Shown: one piece after another, positions 1-64,000 of the stretch
Layout of the letters: each line of letters starts with the position of its first letter
Numbering within the stretch: the first letter of the stretch is position 1
DNA from: Iamia majanohamensis
GTDB taxonomy: Bacteria; Actinomycetota; Acidimicrobiia; Acidimicrobiales; Iamiaceae
Assembly (NCBI RefSeq): GCF_028532485.1
Contig: NZ_CP116942.1
Span: 4,154,001-4,218,000 of the forward strand
Direction of reading: 5' to 3'
DNA length: 64,000 bases
Translations under genes and position numbers: made by a program
The notes under the pieces: model-generated
What the model was told of the DNA's origin: nothing
Seen by the model: only the letters and a program-made list of their open reading frames with translations
Database searches by the model: none

Positions 1-591
1 GGCCTCGTCGGCCTCGTCGTCGTGGTCGACGTGGTCGCCGGGCAGCACCGGCACCACCTCGTCGGCGTCGATCTGGGGGCCCGGACGGGTGCGGGCCATG
101 ATCACCGCGCCCACCACCGCGATCACCAGCAGCAGCGAGGTGATCTCCATGGCGAAGACATAGTCGGTGAAGAGCAGTCGACCGATCTGGGAGACGTCGT
201 CGCCGTCGCGCACCCAGCGGGCCGCGAAGGAGGGCACCCCGGTGACGGTGCTCGTGGTCACCACGGCCACCAGCCCGGCGGCCATCAGCACCCCGAGGGC
301 GTAGGCGGCGGGGCGCTGGCCGACGAGGGGCTCGGCGTCGATGTCCTCGTCGCGGTCGACGCCGAGCAGCATGATCACGAACAGGAACAGGACGACGATG
401 GCGCCGGCGTAGACGATGACCTGCACGGCGGCCAGGAAGTTGGCCTCCTGGGCCACGAAGAGCACGGCGATGCCGAACAGGGTGGCGACCAGCGACAGTG
501 CGGCGTGGACCGTGTTGCGGCTGAAGATCACGCCGACGGCGCCGCCCAGGATGACGACGGCGGCGATGGCGAAGACGACGACCTCGACCAT
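1..591 (-). CDS. nuoJ: NADH-quinone oxidoreductase subunit J (3' end cut by window)
   Basis: Membrane subunit of complex I. The start is an ATG at 591 that overlaps the nuoI stop as ATGA. The frame stays open for 197 codons to the window edge, so the C-terminus is missing. The visible protein begins MVEVVVFAIAAVVILGG, followed by alternating hydrophobic helices. The third helix region reads AAVQVIVYAGAIVVLFLFVIMLLG, the conserved NuoJ helix. The last visible residues are acidic (DHVDHDDEADEA), a cytoplasmic tail that looks longer than usual. As last visible gene of the nuo operon, it implies nuoK-N lie beyond the edge. The identification is firm; the length cannot be judged. Confidence 0.93.
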   Translation of the reverse strand, partial: MVEVVVFAIAAVVILGGAVGVIFSRNTVHAALSLVATLFGIAVLFVAQEANFLAAVQVIVYAGAIVVLFLFVIMLLGVDRDEDIDAEPLVGQRPAAYALGVLMAAGLVAVVTTSTVTGVPSFAARWVRDGDDVSQIGRLLFTDYVFAMEITSLLLVIAVVGAVIMARTRPGPQIDADEVVPVLPGDHVDHDDEADEA

Positions 592-1253
592 CAGTGGCCC
601 CCCTCCGGCTGGCGGGCGGTGGAGGGGGTGGGGCCGGGATCGGTGGCCTGCTCGCCCTGGCCCAGCTCCGGGTCGCGGACGCCGAACCCGAGCTCGCCCG
701 ACCAGGCCACCACGCCCTCGTAGGCGGCCGAGCCCGAGGGCGAGGTGGCCCGCATCCAGGCCGAGGTCAGCGGGGCCACCACCTCGGCGTCGGTCCAGTC
801 CTCCCAGGGCAGCTGCTGGGGCAGGCCGTCGTCGTCGACCACCAGCTCGGCCTTGGTGTAGATGGCGTCGGTCCGGTTGGTGAAGGAGAACTCGAAGAGC
901 TTGGACTCGGTGATGGCCTCGGTGGGGCAGGCCTCCACGCAGAGGTCGCAGTGGATGCACCGCAGGTAGTTGATCTCGTAGACGAAGCCGTAGCGCTCGC
1001 CCGGGCTCACCGGGTCGTCGGGCGGGTTGTCGGCGCCCCGCACGTAGATGCAGCGGGCCGGGCACACGCCGGCGCACAGCTCGCACCCGATGCACTTCTC
1101 CATCCCGTCCTCGTAGCGGTTGAGGACGTGGCGGCCGTGCAGGCGGACCGGCTTGTCGCGCTTGCCGCCCTCGTCCTTCACGTAGGGACGGGTGGTGCGC
1201 TGGCCCCGCCCCATCTGGCGCAGCGTGACCAGGAAGCCTCCGAGGTAGCCCAT
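591..1253 (-). CDS. nuoI: NADH-quinone oxidoreductase subunit I (two [4Fe-4S] clusters)
   Basis: Peripheral-arm ferredoxin-like subunit of complex I that carries clusters N6a and N6b. Two CxxCxxCxxxCP motifs are clear: CIGCELCAGVCPARC near residue 55 and CIHCDLCVEACPTEA near residue 100. The chosen start ATG at 1253 gives MGYLGGFLVTLRQM, which matches the NuoI amphipathic N-terminus, and overlaps the nuoH stop as ATGA. The frame is open further upstream, but that stretch is antisense-like shadow of nuoH. At 220 aa the protein is longer than many NuoI (about 160-180). The extra length is a C-terminal tail of about 60 residues after the clusters, rich in G, S and P. Confidence 0.95.
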   Translation of the reverse strand: MGYLGGFLVTLRQMGRGQRTTRPYVKDEGGKRDKPVRLHGRHVLNRYEDGMEKCIGCELCAGVCPARCIYVRGADNPPDDPVSPGERYGFVYEINYLRCIHCDLCVEACPTEAITESKLFEFSFTNRTDAIYTKAELVVDDDGLPQQLPWEDWTDAEVVAPLTSAWMRATSPSGSAAYEGVVAWSGELGFGVRDPELGQGEQATDPGPTPSTARQPEGGH

Positions 1254-2455
1254 CAGACACCCACCTCCTCGTCGAGGGCGCGCAGGCGCGTCGCGGCTCG
1301 CAGGGCGAGGGCGATCATCCCGAACACCGCGGCCAGGCCGACGACGCCCACGAGCGGCACGACCACCGGGTTCCAGCCGGCGTCGGCACCGACCTGGCGC
1401 CCGGCGAGGATGAGCAGCCACCCGAGGGCCAGGGGGATGAGGATCTTCCAGCCCAGGTCCATGAGCTGGTCGTAGCGCACCCGGGGCAGCGTGGCCCGGA
1501 ACCACACGAACATGAAGAGGAAGCCGAACAGCTTCACCGAGAACCACACCGTGCCCCAGAGCCAGCCCGGGCCGAAGAGGACCGGCCCGGAGGGGCCGCC
1601 CAGGAACAGGGTGACGATGATGGCCGACATGGTGACCGTGTTCATGAACTCGGCCAGGAAGAACAGGGCGAAGCGGAAGGCGGAGTACTCGGTGTTGAAC
1701 CCGCCGACCAGCTCCTGCTCGGCCTCGACGAGGTCGAACGGCGGGCGGTTGAGCTCGGCGGTGCCGGCGATGACGAAGATCACGAACGGCACCAGGCCGG
1801 TGACCCAGAGGTTCCAGCTCCAGGTGCTCTGCGAGGCCACGATGGCGTTGGTGCCGAGGCTGCCGGCGGTGAGCACGACGGCCACCACCGACAGGCCCAG
1901 GGCGGCCTCGTAGGAGACCATCTGGGCCGAGGCCCGGACCGAGCCGAGCAGGGGGTACTTCGAGCCCGACGACCAGCCGGCCAGCATGATCCCGTACACC
2001 GCGACGCTCGACATGGCGAGGATCAGCAGGACGCCGATGGGGGGGTCGGCCAGCTGCATCAGCGTGTCGTGGCCGAAGATGCGGATGACGCCGCGGTTGT
2101 CGCCGCTGAAGTCGCCGCCGATGGGGATGACGGCGAACACCAGGAACGCGGGGACGGCGGTCAGGTAGGGGGCGAGGACGAAGATGCGCCGGTCGGCCCG
2201 GTCCGGCAGCGAGTCCTCCTTCATGAAGAACTTGAGCCCGTCGGCGACGGTCTGGAACAGGCCGAAGGGACCGGCCCGGTTGGGGCCGATGCGGTTCTGG
2301 AGGTCGCCGATGGCCTTGCGCTCGAACCAGACCATGAACAGCACCGACACCAGCAGCAGGGTGAAGGCGATGACCGTCTTGAGCAGCACGATGAGGACGA
2401 CCGCGAGGTCGACGTCGCCCGCGAGCAGCGGGTCGAGGGCCAGCAGCTGCGCCAT
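1253..2455 (-). CDS. nuoH: NADH-quinone oxidoreductase subunit H
   Basis: Complex I membrane subunit at the quinone-binding interface. The 400-aa protein has about eight or nine hydrophobic helices. NuoH signatures include FERKAIGDLQNRIGPNRAGP near residue 45, GWSSGSKYPLLGSVRASAQM near residue 160 and the acidic loop ELNRPPFDLVEAEQELVGGF near residue 235. It lies between nuoG and nuoI, with ATGA overlaps at both ends (2453-2457 and 1251-1255), so translation is probably coupled. The C-terminus carries two extra hydrophobic stretches compared with short NuoH proteins. The assignment is secure. Confidence 0.96.
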   Translation of the reverse strand: MAQLLALDPLLAGDVDLAVVLIVLLKTVIAFTLLLVSVLFMVWFERKAIGDLQNRIGPNRAGPFGLFQTVADGLKFFMKEDSLPDRADRRIFVLAPYLTAVPAFLVFAVIPIGGDFSGDNRGVIRIFGHDTLMQLADPPIGVLLILAMSSVAVYGIMLAGWSSGSKYPLLGSVRASAQMVSYEAALGLSVVAVVLTAGSLGTNAIVASQSTWSWNLWVTGLVPFVIFVIAGTAELNRPPFDLVEAEQELVGGFNTEYSAFRFALFFLAEFMNTVTMSAIIVTLFLGGPSGPVLFGPGWLWGTVWFSVKLFGFLFMFVWFRATLPRVRYDQLMDLGWKILIPLALGWLLILAGRQVGADAGWNPVVVPLVGVVGLAAVFGMIALALRAATRLRALDEEVGV

Positions 2456-5205
2456 CAGCCTGCGGTCTCCACCCGGACCTCGGTGACGGGGTGCCCGGCG
2501 TCGATCAGGTCGCCGGCCCCGCCCTTGCGGCGGTGGGCGGTGGCCACCACGCCGCGGGGGACCCCGGCATCGGCGATGAGCGGCAGGGTGATGCTGGCCC
2601 GCTCGGAGGTGGCCCGCACGCGGGTCCCGGTGGTCACGCCGAGGCGGTCCAGGACCGAGGGGTGGGCCCGGAGCGGCGCCTCGGGCACCAGGCCGGCCAG
2701 CGCCGGCGAGGCCTGGGTGAGGGTGCCGTCGTCGTAGAGCGTGCGCCCGACCACGAGCCGGAGGGCGTAGGAGTCGACCGGCGGGACCGGGGTGGGCGAC
2801 GGCGCCGAGAAGGTGAGGGTCTCGGGCTCGGCCTCGGCGGCCGCCTCGGTGGCGGGCTCGTCCTCGGCGGGGGCGTCGCCGGCGGCCGCGTCGGGGTCGA
2901 CCTCGTCGGTCTCGGCCACGGTGCCCTCGCCCTCGTCGGGGTCGGCGTCGCCGGCCGGGGCCTCACCCGAGGGCTCGGGGGCCTCGCCCTCGTCGCCCTC
3001 GATGTCGACGTCGGGCGCGTCGGCGTCGGGCGCCTCGTCGGTGCCGCCCACGGCCTCGCCCTCGACGTTGGTCTCGGTGGTCTGGACGGGGGCGGCGGTG
3101 AGCGGGGCGACCACGCCGTCGCCGGCCGCAGCCAGGACCTCGGCGGTGATGCCGGCGTGGGACGGGGCCACCGCCTCGACCTCGGCCCAGATGTCGGCCA
3201 CCGACTCCAGGCCCAGGTCGGCACCCAGCCGGCGGGTGAGCTCGGCCGCGATCATCCAGTCGGGCCGGGCGGTCCCGGGCGCGGTGACGGCCTGGCCGAG
3301 CACGCTGATGCGGCCCTCGATGTTGGTCTGGGTGCCCTCGACCTCGTTGGGCCCGGCCGCGGCCAGGACCACGTCGGCCTTGCGGGACGAGTCGGTGAGG
3401 AAGAGGTCGGTGGCGATGACCGTGCGGGCCCCGGCCAGGGCCCGGGCGGCCAGCTCCCGGTCGGGGTGGTCGACGAGGGGGTCGGCACCGAGCAGGACCA
3501 GCACGTCGACCTTGCCGTCGGCCGCGGCCTGCAGGATGCCCGTGGCGTCCCGCCCGGGTCCGGCGGGCACGGTGGGCCAGGCGACGCCGGCCCTCTCCGC
3601 GCCGGCGGCGAGGGTGGTGCGCCCGGGCAGCAGGCCCGGCGCCAGGCCCATGTCGAGGGCGCCGTTGACGTTGGCCCGTCGCAGCAGGGGCAGGAAGCGG
3701 GCCGAGGGGCGGGTGCGGGCGACCACGGCGGCGGCATCGACCGAGTAGCCGGCGGCCTCGGCCACCGAGCCCCGTCCGAGGGCGACGGTGAGCTCGCCGT
3801 CGAGCAGGCCCCGGGCCCGGTCGAGGACGGCGGCGTCGGTGCCCGCCGGCGCCTCACCCCCGTCGAGGAGGGCGGTGACGAGCGCGGGCAGGTCGCCGGG
3901 GGCCGGGTGCAGGGCGGCGGCGGCCAGGTCGTCGAGGACGGTGGCGGTGGGGCTGAGGGTGACCAGGCGGACCCCGTCGCGGAGCACCGCGTGGCGGAGC
4001 CGGAGAAACAGGACGGGCAGGTCCTCGCGGGGGTCGGCGCCCATCCAGAGGACGGTGCCGCCGGGACGGCACAGCTCGTCGATGGTGGCCCGGGGCAGGC
4101 CGAGCACGGCCTCGGCGGGGAGCCCGTCGCCCATCTGGGCGTCGACGTGGTCGGTGCCGAGCACGCCCTTGGCCAGCTTGGCCCAGGCGTAGGCGTCCTC
4201 GTTGGTGAGCCGGGCGCCGCCGAGCACGGCGATGCCGTCCGGCCCGGTGCCGTCGCGGGCCTCGCGGAGGGCCCGCGCCGCCGCCCCGAGGGCGGTCGAC
4301 CAGGTGGCCTCGACCAGGTCGGCGTCGGCCGACGGCCGCACCAGCGGAGCCACCAGGCGGTCGTCGGACTCGATGGCCTCGTAGCCGAAGCGGCCCTTGT
4401 CGCAGAGCCAGCCCCAGTTGACCGGGTCGACGTCGACGCCGTTCTGGCGCAGCACCCGGTTGCGGGACGCGTCGACCACGGTGCGGCACCCGACGGCGCA
4501 GCCCTGGCAGGTGGACTCGGTCTGGACCAGGTCCCAGGGCCGGGCCTTGAACCGGTAGGACGTCGAGGTCAGGGCCCCGACCGGGCAGATCTGGACGGTG
4601 TTGCCGCTGAAGTAGGAGGCGAAGGGGTGGTCCGGGAAGGTGTTGACCTGGGTCTCGTTGCCCCGGTCCATGAAGTGGATGAGGGGCTCGCCCGCGACCT
4701 CGTCGGCGAAGCGGGTGCAGCGGTCGCAGAGGATGCACCGCTCGCGGTCGAGCAGCACCAGGTCGCTCACCGGGATCGGCTTCTCGTAGTGCCGCTTCTC
4801 CTCCACCATCCGGGACTCGCCCGGGCCGTGGGACATGGCCTGGTCCTGCAGCGGGCACTCGCCGCCCTTGTCGCACACCGGGCAGTCGAGCGGGTGGTTG
4901 ACGAGCAGGAACTCGAGGACGCCGGTCTGGGCCTTGATGGCGACCTGGGTGCCGGTCTCGACGGTCATGCCGTCGGAGGCCTCGATCATGCACGACGGCT
5001 GGAGGGCCGGGCCCCGGCCGGTGTCGATCTCCACCAGGCACTGGCGGCACATGCCGACCGGGGTCATGCGCGGGTGGTAGCAGAAGCGGGGGATGTAGAC
5101 CCCGGCCCGCTCGGCCGCGTCGATGACGAGCTCGCCCTGGCGCGCCGTGAACGCCTGGCCGTCGACGGTGATCTGCACGCCGGTCTCGGTCTCGGTCTCG
5201 CTCAT
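2455..5205 (-). CDS. nuoG: NADH-quinone oxidoreductase subunit G, with acidic C-terminal insert
   Basis: Largest peripheral-arm subunit of complex I, 916 aa. The start ATG at 5205 overlaps the nuoF stop as ATGA, although the frame is open further upstream. An N-terminal [2Fe-2S] domain is visible (CYHPRM, MCRQC, CPVCDKGGECPLQ), then the HxxxC-type ligands and RCILCDRC. A CxxCxxxC motif (CQGCAVGC) followed by WLCDKGRFGY marks the optional N7 cluster and the start of the molybdopterin-oxidoreductase-like domain. Residues about 705-800 are a low-complexity linker of Asp, Glu, Ala, Pro and Gly. It sits just before the C-terminal molydopterin-dinucleotide-binding-like domain (SYALRLVVGRTLYDDGT). 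That acidic insert is not typical of NuoG. Confidence 0.95.
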   Translation of the reverse strand: MSETETETGVQITVDGQAFTARQGELVIDAAERAGVYIPRFCYHPRMTPVGMCRQCLVEIDTGRGPALQPSCMIEASDGMTVETGTQVAIKAQTGVLEFLLVNHPLDCPVCDKGGECPLQDQAMSHGPGESRMVEEKRHYEKPIPVSDLVLLDRERCILCDRCTRFADEVAGEPLIHFMDRGNETQVNTFPDHPFASYFSGNTVQICPVGALTSTSYRFKARPWDLVQTESTCQGCAVGCRTVVDASRNRVLRQNGVDVDPVNWGWLCDKGRFGYEAIESDDRLVAPLVRPSADADLVEATWSTALGAAARALREARDGTGPDGIAVLGGARLTNEDAYAWAKLAKGVLGTDHVDAQMGDGLPAEAVLGLPRATIDELCRPGGTVLWMGADPREDLPVLFLRLRHAVLRDGVRLVTLSPTATVLDDLAAAALHPAPGDLPALVTALLDGGEAPAGTDAAVLDRARGLLDGELTVALGRGSVAEAAGYSVDAAAVVARTRPSARFLPLLRRANVNGALDMGLAPGLLPGRTTLAAGAERAGVAWPTVPAGPGRDATGILQAAADGKVDVLVLLGADPLVDHPDRELAARALAGARTVIATDLFLTDSSRKADVVLAAAGPNEVEGTQTNIEGRISVLGQAVTAPGTARPDWMIAAELTRRLGADLGLESVADIWAEVEAVAPSHAGITAEVLAAAGDGVVAPLTAAPVQTTETNVEGEAVGGTDEAPDADAPDVDIEGDEGEAPEPSGEAPAGDADPDEGEGTVAETDEVDPDAAAGDAPAEDEPATEAAAEAEPETLTFSAPSPTPVPPVDSYALRLVVGRTLYDDGTLTQASPALAGLVPEAPLRAHPSVLDRLGVTTGTRVRATSERASITLPLIADAGVPRGVVATAHRRKGGAGDLIDAGHPVTEVRVETAG

Positions 5206-6563
5206 GAGGCCACCTCCGCAGCGGGGGCGGGGACGTAGGCGCCGCCCTTGGTGGTCACCGTGACCGGGACGGGGCCGCCGCCCAGGCGGGCCTCGAACTC
5301 GTCGCGGAAGCGGGTGACGGCCGAGGCGATGGGCGACACCGCCGAGGGCCCGAGGGGGCAGATGGTGGTCTGCTTCGGCGGCCAGGCGATGCCCGGGCTG
5401 ATGTTGTCGCAGACGTCGAGGAGGAGGTCGAGGTCGCTCGTCCGGCCATGGCCGTCGAGGATGCGCTCGAGGATCTTCTCCAGCCAGCTGGTGCCCTCGC
5501 GGCAGGGGGTGCACTTGCCGCAGGACTCCCGGGCGAAGAAGCGCACCACCCGGAGCGCGGCGCGCACCATGTCGGTGGTCTCGTCCATCACCACGATGGC
5601 GCCGGAGCCGAGCATGGAGCCGGCCTTGTCGACCGCGGCCTTCTCGAGCGGGAGGTCGAGGTGCTCCTCGTAGAACCACGGGGCCGAGGCGCCGCCGGGG
5701 ATGAACGCCTTGAGGGCGTTGCCGTCGCGGATGCCGCCGCCGTAGACGGGCGCGTAGAGCAGGTCGCGGAAGGTGGTGACGCCGAACTCGACCTCGTAGA
5801 CGCCCGGGTTCCGGACGTGGCCCGACACCGCGAACATGCGGGTGCCCTTGCTGTTCTCGGCGCCGAGGGCGGCGAAGGCGGCCCCGCCCTCCCGGAGGAT
5901 CCAGGGCAGGTTGGCCAGGGTCTCGACGTTGTTGACCACCGTGGGCTGCAGGTACAGGCCCTTGGCCGCCGGGAAGAAGGGGGGCTTGAGCCGGGGCATC
6001 CCCCGGTTGCCCTCGAGGGACTCGATGAGGGCGGTCTCCTCGCCCACGATGTAGGCCCCCGCCCCCCAGTGCAGGACGATGTCGACCGAGAAGTCGGTGC
6101 CGAGGATGCCCTTGCCGACGTAGCCCTTGGCGTAGGCCTCGTTGAGGGCGGCGGCGATGCGCTCCTGGGCGACGGCCATCTCGCCCCGCACGTAGAGGAA
6201 CGCCTGGGCGCAGCCGATGGCGTAGCACGCGATCAGCACGCCCTCGATGAGCTGGTGGGGGTCGCGCTCCATGAGGAGGCGGTCCTTGTAGGTGCCGGGC
6301 TCGGACTCGTCGCCGTTGACCACGAGGTACCGGGGCCAGACGCCGGGCGGGCAGAAGCCCCACTTGACCCCGGCGGGGAAGCCGGCGCCGCCGCGGCCGA
6401 GGAGGCTGGCCGTCTTGACCTCCTCCAGCACCTCGTCGGGGCGCTTCTGGAGGGCGGCCCGCAGGCCCTCGTAGCCGTGGGTCGCCTCGTAGCGCTCGAT
6501 GGTGTGGGCGTCGTCGTGCCCGAACCGGGACGTGATGATCCTGGGTGCGTCGGTGACCGCCAC
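5202..6563 (-). CDS. nuoF: NADH-quinone oxidoreductase subunit F (NADH/FMN site)
   Basis: NADH-oxidising flavoprotein subunit of complex I, 453 aa, the usual length. It has the FMN/NADH glycine-rich motif GRGGAGFPAGVKWGF near residue 56 and the NGDESEPGTYKDR segment. The N3 [4Fe-4S] cluster ligands are ESCGKCTPCREGT near residue 350 and the downstream Cys in TTICPLG. The start is GTG at 6563, one base beyond the nuoE stop. The stop overlaps nuoG by four bases. NuoE, NuoF and NuoG together form the complete NADH dehydrogenase module. Confidence 0.97.
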   Translation of the reverse strand: MAVTDAPRIITSRFGHDDAHTIERYEATHGYEGLRAALQKRPDEVLEEVKTASLLGRGGAGFPAGVKWGFCPPGVWPRYLVVNGDESEPGTYKDRLLMERDPHQLIEGVLIACYAIGCAQAFLYVRGEMAVAQERIAAALNEAYAKGYVGKGILGTDFSVDIVLHWGAGAYIVGEETALIESLEGNRGMPRLKPPFFPAAKGLYLQPTVVNNVETLANLPWILREGGAAFAALGAENSKGTRMFAVSGHVRNPGVYEVEFGVTTFRDLLYAPVYGGGIRDGNALKAFIPGGASAPWFYEEHLDLPLEKAAVDKAGSMLGSGAIVVMDETTDMVRAALRVVRFFARESCGKCTPCREGTSWLEKILERILDGHGRTSDLDLLLDVCDNISPGIAWPPKQTTICPLGPSAVSPIASAVTRFRDEFEARLGGGPVPVTVTTKGGAYVPAPAAEVAS

Positions 6564-6564
6564 C

Positions 6565-7185
6565 TCAGCCCTCCTTCGGCGGGGCCGGGCGCGAGGCCAC
6601 CCACACCGGCTCGTCGCACTCGCCGGGCACGGCGGGGCCGGCGGCGGTGGCCGCGGGGATGCGCTGGCGGACCCGGGCGAGGGTGCCGTGGGGCGGCACG
6701 TCGTCGCGCCGGCCGGCCCGCAGGTCGTCCACCAGGGCGTCGAAGCCCTCGTGGCTGATGCGGTGCTCGTAGCGGTAGTTGACCTGGAGGCAGGGCGCCT
6801 CGGTGCAGGCCGCGATGCACTCGACGTCCTCGAGGGTGAACATGCCGTCGGGGGTGGTGCCGCCGGCCTTGACCCCGAGGGTGTCCTCGGCGTGGGCCAG
6901 GAGCTCCTCGCCGCCCATGATCTGGCAGGCGATGTTGGTGCACACGTTGACGACGTAGCGGCCCACCGGCTCCCGCTTGAACATCTCGTAGAACGAGCAC
7001 GTGCCGAGGACCTCGGCCGGGGTCACGTCGACCAGCTCGGCCAGGTGCTCCATGGCGTCCTCGGCCACGTAGCCGTCCTGCTCCTGGGCCAGGTGCAGCA
7101 GCGGGATCAGGGCGGACTTGGGGCGCGGGTAGCGCCCGATGATCTCCCTCGCCAGCTGCTCGTTCTCAGGCGTCAACCGGGCCAC
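6565..7185 (-). CDS. nuoE: NADH-quinone oxidoreductase subunit E ([2Fe-2S] N1a)
   Basis: Thioredoxin-fold [2Fe-2S] subunit of the NADH dehydrogenase module, about 206 aa. The four ligands are visible: CTNIAC in [15 protein letters not shown] and CIAAC in [15 protein letters not shown]. The start was set at GTG 7185 ([10 protein letters not shown]) because AGGG lies eight bases upstream and the family begins at this point. A GTG at 7212 would add nine residues without any ribosome binding site. The C-terminus has an Ala/Pro-rich tail of about 40 residues. The gene follows nuoD with a gap of about 50 bases, and nuoF starts one base after its stop. Confidence 0.93.
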
Positions 7186-7237
7186 TGAGCAACCCTGCCA
7201 GGAACCCCCCACGAACGTGAAAACGACGGCGCCCTGC

Positions 7238-8588
7238 TCATCGATCCACCTCTCCCATGATGGGGTCCACCGAGGAGATGATGGCCACGCCGTCGGCGAT
7301 GAGGCCGTCGTGCATCATGTGGGGCAGCGTCTGGAGGTTCACGAACGACGGCGGCCGCATGCGCATGCGGTAGGGCTTGGCGCTCCCGTCGCTCACCAGG
7401 TAGCAGCCCAGCTCGCCCCGGGGGGACTCGACCGACGCGTAGGTGTCGCCCACCGGGACCTGGAAGCCCTCGGTGAAGATCTTGAAGTGGTGGATCAGGG
7501 CCTCCATCGACTCGTCGATGCGGGCCCGGGGCGGCGGCGTGACCTTCTTGTCCTGCACCCGGTAGTCGCCGTCGGGGATCCCCTCGAGGATCTGGCCGAT
7601 GATCCGCATCGACTCGCGCGCCTCGGCCATGCGGATGGCGTAGCGGTCGAAGCAGTCGCCGTAGGACCCGACGATCACGTCGAACTCGACCTCGTCGTAG
7701 GCCAGGTACGGCATGGAGCGGCGGAGGTCCCAGGCGTAGCCCGTGGAGCGGAGGATCGGGCCCGTGGCCCCGAGGGCCAGGGCCTCCTCGGTGGTGAGGA
7801 CGCCCACGCCCTGGAGCCGGTCGCGGTAGATGGGCTGGTCGGTGAGCAGCACCTCGTACTCGTCGAGCCGGGGCGGGATCATCTCGAGCAGGGCGGCGAT
7901 GCGGTCCTCCCACCCGTCGGGCAGGTCGGCGGCCACCCCGCCGGGCCGGATGAAGTTGTGGTTCATCCGCAGGCCGGTGATGTCCTCGAGGACCCGGAGG
8001 GTCTCCTCCCGCTCCCGCCAGCCGTAGAGCATCATCGACACCGCGCCGACGTCCATGCCGTTGGTGGCGAGGAACAGCAGGTGCGAGCTGAGCCGGTTGA
8101 GCTCGCAGAGCAGCATGCGGATCCACGTCGCCCGGGGGGGGCACGTCGACGCCGAGCAGCTGCTCGGTGGCCATGGAGAACACCAGCTCGTTGAAGAGCG
8201 GGGCGGCGTAGTCCATGCGGGTGACGTTGGTCGGGCCCTGGAGGTAGGTGAGCTGCTCGCCCGTCTTCTCCATGCCCGTGTGGAGGTACCCGATGACCGG
8301 CTTGGTGCGCAGGACCCGCTCGCCGTCGAGCTCGAGCATCAGGCGCAGCACCCCGTGGGTGGAGGGGTGCTGCGGCCCCATGTTCATGATCGTGGTGGTG
8401 GCCTCGTCGGGGTCGGGCTCGACGTCGCCCATGGCGGCCACGTCGGCCTCGGAGTAGCGCAGGACGCTGCCGCTCTCGCGCAGCACCTCGACGCCGCCGG
8501 CCACGGAGCGCACCGTCATCTCCTGGGCGCCCTCGTCGGTGAGGGCGCCGTCGGCGGCGGCGTGGGTCTCGGTCTCGGTGGTGGTCAT
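7238..8588 (-). pseudogene. nuoD: NADH-quinone oxidoreductase subunit D, frameshifted in a G8/C8 run
   Basis: 49-kDa quinone-site subunit of complex I. Codons from the ATG at 8588 encode [14 protein letters not shown] and conserved NuoD sequence ([49 protein letters not shown]) to about residue 149. The frame then turns to unrelated Pro/Arg/His-rich sequence. The conserved protein resumes in another frame ([19 protein letters not shown] to GEVDR, ending at 7238). The switch coincides with eight consecutive G at 8134-8141 (C on the coding strand). Removing one gives [17 protein letters not shown], exactly the family sequence, and a 449-aa protein. Every other gene in the operon is intact, so a sequencing error or phase-variable tract is as likely as a true pseudogene. 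About 25 N-terminal residues precede the usual start. Confidence 0.92.
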
Positions 8589-8595
8589 CGGCGCG

Positions 8596-9138
8596 TCACC
8601 TCGGTGCCGGGTCGCCCTTGAACTGCACGGGGATGCGGCCCACCGCGTAGTCCTTGCGCAGCGGGTGGCCCTCCCAGTCCTCGGGCATCAGGATCCGGGT
8701 CAGGTCGGGGTGGCCGTCGAAGCGGATGCCGAACATGTCGAACACCTCCCGCTCCAGGGCCTCGGTGCCGGGGTGCACCTCGAACAGCGACGGGACCACC
8801 GGGTCGGCCTCGGGCACCTGCACCTTGAGCAGGATCCGCCGGGGCTCGTCGTGGGCGATCAGCACGACGACGAGCTCGAAGCGCTCCGGGGCCATGCCCT
8901 CGGGGAGGGTGCGGGGCGCGGCGTTGGCGAGGTGGTCGACGGCGGTGACGTCCAGGCACATGAGGAAGCCCTCGTCGCGCAGGGCCCGGACGACGTCGAC
9001 CAGCTGGTCGGGGGTCGGGTGGGCCACCACCTGGCCCCGGGGGTCGACGGTGACGGGGGCGCCGTGGATCGGCTCGGGGCCGGACGGGGCCTCCTCGGCC
9101 TCGTCGCCGTCGGTGGGGGCGGCGTCCGCGTCGGCCAC
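8596..9138 (-). CDS. nuoC: NADH-quinone oxidoreductase subunit C
   Basis: 30-kDa peripheral subunit of complex I. The C-terminal signature [36 protein letters not shown] is present (residues about 135-170). The start GTG at 9138 ([16 protein letters not shown]) has GGAG eight bases upstream and lies two bases beyond the nuoB stop, so it was preferred over upstream in-frame positions. The N-terminus is an acidic stretch of about 30 residues before the folded domain. The protein is 180 aa and is not fused to NuoD, which starts seven bases downstream. Confidence 0.94.
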
Positions 9139-9140
9139 GG

Positions 9141-9716
9141 TCAGCTCCGCCCGGACAGCAGGACCGGAGCGCTCTGCCCGTCGCGCTGGTCCACGACCAT
9201 GCCGGCCCCCGCACCGGTCTCGTCCCGCCGGCGCAGCAGCTCGCCCGACAGGATCTCCTCGTGGAGGGTGTTGATGGCGTGGATGAGGGTCTCGGGGCCC
9301 GGGGGGCACCCGGGGGCATAGACGTCCACGGGCACGACCTGGTCGACGCCCTGGACGATGGCGTAGTTGTTGAACATGCCGCCGGTGCTGGCGCAGACGC
9401 CCATGGAGATGACCCACTTGGGCTCCATCATCTGGTCGTAGACCTGGCGCAGCACGGGGGCCATCTTCTGGGACACCCGCCCGGCCACGATCATGAGGTC
9501 GGCCTGGCGGGGTGACGCCCGGAAGACCTCCATGCCGAAGCGGGCCAGGTCGTAGTGCGAGCCCCCGGTGCCCATCATCTCGAGGGCACAGCAGGCGAGG
9601 CCGAAGGTGGCGGGCATGAGCGAGGACTTGCGCGCCCAGCGCACCAGGTCCTCCACCTTGCCGGTGGCGAAGTTGTGGTCGAGGCCCTCCAGGCCCTGGC
9701 TGACGTCCCAGCCCAT
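9141..9716 (-). CDS. nuoB: NADH-quinone oxidoreductase subunit B (cluster N2)
   Basis: Complex I subunit that ligates the terminal [4Fe-4S] cluster N2. The ligand set is present: the adjacent cysteines in [10 protein letters not shown] near residue 43, the Cys of [11 protein letters not shown] near residue 107 and the Cys of APGCPPGPE near residue 137. The start ATG at 9716 ([15 protein letters not shown]) overlaps the nuoA stop as ATGA. The 191-aa length is normal; about 25 C-terminal residues ([19 protein letters not shown]) are variable tail. Confidence 0.96.
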
Positions 9717-10189
9717 CAGGCGGCCTCCTCGTCGGGCGCGAGCGGTCGGCCCTCGAGGCCGACGCGGCGGATGGTGGAGCCCGGGGTGCGGGCGGCCGAC
9801 AACATGCCCTCGACCGCCGGGCGGGCGGGCCGGGACGGGCCCCAGCTGAGCCCGCCGTTGGCGATCTCGAAGACGAAGGACACGAACACGGGCACGGCGA
9901 ACAGCAGGATGGCGACCAGGCCGAACACGGCGAGCTCCCGGTGCACCACCGCGTAGGGGTACAGGAACACGATCTCGATGTCGAACACGATGAACAGCAT
10001 GGCCACGAGGTAGAAGCGCACGGGGAACCGCTGGGGCGGCTCCCGCGACGGCACGATGCCGCACTCGTAGGGGGCGCTCTTGGCCGGGGTGGGGTTGCGG
10101 GGGGCCACCAGGCCCGACACCACGCGGCTGATCACGGCGAAGAGGATCGCCAGGACGAACAGCGCGACGACGGGCAGGTACTGGCCCAT
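9716..10189 (-). CDS. nuoA: NADH-quinone oxidoreductase subunit A
   Basis: Small membrane subunit of complex I with three transmembrane helices. The family motif [10 protein letters not shown] is near residue 37, followed by [28 protein letters not shown] with the conserved acidic loop. The start ATG at 10189 ([17 protein letters not shown]) was chosen because it opens directly on the first helix and sits two bases after the previous stop. A longer frame upstream is Arg-rich shadow. The protein is 157 aa; about 40 C-terminal residues after helix three are extra. It is the first nuo gene, directly attached to the complex III genes. Confidence 0.95.
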
Positions 10190-10191
10190 GC

Positions 10192-11145
10192 TCAGCTCCC
10201 GGCGGCGGCCGCCGCGGCCCGCGCCTCGCGGACCAGCTTGTCCCGACGGTTGAGGGAGACGACGCACACCGCGAACACGATGCCCGACGCCACCGCGGTG
10301 GCCGTGGCCGGCAGGCGCTGCGAGCCGAGGTCACGGAGCATCACGACCGAGACGACGGGCGCCTCGGGGTCGGCGACCGGCGTGGGCGGGGGCTCACCGG
10401 GCACCTCCTCGCGGGGGATGACCTGCTGGACCTGGACCACCGCGGTGTGCTCGGGGTGGCCGAGGGGCCAGGTGAGGATGCGCTCGGCCTTGAACAGCAC
10501 CCGGTCGAGCCAGTTGGCGTCGTCGACGAGGTCGTCCTTGCCGCCGTTGCTCCAGGTGTCGAGCACGACGAGGTCGGCGGTCGAGTCGTAGACGCCCCGC
10601 TCGTCGACCAGGTAGGCGGTGGCCGCCGCTGTGGCCTCACCGGTCTGGGGGTCGGCCGCGGCCAGCAGCTCCCACCCGTCGTCGGTGTCGGCGATGCCCT
10701 CGAGGGCGGGGTCCTCGTCGAGGTCGGGGTCGACGCTCAGGAGGTCGCCGATCTGGGGCTCGCGGGCCGTCGGGTCGTCGGGGAACTGCTGCTCGAGCGC
10801 CTCGTTGCCCTCGATCAGGGCCCGGGCCTCGGGCAGGTCCTCCTGGGGGGGCACCGATCTGGCCACCACGGTGTTGGCCTGTGAGAGGTCCCCGTAGTTG
10901 ACCTCCTCGATCTCCCAGGTCGCGGCCCGACCCTGGTAGCCGATGCCGTAGATGGCCCAGACCACGCCCATGATCATCATCCACGAGGCCAGGCCGGTGA
11001 GGGCCAGGAGGAAGCCCAGGCGGGGGCCGCTGTTGGTCGCCAGGAGCAGGTACACCGACCCGCCCAGGACGAGGGTGCCGACCACGACGGTGAGCAGTCC
11101 GCGGAACCCCGGGTCCCAGGAGATGGCGGCGAGCATCAGTTCCAC
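10192..11145 (-). CDS. membrane protein of unknown function between complex III and nuo genes
   Basis: No family was recognised. The 317-aa product has an N-terminal membrane hairpin (residues about 14-36 and 42-68, including [30 protein letters not shown]). A polar, acidic domain of about 200 residues follows and contains [38 protein letters not shown]. One further helix lies near residues 275-297 ([20 protein letters not shown]), with a short basic tail. No haem, iron-sulfur or cofactor motif is present. It begins four bases after the dihaem cytochrome c stop, and nuoA begins two bases after its own stop, so it is certainly co-transcribed with both complexes. It may be an accessory or assembly subunit of complex III; that is inference from position only. 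Confidence 0.85.
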
Positions 11146-11149
11146 GGTG

Positions 11150-12283
11150 TCACAGACCCCTGACGTAGCGGACGATCTTCTCGACGTCCTCCTTCGAGTA
11201 CATGCCCCCGACGGTGTCGGGGTCGGACGGATCGCTCTCGATCACGCCCACCTCGCCGGTCTCCTGCGCGTTGTCGACCTTGGCCGGCACCTGGCAGAAG
11301 CCGGGCATCTGGCCCGAGCCCTGGCTGTTGCGGCCGTAGTTGACGCCCTGCTCGCTGCCGGCGCAGACGAACTCGACCTGCTGCTCGAAGCCGGTGATCG
11401 GCCCCGGGAACCGGGTGGTGCTCACCCCGCCCCGCAGGGACGGGCCGAGGGCGCCGTTGCCGTCGGGGCCCTTCTGGTTGTACGACCAGCCCGTGGTGTG
11501 GCAGCGCCCGCAGGCGTAGGCGCCGCCCGCGAAGTTCGTGTAGTAGCCGAGGTTGAACATGGCCTCGCCCTCGCTGGCGTAGGGCACGCCCGCCTCCTCG
11601 GCGGCGGCCATCTCCTCGGCCAGGGCGTCGGGCACCTGGGCCTGGGACTCCTCCGGCGTGAGCTGGATGGTCTCCATGTAGTCGATGAGGTTCTGGAGCT
11701 GCTGGTCGTTGAGCGGGCCGCCGCCCTCGACGCCCCAGGCCGGCATGGGCGAGTAGGTGCGGCCGTAGGTGAGGATGTAGCGCACCTCCTCCCGGCTGTA
11801 GCGGAGCAGCACGGTGTTGAGCGCCGGGCCCTTCCACTCGACCTGCTCGACGAACTGGCCGTTGGCGTCGGTGATGGTGAAGGGCACCACGCTGCCCTGG
11901 GCCTCCATGCCGCCGTGGCAGAAGGCGCAGTTGAAGCCGCCGTTCTCGGTGGTCTCGAACATCTCCGCGCCCCGGGCCGCGAAGGTGTCCTTGAAGTTCT
12001 CGCGGGCCCCGGCCTGCCGGGCCGGCTCGTTCAGGAAGTAGAGGGCCAGGGCGATGGCCACCACGAACAGGCCGATGAGCCCGGCGAGCAGGACCCGGTC
12101 GAGGCGCTTCCCCTCCAGCTCCTCGTCGGAGTAGTAGGGCTTGCGGTTGGCCGCCAGCTCGATCTCGGAGCCGACCTCCGCCCGCCCCTGTCGGGCGTTG
12201 ATGGCGAAGTAGGTGATGAAGATGACGACGGCGGAGAACAGCATGATCCCGCCGATGGTGGATTGGGTGCTGGCCAGCAGCAT
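11150..12283 (-). CDS. qcrC: dihaem cytochrome c subunit of menaquinol-cytochrome c reductase
   Basis: Electron-transfer subunit of a bcc-type complex III. Two CxxCH haem c motifs are present: CAFCH near residue 118 and CGRCH near residue 259. A likely distal Met lies in each domain (YSPMPAWG and GQMPGFC). Two membrane segments near the N-terminus (residues about 10-28 and 65-83) anchor the haem domains outside the membrane. The 377-aa length fits fused dihaem cytochromes c of actinobacterial complex III. The start ATG at 12283 overlaps the Rieske stop. The order Rieske then cytochrome c differs from the qcrCAB order of mycobacteria and Streptomyces. Confidence 0.9.
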   Translation of the reverse strand: MLLASTQSTIGGIMLFSAVVIFITYFAINARQGRAEVGSEIELAANRKPYYSDEELEGKRLDRVLLAGLIGLFVVAIALALYFLNEPARQAGARENFKDTFAARGAEMFETTENGGFNCAFCHGGMEAQGSVVPFTITDANGQFVEQVEWKGPALNTVLLRYSREEVRYILTYGRTYSPMPAWGVEGGGPLNDQQLQNLIDYMETIQLTPEESQAQVPDALAEEMAAAEEAGVPYASEGEAMFNLGYYTNFAGGAYACGRCHTTGWSYNQKGPDGNGALGPSLRGGVSTTRFPGPITGFEQQVEFVCAGSEQGVNYGRNSQGSGQMPGFCQVPAKVDNAQETGEVGVIESDPSDPDTVGGMYSKEDVEKIVRYVRGL

Positions 12284-13152
12284 CAGTGCGCCTCGCCTCC
12301 GGAGATGCAGTTGGGCCCCTCGGCCTCCTGGCCGGTGGTGTTGGTGCCGATGGGCGGGCCCTGGATGATCAGGCCGGTGTCGACGGTGAAGGTGGTGCCC
12401 TCGACGGCCATGGCGAAGCGGTCGAGGCCGCGGGGGGCCGGGCCGCCCTTCTTCTCACCGACCCGGTTGTACTGCGAGCCGTGGCACGGGCACTCGAACC
12501 ACTGCGAGGTGGCGCACTCGGGCACGCGGCAGCCGAGGTGCGGGCACTTCTGGTACAGGGCCACCAGGCCCGCCTCCATGCCGGCCAGCTCCGAGGGGGA
12601 GTACACCTGGCGGGCGTTGTCGAGGGCCGAGGCCGGGTACTCGGTGATCCACATGCGGCCCTCGGGGTAGTAGAGGAAGCCGGCGTTCTGCTGGATCTCG
12701 GACTTGAGCTCGGCGACGTTGCCGACGCTGATCTTGGAGCCGAAGCCGCTCGTGCCCTGCGGCCAGAGGAAGGCCAGGGCGGCGGGGGCGAAGGCGCCGA
12801 TGCCGAGGCCGAAGCCGGCGATGATGCCGCGGTTCATGAACTGGCGCCGGGTGACGCCCATGGCCTCCTCGTCGGGCGGCGTCCACTGCACGGGGGCCGA
12901 GGGCGGGGCGGCGACGAGGTCGGACCCGCCCCGGCGGGCCTCGGCCGTGGCCAGCTCGACCTCCTTGCCGGTGGAGGGCGCGACCTCCTCCTCGGCCGCC
13001 GCCTCGCGGCGGCGCGCGGTGTCGCGGCTGCGGGTCTCGCGGGCCAGGTGGCCCACAGCGCGCTGGGTGTCGCGCGAGCGCTGGGCCGCGAAGAGGGCAC
13101 CGGCGGCACCGAGCACCAGCACGATGAGGGCGAGGACGATCACGACGGACAT
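12283..13152 (-). CDS. qcrA: Rieske [2Fe-2S] subunit of menaquinol-cytochrome c reductase
   Basis: Iron-sulfur subunit that takes electrons from menaquinol. The Rieske ligands are CPHLGC near residue 201 and CPCHGS near residue 219, with the usual disulfide Cys in both loops. A twin-arginine-like segment, TRRQFMNRGIIAGFGLGIGAF, starts near residue 100, so folded export by Tat is likely. A separate hydrophobic segment occupies residues 1-22 and is followed by a long Arg/Glu-rich linker. The N-terminus is therefore longer than in classical Rieske proteins, as in other actinobacterial QcrA. It overlaps the cytochrome c gene by one base and follows subunit IV by 11 bases. Confidence 0.93.
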   Translation of the reverse strand: MSVVIVLALIVLVLGAAGALFAAQRSRDTQRAVGHLARETRSRDTARRREAAAEEEVAPSTGKEVELATAEARRGGSDLVAAPPSAPVQWTPPDEEAMGVTRRQFMNRGIIAGFGLGIGAFAPAALAFLWPQGTSGFGSKISVGNVAELKSEIQQNAGFLYYPEGRMWITEYPASALDNARQVYSPSELAGMEAGLVALYQKCPHLGCRVPECATSQWFECPCHGSQYNRVGEKKGGPAPRGLDRFAMAVEGTTFTVDTGLIIQGPPIGTNTTGQEAEGPNCISGGEAH

Positions 13153-13163
13153 GGGGGGTCCTC

Positions 13164-13928
13164 CTACAGCTCGAAGAAGAGGCCGTCGGCCCAGGGGAAC
13201 ACGAAGTTCTGCCCCGGACCTCGGAAGAACGAACCGATCATCACCAGCACGGCCCAGAACATCAGGAAGACCGTGAACAGCGAGATGGCGAACTTCCGGT
13301 CCTCCGGCTTGTTGGACGGGTTGCGGTCGGTGTACGGCGCCAGGATCAGGGCGAACAGGCCCATCCCGGGGATGGTCACGCCGGCGACCATCGGGTGGAA
13401 CATGGTGAGCAGCTCCTGGAGGCCCAGGAAGTACCAGGGGGCCTTGGAGGGGTTCGGCGTCTGGTTGGGGTTGGCCAGGGTCAGCAGCGGGGCGTTGACG
13501 AAGATCGAGAAGATCAGGACGAAGGCGGTGCAGAGCAGGGCGGCCACGAACTCCACGGCCAGCAGGTGCGGCCAGGTGTGGACCTTGTCCTGCGGCATGG
13601 CCTTGACGTCCTGGATGGACCCGGACTTCACGACGGTCAGGAGGCGCTGGGTGTGGCCTCCCGGCCCGGCGGCCACGGGTGGGGCCGCGGTGGCCACGCC
13701 GCCGCCCGCGGGCTCGGCCGTGGCCACGGCGGTGCCGGCGTCGCCGCCGGAGGACCCGCTGCGGGCCGCCTTGGCCCGCTCGAGCAGGTGGGCGGGGATG
13801 CGGCTGTCGCCGGCGTCGCCGCCCTCGGCGCCGCCGGAGGCGGGCGCGTCGGCCGGCTCGGACGAGGAGGCGGCCTTCTGGCGGGCCGCCTCGGCCCGCT
13901 TGCGGAGGTGTTCGGGGATCTCGGTCAT
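13164..13928 (-). CDS. cytochrome b C-terminal half (subunit IV type) with IPEHL-type N-terminal repeats
   Basis: C-terminal half of a split cytochrome b, equivalent to b6f subunit IV. The quinone-site motif appears as APWYFLGLQELL (PEWY equivalent) near residue 155, followed by three hydrophobic helices. The start ATG at 13928 gives MTEIPEHLRKRAEAARQ. The first 75 residues are a hydrophilic extension containing two related motifs, IPEHLRKRAEAAR and IPAHLLERAKAAR, then a Gly/Ala/Thr-rich linker. The same motif opens the divergent cytochrome c at 15986. The gene lies 11 bases downstream of the b6 half. The full QcrB of mycobacteria is a single chain, so the split form is notable. Confidence 0.9.
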   Translation of the reverse strand: MTEIPEHLRKRAEAARQKAASSSEPADAPASGGAEGGDAGDSRIPAHLLERAKAARSGSSGGDAGTAVATAEPAGGGVATAAPPVAAGPGGHTQRLLTVVKSGSIQDVKAMPQDKVHTWPHLLAVEFVAALLCTAFVLIFSIFVNAPLLTLANPNQTPNPSKAPWYFLGLQELLTMFHPMVAGVTIPGMGLFALILAPYTDRNPSNKPEDRKFAISLFTVFLMFWAVLVMIGSFFRGPGQNFVFPWADGLFFEL

Positions 13929-13939
13929 GTCTCCGTCTC

Positions 13940-14719
13940 CTACAGGGGACCGCTGATGCCGCCGTCCTTGCGGACCCGCCAGAAGTGGATCGCCATGAAG
14001 ATGACGATCACGAACGGGAGCATCAGGACGTGCAGGACGTACCAGCGCAACAGGGTGTCGGTGCCGATCTCGGCCCCGCCCAGGAGGGCGAAGCGCACTT
14101 GGTTCCCGAACACCGGGGTGTAGCCCATCATGTTCGTGCCCACCGTGACCGCCCACAGGGCCAGCTGGTCCCAGGGCAGCAGGTAGCCGGTGAAGCTGAG
14201 CAGCAGCGTCAGGGTGAGGAGGATGACGCCGATGACCCAGTTGAACTCCCGGGGCGGCTTGTAGGCGCCGTGGTAGAAGACGCGGGCCATGTGCAGGAAG
14301 ACCGACAGCACCATGAGGTGCGCGGCCCACCGGTGCATGTTCCGCACCAGCAGGCCGAAGGCCACGTTGGTCTGCAGGGCGTAGATGTCGTTCCAGGCCT
14401 GCGCCGCGGTCGGCCGGTAGAAGAACATCAGGAAGATGCCGGTGACGGTGAGCAGGATGAACAGGAAGAAGCTGAGCCCGCCGAGGCACAGGGTGTAGGA
14501 CACCTTGACCGCGTGGCGCTTCACCTTGACCGGGTGCAGGTGGTACAGCACCGAGTTCATGATCACGTAGGACCGGTTCCGGGGGCTGTCGGTGTAGCCC
14601 TTCCGGAAGATCGACCCGGGCCGGAAGATGGAGTTCCAGGTCTGGCTGGCCTGGACCTTGTCGGTCATGTCGCCCATGACCCGGGCGGCCCGACCCTTGT
14701 TCTGCATGGCCTTGGCCAT
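13940..14719 (-). CDS. qcrB: cytochrome b6-type subunit of menaquinol-cytochrome c reductase
   Basis: N-terminal haem-binding half of cytochrome b, 259 aa with four membrane helices. The paired haem-ligand histidines are visible in NMHRWAAHLMVLSVFLHMARV and LLRWYVLHVLMLPFVIVIFMAIHFW. The quinone-site region is SFTGYLLPWDQLALWAVTVG. About 75 hydrophilic residues precede the first helix, including a conserved-looking segment YHLHPVKVKRHAVKV. The start ATG at 14719 was chosen because the frame upstream is short and GGAAGG lies about 11 bases before it. It belongs with the following subunit IV, Rieske and cytochrome c genes. Confidence 0.93.
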   Translation of the reverse strand: MAKAMQNKGRAARVMGDMTDKVQASQTWNSIFRPGSIFRKGYTDSPRNRSYVIMNSVLYHLHPVKVKRHAVKVSYTLCLGGLSFFLFILLTVTGIFLMFFYRPTAAQAWNDIYALQTNVAFGLLVRNMHRWAAHLMVLSVFLHMARVFYHGAYKPPREFNWVIGVILLTLTLLLSFTGYLLPWDQLALWAVTVGTNMMGYTPVFGNQVRFALLGGAEIGTDTLLRWYVLHVLMLPFVIVIFMAIHFWRVRKDGGISGPL

Positions 14720-14766
14720 CGTCTAGAGCCCTTCCTGCGTGAGGGGGGTGGTGGCGCGGGCGGGGC

Positions 14767-15183
14767 TCATCCGAGCCGCATCCCGTAGCCGTACCCGTAG
14801 GAGTTGGTGCGCTGGTGGCTGTCGCCCTCGGCGGCGGCCTCGCCCACCTTGCCGAGGATGATCACCCCGGTGGGGCAGCGGTCGACGCACAGGGCGCACC
14901 GGGTGCACACGTCGTCGTCGATGGTGAAGATCACGTGGTCGCTGGGGTCGATGCCGGGGCGCTCGGTGCCCTCGGCCTCGGCCACCGCGTCGGGGCGCAC
15001 CATGAAGATGCACTTCCACGGGCAGATGTCGACGCAGCCCTCGCACATGATGCACTCGGACTGGTCGATGTGGATGAACTGCTTGGGCTTGACCGCCTTG
15101 GCCAGGTAGTCGGCGTCGACCTCCTTCAGGACGTAGTCGGCGCGGAACTCGGGCATCGGCGGGTTGGCGTCGGTGCGGGCCAT
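14767..15183 (-). CDS. 2x[4Fe-4S] ferredoxin in the complex III operon
   Basis: Ferredoxin-like protein of 138 aa with two complete cluster motifs, CIMCEGCVDICPWKC near residue 44 and CTRCALCVDRCPTGV near residue 93. An acidic spacer of about 35 residues separates the motifs, so the fold resembles NuoI-type subunits more than small soluble ferredoxins. The start ATG at 15183 has a strong GGAGGAGGTG ribosome binding site. The C-terminus is rich in Tyr/Gly (NSYGYGYGMRLG). It lies 46 bases upstream of cytochrome b. Either a dedicated electron donor or an extra subunit of this complex III is plausible; position suggests a structural link, and no partner is proved. Confidence 0.88.
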   Translation of the reverse strand: MARTDANPPMPEFRADYVLKEVDADYLAKAVKPKQFIHIDQSECIMCEGCVDICPWKCIFMVRPDAVAEAEGTERPGIDPSDHVIFTIDDDVCTRCALCVDRCPTGVIILGKVGEAAAEGDSHQRTNSYGYGYGMRLG

Positions 15184-15284
15184 GTCAGGTCACCTCCTCC
15201 ACCAGGGTGCCGCAGGGGGCGACCGGAGCGGTCGCGGCGGCCGGCGTGGAGCGTCGGGGTCGGGCGGGGGCCATCGGGGGTGGC

Positions 15285-15728
15285 TCAGGCCTTCCGGGCC
15301 AGGGGGCGGCCGTAGGCGGTGGTCTTCTCCTCCAGAGCCTTGCGCCTGCGCTCGGCCTTGTCACCTCGGCCCTGCCACACCGCCCACAGGGCGATCTGGG
15401 CGGCGAGGAAGACCCCGTAGATGGTCACGGCGATGAGGTGGGAGAGGGTCTCGTAGGAGACGTTGAAGGGCACCTCGGTGAGGGCACCGGTGCCGCTGGG
15501 GCCGGCCAGGTAGGCGTCGGGCCGCCAGCTGAGCTCGTTCTCGGCCCAGGTGAGCCACTGGTGGGGCACCACGCCGTAGACCCAGAAGAGCCCGAAGAAC
15601 ACGAAGGTGGCCCCGAGCATGGCCTCGCCCCACGACAGCTCGGCGCCGACGGGACGTCGCTTGGCCACGACGAGGACGATGGCGCCCAGGATCACCGAGA
15701 CGATCAGGGAACCGACGAACGCGACCAC
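15285..15728 (-). CDS. small membrane protein, first gene of the complex III-complex I operon
   Basis: No family was recognised. The 147-aa product has three predicted membrane helices (residues about 3-22, 38-56 and 98-120) and a basic tail (KAERRRKALEEKTTAYGRPLARKA). The periplasmic loop after helix two contains VPHQWLTWAENELSWRPDAYL. No cofactor motif is visible. The start is GTG at 15728 with the ideal ribosome binding site AGGAGGTGA (on the minus strand at 15731-15740). A Rex-type operator abuts that site. Position as leader gene suggests an accessory subunit of the respiratory complex. Confidence 0.85.
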   Translation of the reverse strand: MVAFVGSLIVSVILGAIVLVVAKRRPVGAELSWGEAMLGATFVFFGLFWVYGVVPHQWLTWAENELSWRPDAYLAGPSGTGALTEVPFNVSYETLSHLIAVTIYGVFLAAQIALWAVWQGRGDKAERRRKALEEKTTAYGRPLARKA

Positions 15729-15743
15729 CTCTCACCTCCTACT

Positions 15744-15761
15744 TGGTGAATCTGCTCACAA
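15744..15761 (-). promoter_or_regulatory. Rex operator upstream of the complex III-complex I operon
   Basis: On the plus strand the site reads TGGTGAATCTGCTCACAA. Compared with the known Rex consensus TTGTGAA-N4-TTCACAA it matches 12 of 14 defined positions and keeps the spacing. It lies three bases beyond the ribosome binding site of the first gene, so bound Rex would block initiation or early elongation. rex itself is at 36414-37109. Binding is inference from sequence. Confidence 0.72.
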
Positions 15762-15985
15762 TGGTCTGACCAGCACCCCAGGGTGCGGCTCACTGCCCCG
15801 AGGGTCTAGCACGGGCCCTCCGAGCCGGGCACATCGTCGCCGACCCCCCGTCGACCCTCCGGGCGGGCGCCCGCGACGGCCTCCTCCCCCGCTTGGTCCG
15901 GGCTCTCGGGGCCGGTCTAGGGTGCGCCCGATCGCCGGGCGCGGCGCTGCCGTGCCCCTCCCGTCCGCCTGCGGAGGCCAGTCCG

Positions 15986-16801
15986 TTGACCGAGATCCCC
16001 GAACACCTCCTGAAGCGCTCCAAGGAGCGCCGGGCGGCCCTGGGCCTGCCCGGCGGCGAGGGCGGCGACGGCGGTGGCGACGCGGGGTCCGGCGGCGACG
16101 GCGGCGGGGCCGACGCCCCGTCCACGCCCGCCAAGGCCGAGCCCACCCCGGCGCCGGCCAAGGTCGAGGAGGCCCCTCCTCCCCCGCCCAAGCCGAAGCC
16201 GCCCTACATCAAGGCGGCCGAGCGGCGGAAGCGCATCCCCTACTGGGCCATGCCGGTCCTCGCCCTGCTGCCGGTCTGGGGCATCCTCTACGCCAACAGC
16301 ATGCAGGCCCCCGAGGTCGAGGACGAGTCCCTCACCATCGGCGCCGAGGTCTACGCCTCCTGCTCGGGCTGCCACGGCGGGGGCGGCGAGGGCGGCGTCG
16401 GCGCCCAGCTCAGCGACGGCGAGGTCCTGCTCACCTACCCCGACCCCGTCGCCATGATGGAGTGGCTCTACCTCGGCGCCGAGGGCTGGACCGGCACCAC
16501 CGGCGACGCCCCCTACGGCGACCCCGACCGCCCCGGCGGGGCCCACACCACCGGCATGCTGCCGGGCGTGATGCCCGCCTTCGGCGACCTCGACGCCACC
16601 GAGCTGGCCGCCGTCACCCGCTACGTGCGCGAGCAGCTCTCCGGCGAGCCCGTCGCCTCCCCCGAGGTGCAGGAGCTCTACGAGGAGTGGGCCACCCTGG
16701 CCATCGAGGGGGCCGAGTCCGGCGAGCTGGTGTACCAGCAGGTGCCGGGCAACGAGGAGGCCGTCGCCGAGCGCATCGACATCCTCAGCCAGGAGGGGTG
16801 A
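15986..16801 (+). CDS. membrane-anchored mono-haem cytochrome c
   Basis: Extracytoplasmic class I cytochrome c, 271 aa. One haem motif CSGCH lies near residue 128, and a probable axial Met lies in GMLPGVMPAFGDLD. One membrane anchor is near residues 87-106 (PYWAMPVLALLPVWGILYA). The start was set at TTG 15986 because GGAGG lies eight bases upstream; it gives MTEIPEHLLKRSKERR, the same motif that opens the cytochrome b subunit IV. The frame upstream has an ATG-free, Pro/Arg-rich extension that is unlikely to be coding. A long Pro/Ala/Lys linker precedes the anchor. The gene diverges from the complex III operon and probably carries electrons from it. Confidence 0.87.
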   Translation: MTEIPEHLLKRSKERRAALGLPGGEGGDGGGDAGSGGDGGGADAPSTPAKAEPTPAPAKVEEAPPPPPKPKPPYIKAAERRKRIPYWAMPVLALLPVWGILYANSMQAPEVEDESLTIGAEVYASCSGCHGGGGEGGVGAQLSDGEVLLTYPDPVAMMEWLYLGAEGWTGTTGDAPYGDPDRPGGAHTTGMLPGVMPAFGDLDATELAAVTRYVREQLSGEPVASPEVQELYEEWATLAIEGAESGELVYQQVPGNEEAVAERIDILSQEG

Positions 16802-16883
16802 CGCTCTCGTCGTCACTCGCTCGCTGCGCTCGCTCCGTTCCGACGAACCAGGTGGGCTCGCTGCGCTCGCGCTGAGCGATCCC

Positions 16884-16918
16884 GGCAGGTGACGGCTCGT
16901 CCCTCGCCGCCACCTGCC
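16884..16918 (+). terminator. hairpin downstream of the cytochrome c gene
   Basis: An 8-bp stem GGCAGGTG/CACCTGCC encloses a second 4-bp stem CGGC/GCCG with one mismatch between them and a 9-base loop. It lies 83 bases after the cytochrome c stop and just before the insertion sequence. No T-run follows, so a factor-assisted terminator is the best reading. Confidence 0.5.
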
Positions 16919-16935
16919 TCCTGCGGGGGAGACCC

Positions 16936-18166
16936 GGTGGTCTCAGGGGGTGGGCGCAAGGATCTTCGTGGTCTCGATCACGGAGGTTGATGGTGAAGAA
17001 GAAGCGTCGTTGGCAGCGGTTGCCTGACGAGGTGGTGTCTGAGGTTCGTCGCTTGGATGCGCTGGGTCTGTCCGAGCAGCAGATCGTGGAAGCGGTCGGT
17101 GTCGGGAAGGGGTCGGTGCATCGGGTTCGGCATCGTCGGGCCGATGTGGTCGGGCCGGTGGAGCCGTGGCAGCCCCGTCGGGGGTGTCTGACCTTGGAGG
17201 ACCGGGTGCAGATCGCGGTCGGGCTCGGACGGGGTGAGACCTTCACTGCGATCGGGGCCCGTGTCGGTGTTGCTGTGTCGTCGATCTCTCGGGAGGTCGG
17301 CGGTTGTCGAGGGCGGAGGTCCTATGACGCGGCGAAGGCGCACCGGCGGGCGCAACGGGCGGCCCGGCGACCGAAGTGCCGTCGGCTTGATGTCAGCTCG
17401 GAGTTGCGTCGTCGGGTGGTCGAGCTGCTCGAGGCGTGGTGGTCACCGGAGCAGATCGCGGCCAGGCTGCGATGCGAGTTCCCTGACCGGCCGGAGATGT
17501 GGGTGTCGCACGAGACGATCTACCAGTCGCTGTATGTGCAGGGCCGCGGGGAGCTGCGCAAGGATCTCGCCCGCTGCCTGCGCACCGGGCGGGCTCGCCG
17601 CCGGTCCCGTCGTGAGAGCCTTCGCCGGGGACCGATTCCCGACCCGGTCCCGATCAGCGAGCGGCCCGCCGAGGTCGAGGACCGCGCCGTGCCCGGCCAC
17701 TGGGAAGGTGACCTGATCTTCGGTGCCGGGACCCGGCACGCCTTCGGCACCCTCGTCGAGCGCCAGACCCGGTTCGTGATGCTGTTGCACCTCCCGAACG
17801 GTCACAGCGCCGAGAACGTCCGAGCTGCGATGGCCGCCAAGATCACAGACCTCCCGGCCGAGCTGGTCAAGACCATCACCTGGGACCGGGGCGTCGAGAT
17901 GGCCCGCCACCAGGCCCTCACCATCGACACCGGCGTCGAGGTCTACTTCTGCGACCCGCACAGCCCCTGGCAACGCGGGTCCAACGAGAACACCAACGGC
18001 CTGCTCCGCCAGTACTTCCCAAAGGGCTCGGACTTCTCCACCATCACCGCCGAAGACCTCGACCAGGCCGCCGCTAGCCTCAACAGCCGGCCACGCAAGA
18101 CCCTCGACTGGCGCACGCCAGCCGAAGCGCTCACCGAGCTCCTTGCACCCACCCCCTGAATCCACC
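16936..18166 (+). mobile_element. IS30-family insertion sequence
   Basis: An element of about 1.23 kb with one transposase gene. The terminal inverted repeats match at about 29 of 35 positions: the left end reads GGTGGTCTCAGGGGGTGGGC from 16936, and the right end is its near complement ending at 18166. A 19-base core (TCAGGGGGTGGG followed by a variable base and GCAAGG) is conserved at both ends. CCC on each side could be a 3-bp target duplication, but the flanks are C-rich, so this is uncertain. The transposase stop codon lies inside the right repeat. The copy looks intact and recent. Confidence 0.85.
16990..18159 (+). CDS. IS30-family transposase
   Basis: DDE transposase of about 389 aa that moves the surrounding element. 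An N-terminal helix-turn-helix region (residues about 10-50 and LTLEDRVQIAVGLGRGETFTAIG near residue 68) is followed by the catalytic core. Catalytic acids are the Asp in GHWEGDLIFG, the Asp in TITWDRGVEMARH and the Glu in SNENTNGLLRQYFPKG, all in classic IS30 context. The start is ATG 16990 or GTG 16993; GGAGG ends at 16986, which fits GTG slightly better. Codon use is less extreme in GC at the 5' end than in neighbouring genes. The gene is full length with no frameshift. Confidence 0.93.
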   Translation: MVKKKRRWQRLPDEVVSEVRRLDALGLSEQQIVEAVGVGKGSVHRVRHRRADVVGPVEPWQPRRGCLTLEDRVQIAVGLGRGETFTAIGARVGVAVSSISREVGGCRGRRSYDAAKAHRRAQRAARRPKCRRLDVSSELRRRVVELLEAWWSPEQIAARLRCEFPDRPEMWVSHETIYQSLYVQGRGELRKDLARCLRTGRARRRSRRESLRRGPIPDPVPISERPAEVEDRAVPGHWEGDLIFGAGTRHAFGTLVERQTRFVMLLHLPNGHSAENVRAAMAAKITDLPAELVKTITWDRGVEMARHQALTIDTGVEVYFCDPHSPWQRGSNENTNGLLRQYFPKGSDFSTITAEDLDQAAASLNSRPRKTLDWRTPAEALTELLAPTP

Positions 18167-18471
18167 CCCCCGCACCCCCAGCGGCTGCGCCGGCTGCTGC
18201 CCCCGCCGCCACGCTCCCGGGCCTCGCCGGTCACCGGTCCCTGCGGGGTGCGTCCCCCGCCTACCACCGTTCCCTGCGGGGTGCGCGTCCCTCGGCGGTC
18301 GCCTCCCCTGCGGACCACGTCGCATCCCTCGACGAGCTGGTCCGGGACCTCGGTGGCCCGGTGCCGGCAGGGCGGACCACCTCCCTGCGGGGGACGGGGG
18401 AGCACGCGGGTCGGTGTGACCTCGGGCGGGTCGAGTGGCGGGGTGGGGGGCGCCACCCCCAGACTGCTCGG
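18167..18471. other. intergenic stretch with short degenerate repeats
   Basis: No convincing gene is present in this 305-base stretch between the insertion sequence and menJ. It contains two near-identical units, ACCG(G/T)TCCCTGCGGGGTGCG, at 18233-18256 and 18266-18291. A weaker third match lies near 18383 and a related CTGCGGGGGAG lies just left of the insertion sequence near 16921. No clear promoter box for menJ is visible. Confidence 0.5.
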
Positions 18472-19743
18472 GTGAGCGACGTGCTGGCCCCCCCGGAGCG
18501 CTGCGACGTCCTCGTCGTCGGCGGCGGGCCCGCGGGGTCGGCCACCGCCCACTGGCTGGCGGCCGCCGGGCGCGACGTGGTGGTGGTGGAGAAGAAGACC
18601 TTCCCCCGCGAGAAGACCTGCGGCGACGGGCTCACCCCCCGGGCCGTCAAGCAGCTCACCGACATGGGCCTGGCCGACCGCCTGGCCCACACCCACCGCT
18701 ACGACGGGCTGCGGGCCGTGGCCCACGGCATCACCCTCGAGCTGCAGTGGCCGTCGCACCCCACCTACCCCTCCCACGGCTTCGTGGTCCGCCGCCGCGA
18801 GCTCGACGCCCTGGTGGCCGACAGCGCGGTGGCCAAGGGGGCGGTGCTGCACACCGGCACCGAGGCCGTGCGGCCCCTGCAGCGCGACGGCCTGGTCGTC
18901 GGCGCCGTCGTGAAGGACAAGGAGACGGGCCGCAGCCGCGAGGTCCACGCCCGGTACGTGGTCGTCGCCGACGGGGCCAACTCCCGGTTCGGACGGGCCC
19001 TGGGCACGGCCCGGAACCGCAGCTACCCCATGGGCATCGCCATCCGCACCTACTTCGAGAGCCCCCTCCACGACGATCCGTGGATCGAGTCCGCCCTCGA
19101 CGTGCGCGACCGCCAGGGGCGGAGCCTGCCGGGCTACGGCTGGATCTTCCCCGTCGGCGACGGGACCATCAACGTCGGGATCGGCCTGCTGTCGACCTTC
19201 AAGGGCTACCGCGAGGTCAACACCTCGCACCTGATGGCCGAGTTCGCGGCCACCGCCCCGTCCTACTGGGGCATCGACCCCGACAACCCCACCTGCGCGC
19301 CCACCGGCGGCCGCATCCCGATGGCCCAGTCGATCACCCCCAAGATCGGCCCCACCTGGGTCGCGGTGGGCGACGCCGCCGGCTCGGTCAACCCCTTCAA
19401 CGGCGAGGGCATCGACTACGCCTACGAGACCGGGCGCCTGGTGGCCGAGCTGCTCGACCAGTCGCTCGCCGACGGCGACGGCATGGCCCTCCAGCGCTAC
19501 CCGGCCCTGGTGGCCGAGGAGTACGGGCTCTACTTCCGGGTGGCCCGCCTCTTCAGCGTGCTCATCGGCAACCCCGCCGTCATGCGGGAGCTGACCCGGG
19601 TGGGGATGCAGTCCCGCAGCCTCATGGAGTGGGTGCTGCGGATCATGGCCAACCTCCTGCGCGACGACGAGCTGGGCCCGGCCGAGGCCGCCTACCGGGC
19701 CGCCGCCGCCCTCGTGCGGGTCGTCCCCGAGCCCGCGGCCTGA
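18472..19743 (+). CDS. menJ: geranylgeranyl reductase-family flavoprotein, probable menaquinone reductase
   Basis: FAD-dependent reductase that saturates a prenyl chain, most likely of menaquinone. The N-terminal Rossmann motif CDVLVVGGGPAGSATAHWLA lies near residue 10, a KTCGDGLTPRAVK segment near residue 44, and the second FAD motif WVAVGDAAGSVNPFNGEGI near residue 302. These are diagnostic of the GGR family, including mycobacterial MenJ. The start GTG 18472 (MSDVLAPPERC) was chosen because it lies just before the Rossmann strand; the frame is open earlier but not protein-like. At 423 aa it has the family length. Its position beside complex I and III genes suits a quinone-modifying role. 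The exact isoprenoid substrate cannot be read from sequence. Confidence 0.85.
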   Translation: MSDVLAPPERCDVLVVGGGPAGSATAHWLAAAGRDVVVVEKKTFPREKTCGDGLTPRAVKQLTDMGLADRLAHTHRYDGLRAVAHGITLELQWPSHPTYPSHGFVVRRRELDALVADSAVAKGAVLHTGTEAVRPLQRDGLVVGAVVKDKETGRSREVHARYVVVADGANSRFGRALGTARNRSYPMGIAIRTYFESPLHDDPWIESALDVRDRQGRSLPGYGWIFPVGDGTINVGIGLLSTFKGYREVNTSHLMAEFAATAPSYWGIDPDNPTCAPTGGRIPMAQSITPKIGPTWVAVGDAAGSVNPFNGEGIDYAYETGRLVAELLDQSLADGDGMALQRYPALVAEEYGLYFRVARLFSVLIGNPAVMRELTRVGMQSRSLMEWVLRIMANLLRDDELGPAEAAYRAAAALVRVVPEPAA

Positions 19744-19752
19744 GCGGTCGCC

Positions 19753-19773
19753 CCGCCGCAGCCCTAGCGGCGG
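19753..19773. terminator. bidirectional hairpin between menJ and lgt
   Basis: A 7-bp GC-only stem CCGCCGC/GCGGCGG with a 7-base loop lies between the convergent menJ and lgt genes and overlaps the lgt stop codon. There is no T-run. It could serve as terminator for both genes. Confidence 0.55.
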
Positions 19774-20867
19774 GTGGGGTCGTCGCCCGGGTCCTCGGCC
19801 CCCGGGGAGGGGTCGGCGGCCGCGTCGTCGGTGACCTCGACGTCCTCGCCGTCGACGTCGCCGTCCGGCGCCGCCGCGCCGTCGGGGTCGGACCCGGCGG
19901 CGGCGTCGCCCTCCTCGGAGGCGGCGCCGGCGCCGGTCGCCCGGGCCGGGGCCGGCTTCTTGCGCTTGGTGGTGGTGACCGACCGGCCCGAGGCCGTCTC
20001 GCTCGTGGTGGTGTGCGCGACCGGCGTGCCCCCCACCTCGCCCGCAGCGAGGGCGGCGGCGTTGGCCGGGCGCACCCGGAGCCAGATGTAGGCCGCGATC
20101 GGCAGCATGCCGAGGCACATCCACTGGGCGCCGGTCAGGCCCAGCACCCGCTCGTCGTTGACCCGCAGGGAGTCGAAGGAGAAGCGGGCCACCCCGTAGC
20201 CGACGAGGAAGAGGGCGCCCACCGTGCCCGGGGTGGGCTTCACCCGGTCGAGCACGAACCAGAGCACGGCGAAGAGCAGGAACAGCCACAGCCCCTCGTA
20301 GATGGCGGTGTTGTGGAAGGTGAGGCCGGGCTCGACCCGAGGCGCGCCGGCGTCGAGGCCGAGGAACTGCTCGCGGACCTCGCCGCCGTCGTAGCGCACG
20401 GCGAGGAAGAAGTCGGACTGCCGGCCGAAGTGCTCGCCCACGGCCGTGCACCCGATCCGGCCGAAGGCGGCCCCCAGGACGGTGGCCACCGCGAAGCCGT
20501 CGAGGAGCTGCCAGCGCTGGAGCCGGTTCCAGCCGAGGAAGGTGGGCAGGCCCACGGCGATGGCGGCGAGGAAGCCGCCGGAGAACTGGAGGCCGCCCTC
20601 CCACACGGCGATGACGTCGATGGGCGAGTCGATCTGGTCCAGGTGGGTGAGCACCCAGGTGATCCGTGACCCGATGACGCCGGCCAGCACCATGCGGGTG
20701 CCCAGGCGGTACGTCTCGTCCCGGGTCATGCCGTACTTCTCGGCGTGCACGGCGCCGAACCAGATGCCGAGCAGGACGCCCACGGCCACCATGAGGCCGA
20801 AGGTCTGGAGCGGGCCGATCTGCGGGAACGTCGTGTACGGGATGACGGCGACCACGGGGCTCAGCAC
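19764..20867 (-). CDS. lgt: prolipoprotein diacylglyceryl transferase with long acidic tail
   Basis: Membrane enzyme that attaches diacylglycerol to the lipobox Cys of lipoproteins, several of which are encoded here (40675, 42802, 45297, 52976). Family features are the N-terminal IPYTTFPQIGPLQTFGLMVAVG, the LTHLDQI and GLQFSGGFLAAI segments, and GRIGCTAVGEHFGRQSD, which resembles the Lgt signature. The core has about seven helices. Start GTG 20867 was chosen because it precedes the conserved N-terminus. About 100 C-terminal residues form a Thr/Lys then Asp/Glu/Ala/Pro-rich cytoplasmic tail, as in other actinobacterial Lgt. Upstream DNA consists of the zwf tandem repeat. Confidence 0.9.
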   Translation of the reverse strand: MLSPVVAVIPYTTFPQIGPLQTFGLMVAVGVLLGIWFGAVHAEKYGMTRDETYRLGTRMVLAGVIGSRITWVLTHLDQIDSPIDVIAVWEGGLQFSGGFLAAIAVGLPTFLGWNRLQRWQLLDGFAVATVLGAAFGRIGCTAVGEHFGRQSDFFLAVRYDGGEVREQFLGLDAGAPRVEPGLTFHNTAIYEGLWLFLLFAVLWFVLDRVKPTPGTVGALFLVGYGVARFSFDSLRVNDERVLGLTGAQWMCLGMLPIAAYIWLRVRPANAAALAAGEVGGTPVAHTTTSETASGRSVTTTKRKKPAPARATGAGAASEEGDAAAGSDPDGAAAPDGDVDGEDVEVTDDAAADPSPGAEDPGDDPTRR

Positions 20868-20910
20868 CGCCCCATGATCGTGGTCGGGGACGGGTGGGGT
20901 CCAGCCACCC

Positions 20911-21097
20911 GGCGGGCCCGCCCTGGCTCCTCCGTCGTCAGAGCGGGTCGATCCACGTCCTCCGACCCCACCCACCACCCTGGCGGGCCCGCCCTGACTC
21001 CTCCGTCGTCAGAGCGGGTCGATCCACGTCCTCCGACCCCACCCACCACCCTGGCGGGCCCGCCCTGACTCCTCCGTCGTCAGAGCGGGTCGATCCA
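20911..21097. repeat. 71-bp tandem repeat that copies the zwf 3' end
   Basis: Two complete 71-base copies (20911-20981 and 20982-21052) and one partial 45-base copy (21053-21097) differ by about one base. Each contains the last codons and stop of zwf (complement of GATCGACCCGCTCTGA) and a perfect 12-base palindrome GGCGGGCCCGCC. Only the innermost copy is in frame with zwf. The array separates zwf from lgt. Confidence 0.9.
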
Positions 21098-22465
21098 TCC
21101 CCCGACGTCGTCGACGAGGGCCTCGGCGGCGGCGGGGCCCATCGAGCCCTCCCGGTAGAGCACCGTGGCCGGGGGGTCCTCGACCACCCGCTCGACGATG
21201 CGCCACTGCTCGTCGAGGCTGTCGGCCCGGCCGAAGCGGCGGCGGTCGCCGTCGAGGGCGTCGTCGATCAGGCGCTCGTAGGCCTGGGCCCGGGCGCCGA
21301 GGGCCTCGTCGTAGTCGACGTCGAGCTGGATGGGCTGGGTGACCAGCTGCTCCCCGGGGGCCTTGGCCAGCAGGTGGAGGCTGACCCCGTCGTCGTGGCC
21401 GAGGCGGAACCGCAGGAAGCTGGGGTCGGCGTGGGGGCGGTCGTCGTCGGTGAACAGCAGCCGGGGCGGGTCGGCGAAGCGGATGATGGCCTCCGTCGCG
21501 GTGGTGCCCATCCGCTTGCCGGTGCGGATCACCCAGGGCACGCCCGACCACCGCCAGGAGTCGATCTCGAAGCGGAGGGCGACGTAGGTCTCGACGTCGG
21601 AGCCCGCGTTCACGCCGTGCTCGTCGGTGTAGCCGCGGTACTGGCCCCGCACCACGTCGTCGGGGTCGATGGTGCGGACCTGGCGGAACAGCCGGGTCTT
21701 CTCGTCGGAGAGGGCGTCGGCGTCGGCCGCCACCGGGGGCTCCATGGCCAGCAGGGCCACGATCTGCAGGAGGTGGTTCTGCACGACGTCGCGGAGCGCG
21801 CCCACGCTCTCGTAGAACTTGCCGCGGGAGCCGACGCCGAACTCCTCGGCCATGGTGATCTGGACGTGGGAGATGAACCCGCGGTTCCAGAGGGGCTCCA
21901 GCAGGGAGTTGGCGAACCGGAAGACCAGCAGGTTCTCGACCCCCTCCTTCCCGAGGAAGTGGTCGATGCGGTAGATCGCGTCCTCGGGGAAGGCGCCGTG
22001 GAGGCAGTCGTTGAGCTCCTGGGCCGAGGCCCGGTCCCGCCCGAAGGGCTTCTCCACCACCACCCGGGCGCCCTCGTGGAGGCCCACCCGCTGGAGGCCG
22101 CGGACGACGTCGTCGAACAGGGCCGGCGGGATGGCCATGTAGAAGAGCGGGCGCTCGACGCCCGCGTCGCGCACCCGCTGGGCCAGCCCGTCGAAGGTCT
22201 CGGCCTCGCGGTAGTTGCCGGCCATGTAGGTGAGGTGGTCGCACAGCCGGTCGACGACGGCGGGGTCGGCGTCGTCGACGTGGTCGCCGATGCTGGCCCG
22301 GGCCCGGTCACGGAGGTCGTCGTCGGTCCACTCCGAGGACGAGACCCCGATCACCGGGCCCAGGCGCTCGGCCTCCTCGATGTGGTACAGCGCCGGGAAC
22401 AGCTTCTTCTCGGCCAGGTCGCCGGTGGCCCCGAACAGGACGAGCCCGTCGCACCGCTCGTCCAC
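21080..22465 (-). CDS. zwf: glucose-6-phosphate 1-dehydrogenase
   Basis: Oxidises glucose 6-phosphate to 6-phosphogluconolactone with reduction of NADP. The coenzyme motif [18 protein letters not shown] lies at residue 10, the substrate-site [15 protein letters not shown] near residue 165, and the nearby EKPFGRD motif near residue 140. The 461-aa length is normal. The start GTG at 22465 is three bases after the gnd stop. Order on the minus strand is pgi, gnd, zwf, so one transcript covers the entry to the oxidative pentose phosphate pathway. The stop codon lies within a tandem repeat that copies the last codons twice more downstream. Confidence 0.95.
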
Positions 22466-22468
22466 CGC

Positions 22469-23362
22469 TCAGCCCTGCTCGTCGTCGACGTGGGTGACGG
22501 CGTGGCCGCCGAACTGGTTCCGGAGTGCGGCCACCGCCCGCATGGCGACGTCGCGCTCGTCCTGGGACACGAAGCGGGCGAAGAGGGCGGCCGAGATGAC
22601 CGGCGCCGCCACCCCGGTGCGGATGGCCTCCTCCACGGTCCAGCGCCCCTCGCCGGAGTCGGCCGCCACCGGGGCGATGTCGCCCAGCCCGGGGTCGTCC
22701 TGCAGGGCCCGGACGAGCAGGTCGAGCAGCCAGGAGCGGACCACCGAGCCGTGCTGCCACGAGCGGAAGCCGGCGGCGATGTCGATGTCGAGGTCGCTCG
22801 CCTCGAGGATGGCGAACCCCTCGGCGTAGGCCTGCATCATCCCGTACTCGACGCCGTTGTGGACCATCTTGGTGAAGTGGCCGGCCCCGGGCGGCCCGAC
22901 GTGGGCCAGGCCCCGCCCCTCCCCCGGCGAGAGGGCCTCGAGGGCGGGCCACACCTTGGCCACGTCGTCGTCGGTGCCGCCCACCATCAGGGCGTAGCCG
23001 TTCTCGAGCCCCCAGACCCCGCCGCTGGTGCCGGCATCGACCCACCCGACGCCCCGCCCGGCCAGGGCCTCGGCCCGGCGGAGGGAGTCGTGGAAGTTCG
23101 AGTTCCCGCCGTCGACGACCACGTCGCCCTCGGCGAGCAGCCCTCCGACCTCGGTGATGGTGCTCTCGGTGATGTCGCCCGACGGGACCATGCACCAGAC
23201 CACACGGGGGCCGTCACCCAGGGCCTCGACCATGGCCGCCAGCGAGTCGACGTCGCTGGCGTCGGAGTAGGGGTCGTAGCCGACGACCTCGTGGCCGGCC
23301 CGACGCAGCCGCTCGGCCATGTTGGCGCCCATCTTCCCGAGGCCGACGATGGCGAGCTTCAC
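22469..23362 (-). CDS. gnd: 6-phosphogluconate dehydrogenase, decarboxylating (short form)
   Basis: Converts 6-phosphogluconate to ribulose 5-phosphate. The N-terminal nucleotide motif is KLAIVGLGKMGANMAERL, with catalytic-region motifs DGGNSNFHDSLRR near residue 80, DAGTSGGVWGLENGYALMVGG near residue 108 and GPPGAGHFTKMVHNGVEYGMM near residue 165. At 297 aa it belongs to the short Gnd/YqeC type rather than the 470-aa dimeric enzyme. The start GTG 23362 has GGGAGG seven bases upstream. It is the middle gene of pgi-gnd-zwf. Confidence 0.93.
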   Translation of the reverse strand: MKLAIVGLGKMGANMAERLRRAGHEVVGYDPYSDASDVDSLAAMVEALGDGPRVVWCMVPSGDITESTITEVGGLLAEGDVVVDGGNSNFHDSLRRAEALAGRGVGWVDAGTSGGVWGLENGYALMVGGTDDDVAKVWPALEALSPGEGRGLAHVGPPGAGHFTKMVHNGVEYGMMQAYAEGFAILEASDLDIDIAAGFRSWQHGSVVRSWLLDLLVRALQDDPGLGDIAPVAADSGEGRWTVEEAIRTGVAAPVISAALFARFVSQDERDVAMRAVAALRNQFGGHAVTHVDDEQG

Positions 23363-23397
23363 GGGGTGACCTCCCGGTCGGGGGTGGGGGTGCTCAT
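23359..23397 (-). CDS. possible 12-codon minicistron bridging pgi and gnd
   Basis: The ATG at 23397 overlaps the pgi stop as ATGA, and its own TGA overlaps the gnd start as GTGA. The peptide is MSTPTPDREVTP. It could pass ribosomes from pgi to gnd, but it may be chance, since gnd has its own good ribosome binding site. Confidence 0.25.
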   Translation of the reverse strand: MSTPTPDREVTP

Positions 23398-24914
23398 CGG
23401 GTGACCTCCAGCAGGTCGGAGAGGGCGATGCGGGCGGCGCGCAGGCCGTGGGCCCGCAGGGTCCGCAGGTCGCCCTCGGCCTGGGCGTGCTTGAGGGTGG
23501 AGAACCCGAAGGGCCGATCCGGGATGGCGACGTCGACGGGGTCGTCGCCGACCACCTGGAGGAAGACCCCGCTCGGGGGCCCGCCCTTGTGGAGCTGGCC
23601 GGTGGAGTGCAGGAAGCGGGGGCCGAGGCCGAGGGTGGTGGCCACCCGGAAGCGGTCCCGGATCTCGGTCCGGGCGTCCTCCAGGGCGTCGACCACCCCG
23701 TCCTCCGGATCGACGTAGGCCTGGATGGCGACATAGTCGCCCGGGCCGACCTGGTCGAGCACGTCGGCCAGCGGCGTGGGGGCGATCTCCGAGCCGCCCT
23801 GCTCCAGGACCTCGTTGGTCGCGGCCTTGGCCTCGGCCACGTTGGGCTGGTCGAAGGGGTTGATGCCGAGGGCCGCGCCGCAGAGGGCGGTGGCCACCTC
23901 CCAGGTGAGGACCAGCTCGCCCAGGCCGGCGGTCCCCCCGGAGGGGAGCTGGACGAGGGGGTGCCCGGCCGCGGCGAGGGGCTCGAGGCCGTGGTGCTCC
24001 CCGATGGCCACGAAGAGGCGGTCGTCGCCGTAGACCTCCGGCGGTCCGAGCCGCTCGCCCGCGACGGGGACCACGCCCGTGCCGTGCTTGCCGGTGGACT
24101 CGGCCAGGAGCTGCTCCAGCCAGAGGCCGATGGTCTCGATCTCCCCGTCGACCACGAGGGTCACCTTGTCGCGGCCCGCCCGGACGGCGCCGGCCAAGGC
24201 CGCACCCAGCCGGAGCCCGGGGTTGGCCGCGGGGTCGGGGTCGGCCAGGGCGGGGGCGGCGGCGCCGGCCGAGGCCAGCAGGGCGTCGACGTCGAGGCCG
24301 GCGGCGGCCGCCGGCACCAGCCCGAAGTAGGAGAGGGCGGAGTAGCGGCCGCCGATGTCGGGCGGGTTCTCGAACAGGGCGCGGAACCCCTCCGCGGTGG
24401 CCCGCTCGGCCAGGGACGTGCCGGGGTCGGTGACGGCCACGACCTGGTCGGGGGGGACGTCCTGGAGGGCCACCGCGAGGTGGGAGAGGGTCTCCACCGT
24501 GGTGCCCGACTTCGAGGAGGCGATGGCCAGGGTCTCCGCCGGCGGGCACTCGTGGGACAGCCGGGCCACGAGAGCAGGGTCGGTGGTGTCGACCACCCGC
24601 AGGACCGGTCGGCCCGGCACGGGGGCGAAGGAGCGGGCCAGGACCTCGGGGAACAGGCTCGAGCCGCCCATCCCCATGACCACGACGTGGCGGATCCCGT
24701 CGGCGGCCAGGGCGTCGCCGAAGACGGCCAGGCGCTCGGCCTGGGTGGCCATGGCCCCGGCCACCTCCAGCCAGCCCAGGCGGTCGGCCACCTCGGTGGG
24801 GTCGTCCTGCCAGAGGGTGTGGTCCCGAGCCCACATCCGGGCGACGGCGTCGCGGCCGGCCAGGTCGTCGAGTGCGGCACCGACGGCGTCGGCGATGGGG
24901 CCCAGCTGGTCCAT
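23394..24914 (-). CDS. pgi: glucose-6-phosphate isomerase
   Basis: Interconverts glucose 6-phosphate and fructose 6-phosphate. The SIS-domain phosphate-binding motif VVMGMGGSSLFPEVL lies near residue 78, SSKSGTTVETL near residue 132, and the catalytic His region HSTGQLHKGGPPSGVF near residue 440. At 506 aa it resembles actinobacterial and archaeal-like two-SIS-domain forms more than the E. coli enzyme; NPFDQPNVAEAK near residue 350 supports the call. The start ATG 24914 has GGGAGG six bases upstream. It is the first gene of the pgi-gnd-zwf operon. Confidence 0.93.
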   Translation of the reverse strand: MDQLGPIADAVGAALDDLAGRDAVARMWARDHTLWQDDPTEVADRLGWLEVAGAMATQAERLAVFGDALAADGIRHVVVMGMGGSSLFPEVLARSFAPVPGRPVLRVVDTTDPALVARLSHECPPAETLAIASSKSGTTVETLSHLAVALQDVPPDQVVAVTDPGTSLAERATAEGFRALFENPPDIGGRYSALSYFGLVPAAAAGLDVDALLASAGAAAPALADPDPAANPGLRLGAALAGAVRAGRDKVTLVVDGEIETIGLWLEQLLAESTGKHGTGVVPVAGERLGPPEVYGDDRLFVAIGEHHGLEPLAAAGHPLVQLPSGGTAGLGELVLTWEVATALCGAALGINPFDQPNVAEAKAATNEVLEQGGSEIAPTPLADVLDQVGPGDYVAIQAYVDPEDGVVDALEDARTEIRDRFRVATTLGLGPRFLHSTGQLHKGGPPSGVFLQVVGDDPVDVAIPDRPFGFSTLKHAQAEGDLRTLRAHGLRAARIALSDLLEVTR

Positions 24915-25011
24915 GGCGACCTCCCTGGGTCGGGCGCGTCCCGACCGCTCCCCTGGCTATCAGGTTTCCGTGCGCCTGCCGACCCCTCCGACCGGGGACC
25001 CGGGCCCGGTC

Positions 25012-25029
25012 CCGCCCCCGCCGGGGCGG
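25012..25029 (-). terminator. hairpin between the EAL gene and pgi
   Basis: A 7-bp stem CCGCCCC/GGGGCGG with a 4-base loop lies 28 bases beyond the EAL-gene stop and about 100 bases before pgi. Two copies of the palindrome CCGGGCCCGG flank it. It probably ends the upstream transcript. Confidence 0.5.
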
Positions 25030-25056
25030 AGGGCCGCCGGGCCCGGATCGCGGCGC

Positions 25057-26826
25057 TCAGCCCGCGGCCCGGCGGGCCAGGGCCTCGGGCGTGGTGGGCT
25101 CGCCGAAGTGGTAGCCCTGCCCTGCGTCGCAGCCCATCTCGGCCAGCAGCTCGGCCTGGGCCGCGTCCTCGACGCCCTCGGCCACCACGGTGAAGCCGAG
25201 CGACCGACCGAGGGCCACGGCGGCGCCGACGATGGCCCGGTCGCGCGCGTCGTGGACGATGCCGGAGACGAAGGTGCGGTCGATCTTGAGGCTGTCGGCG
25301 ACGTCGACCCGCCGGAGGTGCTCGAGGGTCGCGTAGCCGGTCCCGAAGTCGTCGATCGACACCCGCAGCCCGAGGTCGTGCAGCCGGCGCAGCAGGGCCG
25401 AGGCGTGCTCGGCGTCGCGCACCAGGGCGCTCTCGGTGATCTCCAGGCGCAGCCAGCGGGGGTCGACGTCGTGGCGGGCGAGGGCGGCCTCGGCCGCCGC
25501 GACCAGGCCGGGGTCGTCGAGCTGGCGGGCCGACACGTTGACGCTCACGACCACGCCCTCGAGCCCGGCGGCGATGGCCTCCAGGGCCGCGTCCACGGCC
25601 CAGGCCCCGAGGTCGACCACGAGGCCGCTGTCCTCGGCGACGGGGATGAACTCGTCGGGGCTCACGGTGCCCCGTTCCAGGTCGTGCCAGCGCACGAGCG
25701 CCTCGGCCCCCACCAGGCTCCCGTCCACCAGCGAGACCTGGGGCTGGTAGGCGAGCTGCAGGCCGTCGTCGTCGAGGGCGCGGCGCAGGTCGCGCTCGAT
25801 GTCGATGCGGGCTCGGGCCGCCTCGTAGGTGCCGGGCCGGTAGCGCACCACCTCGGCGCCGCCCCGGCGGTGGGCCTCCCGGGCCGCGATGGCGGCCTTG
25901 TGCACCAGCGAGGTGACGGTGTCGACGTCCGCAGCCACGACCACGCCGACGCCGGGGTGCAGGGAGATGGCCCCCTCGCCGGTGCCGATGGGCCCGGTGA
26001 GGGCGTGGCGCACCCGTTCGCCCACCTCGGCCGCCTCGTCGGGGCCGACGCCCTCGCAGATGACGGCGAAGGCCGGGCCCCGCAGGTGCCCCACCACGTC
26101 GCCGGGGCGGACCACGGTGCGGAGGCGCTCGGCCGCGACCCGCAGGGCGGCGTCGCCGGCCGCCCCGCTCAGGCCGTCCTCCATGTCGTGCAGGCGGTCG
26201 AGGCCCACGTGGAGGAGGGCGACCCCACGGGCGGGCCGGCGGTGGAGGGCCTCGCGCAGGCGGGCCAGGATGCGCGCCCGGTTGGGCAGCCCGGTGACGT
26301 CGTCGCGCACCGCCGAGCCGCGCACCCGGGCCCGGTCGGCGTCGCGGGCGAGGGCCACGGCGGCCACCCGCGCCCAGCGGCACAGGTCGCCCGGGTCGGC
26401 CGGGGCCCCCGCCGGGGGGAAGTCGGCCAGCACGCCGAGGGGGACCGACCCGTCGACCAGCGCGACGAGCAGGGGCGGCTCGAGCCCGGCGGCGGCCAGG
26501 TCCGCGCTCGCCGCGGACCACGGCGGGACCGTCGCGTCGGCGCGGGTCGGCGCCAGCGGGTCGCCGGTGGGGCCGGGGCCGCCGGTGGTGGCCACCCGGT
26601 CGAGGGCGAGCACGGCCCGCCGGGGCAGGTCGAGGTCGCGGCCCAGCACGCGCGCGCCGCCGGAGCGGGCCGCCACCACCACGCGGTGGCCCGGTCGGGA
26701 GCGGGCGGCCGCCGACGCGACGCGGTCGACCACCCGGTCGACGCCCTCGCCCCCGAGGAGCGCGCCCAGGACCCGGTCGACCTCGTCCCCTCCCGGCACC
26801 GCCGGGCCCCCCGTCGGATCGCTCAC
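25057..26826 (-). CDS. EAL-domain protein with degenerate GGDEF domain
   Basis: Probable cyclic-di-GMP phosphodiesterase, 589 aa. The N-terminal 160 residues look GAF-like (weak). A GGDEF fold follows (residues about 170-320, DDVTGLPNRARILARL), but the signature is replaced by GHLRGPAFAV, so cyclase activity is unlikely. The EAL domain (residues about 340-585) keeps catalytic residues: EALVRWHD, NVSARQL, EITESALV, SIDDFGTGYATLEHL and AEGVED. The start is GTG 26826. No membrane helix is present, so the protein is cytoplasmic. It stands between pgi and hemL without an obvious operon partner. The degenerate domain may sense GTP allosterically, as in known hybrid phosphodiesterases. Confidence 0.88.
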   Translation of the reverse strand: MSDPTGGPAVPGGDEVDRVLGALLGGEGVDRVVDRVASAAARSRPGHRVVVAARSGGARVLGRDLDLPRRAVLALDRVATTGGPGPTGDPLAPTRADATVPPWSAASADLAAAGLEPPLLVALVDGSVPLGVLADFPPAGAPADPGDLCRWARVAAVALARDADRARVRGSAVRDDVTGLPNRARILARLREALHRRPARGVALLHVGLDRLHDMEDGLSGAAGDAALRVAAERLRTVVRPGDVVGHLRGPAFAVICEGVGPDEAAEVGERVRHALTGPIGTGEGAISLHPGVGVVVAADVDTVTSLVHKAAIAAREAHRRGGAEVVRYRPGTYEAARARIDIERDLRRALDDDGLQLAYQPQVSLVDGSLVGAEALVRWHDLERGTVSPDEFIPVAEDSGLVVDLGAWAVDAALEAIAAGLEGVVVSVNVSARQLDDPGLVAAAEAALARHDVDPRWLRLEITESALVRDAEHASALLRRLHDLGLRVSIDDFGTGYATLEHLRRVDVADSLKIDRTFVSGIVHDARDRAIVGAAVALGRSLGFTVVAEGVEDAAQAELLAEMGCDAGQGYHFGEPTTPEALARRAAG

Positions 26827-26866
26827 CGCGCGCCGGACCCCGGGGCCGACGCAGGACTAAGGGACC

Positions 26867-28168
26867 TCACGTCCCCGCCTCGGCGACGGCGCGGGCGGCG
26901 TCGCCCGCCGCGGCCAGGACCTCGTCGACGGTGGCGTCGTCGTGGGCCAGGCCCGGGAACAGGATCTCGTAGGGCCCGGGGGCGAGGGCGATCCCCCGGT
27001 CGAGCAGGGCGTGGAAGAGGCGGGCGTAGGTGGCGGTGTCGGTGGTGCGGGCGGTGTCGTAGTCGACCGCCGGGTCGGCGGCGAGGTGGATGCCGAGCAG
27101 CGGGCCCTCGACGGGGACCACGACGTCGAGGCCTGCGGCGCCCAGCGCCCCGGCCAGGCCCTCCCCCAGCCGGCGGGCGGTGGCCTCCAGCCGGGTGTAG
27201 GCCGCGTCGTCGAGCAGGTCGAGGGCCGCCAGCCCGGCCGCGGTGGCCAGGGGGTTCCCCGACAGCGTGCCGGCCTGGTACACGGGCCCGAGGGGCGCCA
27301 TCTGGTCCATGAGGTCGGCCCGCCCGCCGAAGGCGCCCACGTTGAGGCCCCCGCCGATGACCTTCCCGAAGCAGGAGAGGTCCGGGGTGACCCCGTACCG
27401 GCCCTGGGCCCCGCCCCGCCCCAGCCGGAACCCGGTGATGACCTCGTCGAAGACGAGCAGGGCGCCCACCCGGTCGCACTCGGCCCGGAGTCCGGCCAGG
27501 AACCCGGGCGCCGGGGGGACCAGGCCCATGTTGGCCGCCACCGGCTCGACGATGACGCAGGCCACGGTGTCGTCGAGCTCCGGCACGCGGTTGTAGGGGA
27601 CGACCACGGTGTCGGCCACCGCCCCCCGGGGCACCCCGGCCGAGCCCGGCACCGCGGTGGGGTCCGACGGGTCGGCCTCGATGAGGGCGACGGCACTGCC
27701 GGCGTCGGCCAGCAGGCCGTCGCTGTGGCCGTGGTAGTTCCCGGCGAACTTCACCAGCCGGTCCCGCCCGGTGGCCCCGCGCACCAGCCGGATGGCGCTC
27801 ATGGTGGCCTCGGTGCCGCTCGACACCAGCCGCACCCGCTCGCAGGCCGGCACCCGGGTGCGGATCTCCTCGGCGAGGAGCACCTCGCGCTCGGTGGGGG
27901 CGCCGTAGGAGGTGCCGTCGGCGGCGGCCGCGGCCACCGCCTCGACGATGGCGGGGTGGGCGTGGCCGGCGATGATCGCCCCGTAGGACTGCACCACGTC
28001 GACCAGGCGCCGGCCCTCGACGTCCCAGACGTGGGGCCCCTCGGCCCGGGCCACGAAGTACGGCGTGCCCCCGACCGAGCCGAAGGCGCGGACCGGCGAG
28101 CTCACCCCGCCCGGGATCACGCGCTGGGCGCGGGCGAAGAGGTCGGCGTTGGTGGTGTGGGTCGGCAT
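26867..28168 (-). CDS. hemL: glutamate-1-semialdehyde 2,1-aminomutase
   Basis: PLP enzyme that makes 5-aminolevulinate in the C5 haem pathway. The PLP-lysine motif FGKVIGGGLNVGAFGG lies near residue 268, with LVFDEVITGFRLGRGG near residue 236 and VSSGTEATMSAIRLVRG near residue 117. The 433-aa length is normal. Start ATG 28168 (MPTHTTNADLFARAQRVIPGG) matches the family N-terminus. A TAGATT box lies ten bases upstream, so a very short leader is likely. hemB follows upstream on the same strand, and hemA is in the rex block at 34.5 kb, so all three early steps are in this window. Confidence 0.95.
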   Translation of the reverse strand: MPTHTTNADLFARAQRVIPGGVSSPVRAFGSVGGTPYFVARAEGPHVWDVEGRRLVDVVQSYGAIIAGHAHPAIVEAVAAAAADGTSYGAPTEREVLLAEEIRTRVPACERVRLVSSGTEATMSAIRLVRGATGRDRLVKFAGNYHGHSDGLLADAGSAVALIEADPSDPTAVPGSAGVPRGAVADTVVVPYNRVPELDDTVACVIVEPVAANMGLVPPAPGFLAGLRAECDRVGALLVFDEVITGFRLGRGGAQGRYGVTPDLSCFGKVIGGGLNVGAFGGRADLMDQMAPLGPVYQAGTLSGNPLATAAGLAALDLLDDAAYTRLEATARRLGEGLAGALGAAGLDVVVPVEGPLLGIHLAADPAVDYDTARTTDTATYARLFHALLDRGIALAPGPYEILFPGLAHDDATVDEVLAAAGDAARAVAEAGT

Positions 28169-28227
28169 CGCGGCCGCCAATCTACGGGGTGGTGCGCCGG
28201 GGCCCGCGCCCGGAGGCGACCGTGCCG

Positions 28228-29211
28228 TCAGCCGCCCAGGAGCTCGGCCACCTCGGCGGCCAGGTAGGTGAGGATCACGTCGGCCCCGGCCCGCCTGATG
28301 GCGGTCAGGTGCTCGAGGGCGACGGCCTCTCCGTCGACCCACCCCCGCTCGGCGGCCGCCTTGATCATCGAGTACTCGCCGGAGACGTGGTAGGCGGCGA
28401 TCGGGACGTCGACGGCGGCGCGGGCGTCGGCGATCACGTCGAGGTAGGCGAGGGCGGGCTTCACCATGACCAGGTCGGCCCCCTCGGCCACGTCCTCGGC
28501 CACCTCGGCCAAGGCCTCCCGGGCGTTGCCCGGGTCCTGCTGGTAGGCCCGCCGGTCGCCCCCGCCGGCGATCTCGACGTCGACCGCCTCCCGGAACGGC
28601 CCGTAGAGGGCCGAGGCGTACTTGGCCGCGTAGGCCATGACCGCCACCTCGTGGTGGCCGGCGTCGTCGAGGGCGGACCGGATGGCCGCCACCTGCCCGT
28701 CCATCATCCCCGAGGGGGCCACGACCGCAGCACCCGCCTCGGCCTGGGCCCGGGCCACCTCGGCGTAGCGCTCGAGGGTGGCGTCGTTGTCGACCGTGCC
28801 CTGGGGGGTCAGCAGGCCGCAGTGGCCGTGGTCGGTGTACTCGTCGAGGCACAGGTCGGCCATGAGGACGACGTCGTCGCCCACCTCGTCGCGCAGGTCG
28901 CGGAGGGCGACCTGGACGATGCCGTCGGGGTCCGACGCACCGGTGCCGGCGGGGTCCTTGGCCTCGGGGACGCCGAAGAGGACGATGCCGGGGACCCCGA
29001 GGTCGCGGAGGCGGGCCACCTCGGCGCGCAGCGAGGCCCGGCTGTGCTGCACGACGCCGGGCAGGGACCCGATGGGGTGGGGCTCGTCGATGCCCTCGCG
29101 CACGAACAGCGGGGCGATGAGGTCGTCGACGCCCAGGCGGGTCTCGGCCACCAGGCGGCGGAGGGCGGGCGTGCGGCGCAGCCGGCGGAGCCGGCGCTGC
29201 GGGAAGGGCAT
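28228..29211 (-). CDS. hemB: porphobilinogen synthase (delta-aminolevulinate dehydratase)
   Basis: Condenses two 5-aminolevulinate molecules to porphobilinogen. Active-site lysine segments MAYAAKYASALYGPFREA near residue 190 and LVMVKPALAYLDVI near residue 245 are present. The metal site reads DLCLDEYTDHGHCG, with Cys, Asp and Cys, intermediate between the three-Cys zinc type and the Mg-dependent type. Start ATG 29211 (MPFPQRRLRRLRRTPALRRL) has no ribosome binding site but a TAGGCT box seven bases upstream. Length 327 aa is normal. It lies 59 bases from hemL. Confidence 0.95.
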   Translation of the reverse strand: MPFPQRRLRRLRRTPALRRLVAETRLGVDDLIAPLFVREGIDEPHPIGSLPGVVQHSRASLRAEVARLRDLGVPGIVLFGVPEAKDPAGTGASDPDGIVQVALRDLRDEVGDDVVLMADLCLDEYTDHGHCGLLTPQGTVDNDATLERYAEVARAQAEAGAAVVAPSGMMDGQVAAIRSALDDAGHHEVAVMAYAAKYASALYGPFREAVDVEIAGGGDRRAYQQDPGNAREALAEVAEDVAEGADLVMVKPALAYLDVIADARAAVDVPIAAYHVSGEYSMIKAAAERGWVDGEAVALEHLTAIRRAGADVILTYLAAEVAELLGG

Positions 29212-29218
29212 GGGGCCG

Positions 29219-29224
29219 AGCCTA
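29219..29224 (-). promoter_or_regulatory. leaderless -10 box of hemB
   Basis: TAGGCT on the minus strand, seven bases before the hemB ATG. Transcription would start at or next to the start codon. Confidence 0.6.
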
Positions 29225-29270
29225 GGGATGCCTGTCGGCGGGACCGGCGTCGGTCGCGCCGGGTCGCGGC

Positions 29271-29960
29271 TCAGCCGCCGGGGAGGAGGGCGGCGAGGTC
29301 GGCGGGGGCCAGCTCGGCCAGCGAGGCGACCACGAGGTCGGCTGCGCCCAGGTCCTGGTGGGCGGTGAGCCGGGACGGCACCGCGACCACGGCCCCCAGG
29401 CCGGCGGCCCGGGCCGAGGCGATCCCCCGGGCGGTGTCCTCGATGGCCACGGTCGTGGCCGGCTCCGCCCCCATCTCGGCCACGGCCACGCGGTACAGGT
29501 CCGGCGCCGGCTTCCCCGCGGTGACCTCGACGTGGTCGCGGCCGACGAGGGTGGGGAGCAGGTCGGTGAGCCCGAAGCGGGCCAGGTGGTGGACCACCCA
29601 GCCCCGGGACGAGCCGGTGGCCACGGCCAGCCGGGCGTCGGTGGCGGCCAGCGCCCGCACCAGGTCCTCGGCGCCGGGGGTGATCTCCGCCGAGTCGAAG
29701 GCGGTGGGGATGTGGGTCACCGCCTCGACGTGGGCGTCGAACGCCTCCTGGTCGATGTCGAGGCCGAGCAGCGGGGCCAGCCCGTCCCACCAGGGCTCGC
29801 CGTGGGACACGCCCACCGCGTGGCGGGCCCAGAGCTCGGGGGTGAGCTCGGCCCCCAGCCCGGCGGCGGCCGCCGCGGCTCGCTGGTAGATCGGCCACTC
29901 GGTGTCGGCGAGGGTCCCGTCGAAGTCGAACACCACGGCGGGCGGGGCGGGGGCGGGCAC
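29271..29960 (-). CDS. HAD-superfamily phosphatase (phosphoglycolate phosphatase-like)
   Basis: HAD hydrolase of 229 aa. Motif I is VVFDFDGTLADTEW at residue 9, motif II is VATGSSRGW near residue 110, the motif III Lys lies in AGKPAPDLY near residue 145, and motif IV is VAIEDTARGI near residue 168. The helical cap after motif I places it in the subfamily of beta-phosphoglucomutases and phosphoglycolate phosphatases; substrate is not predictable. Start GTG 29960 is supported by a TACCCT box seven bases upstream. The nearest same-strand neighbours are hemB and pfkB, with gaps of about 60 bases on each side. Confidence 0.88.
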   Translation of the reverse strand: MPAPAPPAVVFDFDGTLADTEWPIYQRAAAAAAGLGAELTPELWARHAVGVSHGEPWWDGLAPLLGLDIDQEAFDAHVEAVTHIPTAFDSAEITPGAEDLVRALAATDARLAVATGSSRGWVVHHLARFGLTDLLPTLVGRDHVEVTAGKPAPDLYRVAVAEMGAEPATTVAIEDTARGIASARAAGLGAVVAVPSRLTAHQDLGAADLVVASLAELAPADLAALLPGG

Positions 29961-29967
29961 CGGGCCG

Positions 29968-29973
29968 AGGGTA
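29968..29973 (-). promoter_or_regulatory. leaderless -10 box of the HAD phosphatase gene
   Basis: TACCCT on the minus strand, seven bases before the GTG start at 29960, with no ribosome binding site between. Confidence 0.6.
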
Positions 29974-30027
29974 GGCCCCCCTCCGGGGCCGCCCCGTGCC
30001 GGGCGCGCCGCCGGGGTGGGGTGCGGG

Positions 30028-30942
30028 TCAGTGGTGGGCCACGGGAGGGCGGCCGCCGGGGTGGGCCACGGCCTCGGCCGCCCGGGCCGCGCCCGACGCG
30101 AGGGCGTCGGCCACCGCGGCCCCGCCCACCCACGACCCGAGGAACCCGGCGGCGAAGGCGTCGCCCGCCCCGGTGGTGTCGACGACCCGGGCCGGCCGGG
30201 GCAGCACCTCCACCTGCTCGTGGCCGTCGGACCAGGTGGCCCCCTCGCCGCCGCGCTTGGTGACGAGGCCCCGCACCCTCCCGGCCACGGCGTCCTCCCC
30301 GCCCAGGGCGACGAGCTCGTCCGCGTTGGCCAGGAGGAGGTCGGCCCCGTCCACCAGCTCGAGGAAGGCGTCGGCCCCCAGGTCCCGCAGGGGCCCGGCG
30401 CCGGCCGCGTCGACCGAGAGGCCCACGCCGGCGGCCCGCGCCCGGGCCACGACCTCCTGGCCGGCACCACGGGACCCCGCGTGCAGGAGCGTGTAGCCCG
30501 ACAGGTGGACCCAGGCGACGCCGCCCAGCGGGAGGCCGGCGTCGTCGAGGAGCACCCCCACGTGCTCGGCGGTCAGCCGGTCGTTGGCCGCCCGGTCGGG
30601 GAGCAGGGTGCGCTCGCCGTCGGCGTCGACGAGCACCACGCAGGTCCCGGTGGCGGCCTCGGCCAGGACGGGGCCGAGGTGCTCCACGCCGTGCACCGCC
30701 AGGTCGTCGCGGACCGACCGGCCGAGGGGGTCGTCCCCGACGGCGGCGACGAGGGAGGTCGAGTGGCCGGTCCAGGCCAGCCAGGCGGCCGTGTTGGCGG
30801 CCGACCCCCCGCCCGAGGAGGTGATGGCCGCGGCCGTGTCGGTGCCGGGGCGGAGCGGGCCGTCGGGGACCACCACCACGTCGGCCAGCAGGTCGCCCAC
30901 CACCACGATGCGGGTCGCGGGCTCGAGGCCCGGGTCAGCCAC
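30028..30942 (-). CDS. PfkB-family carbohydrate kinase, probable pseudouridine kinase
   Basis: Ribokinase-fold kinase of 304 aa. N-terminal GDLLADVVV and the [16 protein letters not shown] motif bind the sugar, and the C-terminal signature [18 protein letters not shown] near residue 252 contains the catalytic Asp. It overlaps psuG by eight bases at its GTG start (30942). PsuG cleaves pseudouridine 5'-phosphate, and pseudouridine kinases (PsuK) belong to the PfkB family, so the pair likely degrades pseudouridine to uracil and ribose 5-phosphate. Adenosine or ribose kinase activity cannot be excluded from sequence. Confidence 0.85.
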
Positions 30943-31864
30943 CGGCGTGGGCCGCGGCGATGCGGGCCGCCAGCCTGGCGTTGGCCAGGACCAGGGCGAC
31001 GTTGACCCGCAGCGACCCGCCGCCGGTGGCCTCGTGCAGGTGGGCCAGCAGGAAGGGGGTCACGTCCTTGCCCCGCACCCCGGCGGCCTCGGCCGCGGCC
31101 AGGCCCTCGGCGAGGACCCGCTCGTGCACGTCGGCGGGCAGGGCCTCGTCCTCCCGGACCGGTTGGGCCACCACCAGGGCGGCCCCGTCGGTGCCGAGGG
31201 CGGCACGGGCGCGCATGACGGCGGCGACCTCCTCGGGGTCGTCGACGCGCCACTCGACGGGGTGGCCGGAGTCGGGGCGGTAGAAGCCGGGGAAGCGGTC
31301 GGTGCCGTAGCCCACCGCGGCCACCCCGAGGGTCTCGAGGCGCTCGAGGGTGGCGCCCACGTCGAGGATCGACTTCACCCCGGCGCAGACCACGGTGATG
31401 CCGGTGCGGGCGAGGGTGACGAGGTCGGCCGACTCGTCCCAGGTGGAGGCCGCCTCCCGGTGGACACCGCCCAGCCCACCGGTGGCGAACACCGCGATGC
31501 CGGCGCCCGCCGCCAGGTGGGCGGTGGCCGCCACCGTCGTCGCCCCGTGGCCGCGGCGCGCGGCCACGACGGCGAGGTCGCGCACGCTGACCTTGGCCAC
31601 GTCGTCGGACGTGGCCACCACGCCCAGGGCCTCGGCGTCGAGCCCGACGCGCGCCACGCCGCCGACCACGGCGACGGTGGCGGGGACGGCTCCCTCGTGG
31701 CGGACGACGTCCTCGACCTCGTGGGCCACCTCCAGGTTCCGGGGACGGGGGAGGCCGTGGCTGATGATCGTCGACTCCAGGGCCACCACCGGCCGGCCGG
31801 CCGCCAGGGCCTCGGCCACCTCGGGGGCCACCACCACGCCCGGGTGGGGTGCCGACGTCGTCAC
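30935..31864 (-). CDS. psuG: pseudouridine-5'-phosphate glycosidase
   Basis: Splits pseudouridine 5'-phosphate into uracil and ribose 5-phosphate. Family motifs are [19 protein letters not shown] near residue 25, the catalytic-Lys segment [14 protein letters not shown] near residue 85, [10 protein letters not shown] near residue 125 and [23 protein letters not shown] near residue 155. C-terminal [18 protein letters not shown] is also conserved. The 309-aa length is normal. The start GTG 31864 has a CATGCT box six bases upstream, a weak candidate leaderless promoter. It forms an overlapping pair with the kinase at 30028. Confidence 0.94.
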
Positions 31865-31943
31865 CGGCCGAGCATGGCACGGCCGCCGCGGGTGGTCGCC
31901 CCTGACGGGCCGTGCGCCGGGGGCGGGGCGCTCCCGTGGGGGA

Positions 31944-31972
31944 CGTCACGTCGTGCCGGGCACCACGTGACG
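31944..31972. terminator. near-perfect 29-base palindrome between cobA/hemD and psuG
   Basis: An outer 8-bp stem CGTCACGT/ACGTGACG and an inner 5-bp stem GTGCC/GGCAC are separated by one C-C mismatch, with a single central G. It lies 42 bases beyond the cobA/hemD stop and 80 bases before psuG. No T-run follows. It may end the rex-hem transcript or bind a dimeric regulator. Confidence 0.5.
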
Positions 31973-32013
31973 CCCGGTGCGCGGCCTGCGCGGTGGGGCC
32001 GGGTCGGGGGGGG

Positions 32014-33477
32014 TCAGCCGGGGGCCCAGTGGGCTCGCAGGGCGGCCACCAGGCCGGGGATGGTGTGCTCCTCCGCCTCCACGGTGACCTCCAGGCCCAG
32101 CTCCTGCGCGGTGGCCGCGGTGACGGGCCCGATGCACGCGACGACCGGGGGCACGGCCTCGGGGCCGAAGGCCTCGACGAAGCGGCGCACGGTCGACGAC
32201 GAGGTGAAGGTGACGGCGTCGGCGCCGGCCAGCGCCGACGTGGCCCCCTCCGTCGGCGTGGCCGCGGTGGTCCGGTAGGCCGGGACCACCTCGACGTCCC
32301 AGCCCCGGGCCGCGAGGCCCTCGGGGAGCACCGCCCGGGCCTCCTCGGCCCGGGCCAGCAGCACCCGGCCCCCGTCGGGCGACGGCGACGGGAAGGCCTC
32401 GAGGAGGGCCTCGGCCACGTAGCGCTCGGGCACCAGGTCGGCCACGACCCGGTACCGCGCCAGGGCGGCGGCGGTCCCGGGGCCGATGGCGGCCACCGCG
32501 GTGGAGCCGAGCAGGCGGGTGTCGGGCAGGTGGGCGAAGGTCCGCTCGACCCCGTTGGGGCTGGTGAGGACGAGCCAGTCGAACGACGCGAGGCGCCCCA
32601 GCGCGCCCCGGAGGGCGTCGCCCCCGTCGGACGGCGGCCCGACCTCGATGACCGGGACCTCCACGGGGTCGGCGCCGAGGGCGCGCAGGGCCCGGCTCAG
32701 CTCCGACGCCTGGCTCCGGGTGCGGGTGACGACCACCCGGCGACCGAAGAGCGGACGGCCCTCGAACCACGACAGCCGGGAGGCGGCCACCCGACCGACC
32801 ACGATGACCGAGGGTGCCTCCAGCGGGTGGTCGCCGAGCGTGGCGAGCGTCGCCCGGGTCGTGCGCTGGTCGGGCCGGGTGCCCCAGTGGACGGCCGCGG
32901 CCGGGGTGTCGGGGGCGAGGCCGCCGGCGAGGAGGCGCTCGGCGATGCGGGGCCAGCGGGCCACGCCCATGAGCACCACGAGGGTGCCCCCCAGGCGGGC
33001 CGCGGCCTCCCAGTCGACGGTGCCCTCCCCGGCCGAGGGGTCCTCGTGCCCGGTGATCACGGTGAAGGCGGTGGACGAGAACCGCTGGGTGACGGGGATG
33101 CCGGCGTAGGCCGGCGCCGCCAGCGCCGAGCTGATGCCGGGGACGACCTCGTAGTCCACGCCGGCGGCGGCCAGCGCGGCGGCCTCCTCGCCGCCGCGGG
33201 CGAAGACGAAGGGGTCCCCGCCCTTGAGGCGCACGACCCGCTGGCCCCGCCGCCCGCGCTCCACGAGGAGGGCGGTGATCTCGTCCTGGGAGAGGCGGGC
33301 CCTCCGGGGGGCCTTGCCCACGTCGATGCGCTCGGCGGCGGCCGGGGCCAGGTCGAGCAGGTCGGCTGCGGAGAGGCGGTCGTGCACCACCACCTCGGCC
33401 GTGGCCAGGGCCTCGGCGCCGCGCACGGTGAGCAGGCCGGGGTCTCCGGGACCCGCGCCGACCAGGTGGACCGTCAC
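32014..33477 (-). CDS. cobA-hemD: uroporphyrinogen-III C-methyltransferase / uroporphyrinogen-III synthase fusion
   Basis: Bifunctional 487-aa enzyme. Residues about 1-240 are the SAM methyltransferase: VHLVGAGPGDPGLLTVRG, DRLSAADLLDLAP, RLKGGDPFVFARGGEEA and the GIPVTQRFSSTAFTVITGH segment. Residues about 245-487 are HemD (RVVVTRTRSQASELSRALRALGA, VLTSPNGVERTF, TFTSSSTVRRF). One chain therefore closes uroporphyrinogen III and starts the precorrin-2/sirohaem branch, consistent with sirC upstream. Start GTG 33477 is backed by a TAACGT box seven bases upstream, so it can be expressed apart from the rex-hem transcript. It follows hemC by 106 bases. Confidence 0.94.
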   Translation of the reverse strand: MTVHLVGAGPGDPGLLTVRGAEALATAEVVVHDRLSAADLLDLAPAAAERIDVGKAPRRARLSQDEITALLVERGRRGQRVVRLKGGDPFVFARGGEEAAALAAAGVDYEVVPGISSALAAPAYAGIPVTQRFSSTAFTVITGHEDPSAGEGTVDWEAAARLGGTLVVLMGVARWPRIAERLLAGGLAPDTPAAAVHWGTRPDQRTTRATLATLGDHPLEAPSVIVVGRVAASRLSWFEGRPLFGRRVVVTRTRSQASELSRALRALGADPVEVPVIEVGPPSDGGDALRGALGRLASFDWLVLTSPNGVERTFAHLPDTRLLGSTAVAAIGPGTAAALARYRVVADLVPERYVAEALLEAFPSPSPDGGRVLLARAEEARAVLPEGLAARGWDVEVVPAYRTTAATPTEGATSALAGADAVTFTSSSTVRRFVEAFGPEAVPPVVACIGPVTAATAQELGLEVTVEAEEHTIPGLVAALRAHWAPG

Positions 33478-33484
33478 CGGCCCG

Positions 33485-33490
33485 ACGTTA
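33485..33490 (-). promoter_or_regulatory. internal leaderless -10 box of cobA/hemD
   Basis: TAACGT on the minus strand, seven bases before the GTG at 33477, lies in the hemC-cobA/hemD gap. Confidence 0.5.
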
Positions 33491-33583
33491 GGCGGCACCC
33501 CGCCCACCCCCACCGACGTCGGACCTCGGACGGGTGTCGTGCCACGGCGCGACCACGCGTCCAAGGTTCGAGGGGCGGCGGGG

Positions 33584-34483
33584 TCAGGCCTCCACCGCGG
33601 CGCGGAGGCGACGGGCCAGGTCGGTGCCCAGGGCCACCCCGTCGGGCCCGGAGGCCTCGGCGCGGTGGACGTGCTCGTCGGCGTCGGCCAGCACGGCGCG
33701 CACCGCCAGGGTGCCGTCCGCCGCCGGGGGCGCGGCGTGGGCGCCGGCGGGCAGGTCGCAGTCGCCGCCCAGCTCGGCGAGGAACGCCCGCTCGGCGTCG
33801 AGCCGGCGGCGGGCGACGGGGTCCTCGACCGGGGCCAGGAGGGCGGCGGTGGCGGCGTCGTCGGCCCGCACTTCCACCGCCAGGGCGCCCTGGCCCACCT
33901 GGGGCACGAGGCGGTCGACGGCGAGCAGCTCGGCGATGGCCTCCTCGCGGCCCAGGCGCTGGAGGGCGGCCGCGGCCACCACGATGGCGTCGATCGTGCG
34001 CCCCTCGGCGGTGGTGCCCACCTTCCCGACGCGGGTGGCCATGTTGCCCCGCAGCTCGACGAAGGCCAGGTCGGGTCGGAGGGTGGCCAGCTGCACCCGG
34101 CGCCGCTGGGAGCCAGTCGCCACCGTCGCCCCCTCGGCCAGGCCGTCGAGGCCGGCCCCGACCAGGGCGTCGCGGGGGTCGCCCCGCTCGGGCACGGCGA
34201 CCAGGGCCAGGCCCTCGCCGGTGACCGCGGGGAGGTCCTTGGCCGAGTGGACGGCGGCGTCGGCCCGGTCCTCGAGGACCAGGCGCTGGACCTCGGTGGC
34301 GAAGACGCCCTTGCCGCCGATCTCGGAGATGGGCACGTCCTGGCGCCGGTCGCCCAGGGTGTCGGTGCCGACGAGGGTGACCTCGAGACCGGGGTGGGCG
34401 GCCCGCAGCAGGTCGGCCACGTGCTCGGCCTGCCACAGGGCGAGGGGGCTGGCGCGGGTGGCCAGCCGGACGACGTCCGGCAT
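33584..34483 (-). CDS. hemC: hydroxymethylbilane synthase
   Basis: Polymerises four porphobilinogens to hydroxymethylbilane. The N-terminus RLATRASPLALWQAEHV, the DRRQDVPISEIGGKGVFATE segment near residue 46, the VHSAKDLP motif near residue 78, GTTAEGRTIDAIVVAAAALQRLG, and the dipyrromethane-cofactor Cys in ELGGDCDLPAGAHA near residue 236 are all present. The 299-aa length is normal. It is separated from hemA by 13 bases. Rex is the first gene of the same block. Confidence 0.95.
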   Translation of the reverse strand: MPDVVRLATRASPLALWQAEHVADLLRAAHPGLEVTLVGTDTLGDRRQDVPISEIGGKGVFATEVQRLVLEDRADAAVHSAKDLPAVTGEGLALVAVPERGDPRDALVGAGLDGLAEGATVATGSQRRRVQLATLRPDLAFVELRGNMATRVGKVGTTAEGRTIDAIVVAAAALQRLGREEAIAELLAVDRLVPQVGQGALAVEVRADDAATAALLAPVEDPVARRRLDAERAFLAELGGDCDLPAGAHAAPPAADGTLAVRAVLADADEHVHRAEASGPDGVALGTDLARRLRAAVEA

Positions 34484-34496
34484 CGCGCGGCCGCCG

Positions 34497-35771
34497 CTAG
34501 CCGTCGAGGTCGTTCAGGTCGTACAGGTGCCGGAGGGCCTCGGCCAGCCGGTCGCCGGTCGGGGTGCCGGCGAGGGTCTTCAGCTTCACCGTGGGCTCGT
34601 GGAGGACCTTGGCCAGCAGGGCCTTGGTGAGGCCGTCGACGGCGGCCCGCTGGCGGTCGTCGAGGCCGTCGAGGCGGGCCGCGTAGCGGGCCAGCTCGGA
34701 CTGGCGGACGTCCTCGGCCCGGCTGTGGAGGGCGGCGACCAGCGGGGCCGCGGCCCGGGCCGAGACCTCGCGCCGGTAGCGCTCGGCCTCCTCGTCGACG
34801 AGGGCGTCGACCGCGGCGATCTCGCGTCGGCGCCCGTCCACGCCGGCCTGGGCGAAGCGGCGCAGGTCGTCGATGTCGAGCAGGGTCACGCCGGGCAGCC
34901 GGCCGACGGCGGGGTCGACGTCGCGCGGGACGGCCACGTCGACGACGAGCAGCGGGTCGTCGCCCCGTCGGACCAGGGCGGGCTCCAGCTCGGTGTGGTC
35001 GATGATGACCGAGGTGGCGCCGGTGGAGGTGAGCAGCACGTCGCACTCGGCCAGCGCGTCGGGCAGCTGGGCCAGGGCGACGACCTCGCCGTCGACCTCG
35101 TCGGCGAGGGCCCGGGCCCGGGCCGGCGTGCGGTTGGCGACGAGCACCCGGCCCGCGCCCGCGCCCCGGAGGGCGGTGGCCATGGAGCGGCCCATCGAGC
35201 CCACGCCGATGACGAGCACGGTCCGGCCGGTGACCGAGCCGAGGTGCTCGCCGGCCATCTCGACCGCGGCGTGGGACACCGAGGCGGTGCCCCGGGCGAT
35301 GCCGGTGTCGGACCGGGCCCGCTTGCCCGTCTCGACCGCGTGGCGGAAGAGGAGGTTGAGCACGGGCCCGACGGCACCCTCGTCGACGGCGACCTTCCAG
35401 GCGTCGCGGACCTGGCCCTGGACCTCGGTGTCGCCCAGCACGTCGCTGTCGACGCCGGCGGTGACCCGGAACAGGTGGCGGACGGCGTCGTCGTCGTAGT
35501 GGACGTAGAGGTGGTCGGCGAAGTCCTCGGGGGCCACGTGGGCCAGGTCGGCGAGGGCGTCGCGGACCTCCTGGTACGCGGCGTGGAACCGCTCGGCCAC
35601 GATGTAGGCCTCGGTGCGGTTGCAGGTGGAGACCAGCACCGCCTCGGTGACGTGGTCGCACGCCTGCAGCGCGGCGAGGGCCTTCGGGACGCGTGCGCCG
35701 TCGAACGTGAGCCGCTCGAACAGGTCGAGGGGCATCGTCCGGTGGTTCAGGCCGATGACGACGACAGACAC
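34497..35771 (-). CDS. hemA: glutamyl-tRNA reductase
   Basis: Reduces glutamyl-tRNA to glutamate 1-semialdehyde, the first committed step of haem synthesis here. The catalytic Cys lies in VLVSTCNRTEAYIVAE near residue 50. The NADPH-binding motif is VLVIGVGSMGRSMATALRGAGA near residue 182, and the dimerisation helices follow. Start GTG 35771 (MSVVVIGLNHRTMPLDLFERL) fits the family and overlaps sirC by 25 bases. Length 424 aa is normal. The enzyme is often haem-feedback-regulated at its N-terminus, and in this operon also by NADH through Rex. Confidence 0.95.
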   Translation of the reverse strand: MSVVVIGLNHRTMPLDLFERLTFDGARVPKALAALQACDHVTEAVLVSTCNRTEAYIVAERFHAAYQEVRDALADLAHVAPEDFADHLYVHYDDDAVRHLFRVTAGVDSDVLGDTEVQGQVRDAWKVAVDEGAVGPVLNLLFRHAVETGKRARSDTGIARGTASVSHAAVEMAGEHLGSVTGRTVLVIGVGSMGRSMATALRGAGAGRVLVANRTPARARALADEVDGEVVALAQLPDALAECDVLLTSTGATSVIIDHTELEPALVRRGDDPLLVVDVAVPRDVDPAVGRLPGVTLLDIDDLRRFAQAGVDGRRREIAAVDALVDEEAERYRREVSARAAAPLVAALHSRAEDVRQSELARYAARLDGLDDRQRAAVDGLTKALLAKVLHEPTVKLKTLAGTPTGDRLAEALRHLYDLNDLDG

Positions 35772-36409
35772 GCCTTCAACAACTCCTTCGCGGCGTCGAT
35801 CCTTCCAGCGCGGATCTCGTCCAGCATCCCCGACCCGAGGGCGCCTTGCCAATCGAGGCCCTCGGTGCTGCCGCCGGCGGCGCGGATGCGGTCGCGCTCC
35901 TCGGCCAGGACCTCCAGCAGCACCTCGACCTCGGGGCCCAGCTCGTCCTCCAGGCGGCGGCGCAGCCACGTCGCCAGGGCCGGGCTCCGGCCCTCGGTCG
36001 AGATGGTGACGAGCAGGCTCCCCCGCCGGACCCGGGCCGGGAGGGTGACCGAGCAGCGCTGCGGGTCGTCGGCCGCGTTGACCCACACGCCGGCGGCCTC
36101 GGCGTCGTCGTGGACCTCCTGGTTGACCTCCCGTCGGTCGGTGGCGGCGACGACGAACCGGTGGTCGGCCGCCTCGCCCGAGCGGTAGGGGCGCCGGTGG
36201 CAGGTGACGCGGGCGTCGTCGGCCAGCTCGTCGACGATGGCGGGGGCCACGACGGTGACCTCGGCGCCGCAGGCCACCAGCTCGCGCACCTTCTGCGCCG
36301 CCACCGCGCCCCCGCCCACGACGAGGACGGACCGCCCCTCGAGGCGCAGCCCGACGGGGTACAGGCGGCCGGTCCCGGCCGGTGAGGGGCTCGGGGCGTC
36401 GGCGGCCAC
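35747..36409 (-). CDS. sirC: precorrin-2 dehydrogenase / sirohydrochlorin ferrochelatase-type protein
   Basis: NAD-dependent dehydrogenase equivalent to the N-terminal part of CysG/Met8, 220 aa. Motifs: YPVGLRLEGRSVLVVGGGAVAAQKVREL (Rossmann), AATDRREVNQEV, VNAADDPQRCSVTLPARVRRGSLLVTISTEGRSPALATWLRRRLE. It takes precorrin-2 from the cobA domain toward sirohaem; chelatase activity depends on residues that cannot be judged here. Start GTG 36409 is four bases after the rex stop. Its presence between rex and hemA is common in actinobacteria. Confidence 0.88.
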   Translation of the reverse strand: MAADAPSPSPAGTGRLYPVGLRLEGRSVLVVGGGAVAAQKVRELVACGAEVTVVAPAIVDELADDARVTCHRRPYRSGEAADHRFVVAATDRREVNQEVHDDAEAAGVWVNAADDPQRCSVTLPARVRRGSLLVTISTEGRSPALATWLRRRLEDELGPEVEVLLEVLAEERDRIRAAGGSTEGLDWQGALGSGMLDEIRAGRIDAAKELLKACLSSSSA

Positions 36410-36413
36410 GGGC

Positions 36414-37109
36414 TCAGCCGACGGCCGGGGCGGGGCGACCGGGCGGGACGGCGCCGTCGTCGGCGTCGGGGCCGCCCTCCCGGCGCTGCTGGTAGAAGCT
36501 GAGGATCTGGAGCTCGACGGCCAGGTCGACCTTCCGGAGCGACACGCCCTCGGGCACCGAGATGACGGCGGGGGCGAAGTTCAGCACCGAGGTGACGCCG
36601 GCGGCCGCCAGGCGGTCGGCCACCTCCTGGGCCGCGTGGGCCGGGGTGGCGATGACGCCGATGACGTGGCCCAGGTCGGCGACGAGGGCAGGGAGGTCGT
36701 CGAGGGACCGCACCTCCACGCCGTGGACGACGTCGCCCACCTTGGCCGCGTCGGCGTCGAAGAGGGCGGCGATGGGGAAGCCCCGGTCGCGGAACCCGCC
36801 GTAGTTGGCCAGGGCCTGGCCCAGGTTGCCGGCCCCCACGATGACCACCGGCCAGTCGTGGGTGAGGCCCAGCTCCCGGCTCATCTGGAACACGAGGTAC
36901 TCGACGTCGTAGCCCACGCCCCGGGTGCCGTAGGAGCCCAGGTAGGAGAGGTCCTTGCGCACCTTGGCCGCGTTCACCCCGGCCAGCTCGGCCAGGCGCT
37001 CCGAGGAGATGGTCGAGGCCTTGGCGTCGGACTCGTCGACCAGGGCCCGCAGGTACACGGGCAGGCGGGCCACGGTCGCCTCGGGGATCCGTCGGCTGCG
37101 CTCGGCCAT
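36414..37109 (-). CDS. rex: redox-sensing transcriptional repressor Rex
   Basis: Repressor that senses the NADH/NAD ratio, 231 aa. A winged helix N-terminus (RLPVYLRAL, ISSERLAELAGVNAAKVRKDLSYLGSYGTRGVGYDVEYL) is followed by the Rossmann motif VVIVGAGNLGQALANYGGF near residue 88 and the swapped C-terminal helix. Start ATG 37109 has a TAGGGT box eight bases upstream and a Rex site further upstream at 37131-37148, so autoregulation is expected. The order rex-sirC-hemA-hemC-cobA/hemD parallels the rex-hem operon of Streptomyces coelicolor. A second Rex-like site precedes the complex III-complex I operon at 15744. Confidence 0.95.
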   Translation of the reverse strand: MAERSRRIPEATVARLPVYLRALVDESDAKASTISSERLAELAGVNAAKVRKDLSYLGSYGTRGVGYDVEYLVFQMSRELGLTHDWPVVIVGAGNLGQALANYGGFRDRGFPIAALFDADAAKVGDVVHGVEVRSLDDLPALVADLGHVIGVIATPAHAAQEVADRLAAAGVTSVLNFAPAVISVPEGVSLRKVDLAVELQILSFYQQRREGGPDADDGAVPPGRPAPAVG

Positions 37110-37117
37110 CGGGTGCG

Positions 37118-37123
37118 ACCCTA
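37118..37123 (-). promoter_or_regulatory. leaderless -10 box of rex
   Basis: TAGGGT on the minus strand, eight bases before the rex ATG and seven bases downstream of the Rex operator. Confidence 0.65.
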
Positions 37124-37130
37124 CCCGCTC

Positions 37131-37148
37131 ACGTGCACGTGTTCACAA
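37131..37148 (-). promoter_or_regulatory. Rex operator at the rex promoter
   Basis: The minus strand reads TTGTGAACACGTGCACGT. The first half-site TTGTGAA is identical to the consensus and the second keeps TNCAC. It covers the spacer and -35 region of the rex -10 box, the expected place for autorepression. Confidence 0.75.
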
Positions 37149-37177
37149 GCGGGCCGGGAGCCCCTCGGCCCGGGCGC

Positions 37178-38683
37178 TCAGGAGGCCCGCAGCTCCCGCT
37201 TCAGCACCTTGCCGGCCAGCCCGTGGGGCAGCTCGTCGACGAACAGCACCTTCTCCGGGCACTTGTAGCGGGGCAGCCGGGCGGCGCAGAAGTCGATGAC
37301 CTCGTCCTCCTCGACCGACCGGCCGTCGTCGACGACCACGAAGGCCTTGACCGCCTCGCCCGAGTAGGGGTGGGCCACGCCCACGACCGCGCACTCGGCG
37401 ACCGCCGGGTGCTCGAGCACGACCTCCTCCACCTCGGCGGGGAAGACGTTGAAGCCCGACACGATGATGAGGTCCTTGGCCCGGTCGACCAGGAAGAGGT
37501 AGCCCTCGTCGTCGACCACCCCGACGTCGCCGGTGCGGAGCCAGCCGTCCTCGGTGAGCACGGGGCACTCGCCGTCGGTGTCGCCCCAGTACCCCTGGAA
37601 CACGTTGTCGCCCCGCACCAGGATCTCGCCCTCGTCGCCGACCAGGACGTCGTCGCCCTCGGCGTCGACGAGGCGGACCTCGACCCCGTCGAGCGGGGCC
37701 CCGATGGAGCCGGGCCGGTGGTCGAGGCCCAGCGACGAGGTCACGACCGGCGACGCCTCGGTCAGGCCGTAGCCCTCGGTGAGGGTGAGGCCGAAGCGCT
37801 CGCGCATGCGGTCGACCACGTCGGGGGCCAGGGCGGCGGCGCCGGAGGTCGACACCCGCACGTCGCCGAAGGTGCCCGGCGGCAGGCCGGGCAGGGCCGC
37901 CCACGCGGCCCACATGGCCGGGGCGCCGGCGATGACCGTCACGCCGTGCTTGCCGATGGCCTCGGCCGCCGACTGCGGGTCGAAGCGCTCCATCAGCAGC
38001 ACCGTCGAGCCCGCCCGGAGGGCTGTGCCGAGGATGGCGTTCAGGCCCATGATGTGGAACAGCGGCAGCACGCAGAGGCTGACGTCGTCCTCCCGACGGG
38101 ACTCGGGCACGGCCAGGACCTGGTCGATGTTGGCCCGGAGGTTGCCGTGGCTCAGGATCGCGGCCCGGGGTGCGCCGGCGGTGCCGCTCGTGAACATGAG
38201 CACCGCGGCGTCGTCGTCGTCCCGCTCGACCATGGCCAGGGGCTCGGCGGCCATGGCGTCGTCCAGGGCGACCAGGCCCTCCTCGGCGTCGGCGCCGGTG
38301 GTGACCACGTGCTCGAGGTCGGGAAGCGCGGCGCGGTCGGCGCCCGCCAGGGCGGCCTGCCCCGAGGGCCCCACCACCACGGCCCGGGCGCCGACCTCGG
38401 CCAGCTGGCCCTGGAGGCCCCGCGGCGGGGTGAGGGGGTTGAGGGGGACGGCCACGGCGCCGGCCCGCAGCACGGCGAAGTAGCTGACGACGAAGTACCA
38501 GTTGTTGCTGCAGACCAGGCCGACCCGGTCGCCGGGACCGACCCCGAGCCCCGCCAGGCCGCCGGCCAGGCGACCGGCCTGCTCGCGCAGGGTCCCGTAG
38601 CTGGTCGTCCGGCCCCGGCTGATGAGCGCAGGGGCGTCATCGGGGTGCGGGTCGAGGATGCTGGCCAGGTTCACGGGTGCCAT
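37178..38683 (-). CDS. long-chain-fatty-acid--CoA ligase family protein
   Basis: AMP-forming acyl-CoA synthetase of 501 aa. The P-loop-like motif LMFTSGTAGAPRAAILSHGNLRAN lies near residue 162, ASPVV and YGLTEASPVVTSSLG near residue 295, GWLRTGDVGVVDDEGYLFLVDRAKDLIIVSGFNVFPAEVEE near residue 395 and the catalytic Lys in GLAGKVLKREL at the C-terminus. The start is ATG 38683. No pathway genes adjoin it: rex is downstream, a small membrane ORF upstream. The fatty or other carboxylic acid used cannot be determined. Confidence 0.9.
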   Translation of the reverse strand: MAPVNLASILDPHPDDAPALISRGRTTSYGTLREQAGRLAGGLAGLGVGPGDRVGLVCSNNWYFVVSYFAVLRAGAVAVPLNPLTPPRGLQGQLAEVGARAVVVGPSGQAALAGADRAALPDLEHVVTTGADAEEGLVALDDAMAAEPLAMVERDDDDAAVLMFTSGTAGAPRAAILSHGNLRANIDQVLAVPESRREDDVSLCVLPLFHIMGLNAILGTALRAGSTVLLMERFDPQSAAEAIGKHGVTVIAGAPAMWAAWAALPGLPPGTFGDVRVSTSGAAALAPDVVDRMRERFGLTLTEGYGLTEASPVVTSSLGLDHRPGSIGAPLDGVEVRLVDAEGDDVLVGDEGEILVRGDNVFQGYWGDTDGECPVLTEDGWLRTGDVGVVDDEGYLFLVDRAKDLIIVSGFNVFPAEVEEVVLEHPAVAECAVVGVAHPYSGEAVKAFVVVDDGRSVEEDEVIDFCAARLPRYKCPEKVLFVDELPHGLAGKVLKRELRAS

Positions 38684-38744
38684 CCCACCACAGAGCGACG
38701 CCCCCGGTCACGGGCCGGGGCCCCCAGGCCGGGCGAGCCGCCCC

Positions 38745-38834
38745 TCAGCGGGCGAGGAAGAACAGCTGCAGGACCGCCGCGCCCATGATCATGAGCAGCA
38801 GCGCGGCCAGCACGATGGTGGTCCCGGGGCGCAT
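38745..38834 (-). CDS. 29-residue single-helix membrane peptide
   Basis: A 30-codon frame encodes MRPGTTIVLAALLLMIMGAA followed by VLQLFFLAR, one hydrophobic helix with basic ends. It is too short for usual gene callers. The ATG has a TAGGCT box seven bases upstream, the same leaderless arrangement as other genes here, which supports real expression. No homologous family was recognised. It lies between the acyl-CoA ligase and the DUF62 gene. Confidence 0.55.
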   Translation of the reverse strand: MRPGTTIVLAALLLMIMGAAVLQLFFLAR

Positions 38835-38841
38835 CGGGCGC

Positions 38842-38847
38842 AGCCTA
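38842..38847 (-). promoter_or_regulatory. leaderless -10 box of the 29-residue membrane peptide
   Basis: TAGGCT on the minus strand, seven bases before the ATG at 38834. Confidence 0.5.
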
Positions 38848-38901
38848 CGGCGGCCTCCCGCCGATGGGCCCGTCGGCGGGGATCAGGCGCCGTGGCGCCG
38901 C

Positions 38902-39777
38902 TCAGCCCTTGGGGCGGAGGGTCACCGGGCTGGTGGCCCCGCCCTCGCGACCGTCGCCCTCGTCGAGGGGGACCAGGGTGACGGCGTCGCTCGCGCCCAC
39001 CCCCAGCTCCTCGGCCGCGGAGCGCTGGTCGAGCACCAGGGCGACCAGCCCGTAGCTGTCGACGACGAGGCCCAGCTCGCCGCCCACGAGGTCGGCGAAG
39101 GCCCGCACCCGCCGGGCCGAGCGCGTGCGCTCGTCGACCCGCACGCCGACGCGGTCGCCCCCGCCGAGGCCGTCGAGGTCGTCGGGGCCCAGGTTGAGCT
39201 GGGCGTTGCCGAAGCGGTCGACCCACAGGACCTCGGCCCCGAGGCCGTCGTCCTCCAGCTGCGGCAGCGGGAGGACGCCGGGGCGCAGGCCAGCGGGGTC
39301 GACCTCCCGGCCCAGCTCGGCCAGGTCGACGCCATTGCAGAGGTGGGCCGCGGCGGGGGCGAAGACGTCGCGTCCGTCGTCGGCCGCCCCGGGCGTCGCC
39401 AGCCGGTGGTCGGGGGAGGTCAGCTCCACCACCCGGCCGGCCCCGCCGACCATCGCCACCGCCGGGGCGAGCAGGCCGTTGTCGGGGCCCACGAGCACGG
39501 CGGCCCCGTCGCCGACCTCGACGGCCACCCCGCGCCGCTCGGTGCCCACGGCCGGGTCGACGACCGCCAGCACCACCCCGGGGGCGAGGTACTGCACGCT
39601 GCGGGCCAGGGTGAGTCCTCCGGCCCGCACGTCGTGGGGGGGCACGTCGTGGGTGACGTCGACGACGCGCACCCGGGGCGCGAGGGTCCGGATCACCGAG
39701 TGGACCACGCCGACGAACTCGTCGACGCGCCCGTAGTCGGAGAGGAAGGAGATGGTGTCGAAGCGGGGCTCGGCCAT
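38902..39777 (-). CDS. SAM hydrolase (DUF62 / SAM hydroxide adenosyltransferase)
   Basis: Member of the DUF62 family, which cleaves S-adenosylmethionine to adenosine and methionine with hydroxide. Motifs: ISFLSDYGRVDEFVGVVHSVI at residue 9, VVDVTHDVPPHDVRAGGL near residue 38, VVDPAVGTERRGVAVEV near residue 70 and GPDNGLLAPA near residue 95, with a C-terminal beta domain (VLWVDRFGNAQLNL). Start ATG 39777 (MAEPRFDT) was preferred over an upstream GTG because it opens on the conserved strand and a TACGGT box lies ten bases before it. The sequence is of the hydrolase type rather than fluorinase or chlorinase, judged by the absence of the fluorinase insert; this last point is tentative. Confidence 0.87.
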   Translation of the reverse strand: MAEPRFDTISFLSDYGRVDEFVGVVHSVIRTLAPRVRVVDVTHDVPPHDVRAGGLTLARSVQYLAPGVVLAVVDPAVGTERRGVAVEVGDGAAVLVGPDNGLLAPAVAMVGGAGRVVELTSPDHRLATPGAADDGRDVFAPAAAHLCNGVDLAELGREVDPAGLRPGVLPLPQLEDDGLGAEVLWVDRFGNAQLNLGPDDLDGLGGGDRVGVRVDERTRSARRVRAFADLVGGELGLVVDSYGLVALVLDQRSAAEELGVGASDAVTLVPLDEGDGREGGATSPVTLRPKG

Positions 39778-39811
39778 GGTCGGTCGCACCGTACCGCCCA
39801 CCCCCGGCGGC

Positions 39812-40600
39812 TCAGCCGCCGAGCTGGCGCGACCGCTCGGCCGCCGCGCTCACCGCGTCGAGCACCGCGGCGCGCACGCCGGCCGCCTCCAGGGCCCGGA
39901 GCCCGGCGGCGGTGGTGCCGCCCGGCGAGGTGACCTGGGCCCGCAGGGTGGCCGGCTCCTCCCCCGTCTCGGCCAGCAGGGCGGCCGCCCCCCGGAGGGT
40001 CTGGACGGCCAGGGCCCGGCTGGCGGGGCGGGGCAGGCCGTTGAGCACGCCGGCGTCGATCAGGGCCTCGGCCAGCAGGAACACGTAGGCCGGCCCCGAG
40101 CCCGACAGGCCCGTGACCGCGTCGAGCTGGGCCTCGGGCACCCGGACGACCTGGCCCACGGCGCCGAGGACGGCGGCGGCCCAGTCGAGGTCGTCGGGGC
40201 CGGCGGCCGTCCCCGCGGCGATGGCCGAGGCCCCCACCCCGACCAGGGCCGGGGTGTTGGGCATGGCCCGGACCACCGCCGTGCCCGGCGGAAGGGCGGC
40301 CTCGAGGGTGGCGGTGGTGACCCCGGCGGCCACCGACAGCACGCGGCCCGCCCCGGCCCGGCCGGCGAGGGCCGCGGCCGCGGCGACGTCGCCGGGCTTG
40401 ACCGCCACCAGCGCGGCGTCGGCGGGCACCTCCTGGTCGCCCACCACCAGGCCGGGGTGGGCGGCGGAGAGCTCGTCACGCCGGGACGGGTCGACCTCGA
40501 CCACGGCGAGCTCCTCGGCCGCGGCCCACCCGGCGGCGACCAGGCCGCCGATGAGGGCCTCGCCCATGCGTCCGCCACCGATCACCAGCAGTCGTGCCAT
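39812..40600 (-). CDS. proC: pyrroline-5-carboxylate reductase
   Basis: Last enzyme of proline synthesis, reducing pyrroline-5-carboxylate with NAD(P)H. N-terminal Rossmann motif RLLVIGGGRMGEALIGGLVAAG, then VRAMPNTPALVGVGASAI near residue 110, TGLSGSGPAYVFLLAEALIDAGV near residue 158 and the C-terminal signature VTSPGGTTAAGLRALE near residue 220. The 262-aa length is normal. Start ATG 40600 is preceded by TAGGTT at six bases and no ribosome binding site. No other proline genes are adjacent. Confidence 0.95.
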   Translation of the reverse strand: MARLLVIGGGRMGEALIGGLVAAGWAAAEELAVVEVDPSRRDELSAAHPGLVVGDQEVPADAALVAVKPGDVAAAAALAGRAGAGRVLSVAAGVTTATLEAALPPGTAVVRAMPNTPALVGVGASAIAAGTAAGPDDLDWAAAVLGAVGQVVRVPEAQLDAVTGLSGSGPAYVFLLAEALIDAGVLNGLPRPASRALAVQTLRGAAALLAETGEEPATLRAQVTSPGGTTAAGLRALEAAGVRAAVLDAVSAAAERSRQLGG

Positions 40601-40606
40601 GGGGCG

Positions 40607-40612
40607 AACCTA
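40607..40612 (-). promoter_or_regulatory. leaderless -10 box of proC
   Basis: TAGGTT on the minus strand, six bases before the proC ATG. Confidence 0.6.
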
Positions 40613-40674
40613 CCGCCGGGCCCGGCGCCGGCCGGGGGGACGGACGCCCGTCTCCCCCGGTCGGCGGTCGTCGC

Positions 40675-41493
40675 TCAGCCCAGCTCGGCCTCGTGGCGGT
40701 CGGCGATGACGCCCACCACCTCGTCGGTGGTGGCGGGGAAGCTCGTCTCCCCGATGCCGAACACGCTGACGCCGGTGACCACCTCGCCGGTGCGCACCAT
40801 GGTGAGCGACAGCTCGCCGTCGACCGTCGAGCCGTCGTCGCCCTCGATGGAGAAGAACCCGTTGAGGGTGACCGACTGGTCGCCGACGCCGTAGGCGTCG
40901 CCCGCCGGGCTGAGGTCGGCGTCGATGACCGTGGCCCCGTCCTCCTCGAAGCCGTCGACCAGCTGGTCGAGGGCGCAGCCCGCGAACTGGTTGGTGCCGA
41001 TCTCGTCGAGCAGCGCGGTGGCGGCCTCCTCGTCGGCCATCACCAGGCCGGTGGAGCTGGCACCGAGCACGTTGTCCCCCGTCGCGTCGGCCAGGCTGAA
41101 CTCGTCGGAGTCGACCTCGGCTTCGAGGACCTCGTCGACGTCCTGGTCCGAGACGCAGTCGAGGAGCTCCTCGCCGTCGGGGGTGGGGGCCTCGGAGGTC
41201 CAGTCGCTCCGGAAGTCGGAGGCCACGAGGATCACCGACTCGGCGGTGGCCTCGGCGTCGGGGTCGGCGTCGTCGTCGCCCTCGTCCCCGCCGTCGTCGT
41301 CGGTGGTGTCGTCGGTGGTGTCGTCGGACCCCTCGTCACCGGCGTCGTCGGCCGCGGTGGTCGTGGTCTCCTCCGCCTGGGTGGTGGTCGTGGCCTCGGC
41401 GTCGTCGTCGCCGTCGTCGCTGCAGGCGGCCACGACGAGGACCAGCGCCAGGGCGGCGGCGGCCAGGCGCAGACAGGGTCGGGACTGGGTCAT
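40675..41493 (-). CDS. putative lipoprotein with acidic Asp/Thr linker
   Basis: Exported lipoprotein of 272 aa with no recognised domain. A signal peptide (MTQSRPCLRLAAAALALVLV) ends in the lipobox VAAC. About 65 residues of Asp/Thr/Glu/Ala-rich linker follow (EATTTTQAEETTTTAADD), then a globular domain of about 190 residues starting SVILVASDFRSDWTSEAP. Two Cys (LLDCVSDQD and FAGCALDQL) could form a disulfide. The start ATG 41493 has GAGGAG six bases upstream. A second reading frame is open for over 3 kb around here, but only this one has a signal peptide and good start. Confidence 0.8.
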   Translation of the reverse strand: MTQSRPCLRLAAAALALVLVVAACSDDGDDDAEATTTTQAEETTTTAADDAGDEGSDDTTDDTTDDDGGDEGDDDADPDAEATAESVILVASDFRSDWTSEAPTPDGEELLDCVSDQDVDEVLEAEVDSDEFSLADATGDNVLGASSTGLVMADEEAATALLDEIGTNQFAGCALDQLVDGFEEDGATVIDADLSPAGDAYGVGDQSVTLNGFFSIEGDDGSTVDGELSLTMVRTGEVVTGVSVFGIGETSFPATTDEVVGVIADRHEAELG

Positions 41494-41558
41494 CTCGGTC
41501 TCCTCGGGGACGGCGGGCGCCCCACGGCCCCCGCACCGGCGGTGAGCATCACACGCGC

Positions 41559-41580
41559 CCGGGGGCGACGTCGCCCCCGG
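41559..41580. repeat. 22-base perfect palindrome in the lipoprotein-gdx divergent region
   Basis: An 11-base arm CCGGGGGCGAC is followed directly by its complement GTCGCCCCCGG. It lies between two divergent genes, 66 bases from the lipoprotein start. It could form a cruciform or bind a dimeric regulator. A terminator role is unlikely because neither gene ends here. Confidence 0.6.
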
Positions 41581-41709
41581 CGGGGTGGTGGGGGTCCCCG
41601 ATGCCCGCCCCGGCCCCGAGAGGGTGGCCGCCTCGCGCACTTCCCCGAACGCTTCGGCGACCACCGCTCGTCGGGGCCGCCCCCGGCCTACCCAGCCCCG
41701 TGGCACTCC

Positions 41710-41737
41710 ATGCATCGAAACACAATGAAAATGCATC
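41710..41737. promoter_or_regulatory. AT-rich paired ATGCATC motif upstream of gdx
   Basis: Two copies of ATGCATC (41710-41716 and 41731-41737) flank an A-rich spacer. This is the least GC-rich patch of the region. It lies about 43 bases upstream of the likely -10 box of gdx, where a regulator or activator could bind. The role is inferred from position only. Confidence 0.35.
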
Positions 41738-41779
41738 AGACGATGCGCACGCCGAGCGCCCGGCGGCGCGGGGCGACGG

Positions 41780-41785
41780 TAGGGT
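41780..41785 (+). promoter_or_regulatory. probable -10 box of the gdx transcript
   Basis: TAGGGT matches the -10 form seen at many genes here. A start about seven bases downstream would put the riboswitch 20 bases into the RNA. No clear -35 is visible. Confidence 0.4.
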
Positions 41786-41811
41786 CGGGGTCGGCTGCGG
41801 GTCCCCGTGGC

Positions 41812-41851
41812 CCCGACGAGGCGCTCCCGTACCGGCCGGCACGACGGGGGC
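41812..41851 (+). promoter_or_regulatory. candidate guanidine-III (ykkC-III) riboswitch upstream of the SMR exporter
   Basis: The 40-base element sits directly before the gdx ribosome binding site (GGAGG, 41853-41857). It has the expected layout: a short 5' strand CCG, the ACGAGG motif, an 8-bp helix (GCTCCCGT at 41823-41830 with ACGGGGGC at 41844-41851), AC, then CGG that pairs with CCG to make the pseudoknot. It closely resembles the Thermobifida fusca guanidine-III aptamer as I recall it. The first helix is weaker here (three pairs). The downstream gene is a typical target of this class. Confidence 0.72.
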
Positions 41852-41865
41852 AGGAGGTGCCCGTC

Positions 41866-42186
41866 GTGGCCTGGATCCTGCTCGTCGCCGCCGGACTGCT
41901 CGAGGTCGTCTGGGCCTCGCTGCTCCCCGAGACCGAGGGGTTCCGGCGCCCGCTGCCCACCCTCGGCTTCCTCGTGGCCCTGGCCGCCAGCATGGCCCTG
42001 CTGGCCGCCGCGACCCGGACGCTGCCGGTGGGCACCGCCTACGCCGTCTGGGTGGGCATCGGGGCGGTGGGCACCGTGCTCGTCGGGGCCACCCTCCGCC
42101 AGGAGGCCACCAGCCCCGCCCACCTCCTCGCCCTGGCCGGGCTCGTCGCCGCGATCGTGGCGGTGAAGGTGACGGCCCCCCACTGA
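41866..42186 (+). CDS. gdx: SMR-family transporter, probable guanidinium exporter
   Basis: Small multidrug resistance protein of 106 aa with four helices. The essential Glu lies in GLLEVVWASLLPETEGF at residue 14, and the Gdx/SugE-type signature PVGTAYAVWVGIGAVGTVLVGATL near residue 58 is conserved. Start GTG 41866 (MAWILLVAAGLLEVVW) has GGAGG eight bases upstream; the frame upstream is longer but is non-coding leader. A likely guanidine-III riboswitch immediately upstream supports guanidinium as substrate. The loop after helix one (LLPETEGF) differs from the KYTHGF seen in E. coli Gdx, so substrate range may vary. Confidence 0.9.
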   Translation: MAWILLVAAGLLEVVWASLLPETEGFRRPLPTLGFLVALAASMALLAAATRTLPVGTAYAVWVGIGAVGTVLVGATLRQEATSPAHLLALAGLVAAIVAVKVTAPH

Positions 42187-42210
42187 CCTGCCGCGGCGGC
42201 GGCGCACGAC

Positions 42211-42225
42211 CGGGGCCCGGCCCCG
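42211..42225. terminator. hairpin between convergent gdx and YbjN genes
   Basis: A 6-bp stem CGGGGC/GCCCCG with a 3-base loop lies 24 bases after the gdx stop and 13 bases after the YbjN-gene stop in the other direction. Confidence 0.45.
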
Positions 42226-42238
42226 TGGTGCAGCGGCG

Positions 42239-42703
42239 TCAGCGGGAGAGGAGCGAGGCGAAGCCCAGGCGGAGGGCGGGCCGGAAGCAGCGCTCCACGG
42301 TCTCGTGGTGCATCCCCAGCAGCTCGTCGACGCGGTCGCGGTCGAGGCCCTCGATCGGCACCTCCCCCACCAGGTAGGCCGCGTCCTCGGGCCCGACGGC
42401 GAAGGCCAGGCCGTGCAGCCCCATGTTGCGGCGCAGCAGGTGCTCGTAGAAGCGGCCGGGCTCGTCGACGGGGGCGGGCAGCACGTAGGTCTCGTGGTAC
42501 AGGGTCCGCTGCCGCAGGTGCAGCCAGACCGTGGTGTGGTCGCGCTCCTCGCCGGCGAGGCGGACGAACCACCGCCGCACGCCGGTGTCGTCGCGGTCGA
42601 CGGCCTCGATGAGGGGGTTGTCGGCCTGCAGCTCCTCCAGCCAGCCGGCGATGCGCTCGGCCAGGGCGTCGAGGTCGGACGGGGATGCCGGGACGGGCGC
42701 CAT
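42239..42703 (-). CDS. YbjN-domain protein
   Basis: Small cytoplasmic protein of 154 aa with the YbjN fold, common in actinobacteria and of unknown biochemical role. Recognisable segments are RWFVRLAGEERDHTTVWLHLRQRTLYHETYVLPAP near residue 45, then FYEHLLRRNMGLHGLAFAVGPEDAAYLVGEVP near residue 85 and CFRPALRLGFASLLSR at the end. Start ATG 42703 (MAPVPASPSDLDALAERI) lies six bases after a TACCCT box. It is monocistronic and divergent from the beta-helix lipoprotein gene. Confidence 0.82.
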   Translation of the reverse strand: MAPVPASPSDLDALAERIAGWLEELQADNPLIEAVDRDDTGVRRWFVRLAGEERDHTTVWLHLRQRTLYHETYVLPAPVDEPGRFYEHLLRRNMGLHGLAFAVGPEDAAYLVGEVPIEGLDRDRVDELLGMHHETVERCFRPALRLGFASLLSR

Positions 42704-42709
42704 CCCGGC

Positions 42710-42715
42710 AGGGTA
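42710..42715 (-). promoter_or_regulatory. leaderless -10 box of the YbjN-domain gene
   Basis: TACCCT on the minus strand, six bases before the ATG at 42703. Confidence 0.6.
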
Positions 42716-42801
42716 CGGGCGGCGACCGGCCACGACGCCCGGACCACCCCGGCGGGCTCGCCTGGCAAGATGGCCCGACACCACCCAGGGGGACCACGCT
42801 G

Positions 42802-44202
42802 ATGCACACCACGGCTCGGCGCCTGCTCGGCGTCGCCATCGCCTTCCTCGCGCTCACCGCGGCCGCCTGCGGCGGCGACGACGGGGACACCGCCTCGGGC
42901 GGCACCGACGGGGACGCCCCCGAGGGCGCCCTGCTCGTCCCCCAGGACCACGAGACCATCCAGGCCGCGGTCGACGCGGCCGAGGAGGGCGACCTGATCC
43001 TCATCGACGAGGGCACCTACACCGAGGCCGTCGACGTCACCACCCCCGACATCACCCTCCGGGGCGTCGACCGCAACACCGTCATCCTCGACGGCGGGTT
43101 CGAGCTGGAGAACGGCGTCCGGGTGCTCGACACCGACGGCGTGGTCGTCGAGAACATGACCGCCCGCAACTACACGTCCAACGGCTTCTTCTGGACCGGG
43201 TCGGACCGCTACCGCGGCTCCTACCTCACCGCCTACCGCAACGGCGACTACGGCATCTACGCCTTCGACGCCTACCACGGCCAGCTCGACCACAGCCTCG
43301 GCTCCGGCAGCCCCGACGCCGGCTTCTACATCGGCGAGTGCTACGAGTGCGACGCGGTGATCGACACCGTCGTCTCCGAGCACAACGGCCTCGGCTACTC
43401 GGGCACCAACTCCGGCGGCGACCTCTACATCGTGAACTCGACGTTCCGCGACAACCGGGCCGGGATCGTGCCCAACTCCGGGGCCTACGAGCTCTGCTAC
43501 CCCGGGCGCCGCAACACCATCGTCGGCAACGTGGTCCACAGCAACAACAACGACGAGGCCCCGGCCATCGACGTGGCCCTGCTGGCCCAGGGCAACGGCA
43601 TCCTCATCGCCGGCAGCGTGGAGAACACCGTCGAGCGCAACCTCGTCTACGACCACGACCGCACCGGCATCGCCGCGGTGCCCTTCCCCGAGGAGGACGC
43701 CAACGACGTGCCGCCCGGGCCCGAGGAGTGGGACACCCCCTGCGAGGAGGTGCGCGACGACCCCATCCCCGAGGAGGACGCCGACCCCGGCACCGTGCTC
43801 TGGCACCCCTACGGCAACACGATCCGCGACAACGTGGTCGAGGACTCCGGCCTGGCCGACCTGGTGACCGCCACCCTCGAGGAGGGCGACGTCACCCTGG
43901 AGGGCCTGGGCAACTGCTACTCCGGCAACACCTTCTCGACCACGGCCCCCGAGGACCTCGAGACCATCGCCCCGTGCGACGGCGAGGGGGGCGGCGACTT
44001 CAGCAAGGGCGCGTTCGACCTCGTGCCCCTGATCGCCGACCAGGCGCCGGCACCGCCCGAGGACGCCTGGCAGACGACGCCCGAGCCCGAGGACCAGGAG
44101 TCCATGCCCGACGCCCGCACCGCCCCGGCCGAGCGCTTCGAGGGCCCCGGGCCGGTCGACGTCGACGCCATCGAGGTGCCCGAGAAGCCCGAGGGCGGCT
44201 GA
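42802..44202 (+). CDS. right-handed parallel beta-helix lipoprotein
   Basis: Exported 466-aa protein. The signal peptide MHTTARRLLGVAIAFLALT ends in the lipobox AAAC. A pectate-lyase-like or NosD-like beta-helix occupies residues about 45-420: repeated turns such as ITLRGVDRNTVILDGGFEL, VVVENMTARNYTSNGFFW, NGLGYSGTNSGG, NTIVGNVVHSNNNDEAPAI and NTVERNLVYDHDRTGIAAV. Several Cys (ECYECD, ELCYPGRR, PCEEV, GNCYSG) may form disulfides. The start ATG 42802 follows a G-rich site. It runs with the DUF1996 gene four bases downstream. No nosZ or pectin genes adjoin, so the ligand is unknown. Confidence 0.85.
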   Translation: MHTTARRLLGVAIAFLALTAAACGGDDGDTASGGTDGDAPEGALLVPQDHETIQAAVDAAEEGDLILIDEGTYTEAVDVTTPDITLRGVDRNTVILDGGFELENGVRVLDTDGVVVENMTARNYTSNGFFWTGSDRYRGSYLTAYRNGDYGIYAFDAYHGQLDHSLGSGSPDAGFYIGECYECDAVIDTVVSEHNGLGYSGTNSGGDLYIVNSTFRDNRAGIVPNSGAYELCYPGRRNTIVGNVVHSNNNDEAPAIDVALLAQGNGILIAGSVENTVERNLVYDHDRTGIAAVPFPEEDANDVPPGPEEWDTPCEEVRDDPIPEEDADPGTVLWHPYGNTIRDNVVEDSGLADLVTATLEEGDVTLEGLGNCYSGNTFSTTAPEDLETIAPCDGEGGGDFSKGAFDLVPLIADQAPAPPEDAWQTTPEPEDQESMPDARTAPAERFEGPGPVDVDAIEVPEKPEGG

Positions 44203-44206
44203 GGCC

Positions 44207-45169
44207 GTGGCCCGGCCCCGGCGACCCGCCCTGGTGGCGGGCGTGGCCCTGGTCGTCGCGCTCGTGGGCGTCGGTGCCGCGGTCGCGGTCGGGCGCGACG
44301 CCGGGGGCGACCCGCACGCCGCCCACGGCGCGGAGGTGCCGCTGCGGGCCGCCGACCCCACCCCCCCGCCGGCCACGCCGGCCCGCCACACCGGGCCCCA
44401 GGGGCGGGTGGGCCAGTTCGTGGTCGGCTGCACCTACTCCCACTCCGGCGCCCACGACCCCATCGTGCACCCGGGCCACGAGGGGCGCTCCCACCGCCAC
44501 GACTTCTACGGCTCGGTGGCCACCGACTCCACCTCGACCATCGACGACCTCCTCGCCGCCGACACCACGTGCGACAAGACGGTCGACACCGCGGCCTACT
44601 GGCAGCCGACCCTCTACGACCACGACGAGGTGGTCGTGCCCCGTGAGGTGCACGCCTACTACCGGGCCGCGCCCGGCATCGACCCGGAGGCGGTGCAGCC
44701 CATGCCCACCGGCCTGGCCCTGATCGCCGGCGACCAGACGGCCACCACCCCCCAGCCCGGCGAGGCCACGGGGTGGACCTGCGGCAGCAACACCACCCTC
44801 TCCGACGACCCCCCGGACTGCACCCCGGACGCCCCCCTCCACCTCGTGCTCACGTTCCAGGACTGCTGGGACGGCACCTACCTCGACAGCGTCGACCACA
44901 CGTCCCACGCGGCCTACTCCGCCGACGGCGCCTGTCCCGACACCCACCCGGTGCCCATCCCCCAGCTCACCATGTCCATCGCCTTCCCGGTGTGGGGCGC
45001 GGACCACGACCTGCGCCTGGCGTCGGGGAACGTCTACTCGGCCCACGGCGACTTCTGGAACGCCTGGGACCCCGACGGCCTCGAGCGCGAGGTGGTGGCG
45101 TGCATCCAGCGCGACGTGGTGTGCGACCTGGCGTCGAACCGCGGCGAGGAGGCGCTCTTCTCCGGGTGA
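44207..45169 (+). CDS. DUF1996-domain exported protein
   Basis: A 320-aa protein with an N-terminal membrane anchor or signal ([20 protein letters not shown]). A His-rich segment follows, SHSGAHDPIVHPGHEGRSHRHDFYG near residue 80, then the DUF1996 body (AAYWQPTLYDHDEVVVPREVHAYYR near residue 128, LVLTFQDCWDGTYLDSVDHTSHAAYS near residue 225, QLTMSIAFPVWG near residue 268). The domain is of unknown function, best known from fungi and actinobacteria. Start GTG 44207 is four bases after the beta-helix stop, so the two are a translation-linked pair. The clustered His could bind metal; no direct evidence. Confidence 0.82.
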   Translation: MARPRRPALVAGVALVVALVGVGAAVAVGRDAGGDPHAAHGAEVPLRAADPTPPPATPARHTGPQGRVGQFVVGCTYSHSGAHDPIVHPGHEGRSHRHDFYGSVATDSTSTIDDLLAADTTCDKTVDTAAYWQPTLYDHDEVVVPREVHAYYRAAPGIDPEAVQPMPTGLALIAGDQTATTPQPGEATGWTCGSNTTLSDDPPDCTPDAPLHLVLTFQDCWDGTYLDSVDHTSHAAYSADGACPDTHPVPIPQLTMSIAFPVWGADHDLRLASGNVYSAHGDFWNAWDPDGLEREVVACIQRDVVCDLASNRGEEALFSG

Positions 45170-45227
45170 GCCGGGGCGGGCGCCACGCGGGGTCGCGCGG
45201 GGTCGCGACAAGCGAGGTCCCCGGACC

Positions 45228-45266
45228 GGCACGCGCGCACGACGGGATCCGGTGCTGGCGCGTGCC
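45228..45266. terminator. strong bidirectional hairpin between DUF1996 and cupredoxin genes
   Basis: A 9-bp stem GGCACGCGC/GCGCGTGCC holds an inner 4-bp stem GCAC/GTGC with an 11-base loop. It lies between the convergent genes, about 60 bases after the DUF1996 stop and 30 bases after the cupredoxin stop. Confidence 0.65.
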
Positions 45267-45296
45267 GCGCCGCCGCCGGGCGGGGGTCGCGCCGCG

Positions 45297-45740
45297 TCAG
45301 CTGCCCGTGCCGGGCTCGACCACCCGCACGGCGCCGACCATCCCCTTGGTGGTCGTGCCGTGGAGGCTGCAGTAGTAGGCCACGTCGCCGACCTCGTCGA
45401 AGGTGATGGTGGCCTCGTCACCCGGGTCGAAGGCCTCGGTGGGGATCTCGGAGACCTCGCCCTCCACCACGGGCAGGACGTTGTGGGGGTTGCGGCCGTC
45501 GTTGCGGAACGTGATCGTGGTGCCCGCCTCGACCTCGATGTACTCCGCGTCGAAGACGTTGTCGCGGGCCTCGACCTCGACCTCCTCGGCGCCCGTCTCG
45601 TCGACGAACTCGACCTCGGAGAGGTCGGGTCCGGGCGCCGTGGTGGTGGCCCCGTCGCCCGCAGCGGAGGCCTCCTCGTCGGCGCCGCACCCGGCGGCGA
45701 CGAGCAGCAGGACGGCGACGACGATCCCCCGGAAGCGCAT
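45297..45740 (-). CDS. cupredoxin (plastocyanin/azurin-like) lipoprotein
   Basis: Exported blue-copper-type protein, 147 aa. The signal MRFRGIVVAVLLLVA ends in the lipobox AAGC. The copper ligands are present: His in GRNPHNVLPVVE near residue 86 and Cys, His and Met in YYCSLHGTTTKGMVGAVRV near residue 120. An acidic linker precedes the cupredoxin fold. Start ATG 45740 has a TACCAT box seven bases upstream. It may shuttle electrons outside the membrane, for example from the cytochromes c of the respiratory operon; that is inference. Confidence 0.88.
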   Translation of the reverse strand: MRFRGIVVAVLLLVAAGCGADEEASAAGDGATTTAPGPDLSEVEFVDETGAEEVEVEARDNVFDAEYIEVEAGTTITFRNDGRNPHNVLPVVEGEVSEIPTEAFDPGDEATITFDEVGDVAYYCSLHGTTTKGMVGAVRVVEPGTGS

Positions 45741-45747
45741 CCCGGCG

Positions 45748-45753
45748 ATGGTA
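45748..45753 (-). promoter_or_regulatory. leaderless -10 box of the cupredoxin gene
   Basis: TACCAT on the minus strand, seven bases before the ATG at 45740. Confidence 0.6.
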
Positions 45754-45802
45754 CTCACGCGCCCCCGGGGCACCCGATCGCCGACCGGAGCGGCCGGTGG
45801 CG

Positions 45803-47038
45803 CTACGCGGCGCAGTGCAGGGGTGGGCGGCCGGTGACCTCGGCGTACACCGCGGCCAGGTCGTCGGCGGCGCGCGACCACCGGTACCGGAGGGCGGCGG
45901 CGGCCGCGGCCCGGCCCATGCGCTCCCGGCGGAGGGGGGAGGCCAGCAGCCCGTCGAGGGCGGTGGCCCAGCGCTCGGGGTCGCGGCCCGGCAGCAGCAG
46001 GCCGGTGCGGCGGTGGTCGACCAGGCTCGACAGGCCCCCCACCGCCGAGGCCACCACGGGCCGTCCGCACGCCGCGGCCTCCAGCGCCACCAGGCCGAAG
46101 GACTCCGACCGGCTGGGGACGACGACGACGTCGGCGGCCCGGTAGAGGCTGGAGAGCTCGTGGTGGGGGCGGGGCGGGACGATGCGGACCCGGCCGGCGA
46201 GGCCGTGCTCGGCCACCAGGCCGGCCACCTCGTCGAGGCAGGCCTCGCCGTCGGGGCCGCTGGGGCCCCCGCAGATGACCAGCGTCGCGTCGCGGTCGCG
46301 CATGGCGGCGAGGGCGCGCACGGCCACGTCGACGCCCTTCAGGCGCTGGATGCGCCCGACGAGCAGGAGCATGGGCCGAGCCCCCAGGTCGAGGTCGGCC
46401 ACCGCCTCCCGCGCCGCACCTCGGGGACCGGGCGAGAACAGCGCCCCCTCGACCCCCGGGGCGACGAGCGAGATGCGCCGGCGGGGCACGCCGTAGAGCT
46501 CGGCCAGCTGGTGGGCCTCGGCCGGGCAGCTGGCCAGCACCGCGTCGGAGCAGGCCATCACCGCGGCCTCGGCCTCGGCCCGGGCCTCGGGCTCGGGGTC
46601 GCCGGCAGCCGACTTCACCCGGGCGAGGGTGTGGAAGGTCGACACGAGGGGACGGTCCAGCTCGTGCTTCAGGCGGTGGCCGGCCATCCCCGAGAGCCAG
46701 TAGTTCGAGTGCAGCACGTCGGTGCCGCCGTCGGCCGCGATGGCCGCGCCCACCCCGTCGACCCACTCGTCGACCACCGCCGGGAGGTCCTCCTTGGCCA
46801 GCTCGGGGGGGCCGGCGGGCACGTGGGCCACGGCCACGCCCGGCTCCACCTCGACCCGTGCGGGGAGGTCGGCGCGGTGGGTCCGCACGTAGACCGTGCA
46901 CTCGTTGCCGGCGTGGGCCAGGCCCGCGGCCAGCTCGCGCACGTAGACGTTCATCCCCCCGCTGTCGCCCGTGCCCGGCTGGGCGAGCGGCGAGGTGTGC
47001 AGGCTGAGGAGGGAGACCCGGGCCACGGGGGCGTTCAA
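45803..47038 (-). CDS. mshA: D-inositol-3-phosphate glycosyltransferase (mycothiol synthesis)
   Basis: GT4 glycosyltransferase that joins GlcNAc to inositol phosphate, first step of mycothiol synthesis. Diagnostic MshA segments are LSLHTSPLAQPGTGDSGGMNVYVREL at residue 11, HSNYWLSGMAGHRLKHE near residue 109, HTLARVKS, and the donor-site PSRSESFGLVALEAAACGRPVVASAVGGL near residue 310. The start TTG 47038 overlaps the XRE stop as TTGA; a GTG at 47026 is an alternative. Length 411 aa is normal. Mycothiol is found only in actinomycetes, so this gene supports the phylum. Confidence 0.93.
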   Translation of the reverse strand: MNAPVARVSLLSLHTSPLAQPGTGDSGGMNVYVRELAAGLAHAGNECTVYVRTHRADLPARVEVEPGVAVAHVPAGPPELAKEDLPAVVDEWVDGVGAAIAADGGTDVLHSNYWLSGMAGHRLKHELDRPLVSTFHTLARVKSAAGDPEPEARAEAEAAVMACSDAVLASCPAEAHQLAELYGVPRRRISLVAPGVEGALFSPGPRGAAREAVADLDLGARPMLLLVGRIQRLKGVDVAVRALAAMRDRDATLVICGGPSGPDGEACLDEVAGLVAEHGLAGRVRIVPPRPHHELSSLYRAADVVVVPSRSESFGLVALEAAACGRPVVASAVGGLSSLVDHRRTGLLLPGRDPERWATALDGLLASPLRRERMGRAAAAAALRYRWSRAADDLAAVYAEVTGRPPLHCAA

Positions 47039-47505
47039 CCGCCGGCGGCCCCGACCGATTCCGCGCTGGGCTGGTCGTCGTCGCCGTCCGCCTCCCCGGC
47101 CTCGACCTCGGCCTCGGCCTGCAGGGCCACGCCCACCGCCGCGCTGGCCGCCTCCGAGGCGGTGGTCGCGGCCCGGAAGGACTCGTAGATCTGGATGAGG
47201 GTGCGCTTCTGCTCCTCGTCGATCCAGGGGTCGCGCCGGATCTCGCCGACCAGGTCGGCGTCCTCGGGGCGCTCCTCCAGGATCCCGGCCCGGACGTAGA
47301 GCGTCTCGGAGCTGATCTCCAGGGCCCGGGCGATCTGCTGGAGGATCTCCGCCGAGGGCTTGCGCAGCCCCCGCTCGATCTGGCTCAGGTACGGGTTGGA
47401 GACGCCCGCCATCTCCGACAGCTTGCGCAGCGAGAGGTGGCCGATGTGGCGCTGCTCGCGGATGAACTCGCCCAGGTCCCGCCAGCGCTCCTCCAGCTCG
47501 CTCAC
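47035..47505 (-). CDS. XRE-family transcriptional regulator
   Basis: DNA-binding protein of 156 aa. A Cro/C1-type helix-turn-helix spans residues about 12-70 (LGEFIREQRHIGHLSLRKLSEMAGVSNPYLSQIERGLRKPSAEILQQIARALEIS). A short coiled region and an acidic Ala/Glu-rich tail follow. It resembles a conserved actinobacterial regulator with no assigned target. Start GTG 47505 has GAGGG seven bases upstream and overlaps the stop of an upstream 22-codon frame as GTGA. Its own stop overlaps the mshA start, so it may control or accompany mshA. Confidence 0.87.
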   Translation of the reverse strand: MSELEERWRDLGEFIREQRHIGHLSLRKLSEMAGVSNPYLSQIERGLRKPSAEILQQIARALEISSETLYVRAGILEERPEDADLVGEIRRDPWIDEEQKRTLIQIYESFRAATTASEAASAAVGVALQAEAEVEAGEADGDDDQPSAESVGAAGG

Positions 47506-47570
47506 CAGTGCGCCCTCACGTCGGAGGACGGGCTCGCCACCCTGCTCGTCCCGGCCATGCACATGTTCAC
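47502..47570 (-). CDS. possible leaderless 22-codon leader ORF of the XRE-mshA operon
   Basis: GTG 47570 opens MNMCMAGTSRVASPSSDVRA, then HW and a stop. The stop overlaps the XRE start as GTGA. A TACCCT box lies eight bases before this GTG, so translation could start at the RNA 5' end and pass to the regulator. Whether the peptide itself matters is unknown. Confidence 0.4.
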   Translation of the reverse strand: MNMCMAGTSRVASPSSDVRAHW

Positions 47571-47578
47571 GAGGTCCC

Positions 47579-47584
47579 AGGGTA
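47579..47584 (-). promoter_or_regulatory. -10 box upstream of the XRE-mshA operon
   Basis: TACCCT on the minus strand, eight bases before the leader ORF start at 47570. Confidence 0.5.
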
Positions 47585-47665
47585 CGTGGCCCCGGCCACC
47601 GACGGAAACCGCAGTGAGCGCGAGCGCGCCGGTCGCGAGCGCCGGTGGGCCCCGCCGGACCGGGG

Positions 47666-48961
47666 TCAGCCCTGGCTGGCCACGAGCAGCCCGCAGGTGA
47701 AGGCCCACGCCGGGGCCAGGAGCAGGAGGGAGTCGACGCGGCGGGCCGACGGGGCGCGCGCGTCGGCCGCGGGCAGGATGGCCGAGCAGGCCAGCTGGCC
47801 CAGGGGGCAGGCGACGGCGGCGAGGGCGGCGAAGGTGAACGCCGGCGCCCCGTCGAACGGCGGGACCTGGAGGACGGCCACGATGGCCCCGGTCACGGCG
47901 ATGGTGAGGATCCCGACGAGGGGGCCCTCGACGCTGTTGGAGGCCCCGGAGCCGATGAGGAAGTCGCCCGCCTCGTAGGCCGACGCGAAGAGCACCAGCA
48001 CCACGGCGGCGCCGATCTCCAGGTCCCGGGTGAGCACCACGCAGGCCGAGGCCAGGCCGAACGGGACGGCGCAGAGGACCGAGGTGCCGGCGGCGGCCAG
48101 CACCTCGTCCCGGCGGGGCAGGGTGAGGGCGGCGGCGACCGCGGCGGCCACCACCACCAGGAGGATCGCCCCGCCGACGTACTCGCTGCCCGCGGCGCCG
48201 GCGGCCCCGATGGCACCGCCCCCGAGGGCCGCGACCCAGGGCTCGGCCGCCCGGCCCGCCTCGCGGGAGCGCATGGCGGCCTCCAGGGCCGCCCACCCGG
48301 CGGCGATCCCGAACAGCAGGGCCAGCGGCGCCCACCCCAGGGCCAGGGACCCGACGACGGCGACGAACCACAGGACCCCGAGGGTGACCTTGTGGCCGCT
48401 GGTGTCGTACACGACGGCGTAGCGGCGGCCCACCACCGTGCGCCGGGCGCCGGTGCCGCTGACCGGCCGGTCCCGGCCCCGCACCCTGACCTGCCCGGTG
48501 GGGGGCAGGGGCACCGACCGCAGGCGGGTCAGGCGGTCCGCCGCCTCCCCCCGCTCGTCGGGGGCGCCTGCGTCGGCGGGGGCGGGGCTGGCGGCCTCCG
48601 GGGCGGGCGGGGGTCCGGCCCGGCGGACGCGCCGGTGGCGGCGTGGGTGGGCCCGGGCGCGGTCGCCGGGGCCGGCTGCCGGTCGGTCGCGGGACACCTG
48701 GCGGCCCCGGGCCGACGAGGGCTCGGCCCCACCCGACACCGGGGGCAGCACGGCCACCTCGTCGTCGGGGCCCACGGCCTGGCCGCCCTCGGCCGGGGTC
48801 CCGTTGCACCAGACCCGGCTGCTCTCGAGCACGCGGGCGAAGGCGTCGCCGTGGCGCGCCCGGGCGGCGGCGAGGACCTCGTCGACGGTCGCGCCGGGGA
48901 CGTCCTCGCTGGCGGTGCCGGCGGCCTCGCGGGCAGCAGCGAAGAGCCGGAGCACAGCCAT
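47666..48961 (-). CDS. MoaD/ThiS-like domain fused to CdsA-like membrane domain
   Basis: An unusual 431-aa fusion. Residues 1-78 form a MoaD/ThiS ubiquitin-like domain (MAVLRLFAAAREAAG, WCNGTPAEGGQAVGPDDEVAVLPPVSGG) whose di-Gly is internal rather than terminal. A Pro/Arg/Ala-rich linker of about 85 residues follows. Residues about 175-431 contain seven or eight hydrophobic helices. The order AYEAGDFLIGSGASNSVEGPLVG then ARRVDSLLLLAPAWAF resembles phosphatidate cytidylyltransferase, but the catalytic KR..D..PGHGG..DR region is lost. Start ATG 48961 has a TAGCAT box 11 bases upstream. Function is unknown; enzyme activity is doubtful. Confidence 0.75.
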   Translation of the reverse strand: MAVLRLFAAAREAAGTASEDVPGATVDEVLAAARARHGDAFARVLESSRVWCNGTPAEGGQAVGPDDEVAVLPPVSGGAEPSSARGRQVSRDRPAAGPGDRARAHPRRHRRVRRAGPPPAPEAASPAPADAGAPDERGEAADRLTRLRSVPLPPTGQVRVRGRDRPVSGTGARRTVVGRRYAVVYDTSGHKVTLGVLWFVAVVGSLALGWAPLALLFGIAAGWAALEAAMRSREAGRAAEPWVAALGGGAIGAAGAAGSEYVGGAILLVVVAAAVAAALTLPRRDEVLAAAGTSVLCAVPFGLASACVVLTRDLEIGAAVVLVLFASAYEAGDFLIGSGASNSVEGPLVGILTIAVTGAIVAVLQVPPFDGAPAFTFAALAAVACPLGQLACSAILPAADARAPSARRVDSLLLLAPAWAFTCGLLVASQG

Positions 48962-49014
48962 GGTGGGCGCAGATGCTACCGAGGGCGGCGGCCGGGGTCC
49001 CCTTCCGCGCCCTC

Positions 49015-49020
49015 TAGGTT
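49015..49020 (+). promoter_or_regulatory. leaderless -10 box of the phosphoglycerate-mutase-like gene
   Basis: TAGGTT, eight bases before the GTG start at 49029. Confidence 0.55.
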
Positions 49021-49028
49021 GGCGCGCC

Positions 49029-49664
49029 GTGCCCGGTCCGACGCGCATCCTCCTCGTCCGCCACGGGGAGTCCACGTGGAACGCCGACGGCCGTTGGCAG
49101 GGTCAGGCCGACCCGCCCCTCACCGCGCGGGGCCGGGCCCAGGCCCGGGCCGCAGCGGCCGCGCTGCCGCCCGTCGACCGGGTCGTGGCCTCCGACCTCC
49201 GCCGGGCCCACGCCACCGCCGTGCTCCTCGCCGGGGACCGCCCGGTGGAGGTCGACGTCGGCCTCCGCGAGCGCGACGCCGGCGCCTTCTCGGGCCTGCG
49301 CCGCCGGGAGATCCACGAGCGCCACCCGGGCCTGCTGCCCGACGACCCGGCCCGCGCCCCCGGCACCGAGGGCGACGGCCTGGTCCCGCCCCCGGGGTGG
49401 GAGCCCGACGAGGAGCTGGGGCGCCGAGCCTGGGCCGCCCTCGACCGGCTGGTCGCCGCCCTGGGCGGGGCCGGCACCGGCCTGGCCGTGAGCCACAGCG
49501 GCCTCATCTACGCCCTGGAGACCGACCTGGGCGCCCCGCGGGAGCGGATCGCCAACCTCGGCGGGCGGTGGTTCGTCCACGACGGCGACCGGTGGTCGCT
49601 CGGCGCCCGGCTGCACCTGCTCGCCCCCGACGAGGAGACCGCCACCCCCCGCGACCAGCTGTAG
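49029..49664 (+). CDS. histidine phosphatase family protein
   Basis: Phosphatase or mutase of 211 aa with the RHG motif LLVRHGESTWNADGRWQGQADPPLT at residue 8. The second catalytic His is in GLAVSHSGLIYALE near residue 156, and the Glu in ERDAGAFSGL near residue 82. It resembles broad phosphatases of the phosphoglycerate mutase family (for example GpgP or cofactor-dependent PGM-like). Substrate is not evident. Start GTG 49029 fits the leaderless box upstream. It is divergent from the MoaD-CdsA fusion and convergent with the zinc finger gene. Confidence 0.87.
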   Translation: MPGPTRILLVRHGESTWNADGRWQGQADPPLTARGRAQARAAAAALPPVDRVVASDLRRAHATAVLLAGDRPVEVDVGLRERDAGAFSGLRRREIHERHPGLLPDDPARAPGTEGDGLVPPPGWEPDEELGRRAWAALDRLVAALGGAGTGLAVSHSGLIYALETDLGAPRERIANLGGRWFVHDGDRWSLGARLHLLAPDEETATPRDQL

Positions 49665-49684
49665 CGGCCGCCCGCCCGCGGCCG
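49665..49684. terminator. hairpin between convergent phosphatase and zinc finger genes
   Basis: A 7-bp stem CGGCCGC/GCGGCCG with a 6-base loop begins directly after the TAG stop of the phosphatase gene. Confidence 0.6.
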
Positions 49685-49696
49685 GCCCCGGTGCGG

Positions 49697-49960
49697 TCAG
49701 GCCCCGTGGGTGGCGCAGGCCCGCCGGGTGGGGTCGGCGGCGAGGTCGTCGTCGGGCAGCGCCGCGCCGCAGGTGGCACAGGTGCCGTAGGTCCCGGCGT
49801 CGAGGCGCTCGAGGGCCGCCTCCACCGCGCCGAGGTCGTCGCGCACCGCGTCGAGGTCGACGGCGGCGGGTCCGGCGGTCTCCGGGGTCCCCGGGGCCTC
49901 GCCCGACGGAGGGGCGACAGGGGGCGGCGTCGCCGCGGCCGGGGTGGGGTCGACGTCCAC
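49697..49960 (-). CDS. DksA/TraR-type zinc finger protein
   Basis: Short protein of 87 aa. The C-terminal half has the DksA-like pattern ALERLDAGTYGTCATCGAALPDDDL then RRACATHGA, a C-x2-C...C-x2-H finger in which the last Cys is His. The N-terminal 35 residues are Pro/Ala-rich and disordered. The coiled-coil tip of true DksA is short here, so an RNA polymerase role is uncertain. Start GTG 49960 has a TAGGGT box seven bases upstream. Confidence 0.78.
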   Translation of the reverse strand: MDVDPTPAAATPPPVAPPSGEAPGTPETAGPAAVDLDAVRDDLGAVEAALERLDAGTYGTCATCGAALPDDDLAADPTRRACATHGA

Positions 49961-49967
49961 GGGGGTC

Positions 49968-49973
49968 ACCCTA
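49968..49973 (-). promoter_or_regulatory. leaderless -10 box of the zinc finger gene
   Basis: TAGGGT on the minus strand, seven bases before the GTG at 49960. Confidence 0.6.
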
Positions 49974-49983
49974 GGCCCGGGCG

Positions 49984-51258
49984 TCAGGAGGCGGCCCGGC
50001 GCCGGGCCCGGCGCCGGTGGCGACGACGTGGGCGGGCCGGGCGGCGGTCGATGCCGCCGGCCGCCGCCCGACGCCGGGCCAGGGCGGCCACCCCCCCGCC
50101 GGCGAGGACGACCGCGGCACCGCCGCCCACCCACATCGGGGTGGCGGGCCAGTCGGTGCCCGACGAGGGGCTCCCGACCGCGGGGGCCGCGCCTGCGGCC
50201 TGCTCGTCGTCGGCCGGGACGGCCGCCGAGGAGGGCGTCGGGGCGTCGGCCGCGCCGGTGGTGCTGGTGGCGGGGGCGGTGGTCGGCGCCGCGGTGGTCG
50301 ACGGTGCGGTGGTGGTCGGGGTGCCGCCGCCGGTGAGGCCGGCGGGCACGGGGGGCAGCACGTCGTCGGTGACGTCGCCCACCGACGAGAGGACGAAGCC
50401 GGCGTCGAGGAGGGCGGCGGCCTCGGCGTACCGGGCCGGGGACTGCATCACCACCGCGATCAGGGTGCGCCCGTCGCGCTCGGCCGCCCCCACGAAGATG
50501 CTCCCGGCCGCGTCGGTCGCGCCCGTCTTGAGCCCGATGGCGCCCTCGTAGGCGTCGAGGAACAGGTTCAGGTTGTTGACGAAGTGGGGCTCGCCGTCGC
50601 CGCCCACCCACTCGTGGCGGGGGGTGCGGGAGATGGCGGCCAGCTCGGGGTCGGCCAGGTAGGCGCGGGCCGCGATGGCGAGGTCGCGGGCGCTCAGCCG
50701 GTTGCCGCCGCTCACCGACCGGAAGTCGTCGAAGCCGGCCGGGTCGCGGACGACGGGGTCGTCCTCCATGCCGAGGGTGTCGACGAGCGCGGCGGCCCGG
50801 TCGCCGAAGCCGGACATGCTGCCCCCGCCCGCGGCCTGCCCGAGGGCCCAGGCCGCGTCGTTGCAGGAGCAAAGCATGGCCGCGTAGAGGAGGTCCTCCA
50901 CCCGCCAGAGGCTGCCGGCCTGGAGGCCCAGCCGGTGGGGCTCGGCGAGGGTCGCGGTCTGGGAGATGGCGATCTCCTCGTCGAGCTCGAGCTGCTGGCG
51001 CACGAGCAGGGACGTGAGGATCTTGGTGGTGCTGGCGGGGAGCATGGGCGCCCGCTCGTTGCGCGCCGACACCACCTCGCCGGTGTCGGCGTCGACCACG
51101 ATCGACGAGGCCGGCGGGTCCACGGGGCCGGTGGTGACGATGGGGCTGTCGGGGGGCGGCGGCGGCTCTTGGGCGCCCGCCGGGAGCGCGCCGAGGAGGG
51201 CGCCCAGCAGGAGCGCGAGGCCGAGGAGGGGCAGGGACCGCCGCATCACGGGTCCCAT
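49984..51258 (-). CDS. dacA: D-alanyl-D-alanine carboxypeptidase (PBP5-type)
   Basis: Exported S11-family enzyme that trims peptidoglycan side chains, 424 aa. After a signal peptide (residues about 5-29) come the three catalytic motifs: SxxK in PASTTKILTSLL near residue 74, SxN in LCSCNDAAWALG near residue 130 and KTG in GLKTGATDAAGS near residue 243. The C-terminus has a Thr/Ala/Pro linker, one membrane helix (PMWVGGGAAVVLAGGGVAAL) and a basic tail, so it is anchored to the membrane by helix rather than amphipathic tail. Start is ATG 51258 or ATG 51246; neither has a strong ribosome binding site. Confidence 0.92.
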   Translation of the reverse strand: MGPVMRRSLPLLGLALLLGALLGALPAGAQEPPPPPDSPIVTTGPVDPPASSIVVDADTGEVVSARNERAPMLPASTTKILTSLLVRQQLELDEEIAISQTATLAEPHRLGLQAGSLWRVEDLLYAAMLCSCNDAAWALGQAAGGGSMSGFGDRAAALVDTLGMEDDPVVRDPAGFDDFRSVSGGNRLSARDLAIAARAYLADPELAAISRTPRHEWVGGDGEPHFVNNLNLFLDAYEGAIGLKTGATDAAGSIFVGAAERDGRTLIAVVMQSPARYAEAAALLDAGFVLSSVGDVTDDVLPPVPAGLTGGGTPTTTAPSTTAAPTTAPATSTTGAADAPTPSSAAVPADDEQAAGAAPAVGSPSSGTDWPATPMWVGGGAAVVLAGGGVAALARRRAAAGGIDRRPARPRRRHRRRARRRAAS

Positions 51259-51307
51259 GGTGGCCGGGCCGACCCCCCGAGGGGAAGGCGGCCCGGGGCG
51301 ACCCGGG

Positions 51308-52075
51308 TCAGTGGTCGAGGACCCGGGCGAGGAACTCCCGCGTCCGGGGTTCGCGGGGCTCGGAGAGCACCTGCGCGGGCGGGCCCTCCTCGCAGACCAC
51401 GCCCTCGTCCATGAAGACCACCCGATCGGCCACCTCCCGGGCGAAGGCCATCTCGTGGGTGACCACCAGCATGGTCATGCCCCGACGGGCGAGGTCGCGC
51501 ATGACCTCGAGCACGTCGCCGACCAGCTCGGGGTCGAGGGCGCTGGTGGGCTCGTCGAAGAGCATGATGTCGGGGTCCATGGCCAGGGCCCGGGCGATGG
51601 CCACCCGCTGCTGCTGGCCGCCGCTCAGCTGCGACGGGTAGGCGTCGGCCCGCTCGGCCAGGCCCACGTCGGCCAGGCAGCGCCGGCCCACCTCGTCGGC
51701 CTCCGCCGCGCTCCGGCCCAGCACCTTGCGCGGGGCCAGGGTGACGTTGCCGAGGGCGGTGCGGTGGGGGAACAGGTTGAACTGCTGGAACACCATGCCC
51801 ATGTGGGCCCGGGCCTCGTCGAGCTCGCAGTCGGGGTCGGTGAGGTCCACGCCGTCGACCACCACCTGCCCCGAGGTGGGGTCCTCCAGGCGGTTCACGC
51901 ACCGCAGGAGGGTCGACTTGCCGGACCCGGACGCGCCGATGATGCACACGACCTGGCCCGGCTCGACGTCGAGGCTGATCCCCCGCAGCACCTCGTGGGC
52001 GCCGAAGGACTTGTGCAGGTCGATGATGCGCACCCACCCCGAGGACACGGCCGGCGCCCCCGCCTCGCCGGTCAC
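51308..52075 (-). CDS. polar amino acid ABC transporter ATP-binding protein
   Basis: ATPase of 255 aa, GlnQ type. Walker A is [21 protein letters not shown] near residue 44, the Q-loop FQQFNLFPH, the ABC signature [16 protein letters not shown] near residue 150, Walker [15 protein letters not shown] near residue 168 and the switch His in VVTHEM. Its start GTG 52075 overlaps the permease stop by four bases. With the permease and binding protein it forms a full importer for a polar amino acid, possibly glutamine, glutamate or similar. Confidence 0.93.
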
Positions 52076-52962
52076 CGGGCCCGCCGCTGGCGTCGCTCGA
52101 GCCGGGAGATGAGCTGGGTGAACGGGATGGTGATGAGCACGTAGATGACGCCCACGAAGATGAGCGGGGTCATGTTGAACGTGTCCGACACCCCGTCGCG
52201 CCCGAACTTGGTGAGCTCCTTGGTGTCGATGGTGGTGCCGAGCACAGAGAGCAGGGCCGTGTCCTTCAGCAGCAGGATCATCTCGTTGGCCAGGGGCGGC
52301 ACGATGATGCGGAACGCCTGGGGGATCACGACGAAGATCGTCGTCTGGGTCGGGCTCATCCCGAGCGAGCGGGCCGCCTCGGTCTGGCCCTTGGGCACCG
52401 CCTGGAGCCCGGCCCGGATGGTCTCGGACATGTAGGCCCCGGCCACCAGGCCGAGGGCGAGGATCCCCGCGCCCGAGAGCGTGGCCACCCCCGGGATCTC
52501 GACGTCGGGCACGCTCAGGTCGAGGGCGATGGGCAGGGCGTAGCCCACGATGATGATGGTGAGCAGGGCCGGGAGGCCGCGGAACAGCTCGACGTAGACC
52601 CGGGCGTAGGCCCGCAGGAGCCAGACCGAGGAGAGCCGGGCGAGGGCCGAGACCAGTCCCAGCACCAGCCCGAGGGCGAAGGACAGCAGGGTGTAGAGGA
52701 CCGTGTTCTTGGCCGCGATGGTGAGGACGTCGGGGAGCTGCTCCCCGGCGATCTCGACGTCGAAGAGGTTGTCGAGGACCCGGTCCCAGTCGGTCAGGAC
52801 GAGGAGGAGGACGACCAGCACGATGCCGGCCGCCCAGCCCACGACCTGGGTGGCCAGGCGCCGCTGGGTGGGGGTCAGGGCGTGGGCCCGCCCCCCCGGT
52901 CGGGGGGTGGCGGGCCCCTCGACCCCCTCGGCGGCGGGGGTCGGGGGCGGGGCGTCGCTCAC
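52072..52962 (-). CDS. polar amino acid ABC transporter permease
   Basis: His/Glu/Gln/Arg-type permease of 296 aa. The permease family motif [20 protein letters not shown] and the EAA loop [50 protein letters not shown] near residue 183 are present. About five or six helices are predicted, and the first 30 residues are a Pro/Gly-rich cytoplasmic extension. The start is 52962, 13 bases after the binding-protein stop. Only one permease gene is visible, so the channel is likely a homodimer. Confidence 0.92.
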
Positions 52963-52975
52963 CGGGTCGGCCCCC

Positions 52976-53809
52976 CTACTTGGGCGCCGAGCCGAAGTAC
53001 TCCTCGTAGAGGTCGTCGTAGTCGCCCGAGTCCCGGACGCTGCCGAGGCCGTCGTTCAGCGCCTGGAGGAGCTCGTCGTTGCCCTTCTGGACGGCGAAGC
53101 CGTAGGCCTCCTCGGTGGGGTACTCCTCGACCACGTCGACCGACTCGTCCTGGGTGGCCCGGTAGGCGTTCACCGGGAAGTCCTGGAGGATGGCGTCCAC
53201 GTCGCCCGACTCGAGGGCGGCGAACAGGGCGTCGGCGCCGTCGAAGCCCTTGACCTCGGCCCCCGGCGGGGCGTTGTCCTCGGCGTAGGTCTGGCCCGTG
53301 GTGCCGGACTGGACGCCGATGCTCTGGCCGTCGAGGTCGTCGAGGCCGGCGATGTCGCTGTCGGTCTTGACCAGGAGGCTCTGCTCGGCGTCGAAGTAGC
53401 TGTCGGTGAAGTCGACCTGCTCGGACCGCTCGTCGGTGATGGTGACCGCCGAGGCGACCACGTCGCAGGTGCCGGCCTCGAGGTTGCCGAGGATGCCGTC
53501 GAAGTCGACGTCGGTGACGGCGAGCTCGAGCTCCGAGGTGCCGGCGATGGCGGACATGAGGTCGATGTCGAAGCCGGTGTAGCCGCTCGGGCCGTCGCCG
53601 CCCTCGAACTCGAAGGGCTCGTAGGGCACGTCGGAGCAGACCGTGAGGGTGCCCTCCTCGATGGTGGGCGGGGCGTCGCCGGTGGCCTCCGGCGTGTCAC
53701 CCCCACCCGAGGACGTGGAGTCGGAGTCGTCGTCGGAGCACGCCCCGAGGGCGAGCACCGAGGCGGCGAGGACGACGGCGGCGAGGCGGATGGGCCGGGC
53801 GGAGGGCAA
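52976..53809 (-). CDS. amino acid ABC transporter substrate-binding lipoprotein
   Basis: Family 3 solute-binding protein of 277 aa. Signal peptide and lipobox LGAC end near residue 24, then an Asp/Ser-rich linker. Domain motifs: GTLTVCSDVPYEPFEFEG near residue 52, GYTGFDIDLMSAIA and the hinge DGILGNLEAGTCDVVASAVTITDERSEQVDFTDSYFDAEQSLLV. Start TTG 53809 was used because no ATG or GTG precedes the signal peptide. A TACGCT box lies about 57 bases upstream, leaving a short leader. It is the first gene of the importer operon. Confidence 0.92.
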   Translation of the reverse strand: MPSARPIRLAAVVLAASVLALGACSDDDSDSTSSGGGDTPEATGDAPPTIEEGTLTVCSDVPYEPFEFEGGDGPSGYTGFDIDLMSAIAGTSELELAVTDVDFDGILGNLEAGTCDVVASAVTITDERSEQVDFTDSYFDAEQSLLVKTDSDIAGLDDLDGQSIGVQSGTTGQTYAEDNAPPGAEVKGFDGADALFAALESGDVDAILQDFPVNAYRATQDESVDVVEEYPTEEAYGFAVQKGNDELLQALNDGLGSVRDSGDYDDLYEEYFGSAPK

Positions 53810-53865
53810 GGTGGGGGACCCCGTGGTGTGCGGGCCCCGGGCGGGTTCCCGGGGGCGGTGCGGGG

Positions 53866-53871
53866 AGCGTA
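53866..53871 (-). promoter_or_regulatory. probable -10 box of the amino acid importer operon
   Basis: TACGCT on the minus strand, about 57 bases before the TTG start at 53809. Confidence 0.35.
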
Positions 53872-53967
53872 GCGGTGGTCGGGCGGGGCCACCCCGGGCC
53901 CGACAGCCGCCCGTCAGCCCGACGACCCCCGCCGTTCACATGTGCTGCGAGCGGCGGTGGTGGCGAT

Positions 53968-54068
53968 CGCCAGGCGCCCGGGAGGGTGGCCGTTCCCCGG
54001 GCACCCCGCCAGGACCCGGGAAGCTGCGGTGTCGGCGGTCGCCAGGCGCCCGGGATGGCTGCCGTTTC
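53968..54068. repeat. three degenerate interspersed repeats
   Basis: Three units start with CGCCAGG(C/A): 53968-53996, 54007-54030 and 54040-54068, spaced 39 and 33 bases. Units one and three share CGCCAGGCGCCCGGGA then GGNNGCCGTTCC-like sequence; unit two diverges in its second half. Spacing is too irregular and sequence too variable for CRISPR. They lie in the non-coding gap between the importer promoter and the DUF5709 gene. Confidence 0.6.
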
Positions 54069-54098
54069 CGGGAGGGGCGGGGCGGGCAGCACCGGGGC

Positions 54099-54488
54099 AT
54101 GGCCAGCGACCAGCCCGGAGAGCCTCTCGACGACGACCGCACCAGCGGCGCGCCCTACCCGCCGGAGCACCCCCTGGGGGCCGACGCCTACGGCACCACC
54201 GCGGCCGAGGAGGCCGCGGGCGAGCCCCTCACCGAGCGGGTGTCGCGGGAGGAGCCCGACGAGGTGCCCCCGGAGGACGAGGCGCCCGAGCTGGTGGCCC
54301 CCGACGAGGGGGTGCGGGCCGACTCCGAGGAGGCCGAGGTGGCCGCCGCGGTCACCGAGGACGAGGCGACCCTGGCCGAGGGCGACCCGCTGGCCGGTGA
54401 TCCCTCAACCCGCGACGTGGTCCAGGAGCGCGAGGGCGCGACCCCGGCGGAGGAGGCCGCGGTCCGGGTGGAGGACGAGCCCGGCTGA
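54099..54488 (+). CDS. DUF5709-family acidic protein
   Basis: Hydrophilic, acidic protein of 129 aa without membrane segments. The pattern PEHPLGADAYGTTAAEEAAGEPLTERVSREEPDE, then LVAPDEGVRADSEEAEVAAAVTEDEATLAEGDP and SAEEAA-like PAEEAAVRVEDEPG, matches actinobacterial DUF5709 proteins of unknown function. The start ATG 54099 has GGAGGGG about 22 bases upstream, too far to be decisive. It is likely disordered in solution. Confidence 0.75.
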   Translation: MASDQPGEPLDDDRTSGAPYPPEHPLGADAYGTTAAEEAAGEPLTERVSREEPDEVPPEDEAPELVAPDEGVRADSEEAEVAAAVTEDEATLAEGDPLAGDPSTRDVVQEREGATPAEEAAVRVEDEPG

Positions 54489-54552
54489 GCCCCGGCGGCC
54501 CACCCACGCCCCGCCGGGCGTGGGCCCCGAGGCACGCGGCCGTCGTCGCTCG

Positions 54553-54558
54553 TAGGCT
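54553..54558 (+). promoter_or_regulatory. leaderless -10 box of the SRPBCC gene
   Basis: TAGGCT, six bases before the ATG at 54565. Confidence 0.6.
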
Positions 54559-54564
54559 CGCCCC

Positions 54565-55044
54565 ATGTCCGACGACGAGATCCCCGACGGTGTCACCATC
54601 GAGATGGACCGCGACACGGTGTCGGCCACGGCCGCCGTCGACGCGCCCCCGGCCGAGGTGTTCGACTACGTGCGGCGCCCGGCCAACCACCTCGCCATCA
54701 GCGGCGACGAGAGCGTGCAGGGCACCACCATCGGCCCCGAGGTGCTCTCCGAGGGCGACCGCTTCGGGATGCGCATGAAGATGTACGGGCTCCCCTACCG
54801 GGTCACCTCCAAGGTGGTGGAGTTCCAGCAGGGCACCCGCATCGCCTGGTGCCACTTCGGCGGCCACCGCTGGCGGTGGGAGGTGGAGGACGCCCCCGGT
54901 GGCGGCTCGAAGGTGACCGAGACCTTCGACCTGTCGACGGCCAAGCTCCCCGCCGCCATCCGCCTCATGGGCTACCCCAAGGGCCACCGGCCCAACGTGG
55001 CCCGCTCCGTGGCCAACGTGGCCGCCCACTTCGCCGACGGCTGA
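54565..55044 (+). CDS. SRPBCC-family protein
   Basis: Protein of 159 aa with a START/SRPBCC-like fold that makes a hydrophobic ligand cavity. Segments: VSATAAVDAPPAEVFDYVRRPANHLAISGDESV near residue 17, YRVTSKVVEFQQGTRIAWCHFGGHRWRWEVED near residue 78 and GGSKVTETFDLSTAKLPA. Such proteins bind or modify lipids and polyketides, but no substrate can be inferred. Start ATG 54565 lies six bases after TAGGCT. It is convergent with tauD. Confidence 0.82.
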   Translation: MSDDEIPDGVTIEMDRDTVSATAAVDAPPAEVFDYVRRPANHLAISGDESVQGTTIGPEVLSEGDRFGMRMKMYGLPYRVTSKVVEFQQGTRIAWCHFGGHRWRWEVEDAPGGGSKVTETFDLSTAKLPAAIRLMGYPKGHRPNVARSVANVAAHFADG

Positions 55045-55068
55045 GACCGCCGCCCGGCTGGCGCGGCC

Positions 55069-55968
55069 TCAGACCCCGACGGGCACGTCGCCGGCGATGC
55101 TGATGCGGTCCATGACGCGGGGCTGGGGGTGGTAGTCGCTGGATGCGTAGTGCTGCGTGGCCCGGTTGTCCCAGAAGGCGACCGCGCCCGGGCTCCAGCG
55201 GAACCGGCACTGGTGCTCGGGCCGGGCCACCTCGGTGCACAGCCGCCGCAGCAGGTCGTCGCTCTCGTCGGGCTCCATGCCCACGACGTGGGAGGTGAAG
55301 ATCGGGTTGACGAAGATCGAGCGGCGCCCGGTCTCGGGGTGGACCCGCACGACCGGGTGCTCCACCGGCGGGAAGGCCGGGGACAGCTGCTCCACCGCCT
55401 CCCGCGGCATGCCCCGCCCGAAGGTGTGGCGCCAGTCGTGGACGGCGACGAGGGAGGCGATCTCCGCCTGCAGCTCCTCGGGGAGGGCGTCGTGGGCCGA
55501 CGCCGTGTCCGACCAGAGGGTGTCGCCCCCGAGGGGCGGCACCTCGACGGCCCGCAGGACCGCCCCGAACGAGGGGCGGACGTGCCAGGTGATGTCGGTG
55601 TGCCACTCGTTCTCGAAGCCGGGGGCGTCGGCGCCCTTGGCCAGGGTGACGACGTCGTCCGCGGTCTGGCCCGGGTTGACGTACTTGTAGAAGGGGTGCT
55701 GCTCGACCTCACCCCAGCGGAGGGCGAAGTCGCGCTGCTGGTCGCGGGTGAGGTCCTGGTCGCGGAAGAACAGCACCTTCCACTCCAGCAGGGCCCGGCG
55801 CAGCTCGGACTGGAGCTCGTCGTCGATGGGACCGCCCAGGTCGACGCCGTCGACCTCGGCGCCGATCGTGGGCGACAGGGGGGCGAGGTCGAAGCGGTCG
55901 TAGGGGCGGGGCGCGGTGCCGGCCGGCAGGCGGTCGGCGACGCGGGGGCCGACGTCGATGGTGAGCAC
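55069..55968 (-). CDS. TauD/TfdA-family 2-oxoglutarate-dependent dioxygenase
   Basis: Non-haem iron dioxygenase of 299 aa. Fe ligands are the HxD in NEWHTDITWH near residue 120 and the distal His in NRATQHYASSDYHPQPRVMDRISI near residue 272; the 2-oxoglutarate Arg is in the same segment. LEWKVLFFRDQDLTRDQQRDFALRWGEVEQHPF near residue 63 matches the taurine/alpha-ketoglutarate family. The substrate (taurine, sulfonate, phenoxyacid or other) is unknown; no sulfonate transporter adjoins. It lies 14 bases after the tetR stop, so it is in the same operon and probably the regulated target. Confidence 0.9.
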   Translation of the reverse strand: MLTIDVGPRVADRLPAGTAPRPYDRFDLAPLSPTIGAEVDGVDLGGPIDDELQSELRRALLEWKVLFFRDQDLTRDQQRDFALRWGEVEQHPFYKYVNPGQTADDVVTLAKGADAPGFENEWHTDITWHVRPSFGAVLRAVEVPPLGGDTLWSDTASAHDALPEELQAEIASLVAVHDWRHTFGRGMPREAVEQLSPAFPPVEHPVVRVHPETGRRSIFVNPIFTSHVVGMEPDESDDLLRRLCTEVARPEHQCRFRWSPGAVAFWDNRATQHYASSDYHPQPRVMDRISIAGDVPVGV

Positions 55969-55982
55969 GGGGACCTCCGGGG

Positions 55983-56606
55983 TCAGGGGTGGGGGGCGGG
56001 GACGGCGGGGGCCGTCGACGGGGCGGTCAGGGCACCGAGGCAGACGTCGACCAGGTCGGCGACCTCGACGTCGAGCGGCAGGCGGGCGGGCCGGGACTCG
56101 GCCGCCGCCAGCGACCCGACGGCGAGGAGGGTCACCTGGCCGACGCGGCGGCTGCGGAGGGGCGGGGGGACGTCGTGGAGGACGGCCACGAGGCCGTCGA
56201 CCACCGCCCGGTAGCTGCGGCCCTCGACCCGCCGGGCCACGACCTCGGCCAGCGTCGGGTCGGAGGAGGCCTGCAGGAGGAAGCGGGCCCAGCGGCTGCC
56301 GGGGCGGCCGAGGGTGTGCTCGGCCAGGGGCACGACGAGGGCCTCGACCAGGCCCCGATCCGTGGGACCCGACGGGTCCTCGTCGAGGGCGGCGAGGATC
56401 TCGGCCCGGCGCTCGTTGACCGGGGCCATGCGGGCGGCGACGACGGCCTCGATCAGGCCCTCGCGCGAGCCGAAGTGGTACTGCGCGGCGGACTTGTTGC
56501 GCTGCCCGGCCGCGGCCTGGACGGCCCGCAGCGACATGGCCCCGAGGCCCCCCTCGGCGACGAGGCGCTCGGCGGCGTCGACCATCTGGGTCCGGGCGTC
56601 GGGCAC
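55983..56606 (-). CDS. TetR-family transcriptional regulator
   Basis: Repressor of 207 aa. The N-terminal helix-turn-helix reads RTQMVDAAERLVAEGGLGAMSLRAVQAAAGQRNKSAAQYHFGSREGLIEAVVAAR. The C-terminal ligand domain is helical and not diagnostic. Start GTG 56606 (MPDARTQMV) has TACCCT six bases upstream; the frame extends farther but without a better start. Two matched palindromes (56618-56655) overlap and flank that box. It precedes tauD and is divergent from the MOSC gene, both of which it may control. Confidence 0.9.
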   Translation of the reverse strand: MPDARTQMVDAAERLVAEGGLGAMSLRAVQAAAGQRNKSAAQYHFGSREGLIEAVVAARMAPVNERRAEILAALDEDPSGPTDRGLVEALVVPLAEHTLGRPGSRWARFLLQASSDPTLAEVVARRVEGRSYRAVVDGLVAVLHDVPPPLRSRRVGQVTLLAVGSLAAAESRPARLPLDVEVADLVDVCLGALTAPSTAPAVPAPHP

Positions 56607-56612
56607 CGGGCC

Positions 56613-56618
56613 AGGGTA
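56613..56618 (-). promoter_or_regulatory. leaderless -10 box of the tetR-tauD operon
   Basis: TACCCT on the minus strand, six bases before the tetR GTG. The first TetR palindrome touches its upstream edge. Confidence 0.6.
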
Positions 56619-56633
56619 AGGCGGACGCCTCAA
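56618..56633. promoter_or_regulatory. TetR operator 1
   Basis: AAGGCGGACGCCTCAA is an inverted repeat with AGGCG/CGCCT arms and a 2-base centre. It adjoins the tetR -10 box. A sister site lies 22 bases away. Confidence 0.6.
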
Positions 56634-56639
56634 TCGGTC

Positions 56640-56655
56640 AAGGCGCGCGCCTCAA
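56640..56655. promoter_or_regulatory. TetR operator 2
   Basis: AAGGCGCGCGCCTCAA matches operator 1 except for two central bases. Its centre is 22 bases from that of operator 1, two helical turns, and 75 bases from the MOSC start. Confidence 0.6.
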
Positions 56656-56721
56656 CGCAGGGGCGCTCGACAGCGGCGGGGCCCTGGACCACCATCGGCC
56701 CCCACCACCCCGGAGGTCCCC

Positions 56722-57564
56722 GTGCACGTCGCCCAGATCTGGCAGCACCCCGTGAAGTCGATGGTCGGTCGCACCGTCGGCACGGCCGAGGTGGTGCCCA
56801 CCGGCCTGGTCGGCGACCGCACCTGGGCGGTGCGCGACCAGGTCCGGGGTGGCATCCGCGGCGCCAAGCAGCTGGGCGGCCTCATGCGGCTGGCCGCCGT
56901 GCCGGTCGACGGGCCGGGCGGCCACGTGGCCATCACCCTCCCCGACGGCACCACCGTCACCACCGTCGACCCGGGCGCGTCGGCCGCGGTGTCGGCCGCC
57001 ATCGACCACGAGGTCACCCTCGAGCCCCTGGCGCCGCCGGAGGACCTCGACCACTACCGGCGGGGCGAGATGTACCACGACGACCTCATGGACGACCTGC
57101 GGGCCACCTTCGGCCGCGAGCCCGACGAGCCCCTCCCCGACCTGTCCCAGTTCCCGCCCGAGGTCCTCGAGTTCGAGTCGCCGCCCGGCACCTACCACGA
57201 CGTCCACCCCCTCCTGCTGCTGTCGACCTCCGCCCTCGCCGCCCTGGCCGAGGCCCTGCCCGACAGCGACGTCGACGTCCGCCGCTTCCGACCCAGCCTG
57301 GTGGTCGACACCGACGGGGCCCCCGGCCACCCCGAGCGCGACTGGGTGGGTCGCAGCCTGCGGGTGGGCGAGGTCGAGCTGGACGTGGTCGGCGGCTGCC
57401 CCCGCTGCGTCATGGTGACCCGGGCGGTGGGCACCGACGTGCCCGCCGACCGCCGCATCCTCCGCCACGTCGTGTCCGAGCTGGGCCAGGACCTCGGCGT
57501 CTACGCCACCGTGGCCCGACCGGGGCGGATCGCCACCGGCGACCCGGTCACGCTCGGGGGCTGA
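56722..57564 (+). CDS. MOSC-domain protein
   Basis: Protein of 280 aa with MOSC N-terminal beta-barrel (VAQIWQHPVKSMVGRTVGTAEVVPTGLVGDRTWAVRD at residue 3) and MOSC core (DVDVRRFRPSLVVDTDGAPGHPERDWVGRSLRVGEVELDVVGGCPRCVMVTR near residue 180). The conserved Cys of MOSC proteins lies in GGCPRCVM, where two Cys occur. Such proteins carry sulfur or molybdenum cofactor chemistry, for example reduction of N-hydroxylated compounds, often with a ferredoxin-like partner; none is fused here. Start GTG 56722 has GGAGG five bases upstream. It is divergent from tetR. Confidence 0.88.
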   Translation: MHVAQIWQHPVKSMVGRTVGTAEVVPTGLVGDRTWAVRDQVRGGIRGAKQLGGLMRLAAVPVDGPGGHVAITLPDGTTVTTVDPGASAAVSAAIDHEVTLEPLAPPEDLDHYRRGEMYHDDLMDDLRATFGREPDEPLPDLSQFPPEVLEFESPPGTYHDVHPLLLLSTSALAALAEALPDSDVDVRRFRPSLVVDTDGAPGHPERDWVGRSLRVGEVELDVVGGCPRCVMVTRAVGTDVPADRRILRHVVSELGQDLGVYATVARPGRIATGDPVTLGG

Positions 57565-57571
57565 GCCGGCT

Positions 57572-57584
57572 CGCGGCGGCCGCG
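57572..57584. terminator. hairpin between MOSC and CDF genes
   Basis: A GC-only palindrome CGCGGC/GCCGCG with a one-base centre lies between the two convergent stop codons. Confidence 0.4.
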
Positions 57585-57585
57585 G

Positions 57586-58506
57586 TCACCAGCTGATCTC
57601 GTCGCAGCCCTGGTGGTCGGCCGGCTCCACCTGGAGGGTGGCGTGGGCGATGGCGTACTCGTCGTGGAGCAGCGCCCGGGCCTGGTCGAGGACCCCGTGG
57701 GAGTCGGCCCCGACCTCCACCACCAGGTGGACCGAGGCGTTCTCCATGTCCGAGGTCAGGGTCCACACGTGCAGGTCGTGCACGCCCACCACGCCGGGGA
57801 GGGCCCCGAGCGACGCGGAGAGGGCGGCCAGGTCGACCTCCGGCGGTGCCGCCTGCAGCAGGATGCGCACCGCCTGGGACCCGAGGCGCCAGGTGCGGGG
57901 CAGGATCCACAGGCCGATGCCGGCACCGACGACGGGGTCGACCCACGCCCACCCGAACACCTCGAGCAGCACCGCGGCCACGATGACCCCCACCGAGCCG
58001 AGGGTGTCGGCCAGCACCTCGAGGTAGGCGCCCTCGACGTTGATCGACTCCTCGGCCCCCTCCCGCAGCAGCAGGAAGGCGACCACGTTCACGGCCAGCC
58101 CGAGGGTGGCCACGACCAGCATGGGCAGGCCCAGGACCTCGGGCTCGCCCGTGAGGCGGCGGACGGCCTCGAACAGGACGTAGACGGCCACGCCGAACAG
58201 GAGGAGCGAGTTCACGAAGGCGGCGAGGATCTCCAGCCGGTAGAGGCCGAAGGTGTGCTGGCCGGCGTCGGCCCGCCGGGCGTGGCGGGAGGCCAGCTGG
58301 ATGGCGGCCAGCGCCATGCCCAGGCCCACCACGTCGGTGAGCATGTGCCCGGCGTCGGAGAGCAGGGCCAGGGAGTTGGTGAGGATCCCGCCCACGGCCT
58401 CGACGACGAAGAAGACGCCGATCAGGACGAAGGAGATGGCCAGCCGGCGCTGGTGCCGGGCACCGGCGCGCAGGGCCCCGGCGCCGTGGTCGTGGTCGCC
58501 ACCCAC
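57586..58506 (-). CDS. cation diffusion facilitator (CDF) metal exporter
   Basis: Divalent metal efflux protein of 306 aa with six helices. Metal-site motifs: SLALLSDAGHMLTDVVGLGMAL near residue 46 (HxxxD), EVLADTLGSVGVIVAAVLLEVF near residue 163 (D), and the cytoplasmic domain VVGVHDLHVWTLTSDMENASVHLVVEV near residue 235 (HDLHVW). HTFGLYRLEILAAFVNSLLL near residue 84 is typical of zinc exporters of the CzcD/ZitB type. An N-terminal HDH motif (GGDHDHGAG) could bind metal. Start GTG 58506 lies six bases after the phosphatase stop. Zinc is the likely substrate. Confidence 0.92.
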   Translation of the reverse strand: MGGDHDHGAGALRAGARHQRRLAISFVLIGVFFVVEAVGGILTNSLALLSDAGHMLTDVVGLGMALAAIQLASRHARRADAGQHTFGLYRLEILAAFVNSLLLFGVAVYVLFEAVRRLTGEPEVLGLPMLVVATLGLAVNVVAFLLLREGAEESINVEGAYLEVLADTLGSVGVIVAAVLLEVFGWAWVDPVVGAGIGLWILPRTWRLGSQAVRILLQAAPPEVDLAALSASLGALPGVVGVHDLHVWTLTSDMENASVHLVVEVGADSHGVLDQARALLHDEYAIAHATLQVEPADHQGCDEISW

Positions 58507-58511
58507 CGGGG

Positions 58512-59210
58512 TCAGGCCTCGGGCAGGGAGGGGGCGGGCTCCAGGTCGAAGCCGCCCAGGTGGGCGGTGTCGTTGAAGCGGCGGATGACCCAGCGGTCCG
58601 GGGTCCGGACCAGGTGGGTGATGGAGCCGTTGTCGGCCCCGACGAAGGCGAAGCCCCGGCCGCCCCCGGCCGCCATGCGCACCACCTCGCCGATGACCCC
58701 GCCGTGGACGACGAGCACGACGCGCTGGTCGGGGTGGGCGCCGATGATCCCCTCGAGGGCCCCGTGGAGGCGGGCGCCGAGGGCCTCGGTCGACTCCGCC
58801 CCCGGGATGGCGTCCCACCGCTGCTCGGTGAACATGCGGGTCGCGGTGGGGTGGCCCTCGGCCACGTGGCGCCGGAAGGCACCCCCCTCCCACTCCCCCA
58901 GGTGGACCTCGCGCAGGTCGGGCACGACCACCGGGGTCAGGCCCACGCGGGTGGCCAGGGGGGCGGCGGTCTCGTGGGTCCGGCGCAGCGGGGACACGTA
59001 GATGGCGTCGATGCGCTGGTCGGCCAGGCGCTCGCCGACCCGCTCGGCCTGGTGGCGGCCCTCGGGGGCGAGGGCCGGGTCGTCGTGGCCGTCGACCTGG
59101 GGGATGGCGACCCCGGGGACCACCGGGGCGGACTCGCCGTGGCGCACGAGGAAGAGCTCGGTGGCCCCGGGCGGACGGGAGAAGCGGTGCTGGCGGTACT
59201 CCGTGGCCAT
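58512..59210 (-). CDS. histidine phosphatase family protein
   Basis: Second histidine phosphatase of the window, 232 aa. RHG motif [16 protein letters not shown] near residue 20, [13 protein letters not shown] near residue 101, and second His in [21 protein letters not shown] near residue 170. The N-terminus [15 protein letters not shown] is unusual. Start ATG 59210 lies seven bases after TACCGT. It is followed by the CDF gene, with a six-base gap. Substrate unknown. Confidence 0.87.
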
Positions 59211-59217
59211 GGTGGCG

Positions 59218-59223
59218 ACGGTA
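59218..59223 (-). promoter_or_regulatory. leaderless -10 box of the phosphatase-CDF operon
   Basis: TACCGT on the minus strand, seven bases before the ATG at 59210. Confidence 0.6.
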
Positions 59224-59277
59224 GCGGTCGTCCCCCGGCCGGGCACCCGGCGCCCGCCCCGGCCCGGCGGGGTGCGG

Positions 59278-60009
59278 TCAGGGCCGGGCGGCGTCGAGGA
59301 GCAGGGCGGCGGTGCCCGCCGTGGCGGCGGCCGAGACCAGCACCATGGTCACGGCCCAGAACCCGACCGGCAGCCAGAGCACCTCGGCCAGCACGGCGGC
59401 GTCGGAGCCGTCGCCCCGGCGCGACCCCCGGGCCGCGCTGGCCGCAGCGCGCAGCCCTCCGGCGGCCCACAGCACCGCGACCGTGGCCCCCACCCCCAGG
59501 GCCGCGGTGGTCCCGAGGGCGGCGCCGACCGCCGCCGCCCCGACCAGGGCCAGGCCGACGACCACGCCCCAGGCGCTCCGGACCCAGACGAGGGTCACCG
59601 CCGCGACCGCGCCCGCCAGGACCTGCGCGGCGAGGACGGCGTGGCCGGCGGCCAGGGCCCAGGCGAGGAGCAGGGCCAGGGCACCGGGGGCCGGGTGGCC
59701 CCACCAGGCCACGAACCCCCGCGGCAGCCGGCGGGCGGCCCCCTCCCCGGACCACTCGGTGAGCCCCGAGGTGTCGCGCCGGATGCGGATGCGCCGGACG
59801 CGGCCCTCGGTGGCGATGGCCGTGACGGCGTGCCCCAGCTCGTGGGCGAGGGTCACCCACCCCCGGGCCAGCCGCCACGCCGGGGTGACGACCAGGGCCA
59901 CCCCCGCCACCACGGCGGTCGCCACGGCCGCCGTCACCGCCCACGCTCCGGCTCCACGGGGCCATCCTGGCCGAGGGTCGGCGCGAGCACCGGTCGGGGG
60001 TCCCGGCAC
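59278..60009 (-). CDS. M50-like membrane metalloprotease
   Basis: Membrane protein of about 243 aa with the zinc motif HELGH ([34 protein letters not shown]) after the first helix. About five further Ala/Val/Leu-rich helices follow. The layout agrees with M50B-type peptidases (DUF-type, PF13398) seen in actinobacteria rather than RseP, since no PDZ domain is present. The start GTG 60009 is uncertain; GTG 59937 would remove 24 residues. It is divergent from the histidine kinase gene. Substrate unknown. Confidence 0.8.
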
Positions 60010-60099
60010 CCGACCGAGACCACGCTCCGTGCGCCCTCAACCACGGGTGGCAGCGGCCGACAGGCGGAGGGACACCTGCACCCGGAGCGCCGCCGCACC

Positions 60100-62333
<2,234 letters not shown>

Positions 62334-62334
<1 letters not shown>

Positions 62335-62792
62335 TGCCCCGCATCCTCCTGGCCGAGGACAATCGGCTCAACCAGCTCGTCGCCGTCGGCGTGCTCCGCA
62401 ACCTGGCGTGCGACGTCGAGATCGTCGACGACGGCGCCAAGGCCGTCGAGGCGTGCCTCCGCGACCAGTTCGACGCCGTCCTGATGGACATCATGATGCC
62501 GGTCATGGACGGCTACGAGGCCACGGCGCGCATCCGCGCCGGGCAGGAGGCGGCCGGCCTCGCCCGCACGCCCATCATCGGCCTCAGCGCCCGGGCCATG
62601 GACGGCGACCGCGAGGTGGCCCTGAACGCAGGGCTCGACGACTACCTCACCAAGCCGCTCCGGGAGGAGCAGCTGCGCGCCGCGTTCCAGACCTGGATCC
62701 CGACCCCGGCCGAGGACGAGGTGCTCGGCCCGCAGCCCGCCGCCGGCGCCCTCGACATCACCGTCGACCTGACCGGACGCGGCCTGGGCTGA
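62334..62792 (+). CDS. single-domain response regulator
   Basis: Receiver-only protein of 152 aa. Acidic pocket in ILLAEDNRLNQ at residue 6, acceptor Asp in AVLMDIMMPVMDGYEATARIR near residue 54, Ser in GLSARAM and Lys in DDYLTKPLRE near residue 107 are all intact. No DNA-binding domain follows; about 30 residues of tail remain. Start GTG 62334 overlaps the kinase TAG by one base and has AAAGGA eight bases upstream. It very likely takes phosphate from the kinase and signals by protein contact. Confidence 0.9.
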
Positions 62793-62809
62793 GCCCGGCC
62801 GCGACCGGG

Positions 62810-62835
62810 ACGGGCCGCCGTCGGGTGCGGCCCGT
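62810..62835. terminator. strong hairpin between response regulator and phosphotriesterase genes
   Basis: A 9-bp stem ACGGGCCGC/GCGGCCCGT with an 8-base loop ends directly at the stop codon of the minus-strand gene. It likely terminates both transcripts. Confidence 0.65.
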
Positions 62836-63825
62836 TCAGGCCGCGCCGGTCTCGAAGTGGCGTCGGGGGACGTCGACGAGCATCGTCGTGATCTGCTCCT
62901 CGGTCACGCCGTGGTCGCGGAGGTAGGGCAGGACGTCCTGCTCGATGTGCAGGTAGTGCCACTGGGGGAGCATCGGGAGCAGCTCCGGGTCGATCCAGTC
63001 GATGTAGCAGGCGGCGTCGTGGGACAGGACCATCGACCCCGCGAAGCCGCGCCGGCACAGCTCGACGACGGTGTCGGCCCGGGCCTCGAAGGTGGTGTCG
63101 AGGTTGACGCCGAAGCGGTCCATGCCGAGCACGAAGCCGGCCTCGGCGAGGGTGCTCAGGTGGTCGACGTCCGCGCTGTCGCCGCTGTGGCCGAGCACGA
63201 CGGCGCCCGGGTCGACGCCCTCCTCGTCGGCCAGGACCCGCTTGACCTCGAGGCCGGTCTCGGTGCCGGGGTGGGTGTGGACCGTGATCGGGGCACCGGT
63301 GGCCAGGTTGGTGCGGGCCACGGCGCGCATGATCCGCTCGACCCCCGGCGTGAGCCCCTTCTGGTCGATGGCGCACTTGAGGAAGCCGGCCCGCACGCCG
63401 GTGCCGGCGATGCCGTCGGTGATGTCGCCGGTGAACATGGCGACCATCGGGTCGGCGTCGTCCAGGCCGAGCAGGGCCTTCACGCCCGGGTCCCGGTGGT
63501 GGAAGAAGAAGGGGACCTCGTCGTAGGTGTAGCAGCCGGTCGCGACCACGATGTTGAGCTGCGGGACCTGCTCGGCGATGCGCGCGATGCGGGGGATGTA
63601 GCGGCCCAGGCCGATCACCGTCGGGTCGACGATGGTCTGGACCCCCTGGTCGGCGAGGGCGGTCAGGCGCTCGACGGCGTCGGCCACCCGGGCGTCCTCG
63701 TCGCCCCACTCGTCGGGGAAGTTCTGCTGCACGTCGGGCGTGAGGACGAAGACGTGCTCGTGCATGTAGGTGCGGCCCATCGCCGTGGTGTCGATCGGGC
63801 CGAGGACGGTGGGGACGGTGGCCAT
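62836..63825 (-). CDS. phosphotriesterase-family hydrolase
   Basis: Binuclear-metal amidohydrolase of 329 aa. Metal ligands are visible: HxH in TYMHEHVFVL at residue 21, the carbamylated-Lys position in AGFLKCAIDQKG near residue 150, His in ITVHTHPGTETG near residue 182, His in VVLGHSGDSADVDHL near residue 208 and Asp in MVLSHDAACY near residue 265. It may be a lactonase or phosphotriesterase; the aromatic loop is not distinctive. Start ATG 63825 has GAGGAG seven bases upstream. A TAGGGT box lies about 47 bases before the start. Confidence 0.92.
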   Translation of the reverse strand: MATVPTVLGPIDTTAMGRTYMHEHVFVLTPDVQQNFPDEWGDEDARVADAVERLTALADQGVQTIVDPTVIGLGRYIPRIARIAEQVPQLNIVVATGCYTYDEVPFFFHHRDPGVKALLGLDDADPMVAMFTGDITDGIAGTGVRAGFLKCAIDQKGLTPGVERIMRAVARTNLATGAPITVHTHPGTETGLEVKRVLADEEGVDPGAVVLGHSGDSADVDHLSTLAEAGFVLGMDRFGVNLDTTFEARADTVVELCRRGFAGSMVLSHDAACYIDWIDPELLPMLPQWHYLHIEQDVLPYLRDHGVTEEQITTMLVDVPRRHFETGAA

Positions 63826-63872
63826 GGGGGGACTCCTCGGGGCGGGCGGGCCGGGCCGAGCCGGCGCGGCCG

Positions 63873-63878
63873 ACCCTA
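63873..63878 (-). promoter_or_regulatory. probable -10 box of the phosphotriesterase-family gene
   Basis: TAGGGT on the minus strand, about 47 bases before the ATG at 63825. The gene has a ribosome binding site, so this transcript has a normal leader. Confidence 0.35.
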
Positions 63879-63895
63879 CCGACGGCCGTCGCCCG

Positions 63896-63916
63896 CCACC
63901 GGCGCCGGCCCGGTGG
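63896..63916 (-). terminator. hairpin downstream of the truncated gene at the window edge
   Basis: A 7-bp stem CCACCGG/CCGGTGG with a 7-base loop lies 12 bases beyond the stop of the minus-strand gene at 63929. Confidence 0.5.
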
Positions 63917-63928
63917 GGGGCGCCGCGG

Positions 63929-64000
63929 TCAGCTCGGCGCCACCGCCACCTGCATGCGACGGGTGAACGCGGCGGCGACCTCGGCGGCGTGGGGGTCGTT
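63929..64000 (-). CDS. C-terminal end of an unidentified protein (cut by window)
   Basis: Only 23 codons and a TGA stop are inside the window. The residues read NDPHAAEVAAAFTRRMQVAV then APS. Too little remains to assign a family. The downstream hairpin and the spacing support a real gene end. Confidence 0.5.
   Translation of the reverse strand, partial: NDPHAAEVAAAFTRRMQVAVAPS

Follow-up and report, generated by a model that had tools for sequence, protein, structure and literature searches.

A probable divergent guanidine-III aptamer in the leader of a gdx/sugE-type gene of Acidimicrobiales

The short RNA element encoded ahead of an SMR gene in the 64,000-nucleotide stretch of DNA analysed here (the window) is very probably a divergent form of the guanidine-III (ykkC-III) aptamer, which precedes a likely guanidinium exporter gene of the gdx/sugE type, and we infer that guanidine binding turns translation on. 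A ykkC-III reading had been proposed in the first-pass annotation; it gains support from a covariance model trained without the window, from the leaders of related genes and from compensatory changes among them. What that annotation passed over is the divergence itself: the form is missed by the Rfam threshold, its linker is one base shorter, and a C stands in place of the A before G34.

Architecture of the element and its gene

On direct reading, the nucleotides proposed for the element at 41812-41851 are present together with the helix of 8 bp (P2), the pseudoknot helix of three pairs and the single base, A 41852, that separates P2 from GGAGG (Table 1). Residues such as A5, G17 and A35 are numbered as in the T. 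fusca crystal structure (PMC5696562). One of the eight P2 pairs is a U-G wobble, and U18-A35, G17-C36 and C16-G37 are all in place. The ACGA core (41816-41819), conserved in the class (PMC2864571), is present, as are C6 (41817), G7 (41818) and G17 (41829), which the report of the crystal structure names as ligand contacts (PMC5696562). Fourteen bases separate P2 from the start codon of the SMR gene.

Table 1. Positions of the leader features and of the SMR gene, in window coordinates
Feature	Position	Strand	Remarks
Candidate -10 box TAGGGT	41780..41785	+	36 bases before ACGAG; match to the TANNNT consensus only
Pseudoknot helix, 5' strand (P1 of the crystal structure), CCG	41813..41815	+	pairs with 41833-41835
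Third strand ACGAGG (A5 C6 G7 A8 G9 G10)	41816..41821	+	C6 and G7 contact the ligand (PMC5696562)
P2, 5' strand, GCTCCCGT / GCUCCCGU	41823..41830	+	includes G17 (ligand contact) at 41829 and U18 at 41830
Joint A19 C20	41831..41832	+	direct reading
Pseudoknot helix, 3' strand, CGG	41833..41835	+	direct reading; pairing kept in relatives
Linker CCGGCACG	41836..41843	+	its GGCACG has 1 base fewer than the T. fusca GGACAAG; C replaces A33; G34 is 41843
P2, 3' strand, ACGGGGGC	41844..41851	+	A35 is 41844
Ribosome binding site GGAGG	41853..41857	+	separated by 1 base from P2 and by 8 bases from the GTG start
SMR gene, Gdx/SugE type, 106 aa, GTG start	41866..42186	+	Pfam PF00893, 87.2 bits

The likeness to the T. 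fusca aptamer (RF01763, PDB 5NWQ) extends to the order of the parts, the ACGAGG third strand, the C6/G7/G17 pocket, the A19 C20 joint, the closure of P2 by U18-A35, the loop pseudoknot and the position before an SMR gene. The window's RNA and that of T. fusca (PMC5696562) differ in the pseudoknot, which has three pairs in the window and four in T. fusca (nt 1-4 with 21-24); in P2, with eight pairs and C-G at 14-39 against seven pairs; in the linker before A35, GGCACG against GGACAAG; and in the ribosome binding site, which directly follows the base after P2 in the window, whereas it lies 16 nt past the aptamer in T. fusca.

The product of the downstream gene finds its best PDB match in Gdx-Clo (6wk5), a guanidinium/H+ antiporter of the SMR family, at 80 bits and ungapped over 104 residues. 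E13, W16, S42, Y59 and W62 are kept in this alignment, although the sequence has otherwise diverged, and transport by the window protein is predicted by this likeness. Among 21 NCBIfam models, SugE scored best, although its 100.6 bits fall short of that model's cut-off, 126. W16 is described as a conserved residue of Gdx proteins that members of the Qac group replace by Gly or Ala (PMC7695847). Judged from its sequence, the protein is a Gdx-type SMR and likely a guanidine exporter. Two PF00893 matches were found in the genome in all. In the second SMR gene (L172, G000:C1:1888421-1888696), the place of W16, counted from the conserved glutamate, holds an A and is Qac-like there; the riboswitch core was sought in its leader and none was found, which provides a natural control.

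Covariance models and recurrence in relatives

The search with the Rfam covariance model that had been proposed as a check bore the claim out in one respect but not in the other: a full-length match to RF01763 exists under a relaxed threshold (41791-41854, +) and tops the 24 places found in the 4.58-Mb genome at E up to 10 (E 0.05; next place 19.3 bits), but its 21.5 bits lie below the gathering score of 36, and the scan of the whole window with Rfam returned no family at or above its gathering score. This threshold fails for the group as well, since 14 of the 19 core-bearing loci scored with RF01763 fall short of 36 bits. Five (L049, L050, L051, L056, L062) reach it, and ten more score 24.6-32.0 bits. 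The other four (L039, L055, L046, L073), which include the window's copy, were absent from a listing that ran to E 1 although they carry the core; L042, a twentieth locus scored, in which the core pattern finds no match, was absent as well. All ten CCG-type SMR leaders of the order stay under 36 bits. In the RF01763 scan of the class, the window copy scored 21.5 bits and a copy in G087 22.3 bits. Sub-threshold places are frequent there (at E up to 0.2, 85 of 395 genomes have one), and most of them are something other than the element: when a loose core pattern was applied to the 30 returned class loci (L009-L038), the element was found in six (L009, L010, L011, L016, L026, L036). A core match in L012, with no SMR gene alongside, was left out of the counts.

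A model built from the group itself gives a clearer separation. Trained on 13 copies with the window excluded, this model (R1) recovers 41811-41852 at 40.1 bits (E 2.7e-6 over the genome, a rough value), and the runner-up in the genome, without the core letters, reaches 26.6 bits; within the window alone, second place scores 21.9 bits (E 0.00098). As E-values from R1 are rough and too generous in GC-rich DNA, the gap of 13.5 bits is the safer measure. Across 397 genomes of the order, R1 finds 14 places of at least 39.5 bits, of which 13 are followed by an SMR gene and the other by a Rieske oxygenase gene; ten of the 14 belong to the training set, and the copy in G386 is identical to a trained one. 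Searching 396 genomes from the phylum, with places listed up to E 1e-4, adds copies in G811 (51.0 bits) and G993 (33.8 bits), both before SMR genes. Six of the places listed at 33.8 bits or more are untrained and non-identical to trained copies. Five of these precede SMR genes (window, G510, G530, G811, G993), and all five carry C6, G7 and G17; the sixth, in G424 (36.0 bits), does not stand before an SMR gene. In four R1 places of 30-36 bits (L151, L152, L154, L155), the reading frames inspected include no SMR gene, and we judge these places false positives. A separate SMR leader, L150:1338-1380 (-), has a pseudoknot of apparently seven pairs (GCTGCCG with CGGCAGC, by eye) and a shortened 3' strand of P2.

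Alignment of the leaders of homologous genes, another of the proposed checks, shows the same element recurring. We collected 96 SMR leaders, comprising 16 loci from the 15 matching genomes among 198 of the order and, from a scan of GTDB contigs, the best 80 of 412 relatives; one locus, L055, duplicates L040. The core was found in 13 of the 16 order loci, three of them canonical (L049, L050, L051) and ten of the CCG-ACGAGG kind seen in the window; the core pattern was not found in L042, L053 and L054. With the core defined as ACGAG, so that six Arthrobacter-type ACGAC leaders are not counted, 50 of the 96 leaders carry it (the contig part being the best 80 of 412). In every one of the 50, which count one locus twice and contain some identical elements, three or more pseudoknot pairs stay in register, with no pairing filter applied. 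Five Olsenella/Atopobium-type leaders (L074, L078, L087, L096, L134), which presumably represent the class Coriobacteriia, share with the window the ACGAG...GTACC core, the position before SMR genes and, in the two that were scored (L074, 29.8 bits; L078, 32.0 bits), a value below the Rfam gathering score, but they retain the AAG linker and use CTG/CAG as pseudoknot letters.

For the analysis of covariation, 47 copies (45 distinct) were picked by ACGAG...GTAC and at least three pseudoknot pairs, so that agreement in these letters arises by construction and the pseudoknot counts of the alignment are biased. Its covariation score is 0.277, against 0.073 (sd 0.013) in shuffles, none of 500 being as high, and falls to 0.025-0.093 when the register is slid by 1-3 columns. 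A weaker measure, the number of pairs changed on both sides, gives 6 against 4.3 in shuffles and was reached by 33 of 500. The compensatory changes sought in relatives were found in both helices, the pseudoknot and P2. In the 45 distinct rows, pseudoknot pair 2 occurs as GC (25), CG (14), UA (5) and AU (1), and pair 4 as CG, GC, GU and UA, with nine rows unpaired, the window included. Within P2, pair 14-39 is G-C in 26 rows, C-G in 11, A-U in two and unpaired in six; C16-G37 is replaced by A-U in three; the fourth pair, 15-38, is non-standard (C-A) in 13; and the two outer pairs that were counted are unpaired in 21 and 12.

Two sets of leaders differ in P2, one of them in the third strand as well. 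L120, L122 and L132 have A-U for C16-G37 (CAGT with ACTG), in the triplex region, and retain ACGAG. Six SMR leaders from Arthrobacter and Paenarthrobacter (L088, L091, L092, L102, L115, L133) have ACGACGG for ACGAGG along with CAGT/ACTG in P2, which suggests that third strand and stem have changed together.

The short linker and alternative readings

The Rfam consensus expects a GACAAG linker before A35, a form that the GGCACG of the window departs from. In the 47 aligned copies, the linker ends before A35 in AAG (38 copies), ACG (8) or AGG (1). The ACG form comprises the window and seven of the other 46 copies: L011, L026, L036 and L041, which like the window are of the class Acidimicrobiia, and, in another phylum by record name, L071 and L073 (Archangium) and L103 (Myxococcaceae), which we take to belong to the Myxococcota. 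G811, found by R1, likewise has ACG. In all eight aligned ACG copies the linker is at least one base shorter than GGACAAG, and five of them have a 3-bp pseudoknot, a trait also met with AAG (L010). SMR genes follow seven of the eight; the other, L026:1503-1543 (-), precedes an SMR gene split over two frames, by either an assembly error or a break in the gene.

One further copy has a different neighbour. In the Acidimicrobiales genome G220, a riboswitch copy (L167:5569-5613, -) lies before a gene for a Rieske ring-hydroxylating oxygenase alpha subunit (4479 to about 5558). A model built without this copy gives it 42.5 bits; it belongs to the CCG-ACGAGG group, with the usual AAG and not C33. The gene matches PF00355 and PF00848; its nearest NCBIfam model, glycine betaine monooxygenase, gives 135 bits where the cut-off is 670, and in 117 genomes searched, the oxygenase has one homologue besides itself at E 1e-60 or less. 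The Rieske oxygenase is a possible new gene partner of guanidine-III.

Could the short-linker C33 form be a distinct guanidine-III architecture of Acidimicrobiia and Myxococcota, in which the linker would tune affinity or admit substituted guanidines, with the Rieske copy in the wider lineage pointing to an oxidative route for some guanidine compound? We regard this as unlikely. That the fold is the same and the ligand has shifted, the C33 form preferring a substituted guanidine such as methylguanidine over guanidine itself, we judge quite improbable. Such a shift would fit with a linker change common to eight of the 47 aligned copies in two phyla by record name, with the tolerance of the class for methyl-, amino- and ethylguanidine reported from the crystal-structure work (PMC5696562), and with the one copy of the CCG-ACGAGG group, carrying AAG and not C33, that precedes a Rieske oxygenase instead of an exporter. 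However, C6, G7 and G17 are unchanged in the window and in the four other held-out copies found by the model (in the alignment of 47 rows, the selection pattern itself dictates these bases), and the C33 copies keep company with SMR genes, the sole departure being the broken frame after L026.

A decayed riboswitch, its function lost as the 3-bp pseudoknot and the weak Rfam score might imply, is a shade less probable again. The 21.5 bits with RF01763 are lower than the scores of all ten sub-threshold relatives listed (24.6-32.0), and the 40.1 bits with R1 compare with 51-64 for trained members of the order, which are favoured by construction. That contrast is tempered by the held-out copies in G530, G510 and G811, at 39.5, 43.9 and 51.0 bits with R1; moreover, pseudoknots of three pairs are met in five genera of the order, among them that of the window, and also outside the order, while the window copy has lost none of its core bases, forms all eight P2 pairs and keeps its spacing to the Shine-Dalgarno (SD) site and the -10 box. 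To a chance GC-rich hairpin preceding an SMR gene we assign next to no probability: while the match is 81% G+C and sub-threshold, and sub-threshold RF01763 places are abundant in the class (85 of 395 genomes), this reading was rejected on the held-out model score and the covariation, and the unbroken core and the recurrence before homologous genes equally speak against it. The element is thus best described as a divergent guanidine-III aptamer.

Expression platform and meaning of the finding

The guanidine-III class is said to have been validated by Sherlock and Breaker in 2017. Its control is translational, guanidine freeing the Shine-Dalgarno site, with an effect also on mRNA stability, as described in PMC12186494 and PMC5696562. 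In the window RNA, guanidinium would sit between G7 and G17, over C6, and the ligand would lock the third strand into the major groove of P2, as in T. fusca. Binding would switch the exporter's translation on, and the cell, as we propose, would thereby export guanidine when it accumulates. In the ligand-free RNA, the aptamer's own CGACGAGGCGCUCC is predicted to pair with GGAGGUGCCCGUCG, which would mask the ribosome site as far as the start codon.

Folding of the window leader is consistent with such a switch: unconstrained, P2 has a probability of 0.01 and the SD site is mostly paired, and forcing the aptamer raises SD accessibility from 0.24 to 0.48, in folds that omit pseudoknot, triplex and ligand. 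In the same kind of fold, forcing the aptamer brought no general exposure in 45 leaders (those left after dropping L052, L055 and leaders without a clear P2 or SD), accessibility going up in 7 and down in 17. The duplex with the ribosome region was compared with shuffles in 48 leaders with the core and 46 without, setting aside L052, a partial gene match, and L055. In the window, it beats the shuffles (p 0.015 for the third strand, 0.025 for the full 5' strand), but in the 48 core-bearing leaders, complementarity of the third strand is not general (median p 0.445; 8 of 48 under 0.05), and the full 5' strand gives a median p of 0.295, with 6 of 48 under 0.05. A conserved anti-ribosome-site in which GACGA of the third strand pairs with UCGUC ahead of the start codon was therefore rejected, being strong in the window and L048 and not general. 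CGTC near the start is found in 16 of 48 leaders with the core against 4 of 46 without, by a statistic that ignores kinship. As the duplex exceeds shuffles in the window but not in the group, we hold the ON direction from the class, by which guanidine likely turns translation on at the window leader as well, and present the OFF pairing of the 5' strand with the ribosome site as a model-based prediction specific to the window.

Transcription may start close by. TANNNT is the actinobacterial -10 consensus, and the box at 41780 would begin the transcript just before the aptamer. In 49 core-bearing leaders (of 95, the duplicate L055 left out), the density of TANNNT is about sixfold higher in the stretch 25-60 bases ahead of the core than at a distance of 80-290 bases, and 28 of the 49 have at least one such box in the nearer interval. 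Among nine Acidimicrobiales leaders, the box lies at -36 to -39 in seven, the window included, and at -25 in one, and is absent in one.

A guanidine switch before a guanidine exporter belongs to biology that is already established, and our finding is sound and mostly ordinary; what it adds is a recurring form that the Rfam threshold leaves unflagged. Within the literature collection searched, no paper joined Acidimicrobi- with a guanidine riboswitch. The curated threshold of Rfam thus misses a form of a validated riboswitch class that recurs in one bacterial order, a form that supplies natural variants of the linker adjoining the ligand pocket. For the genes of this poorly studied group, the finding assigns both a likely role in guanidine export and a mode of regulation.
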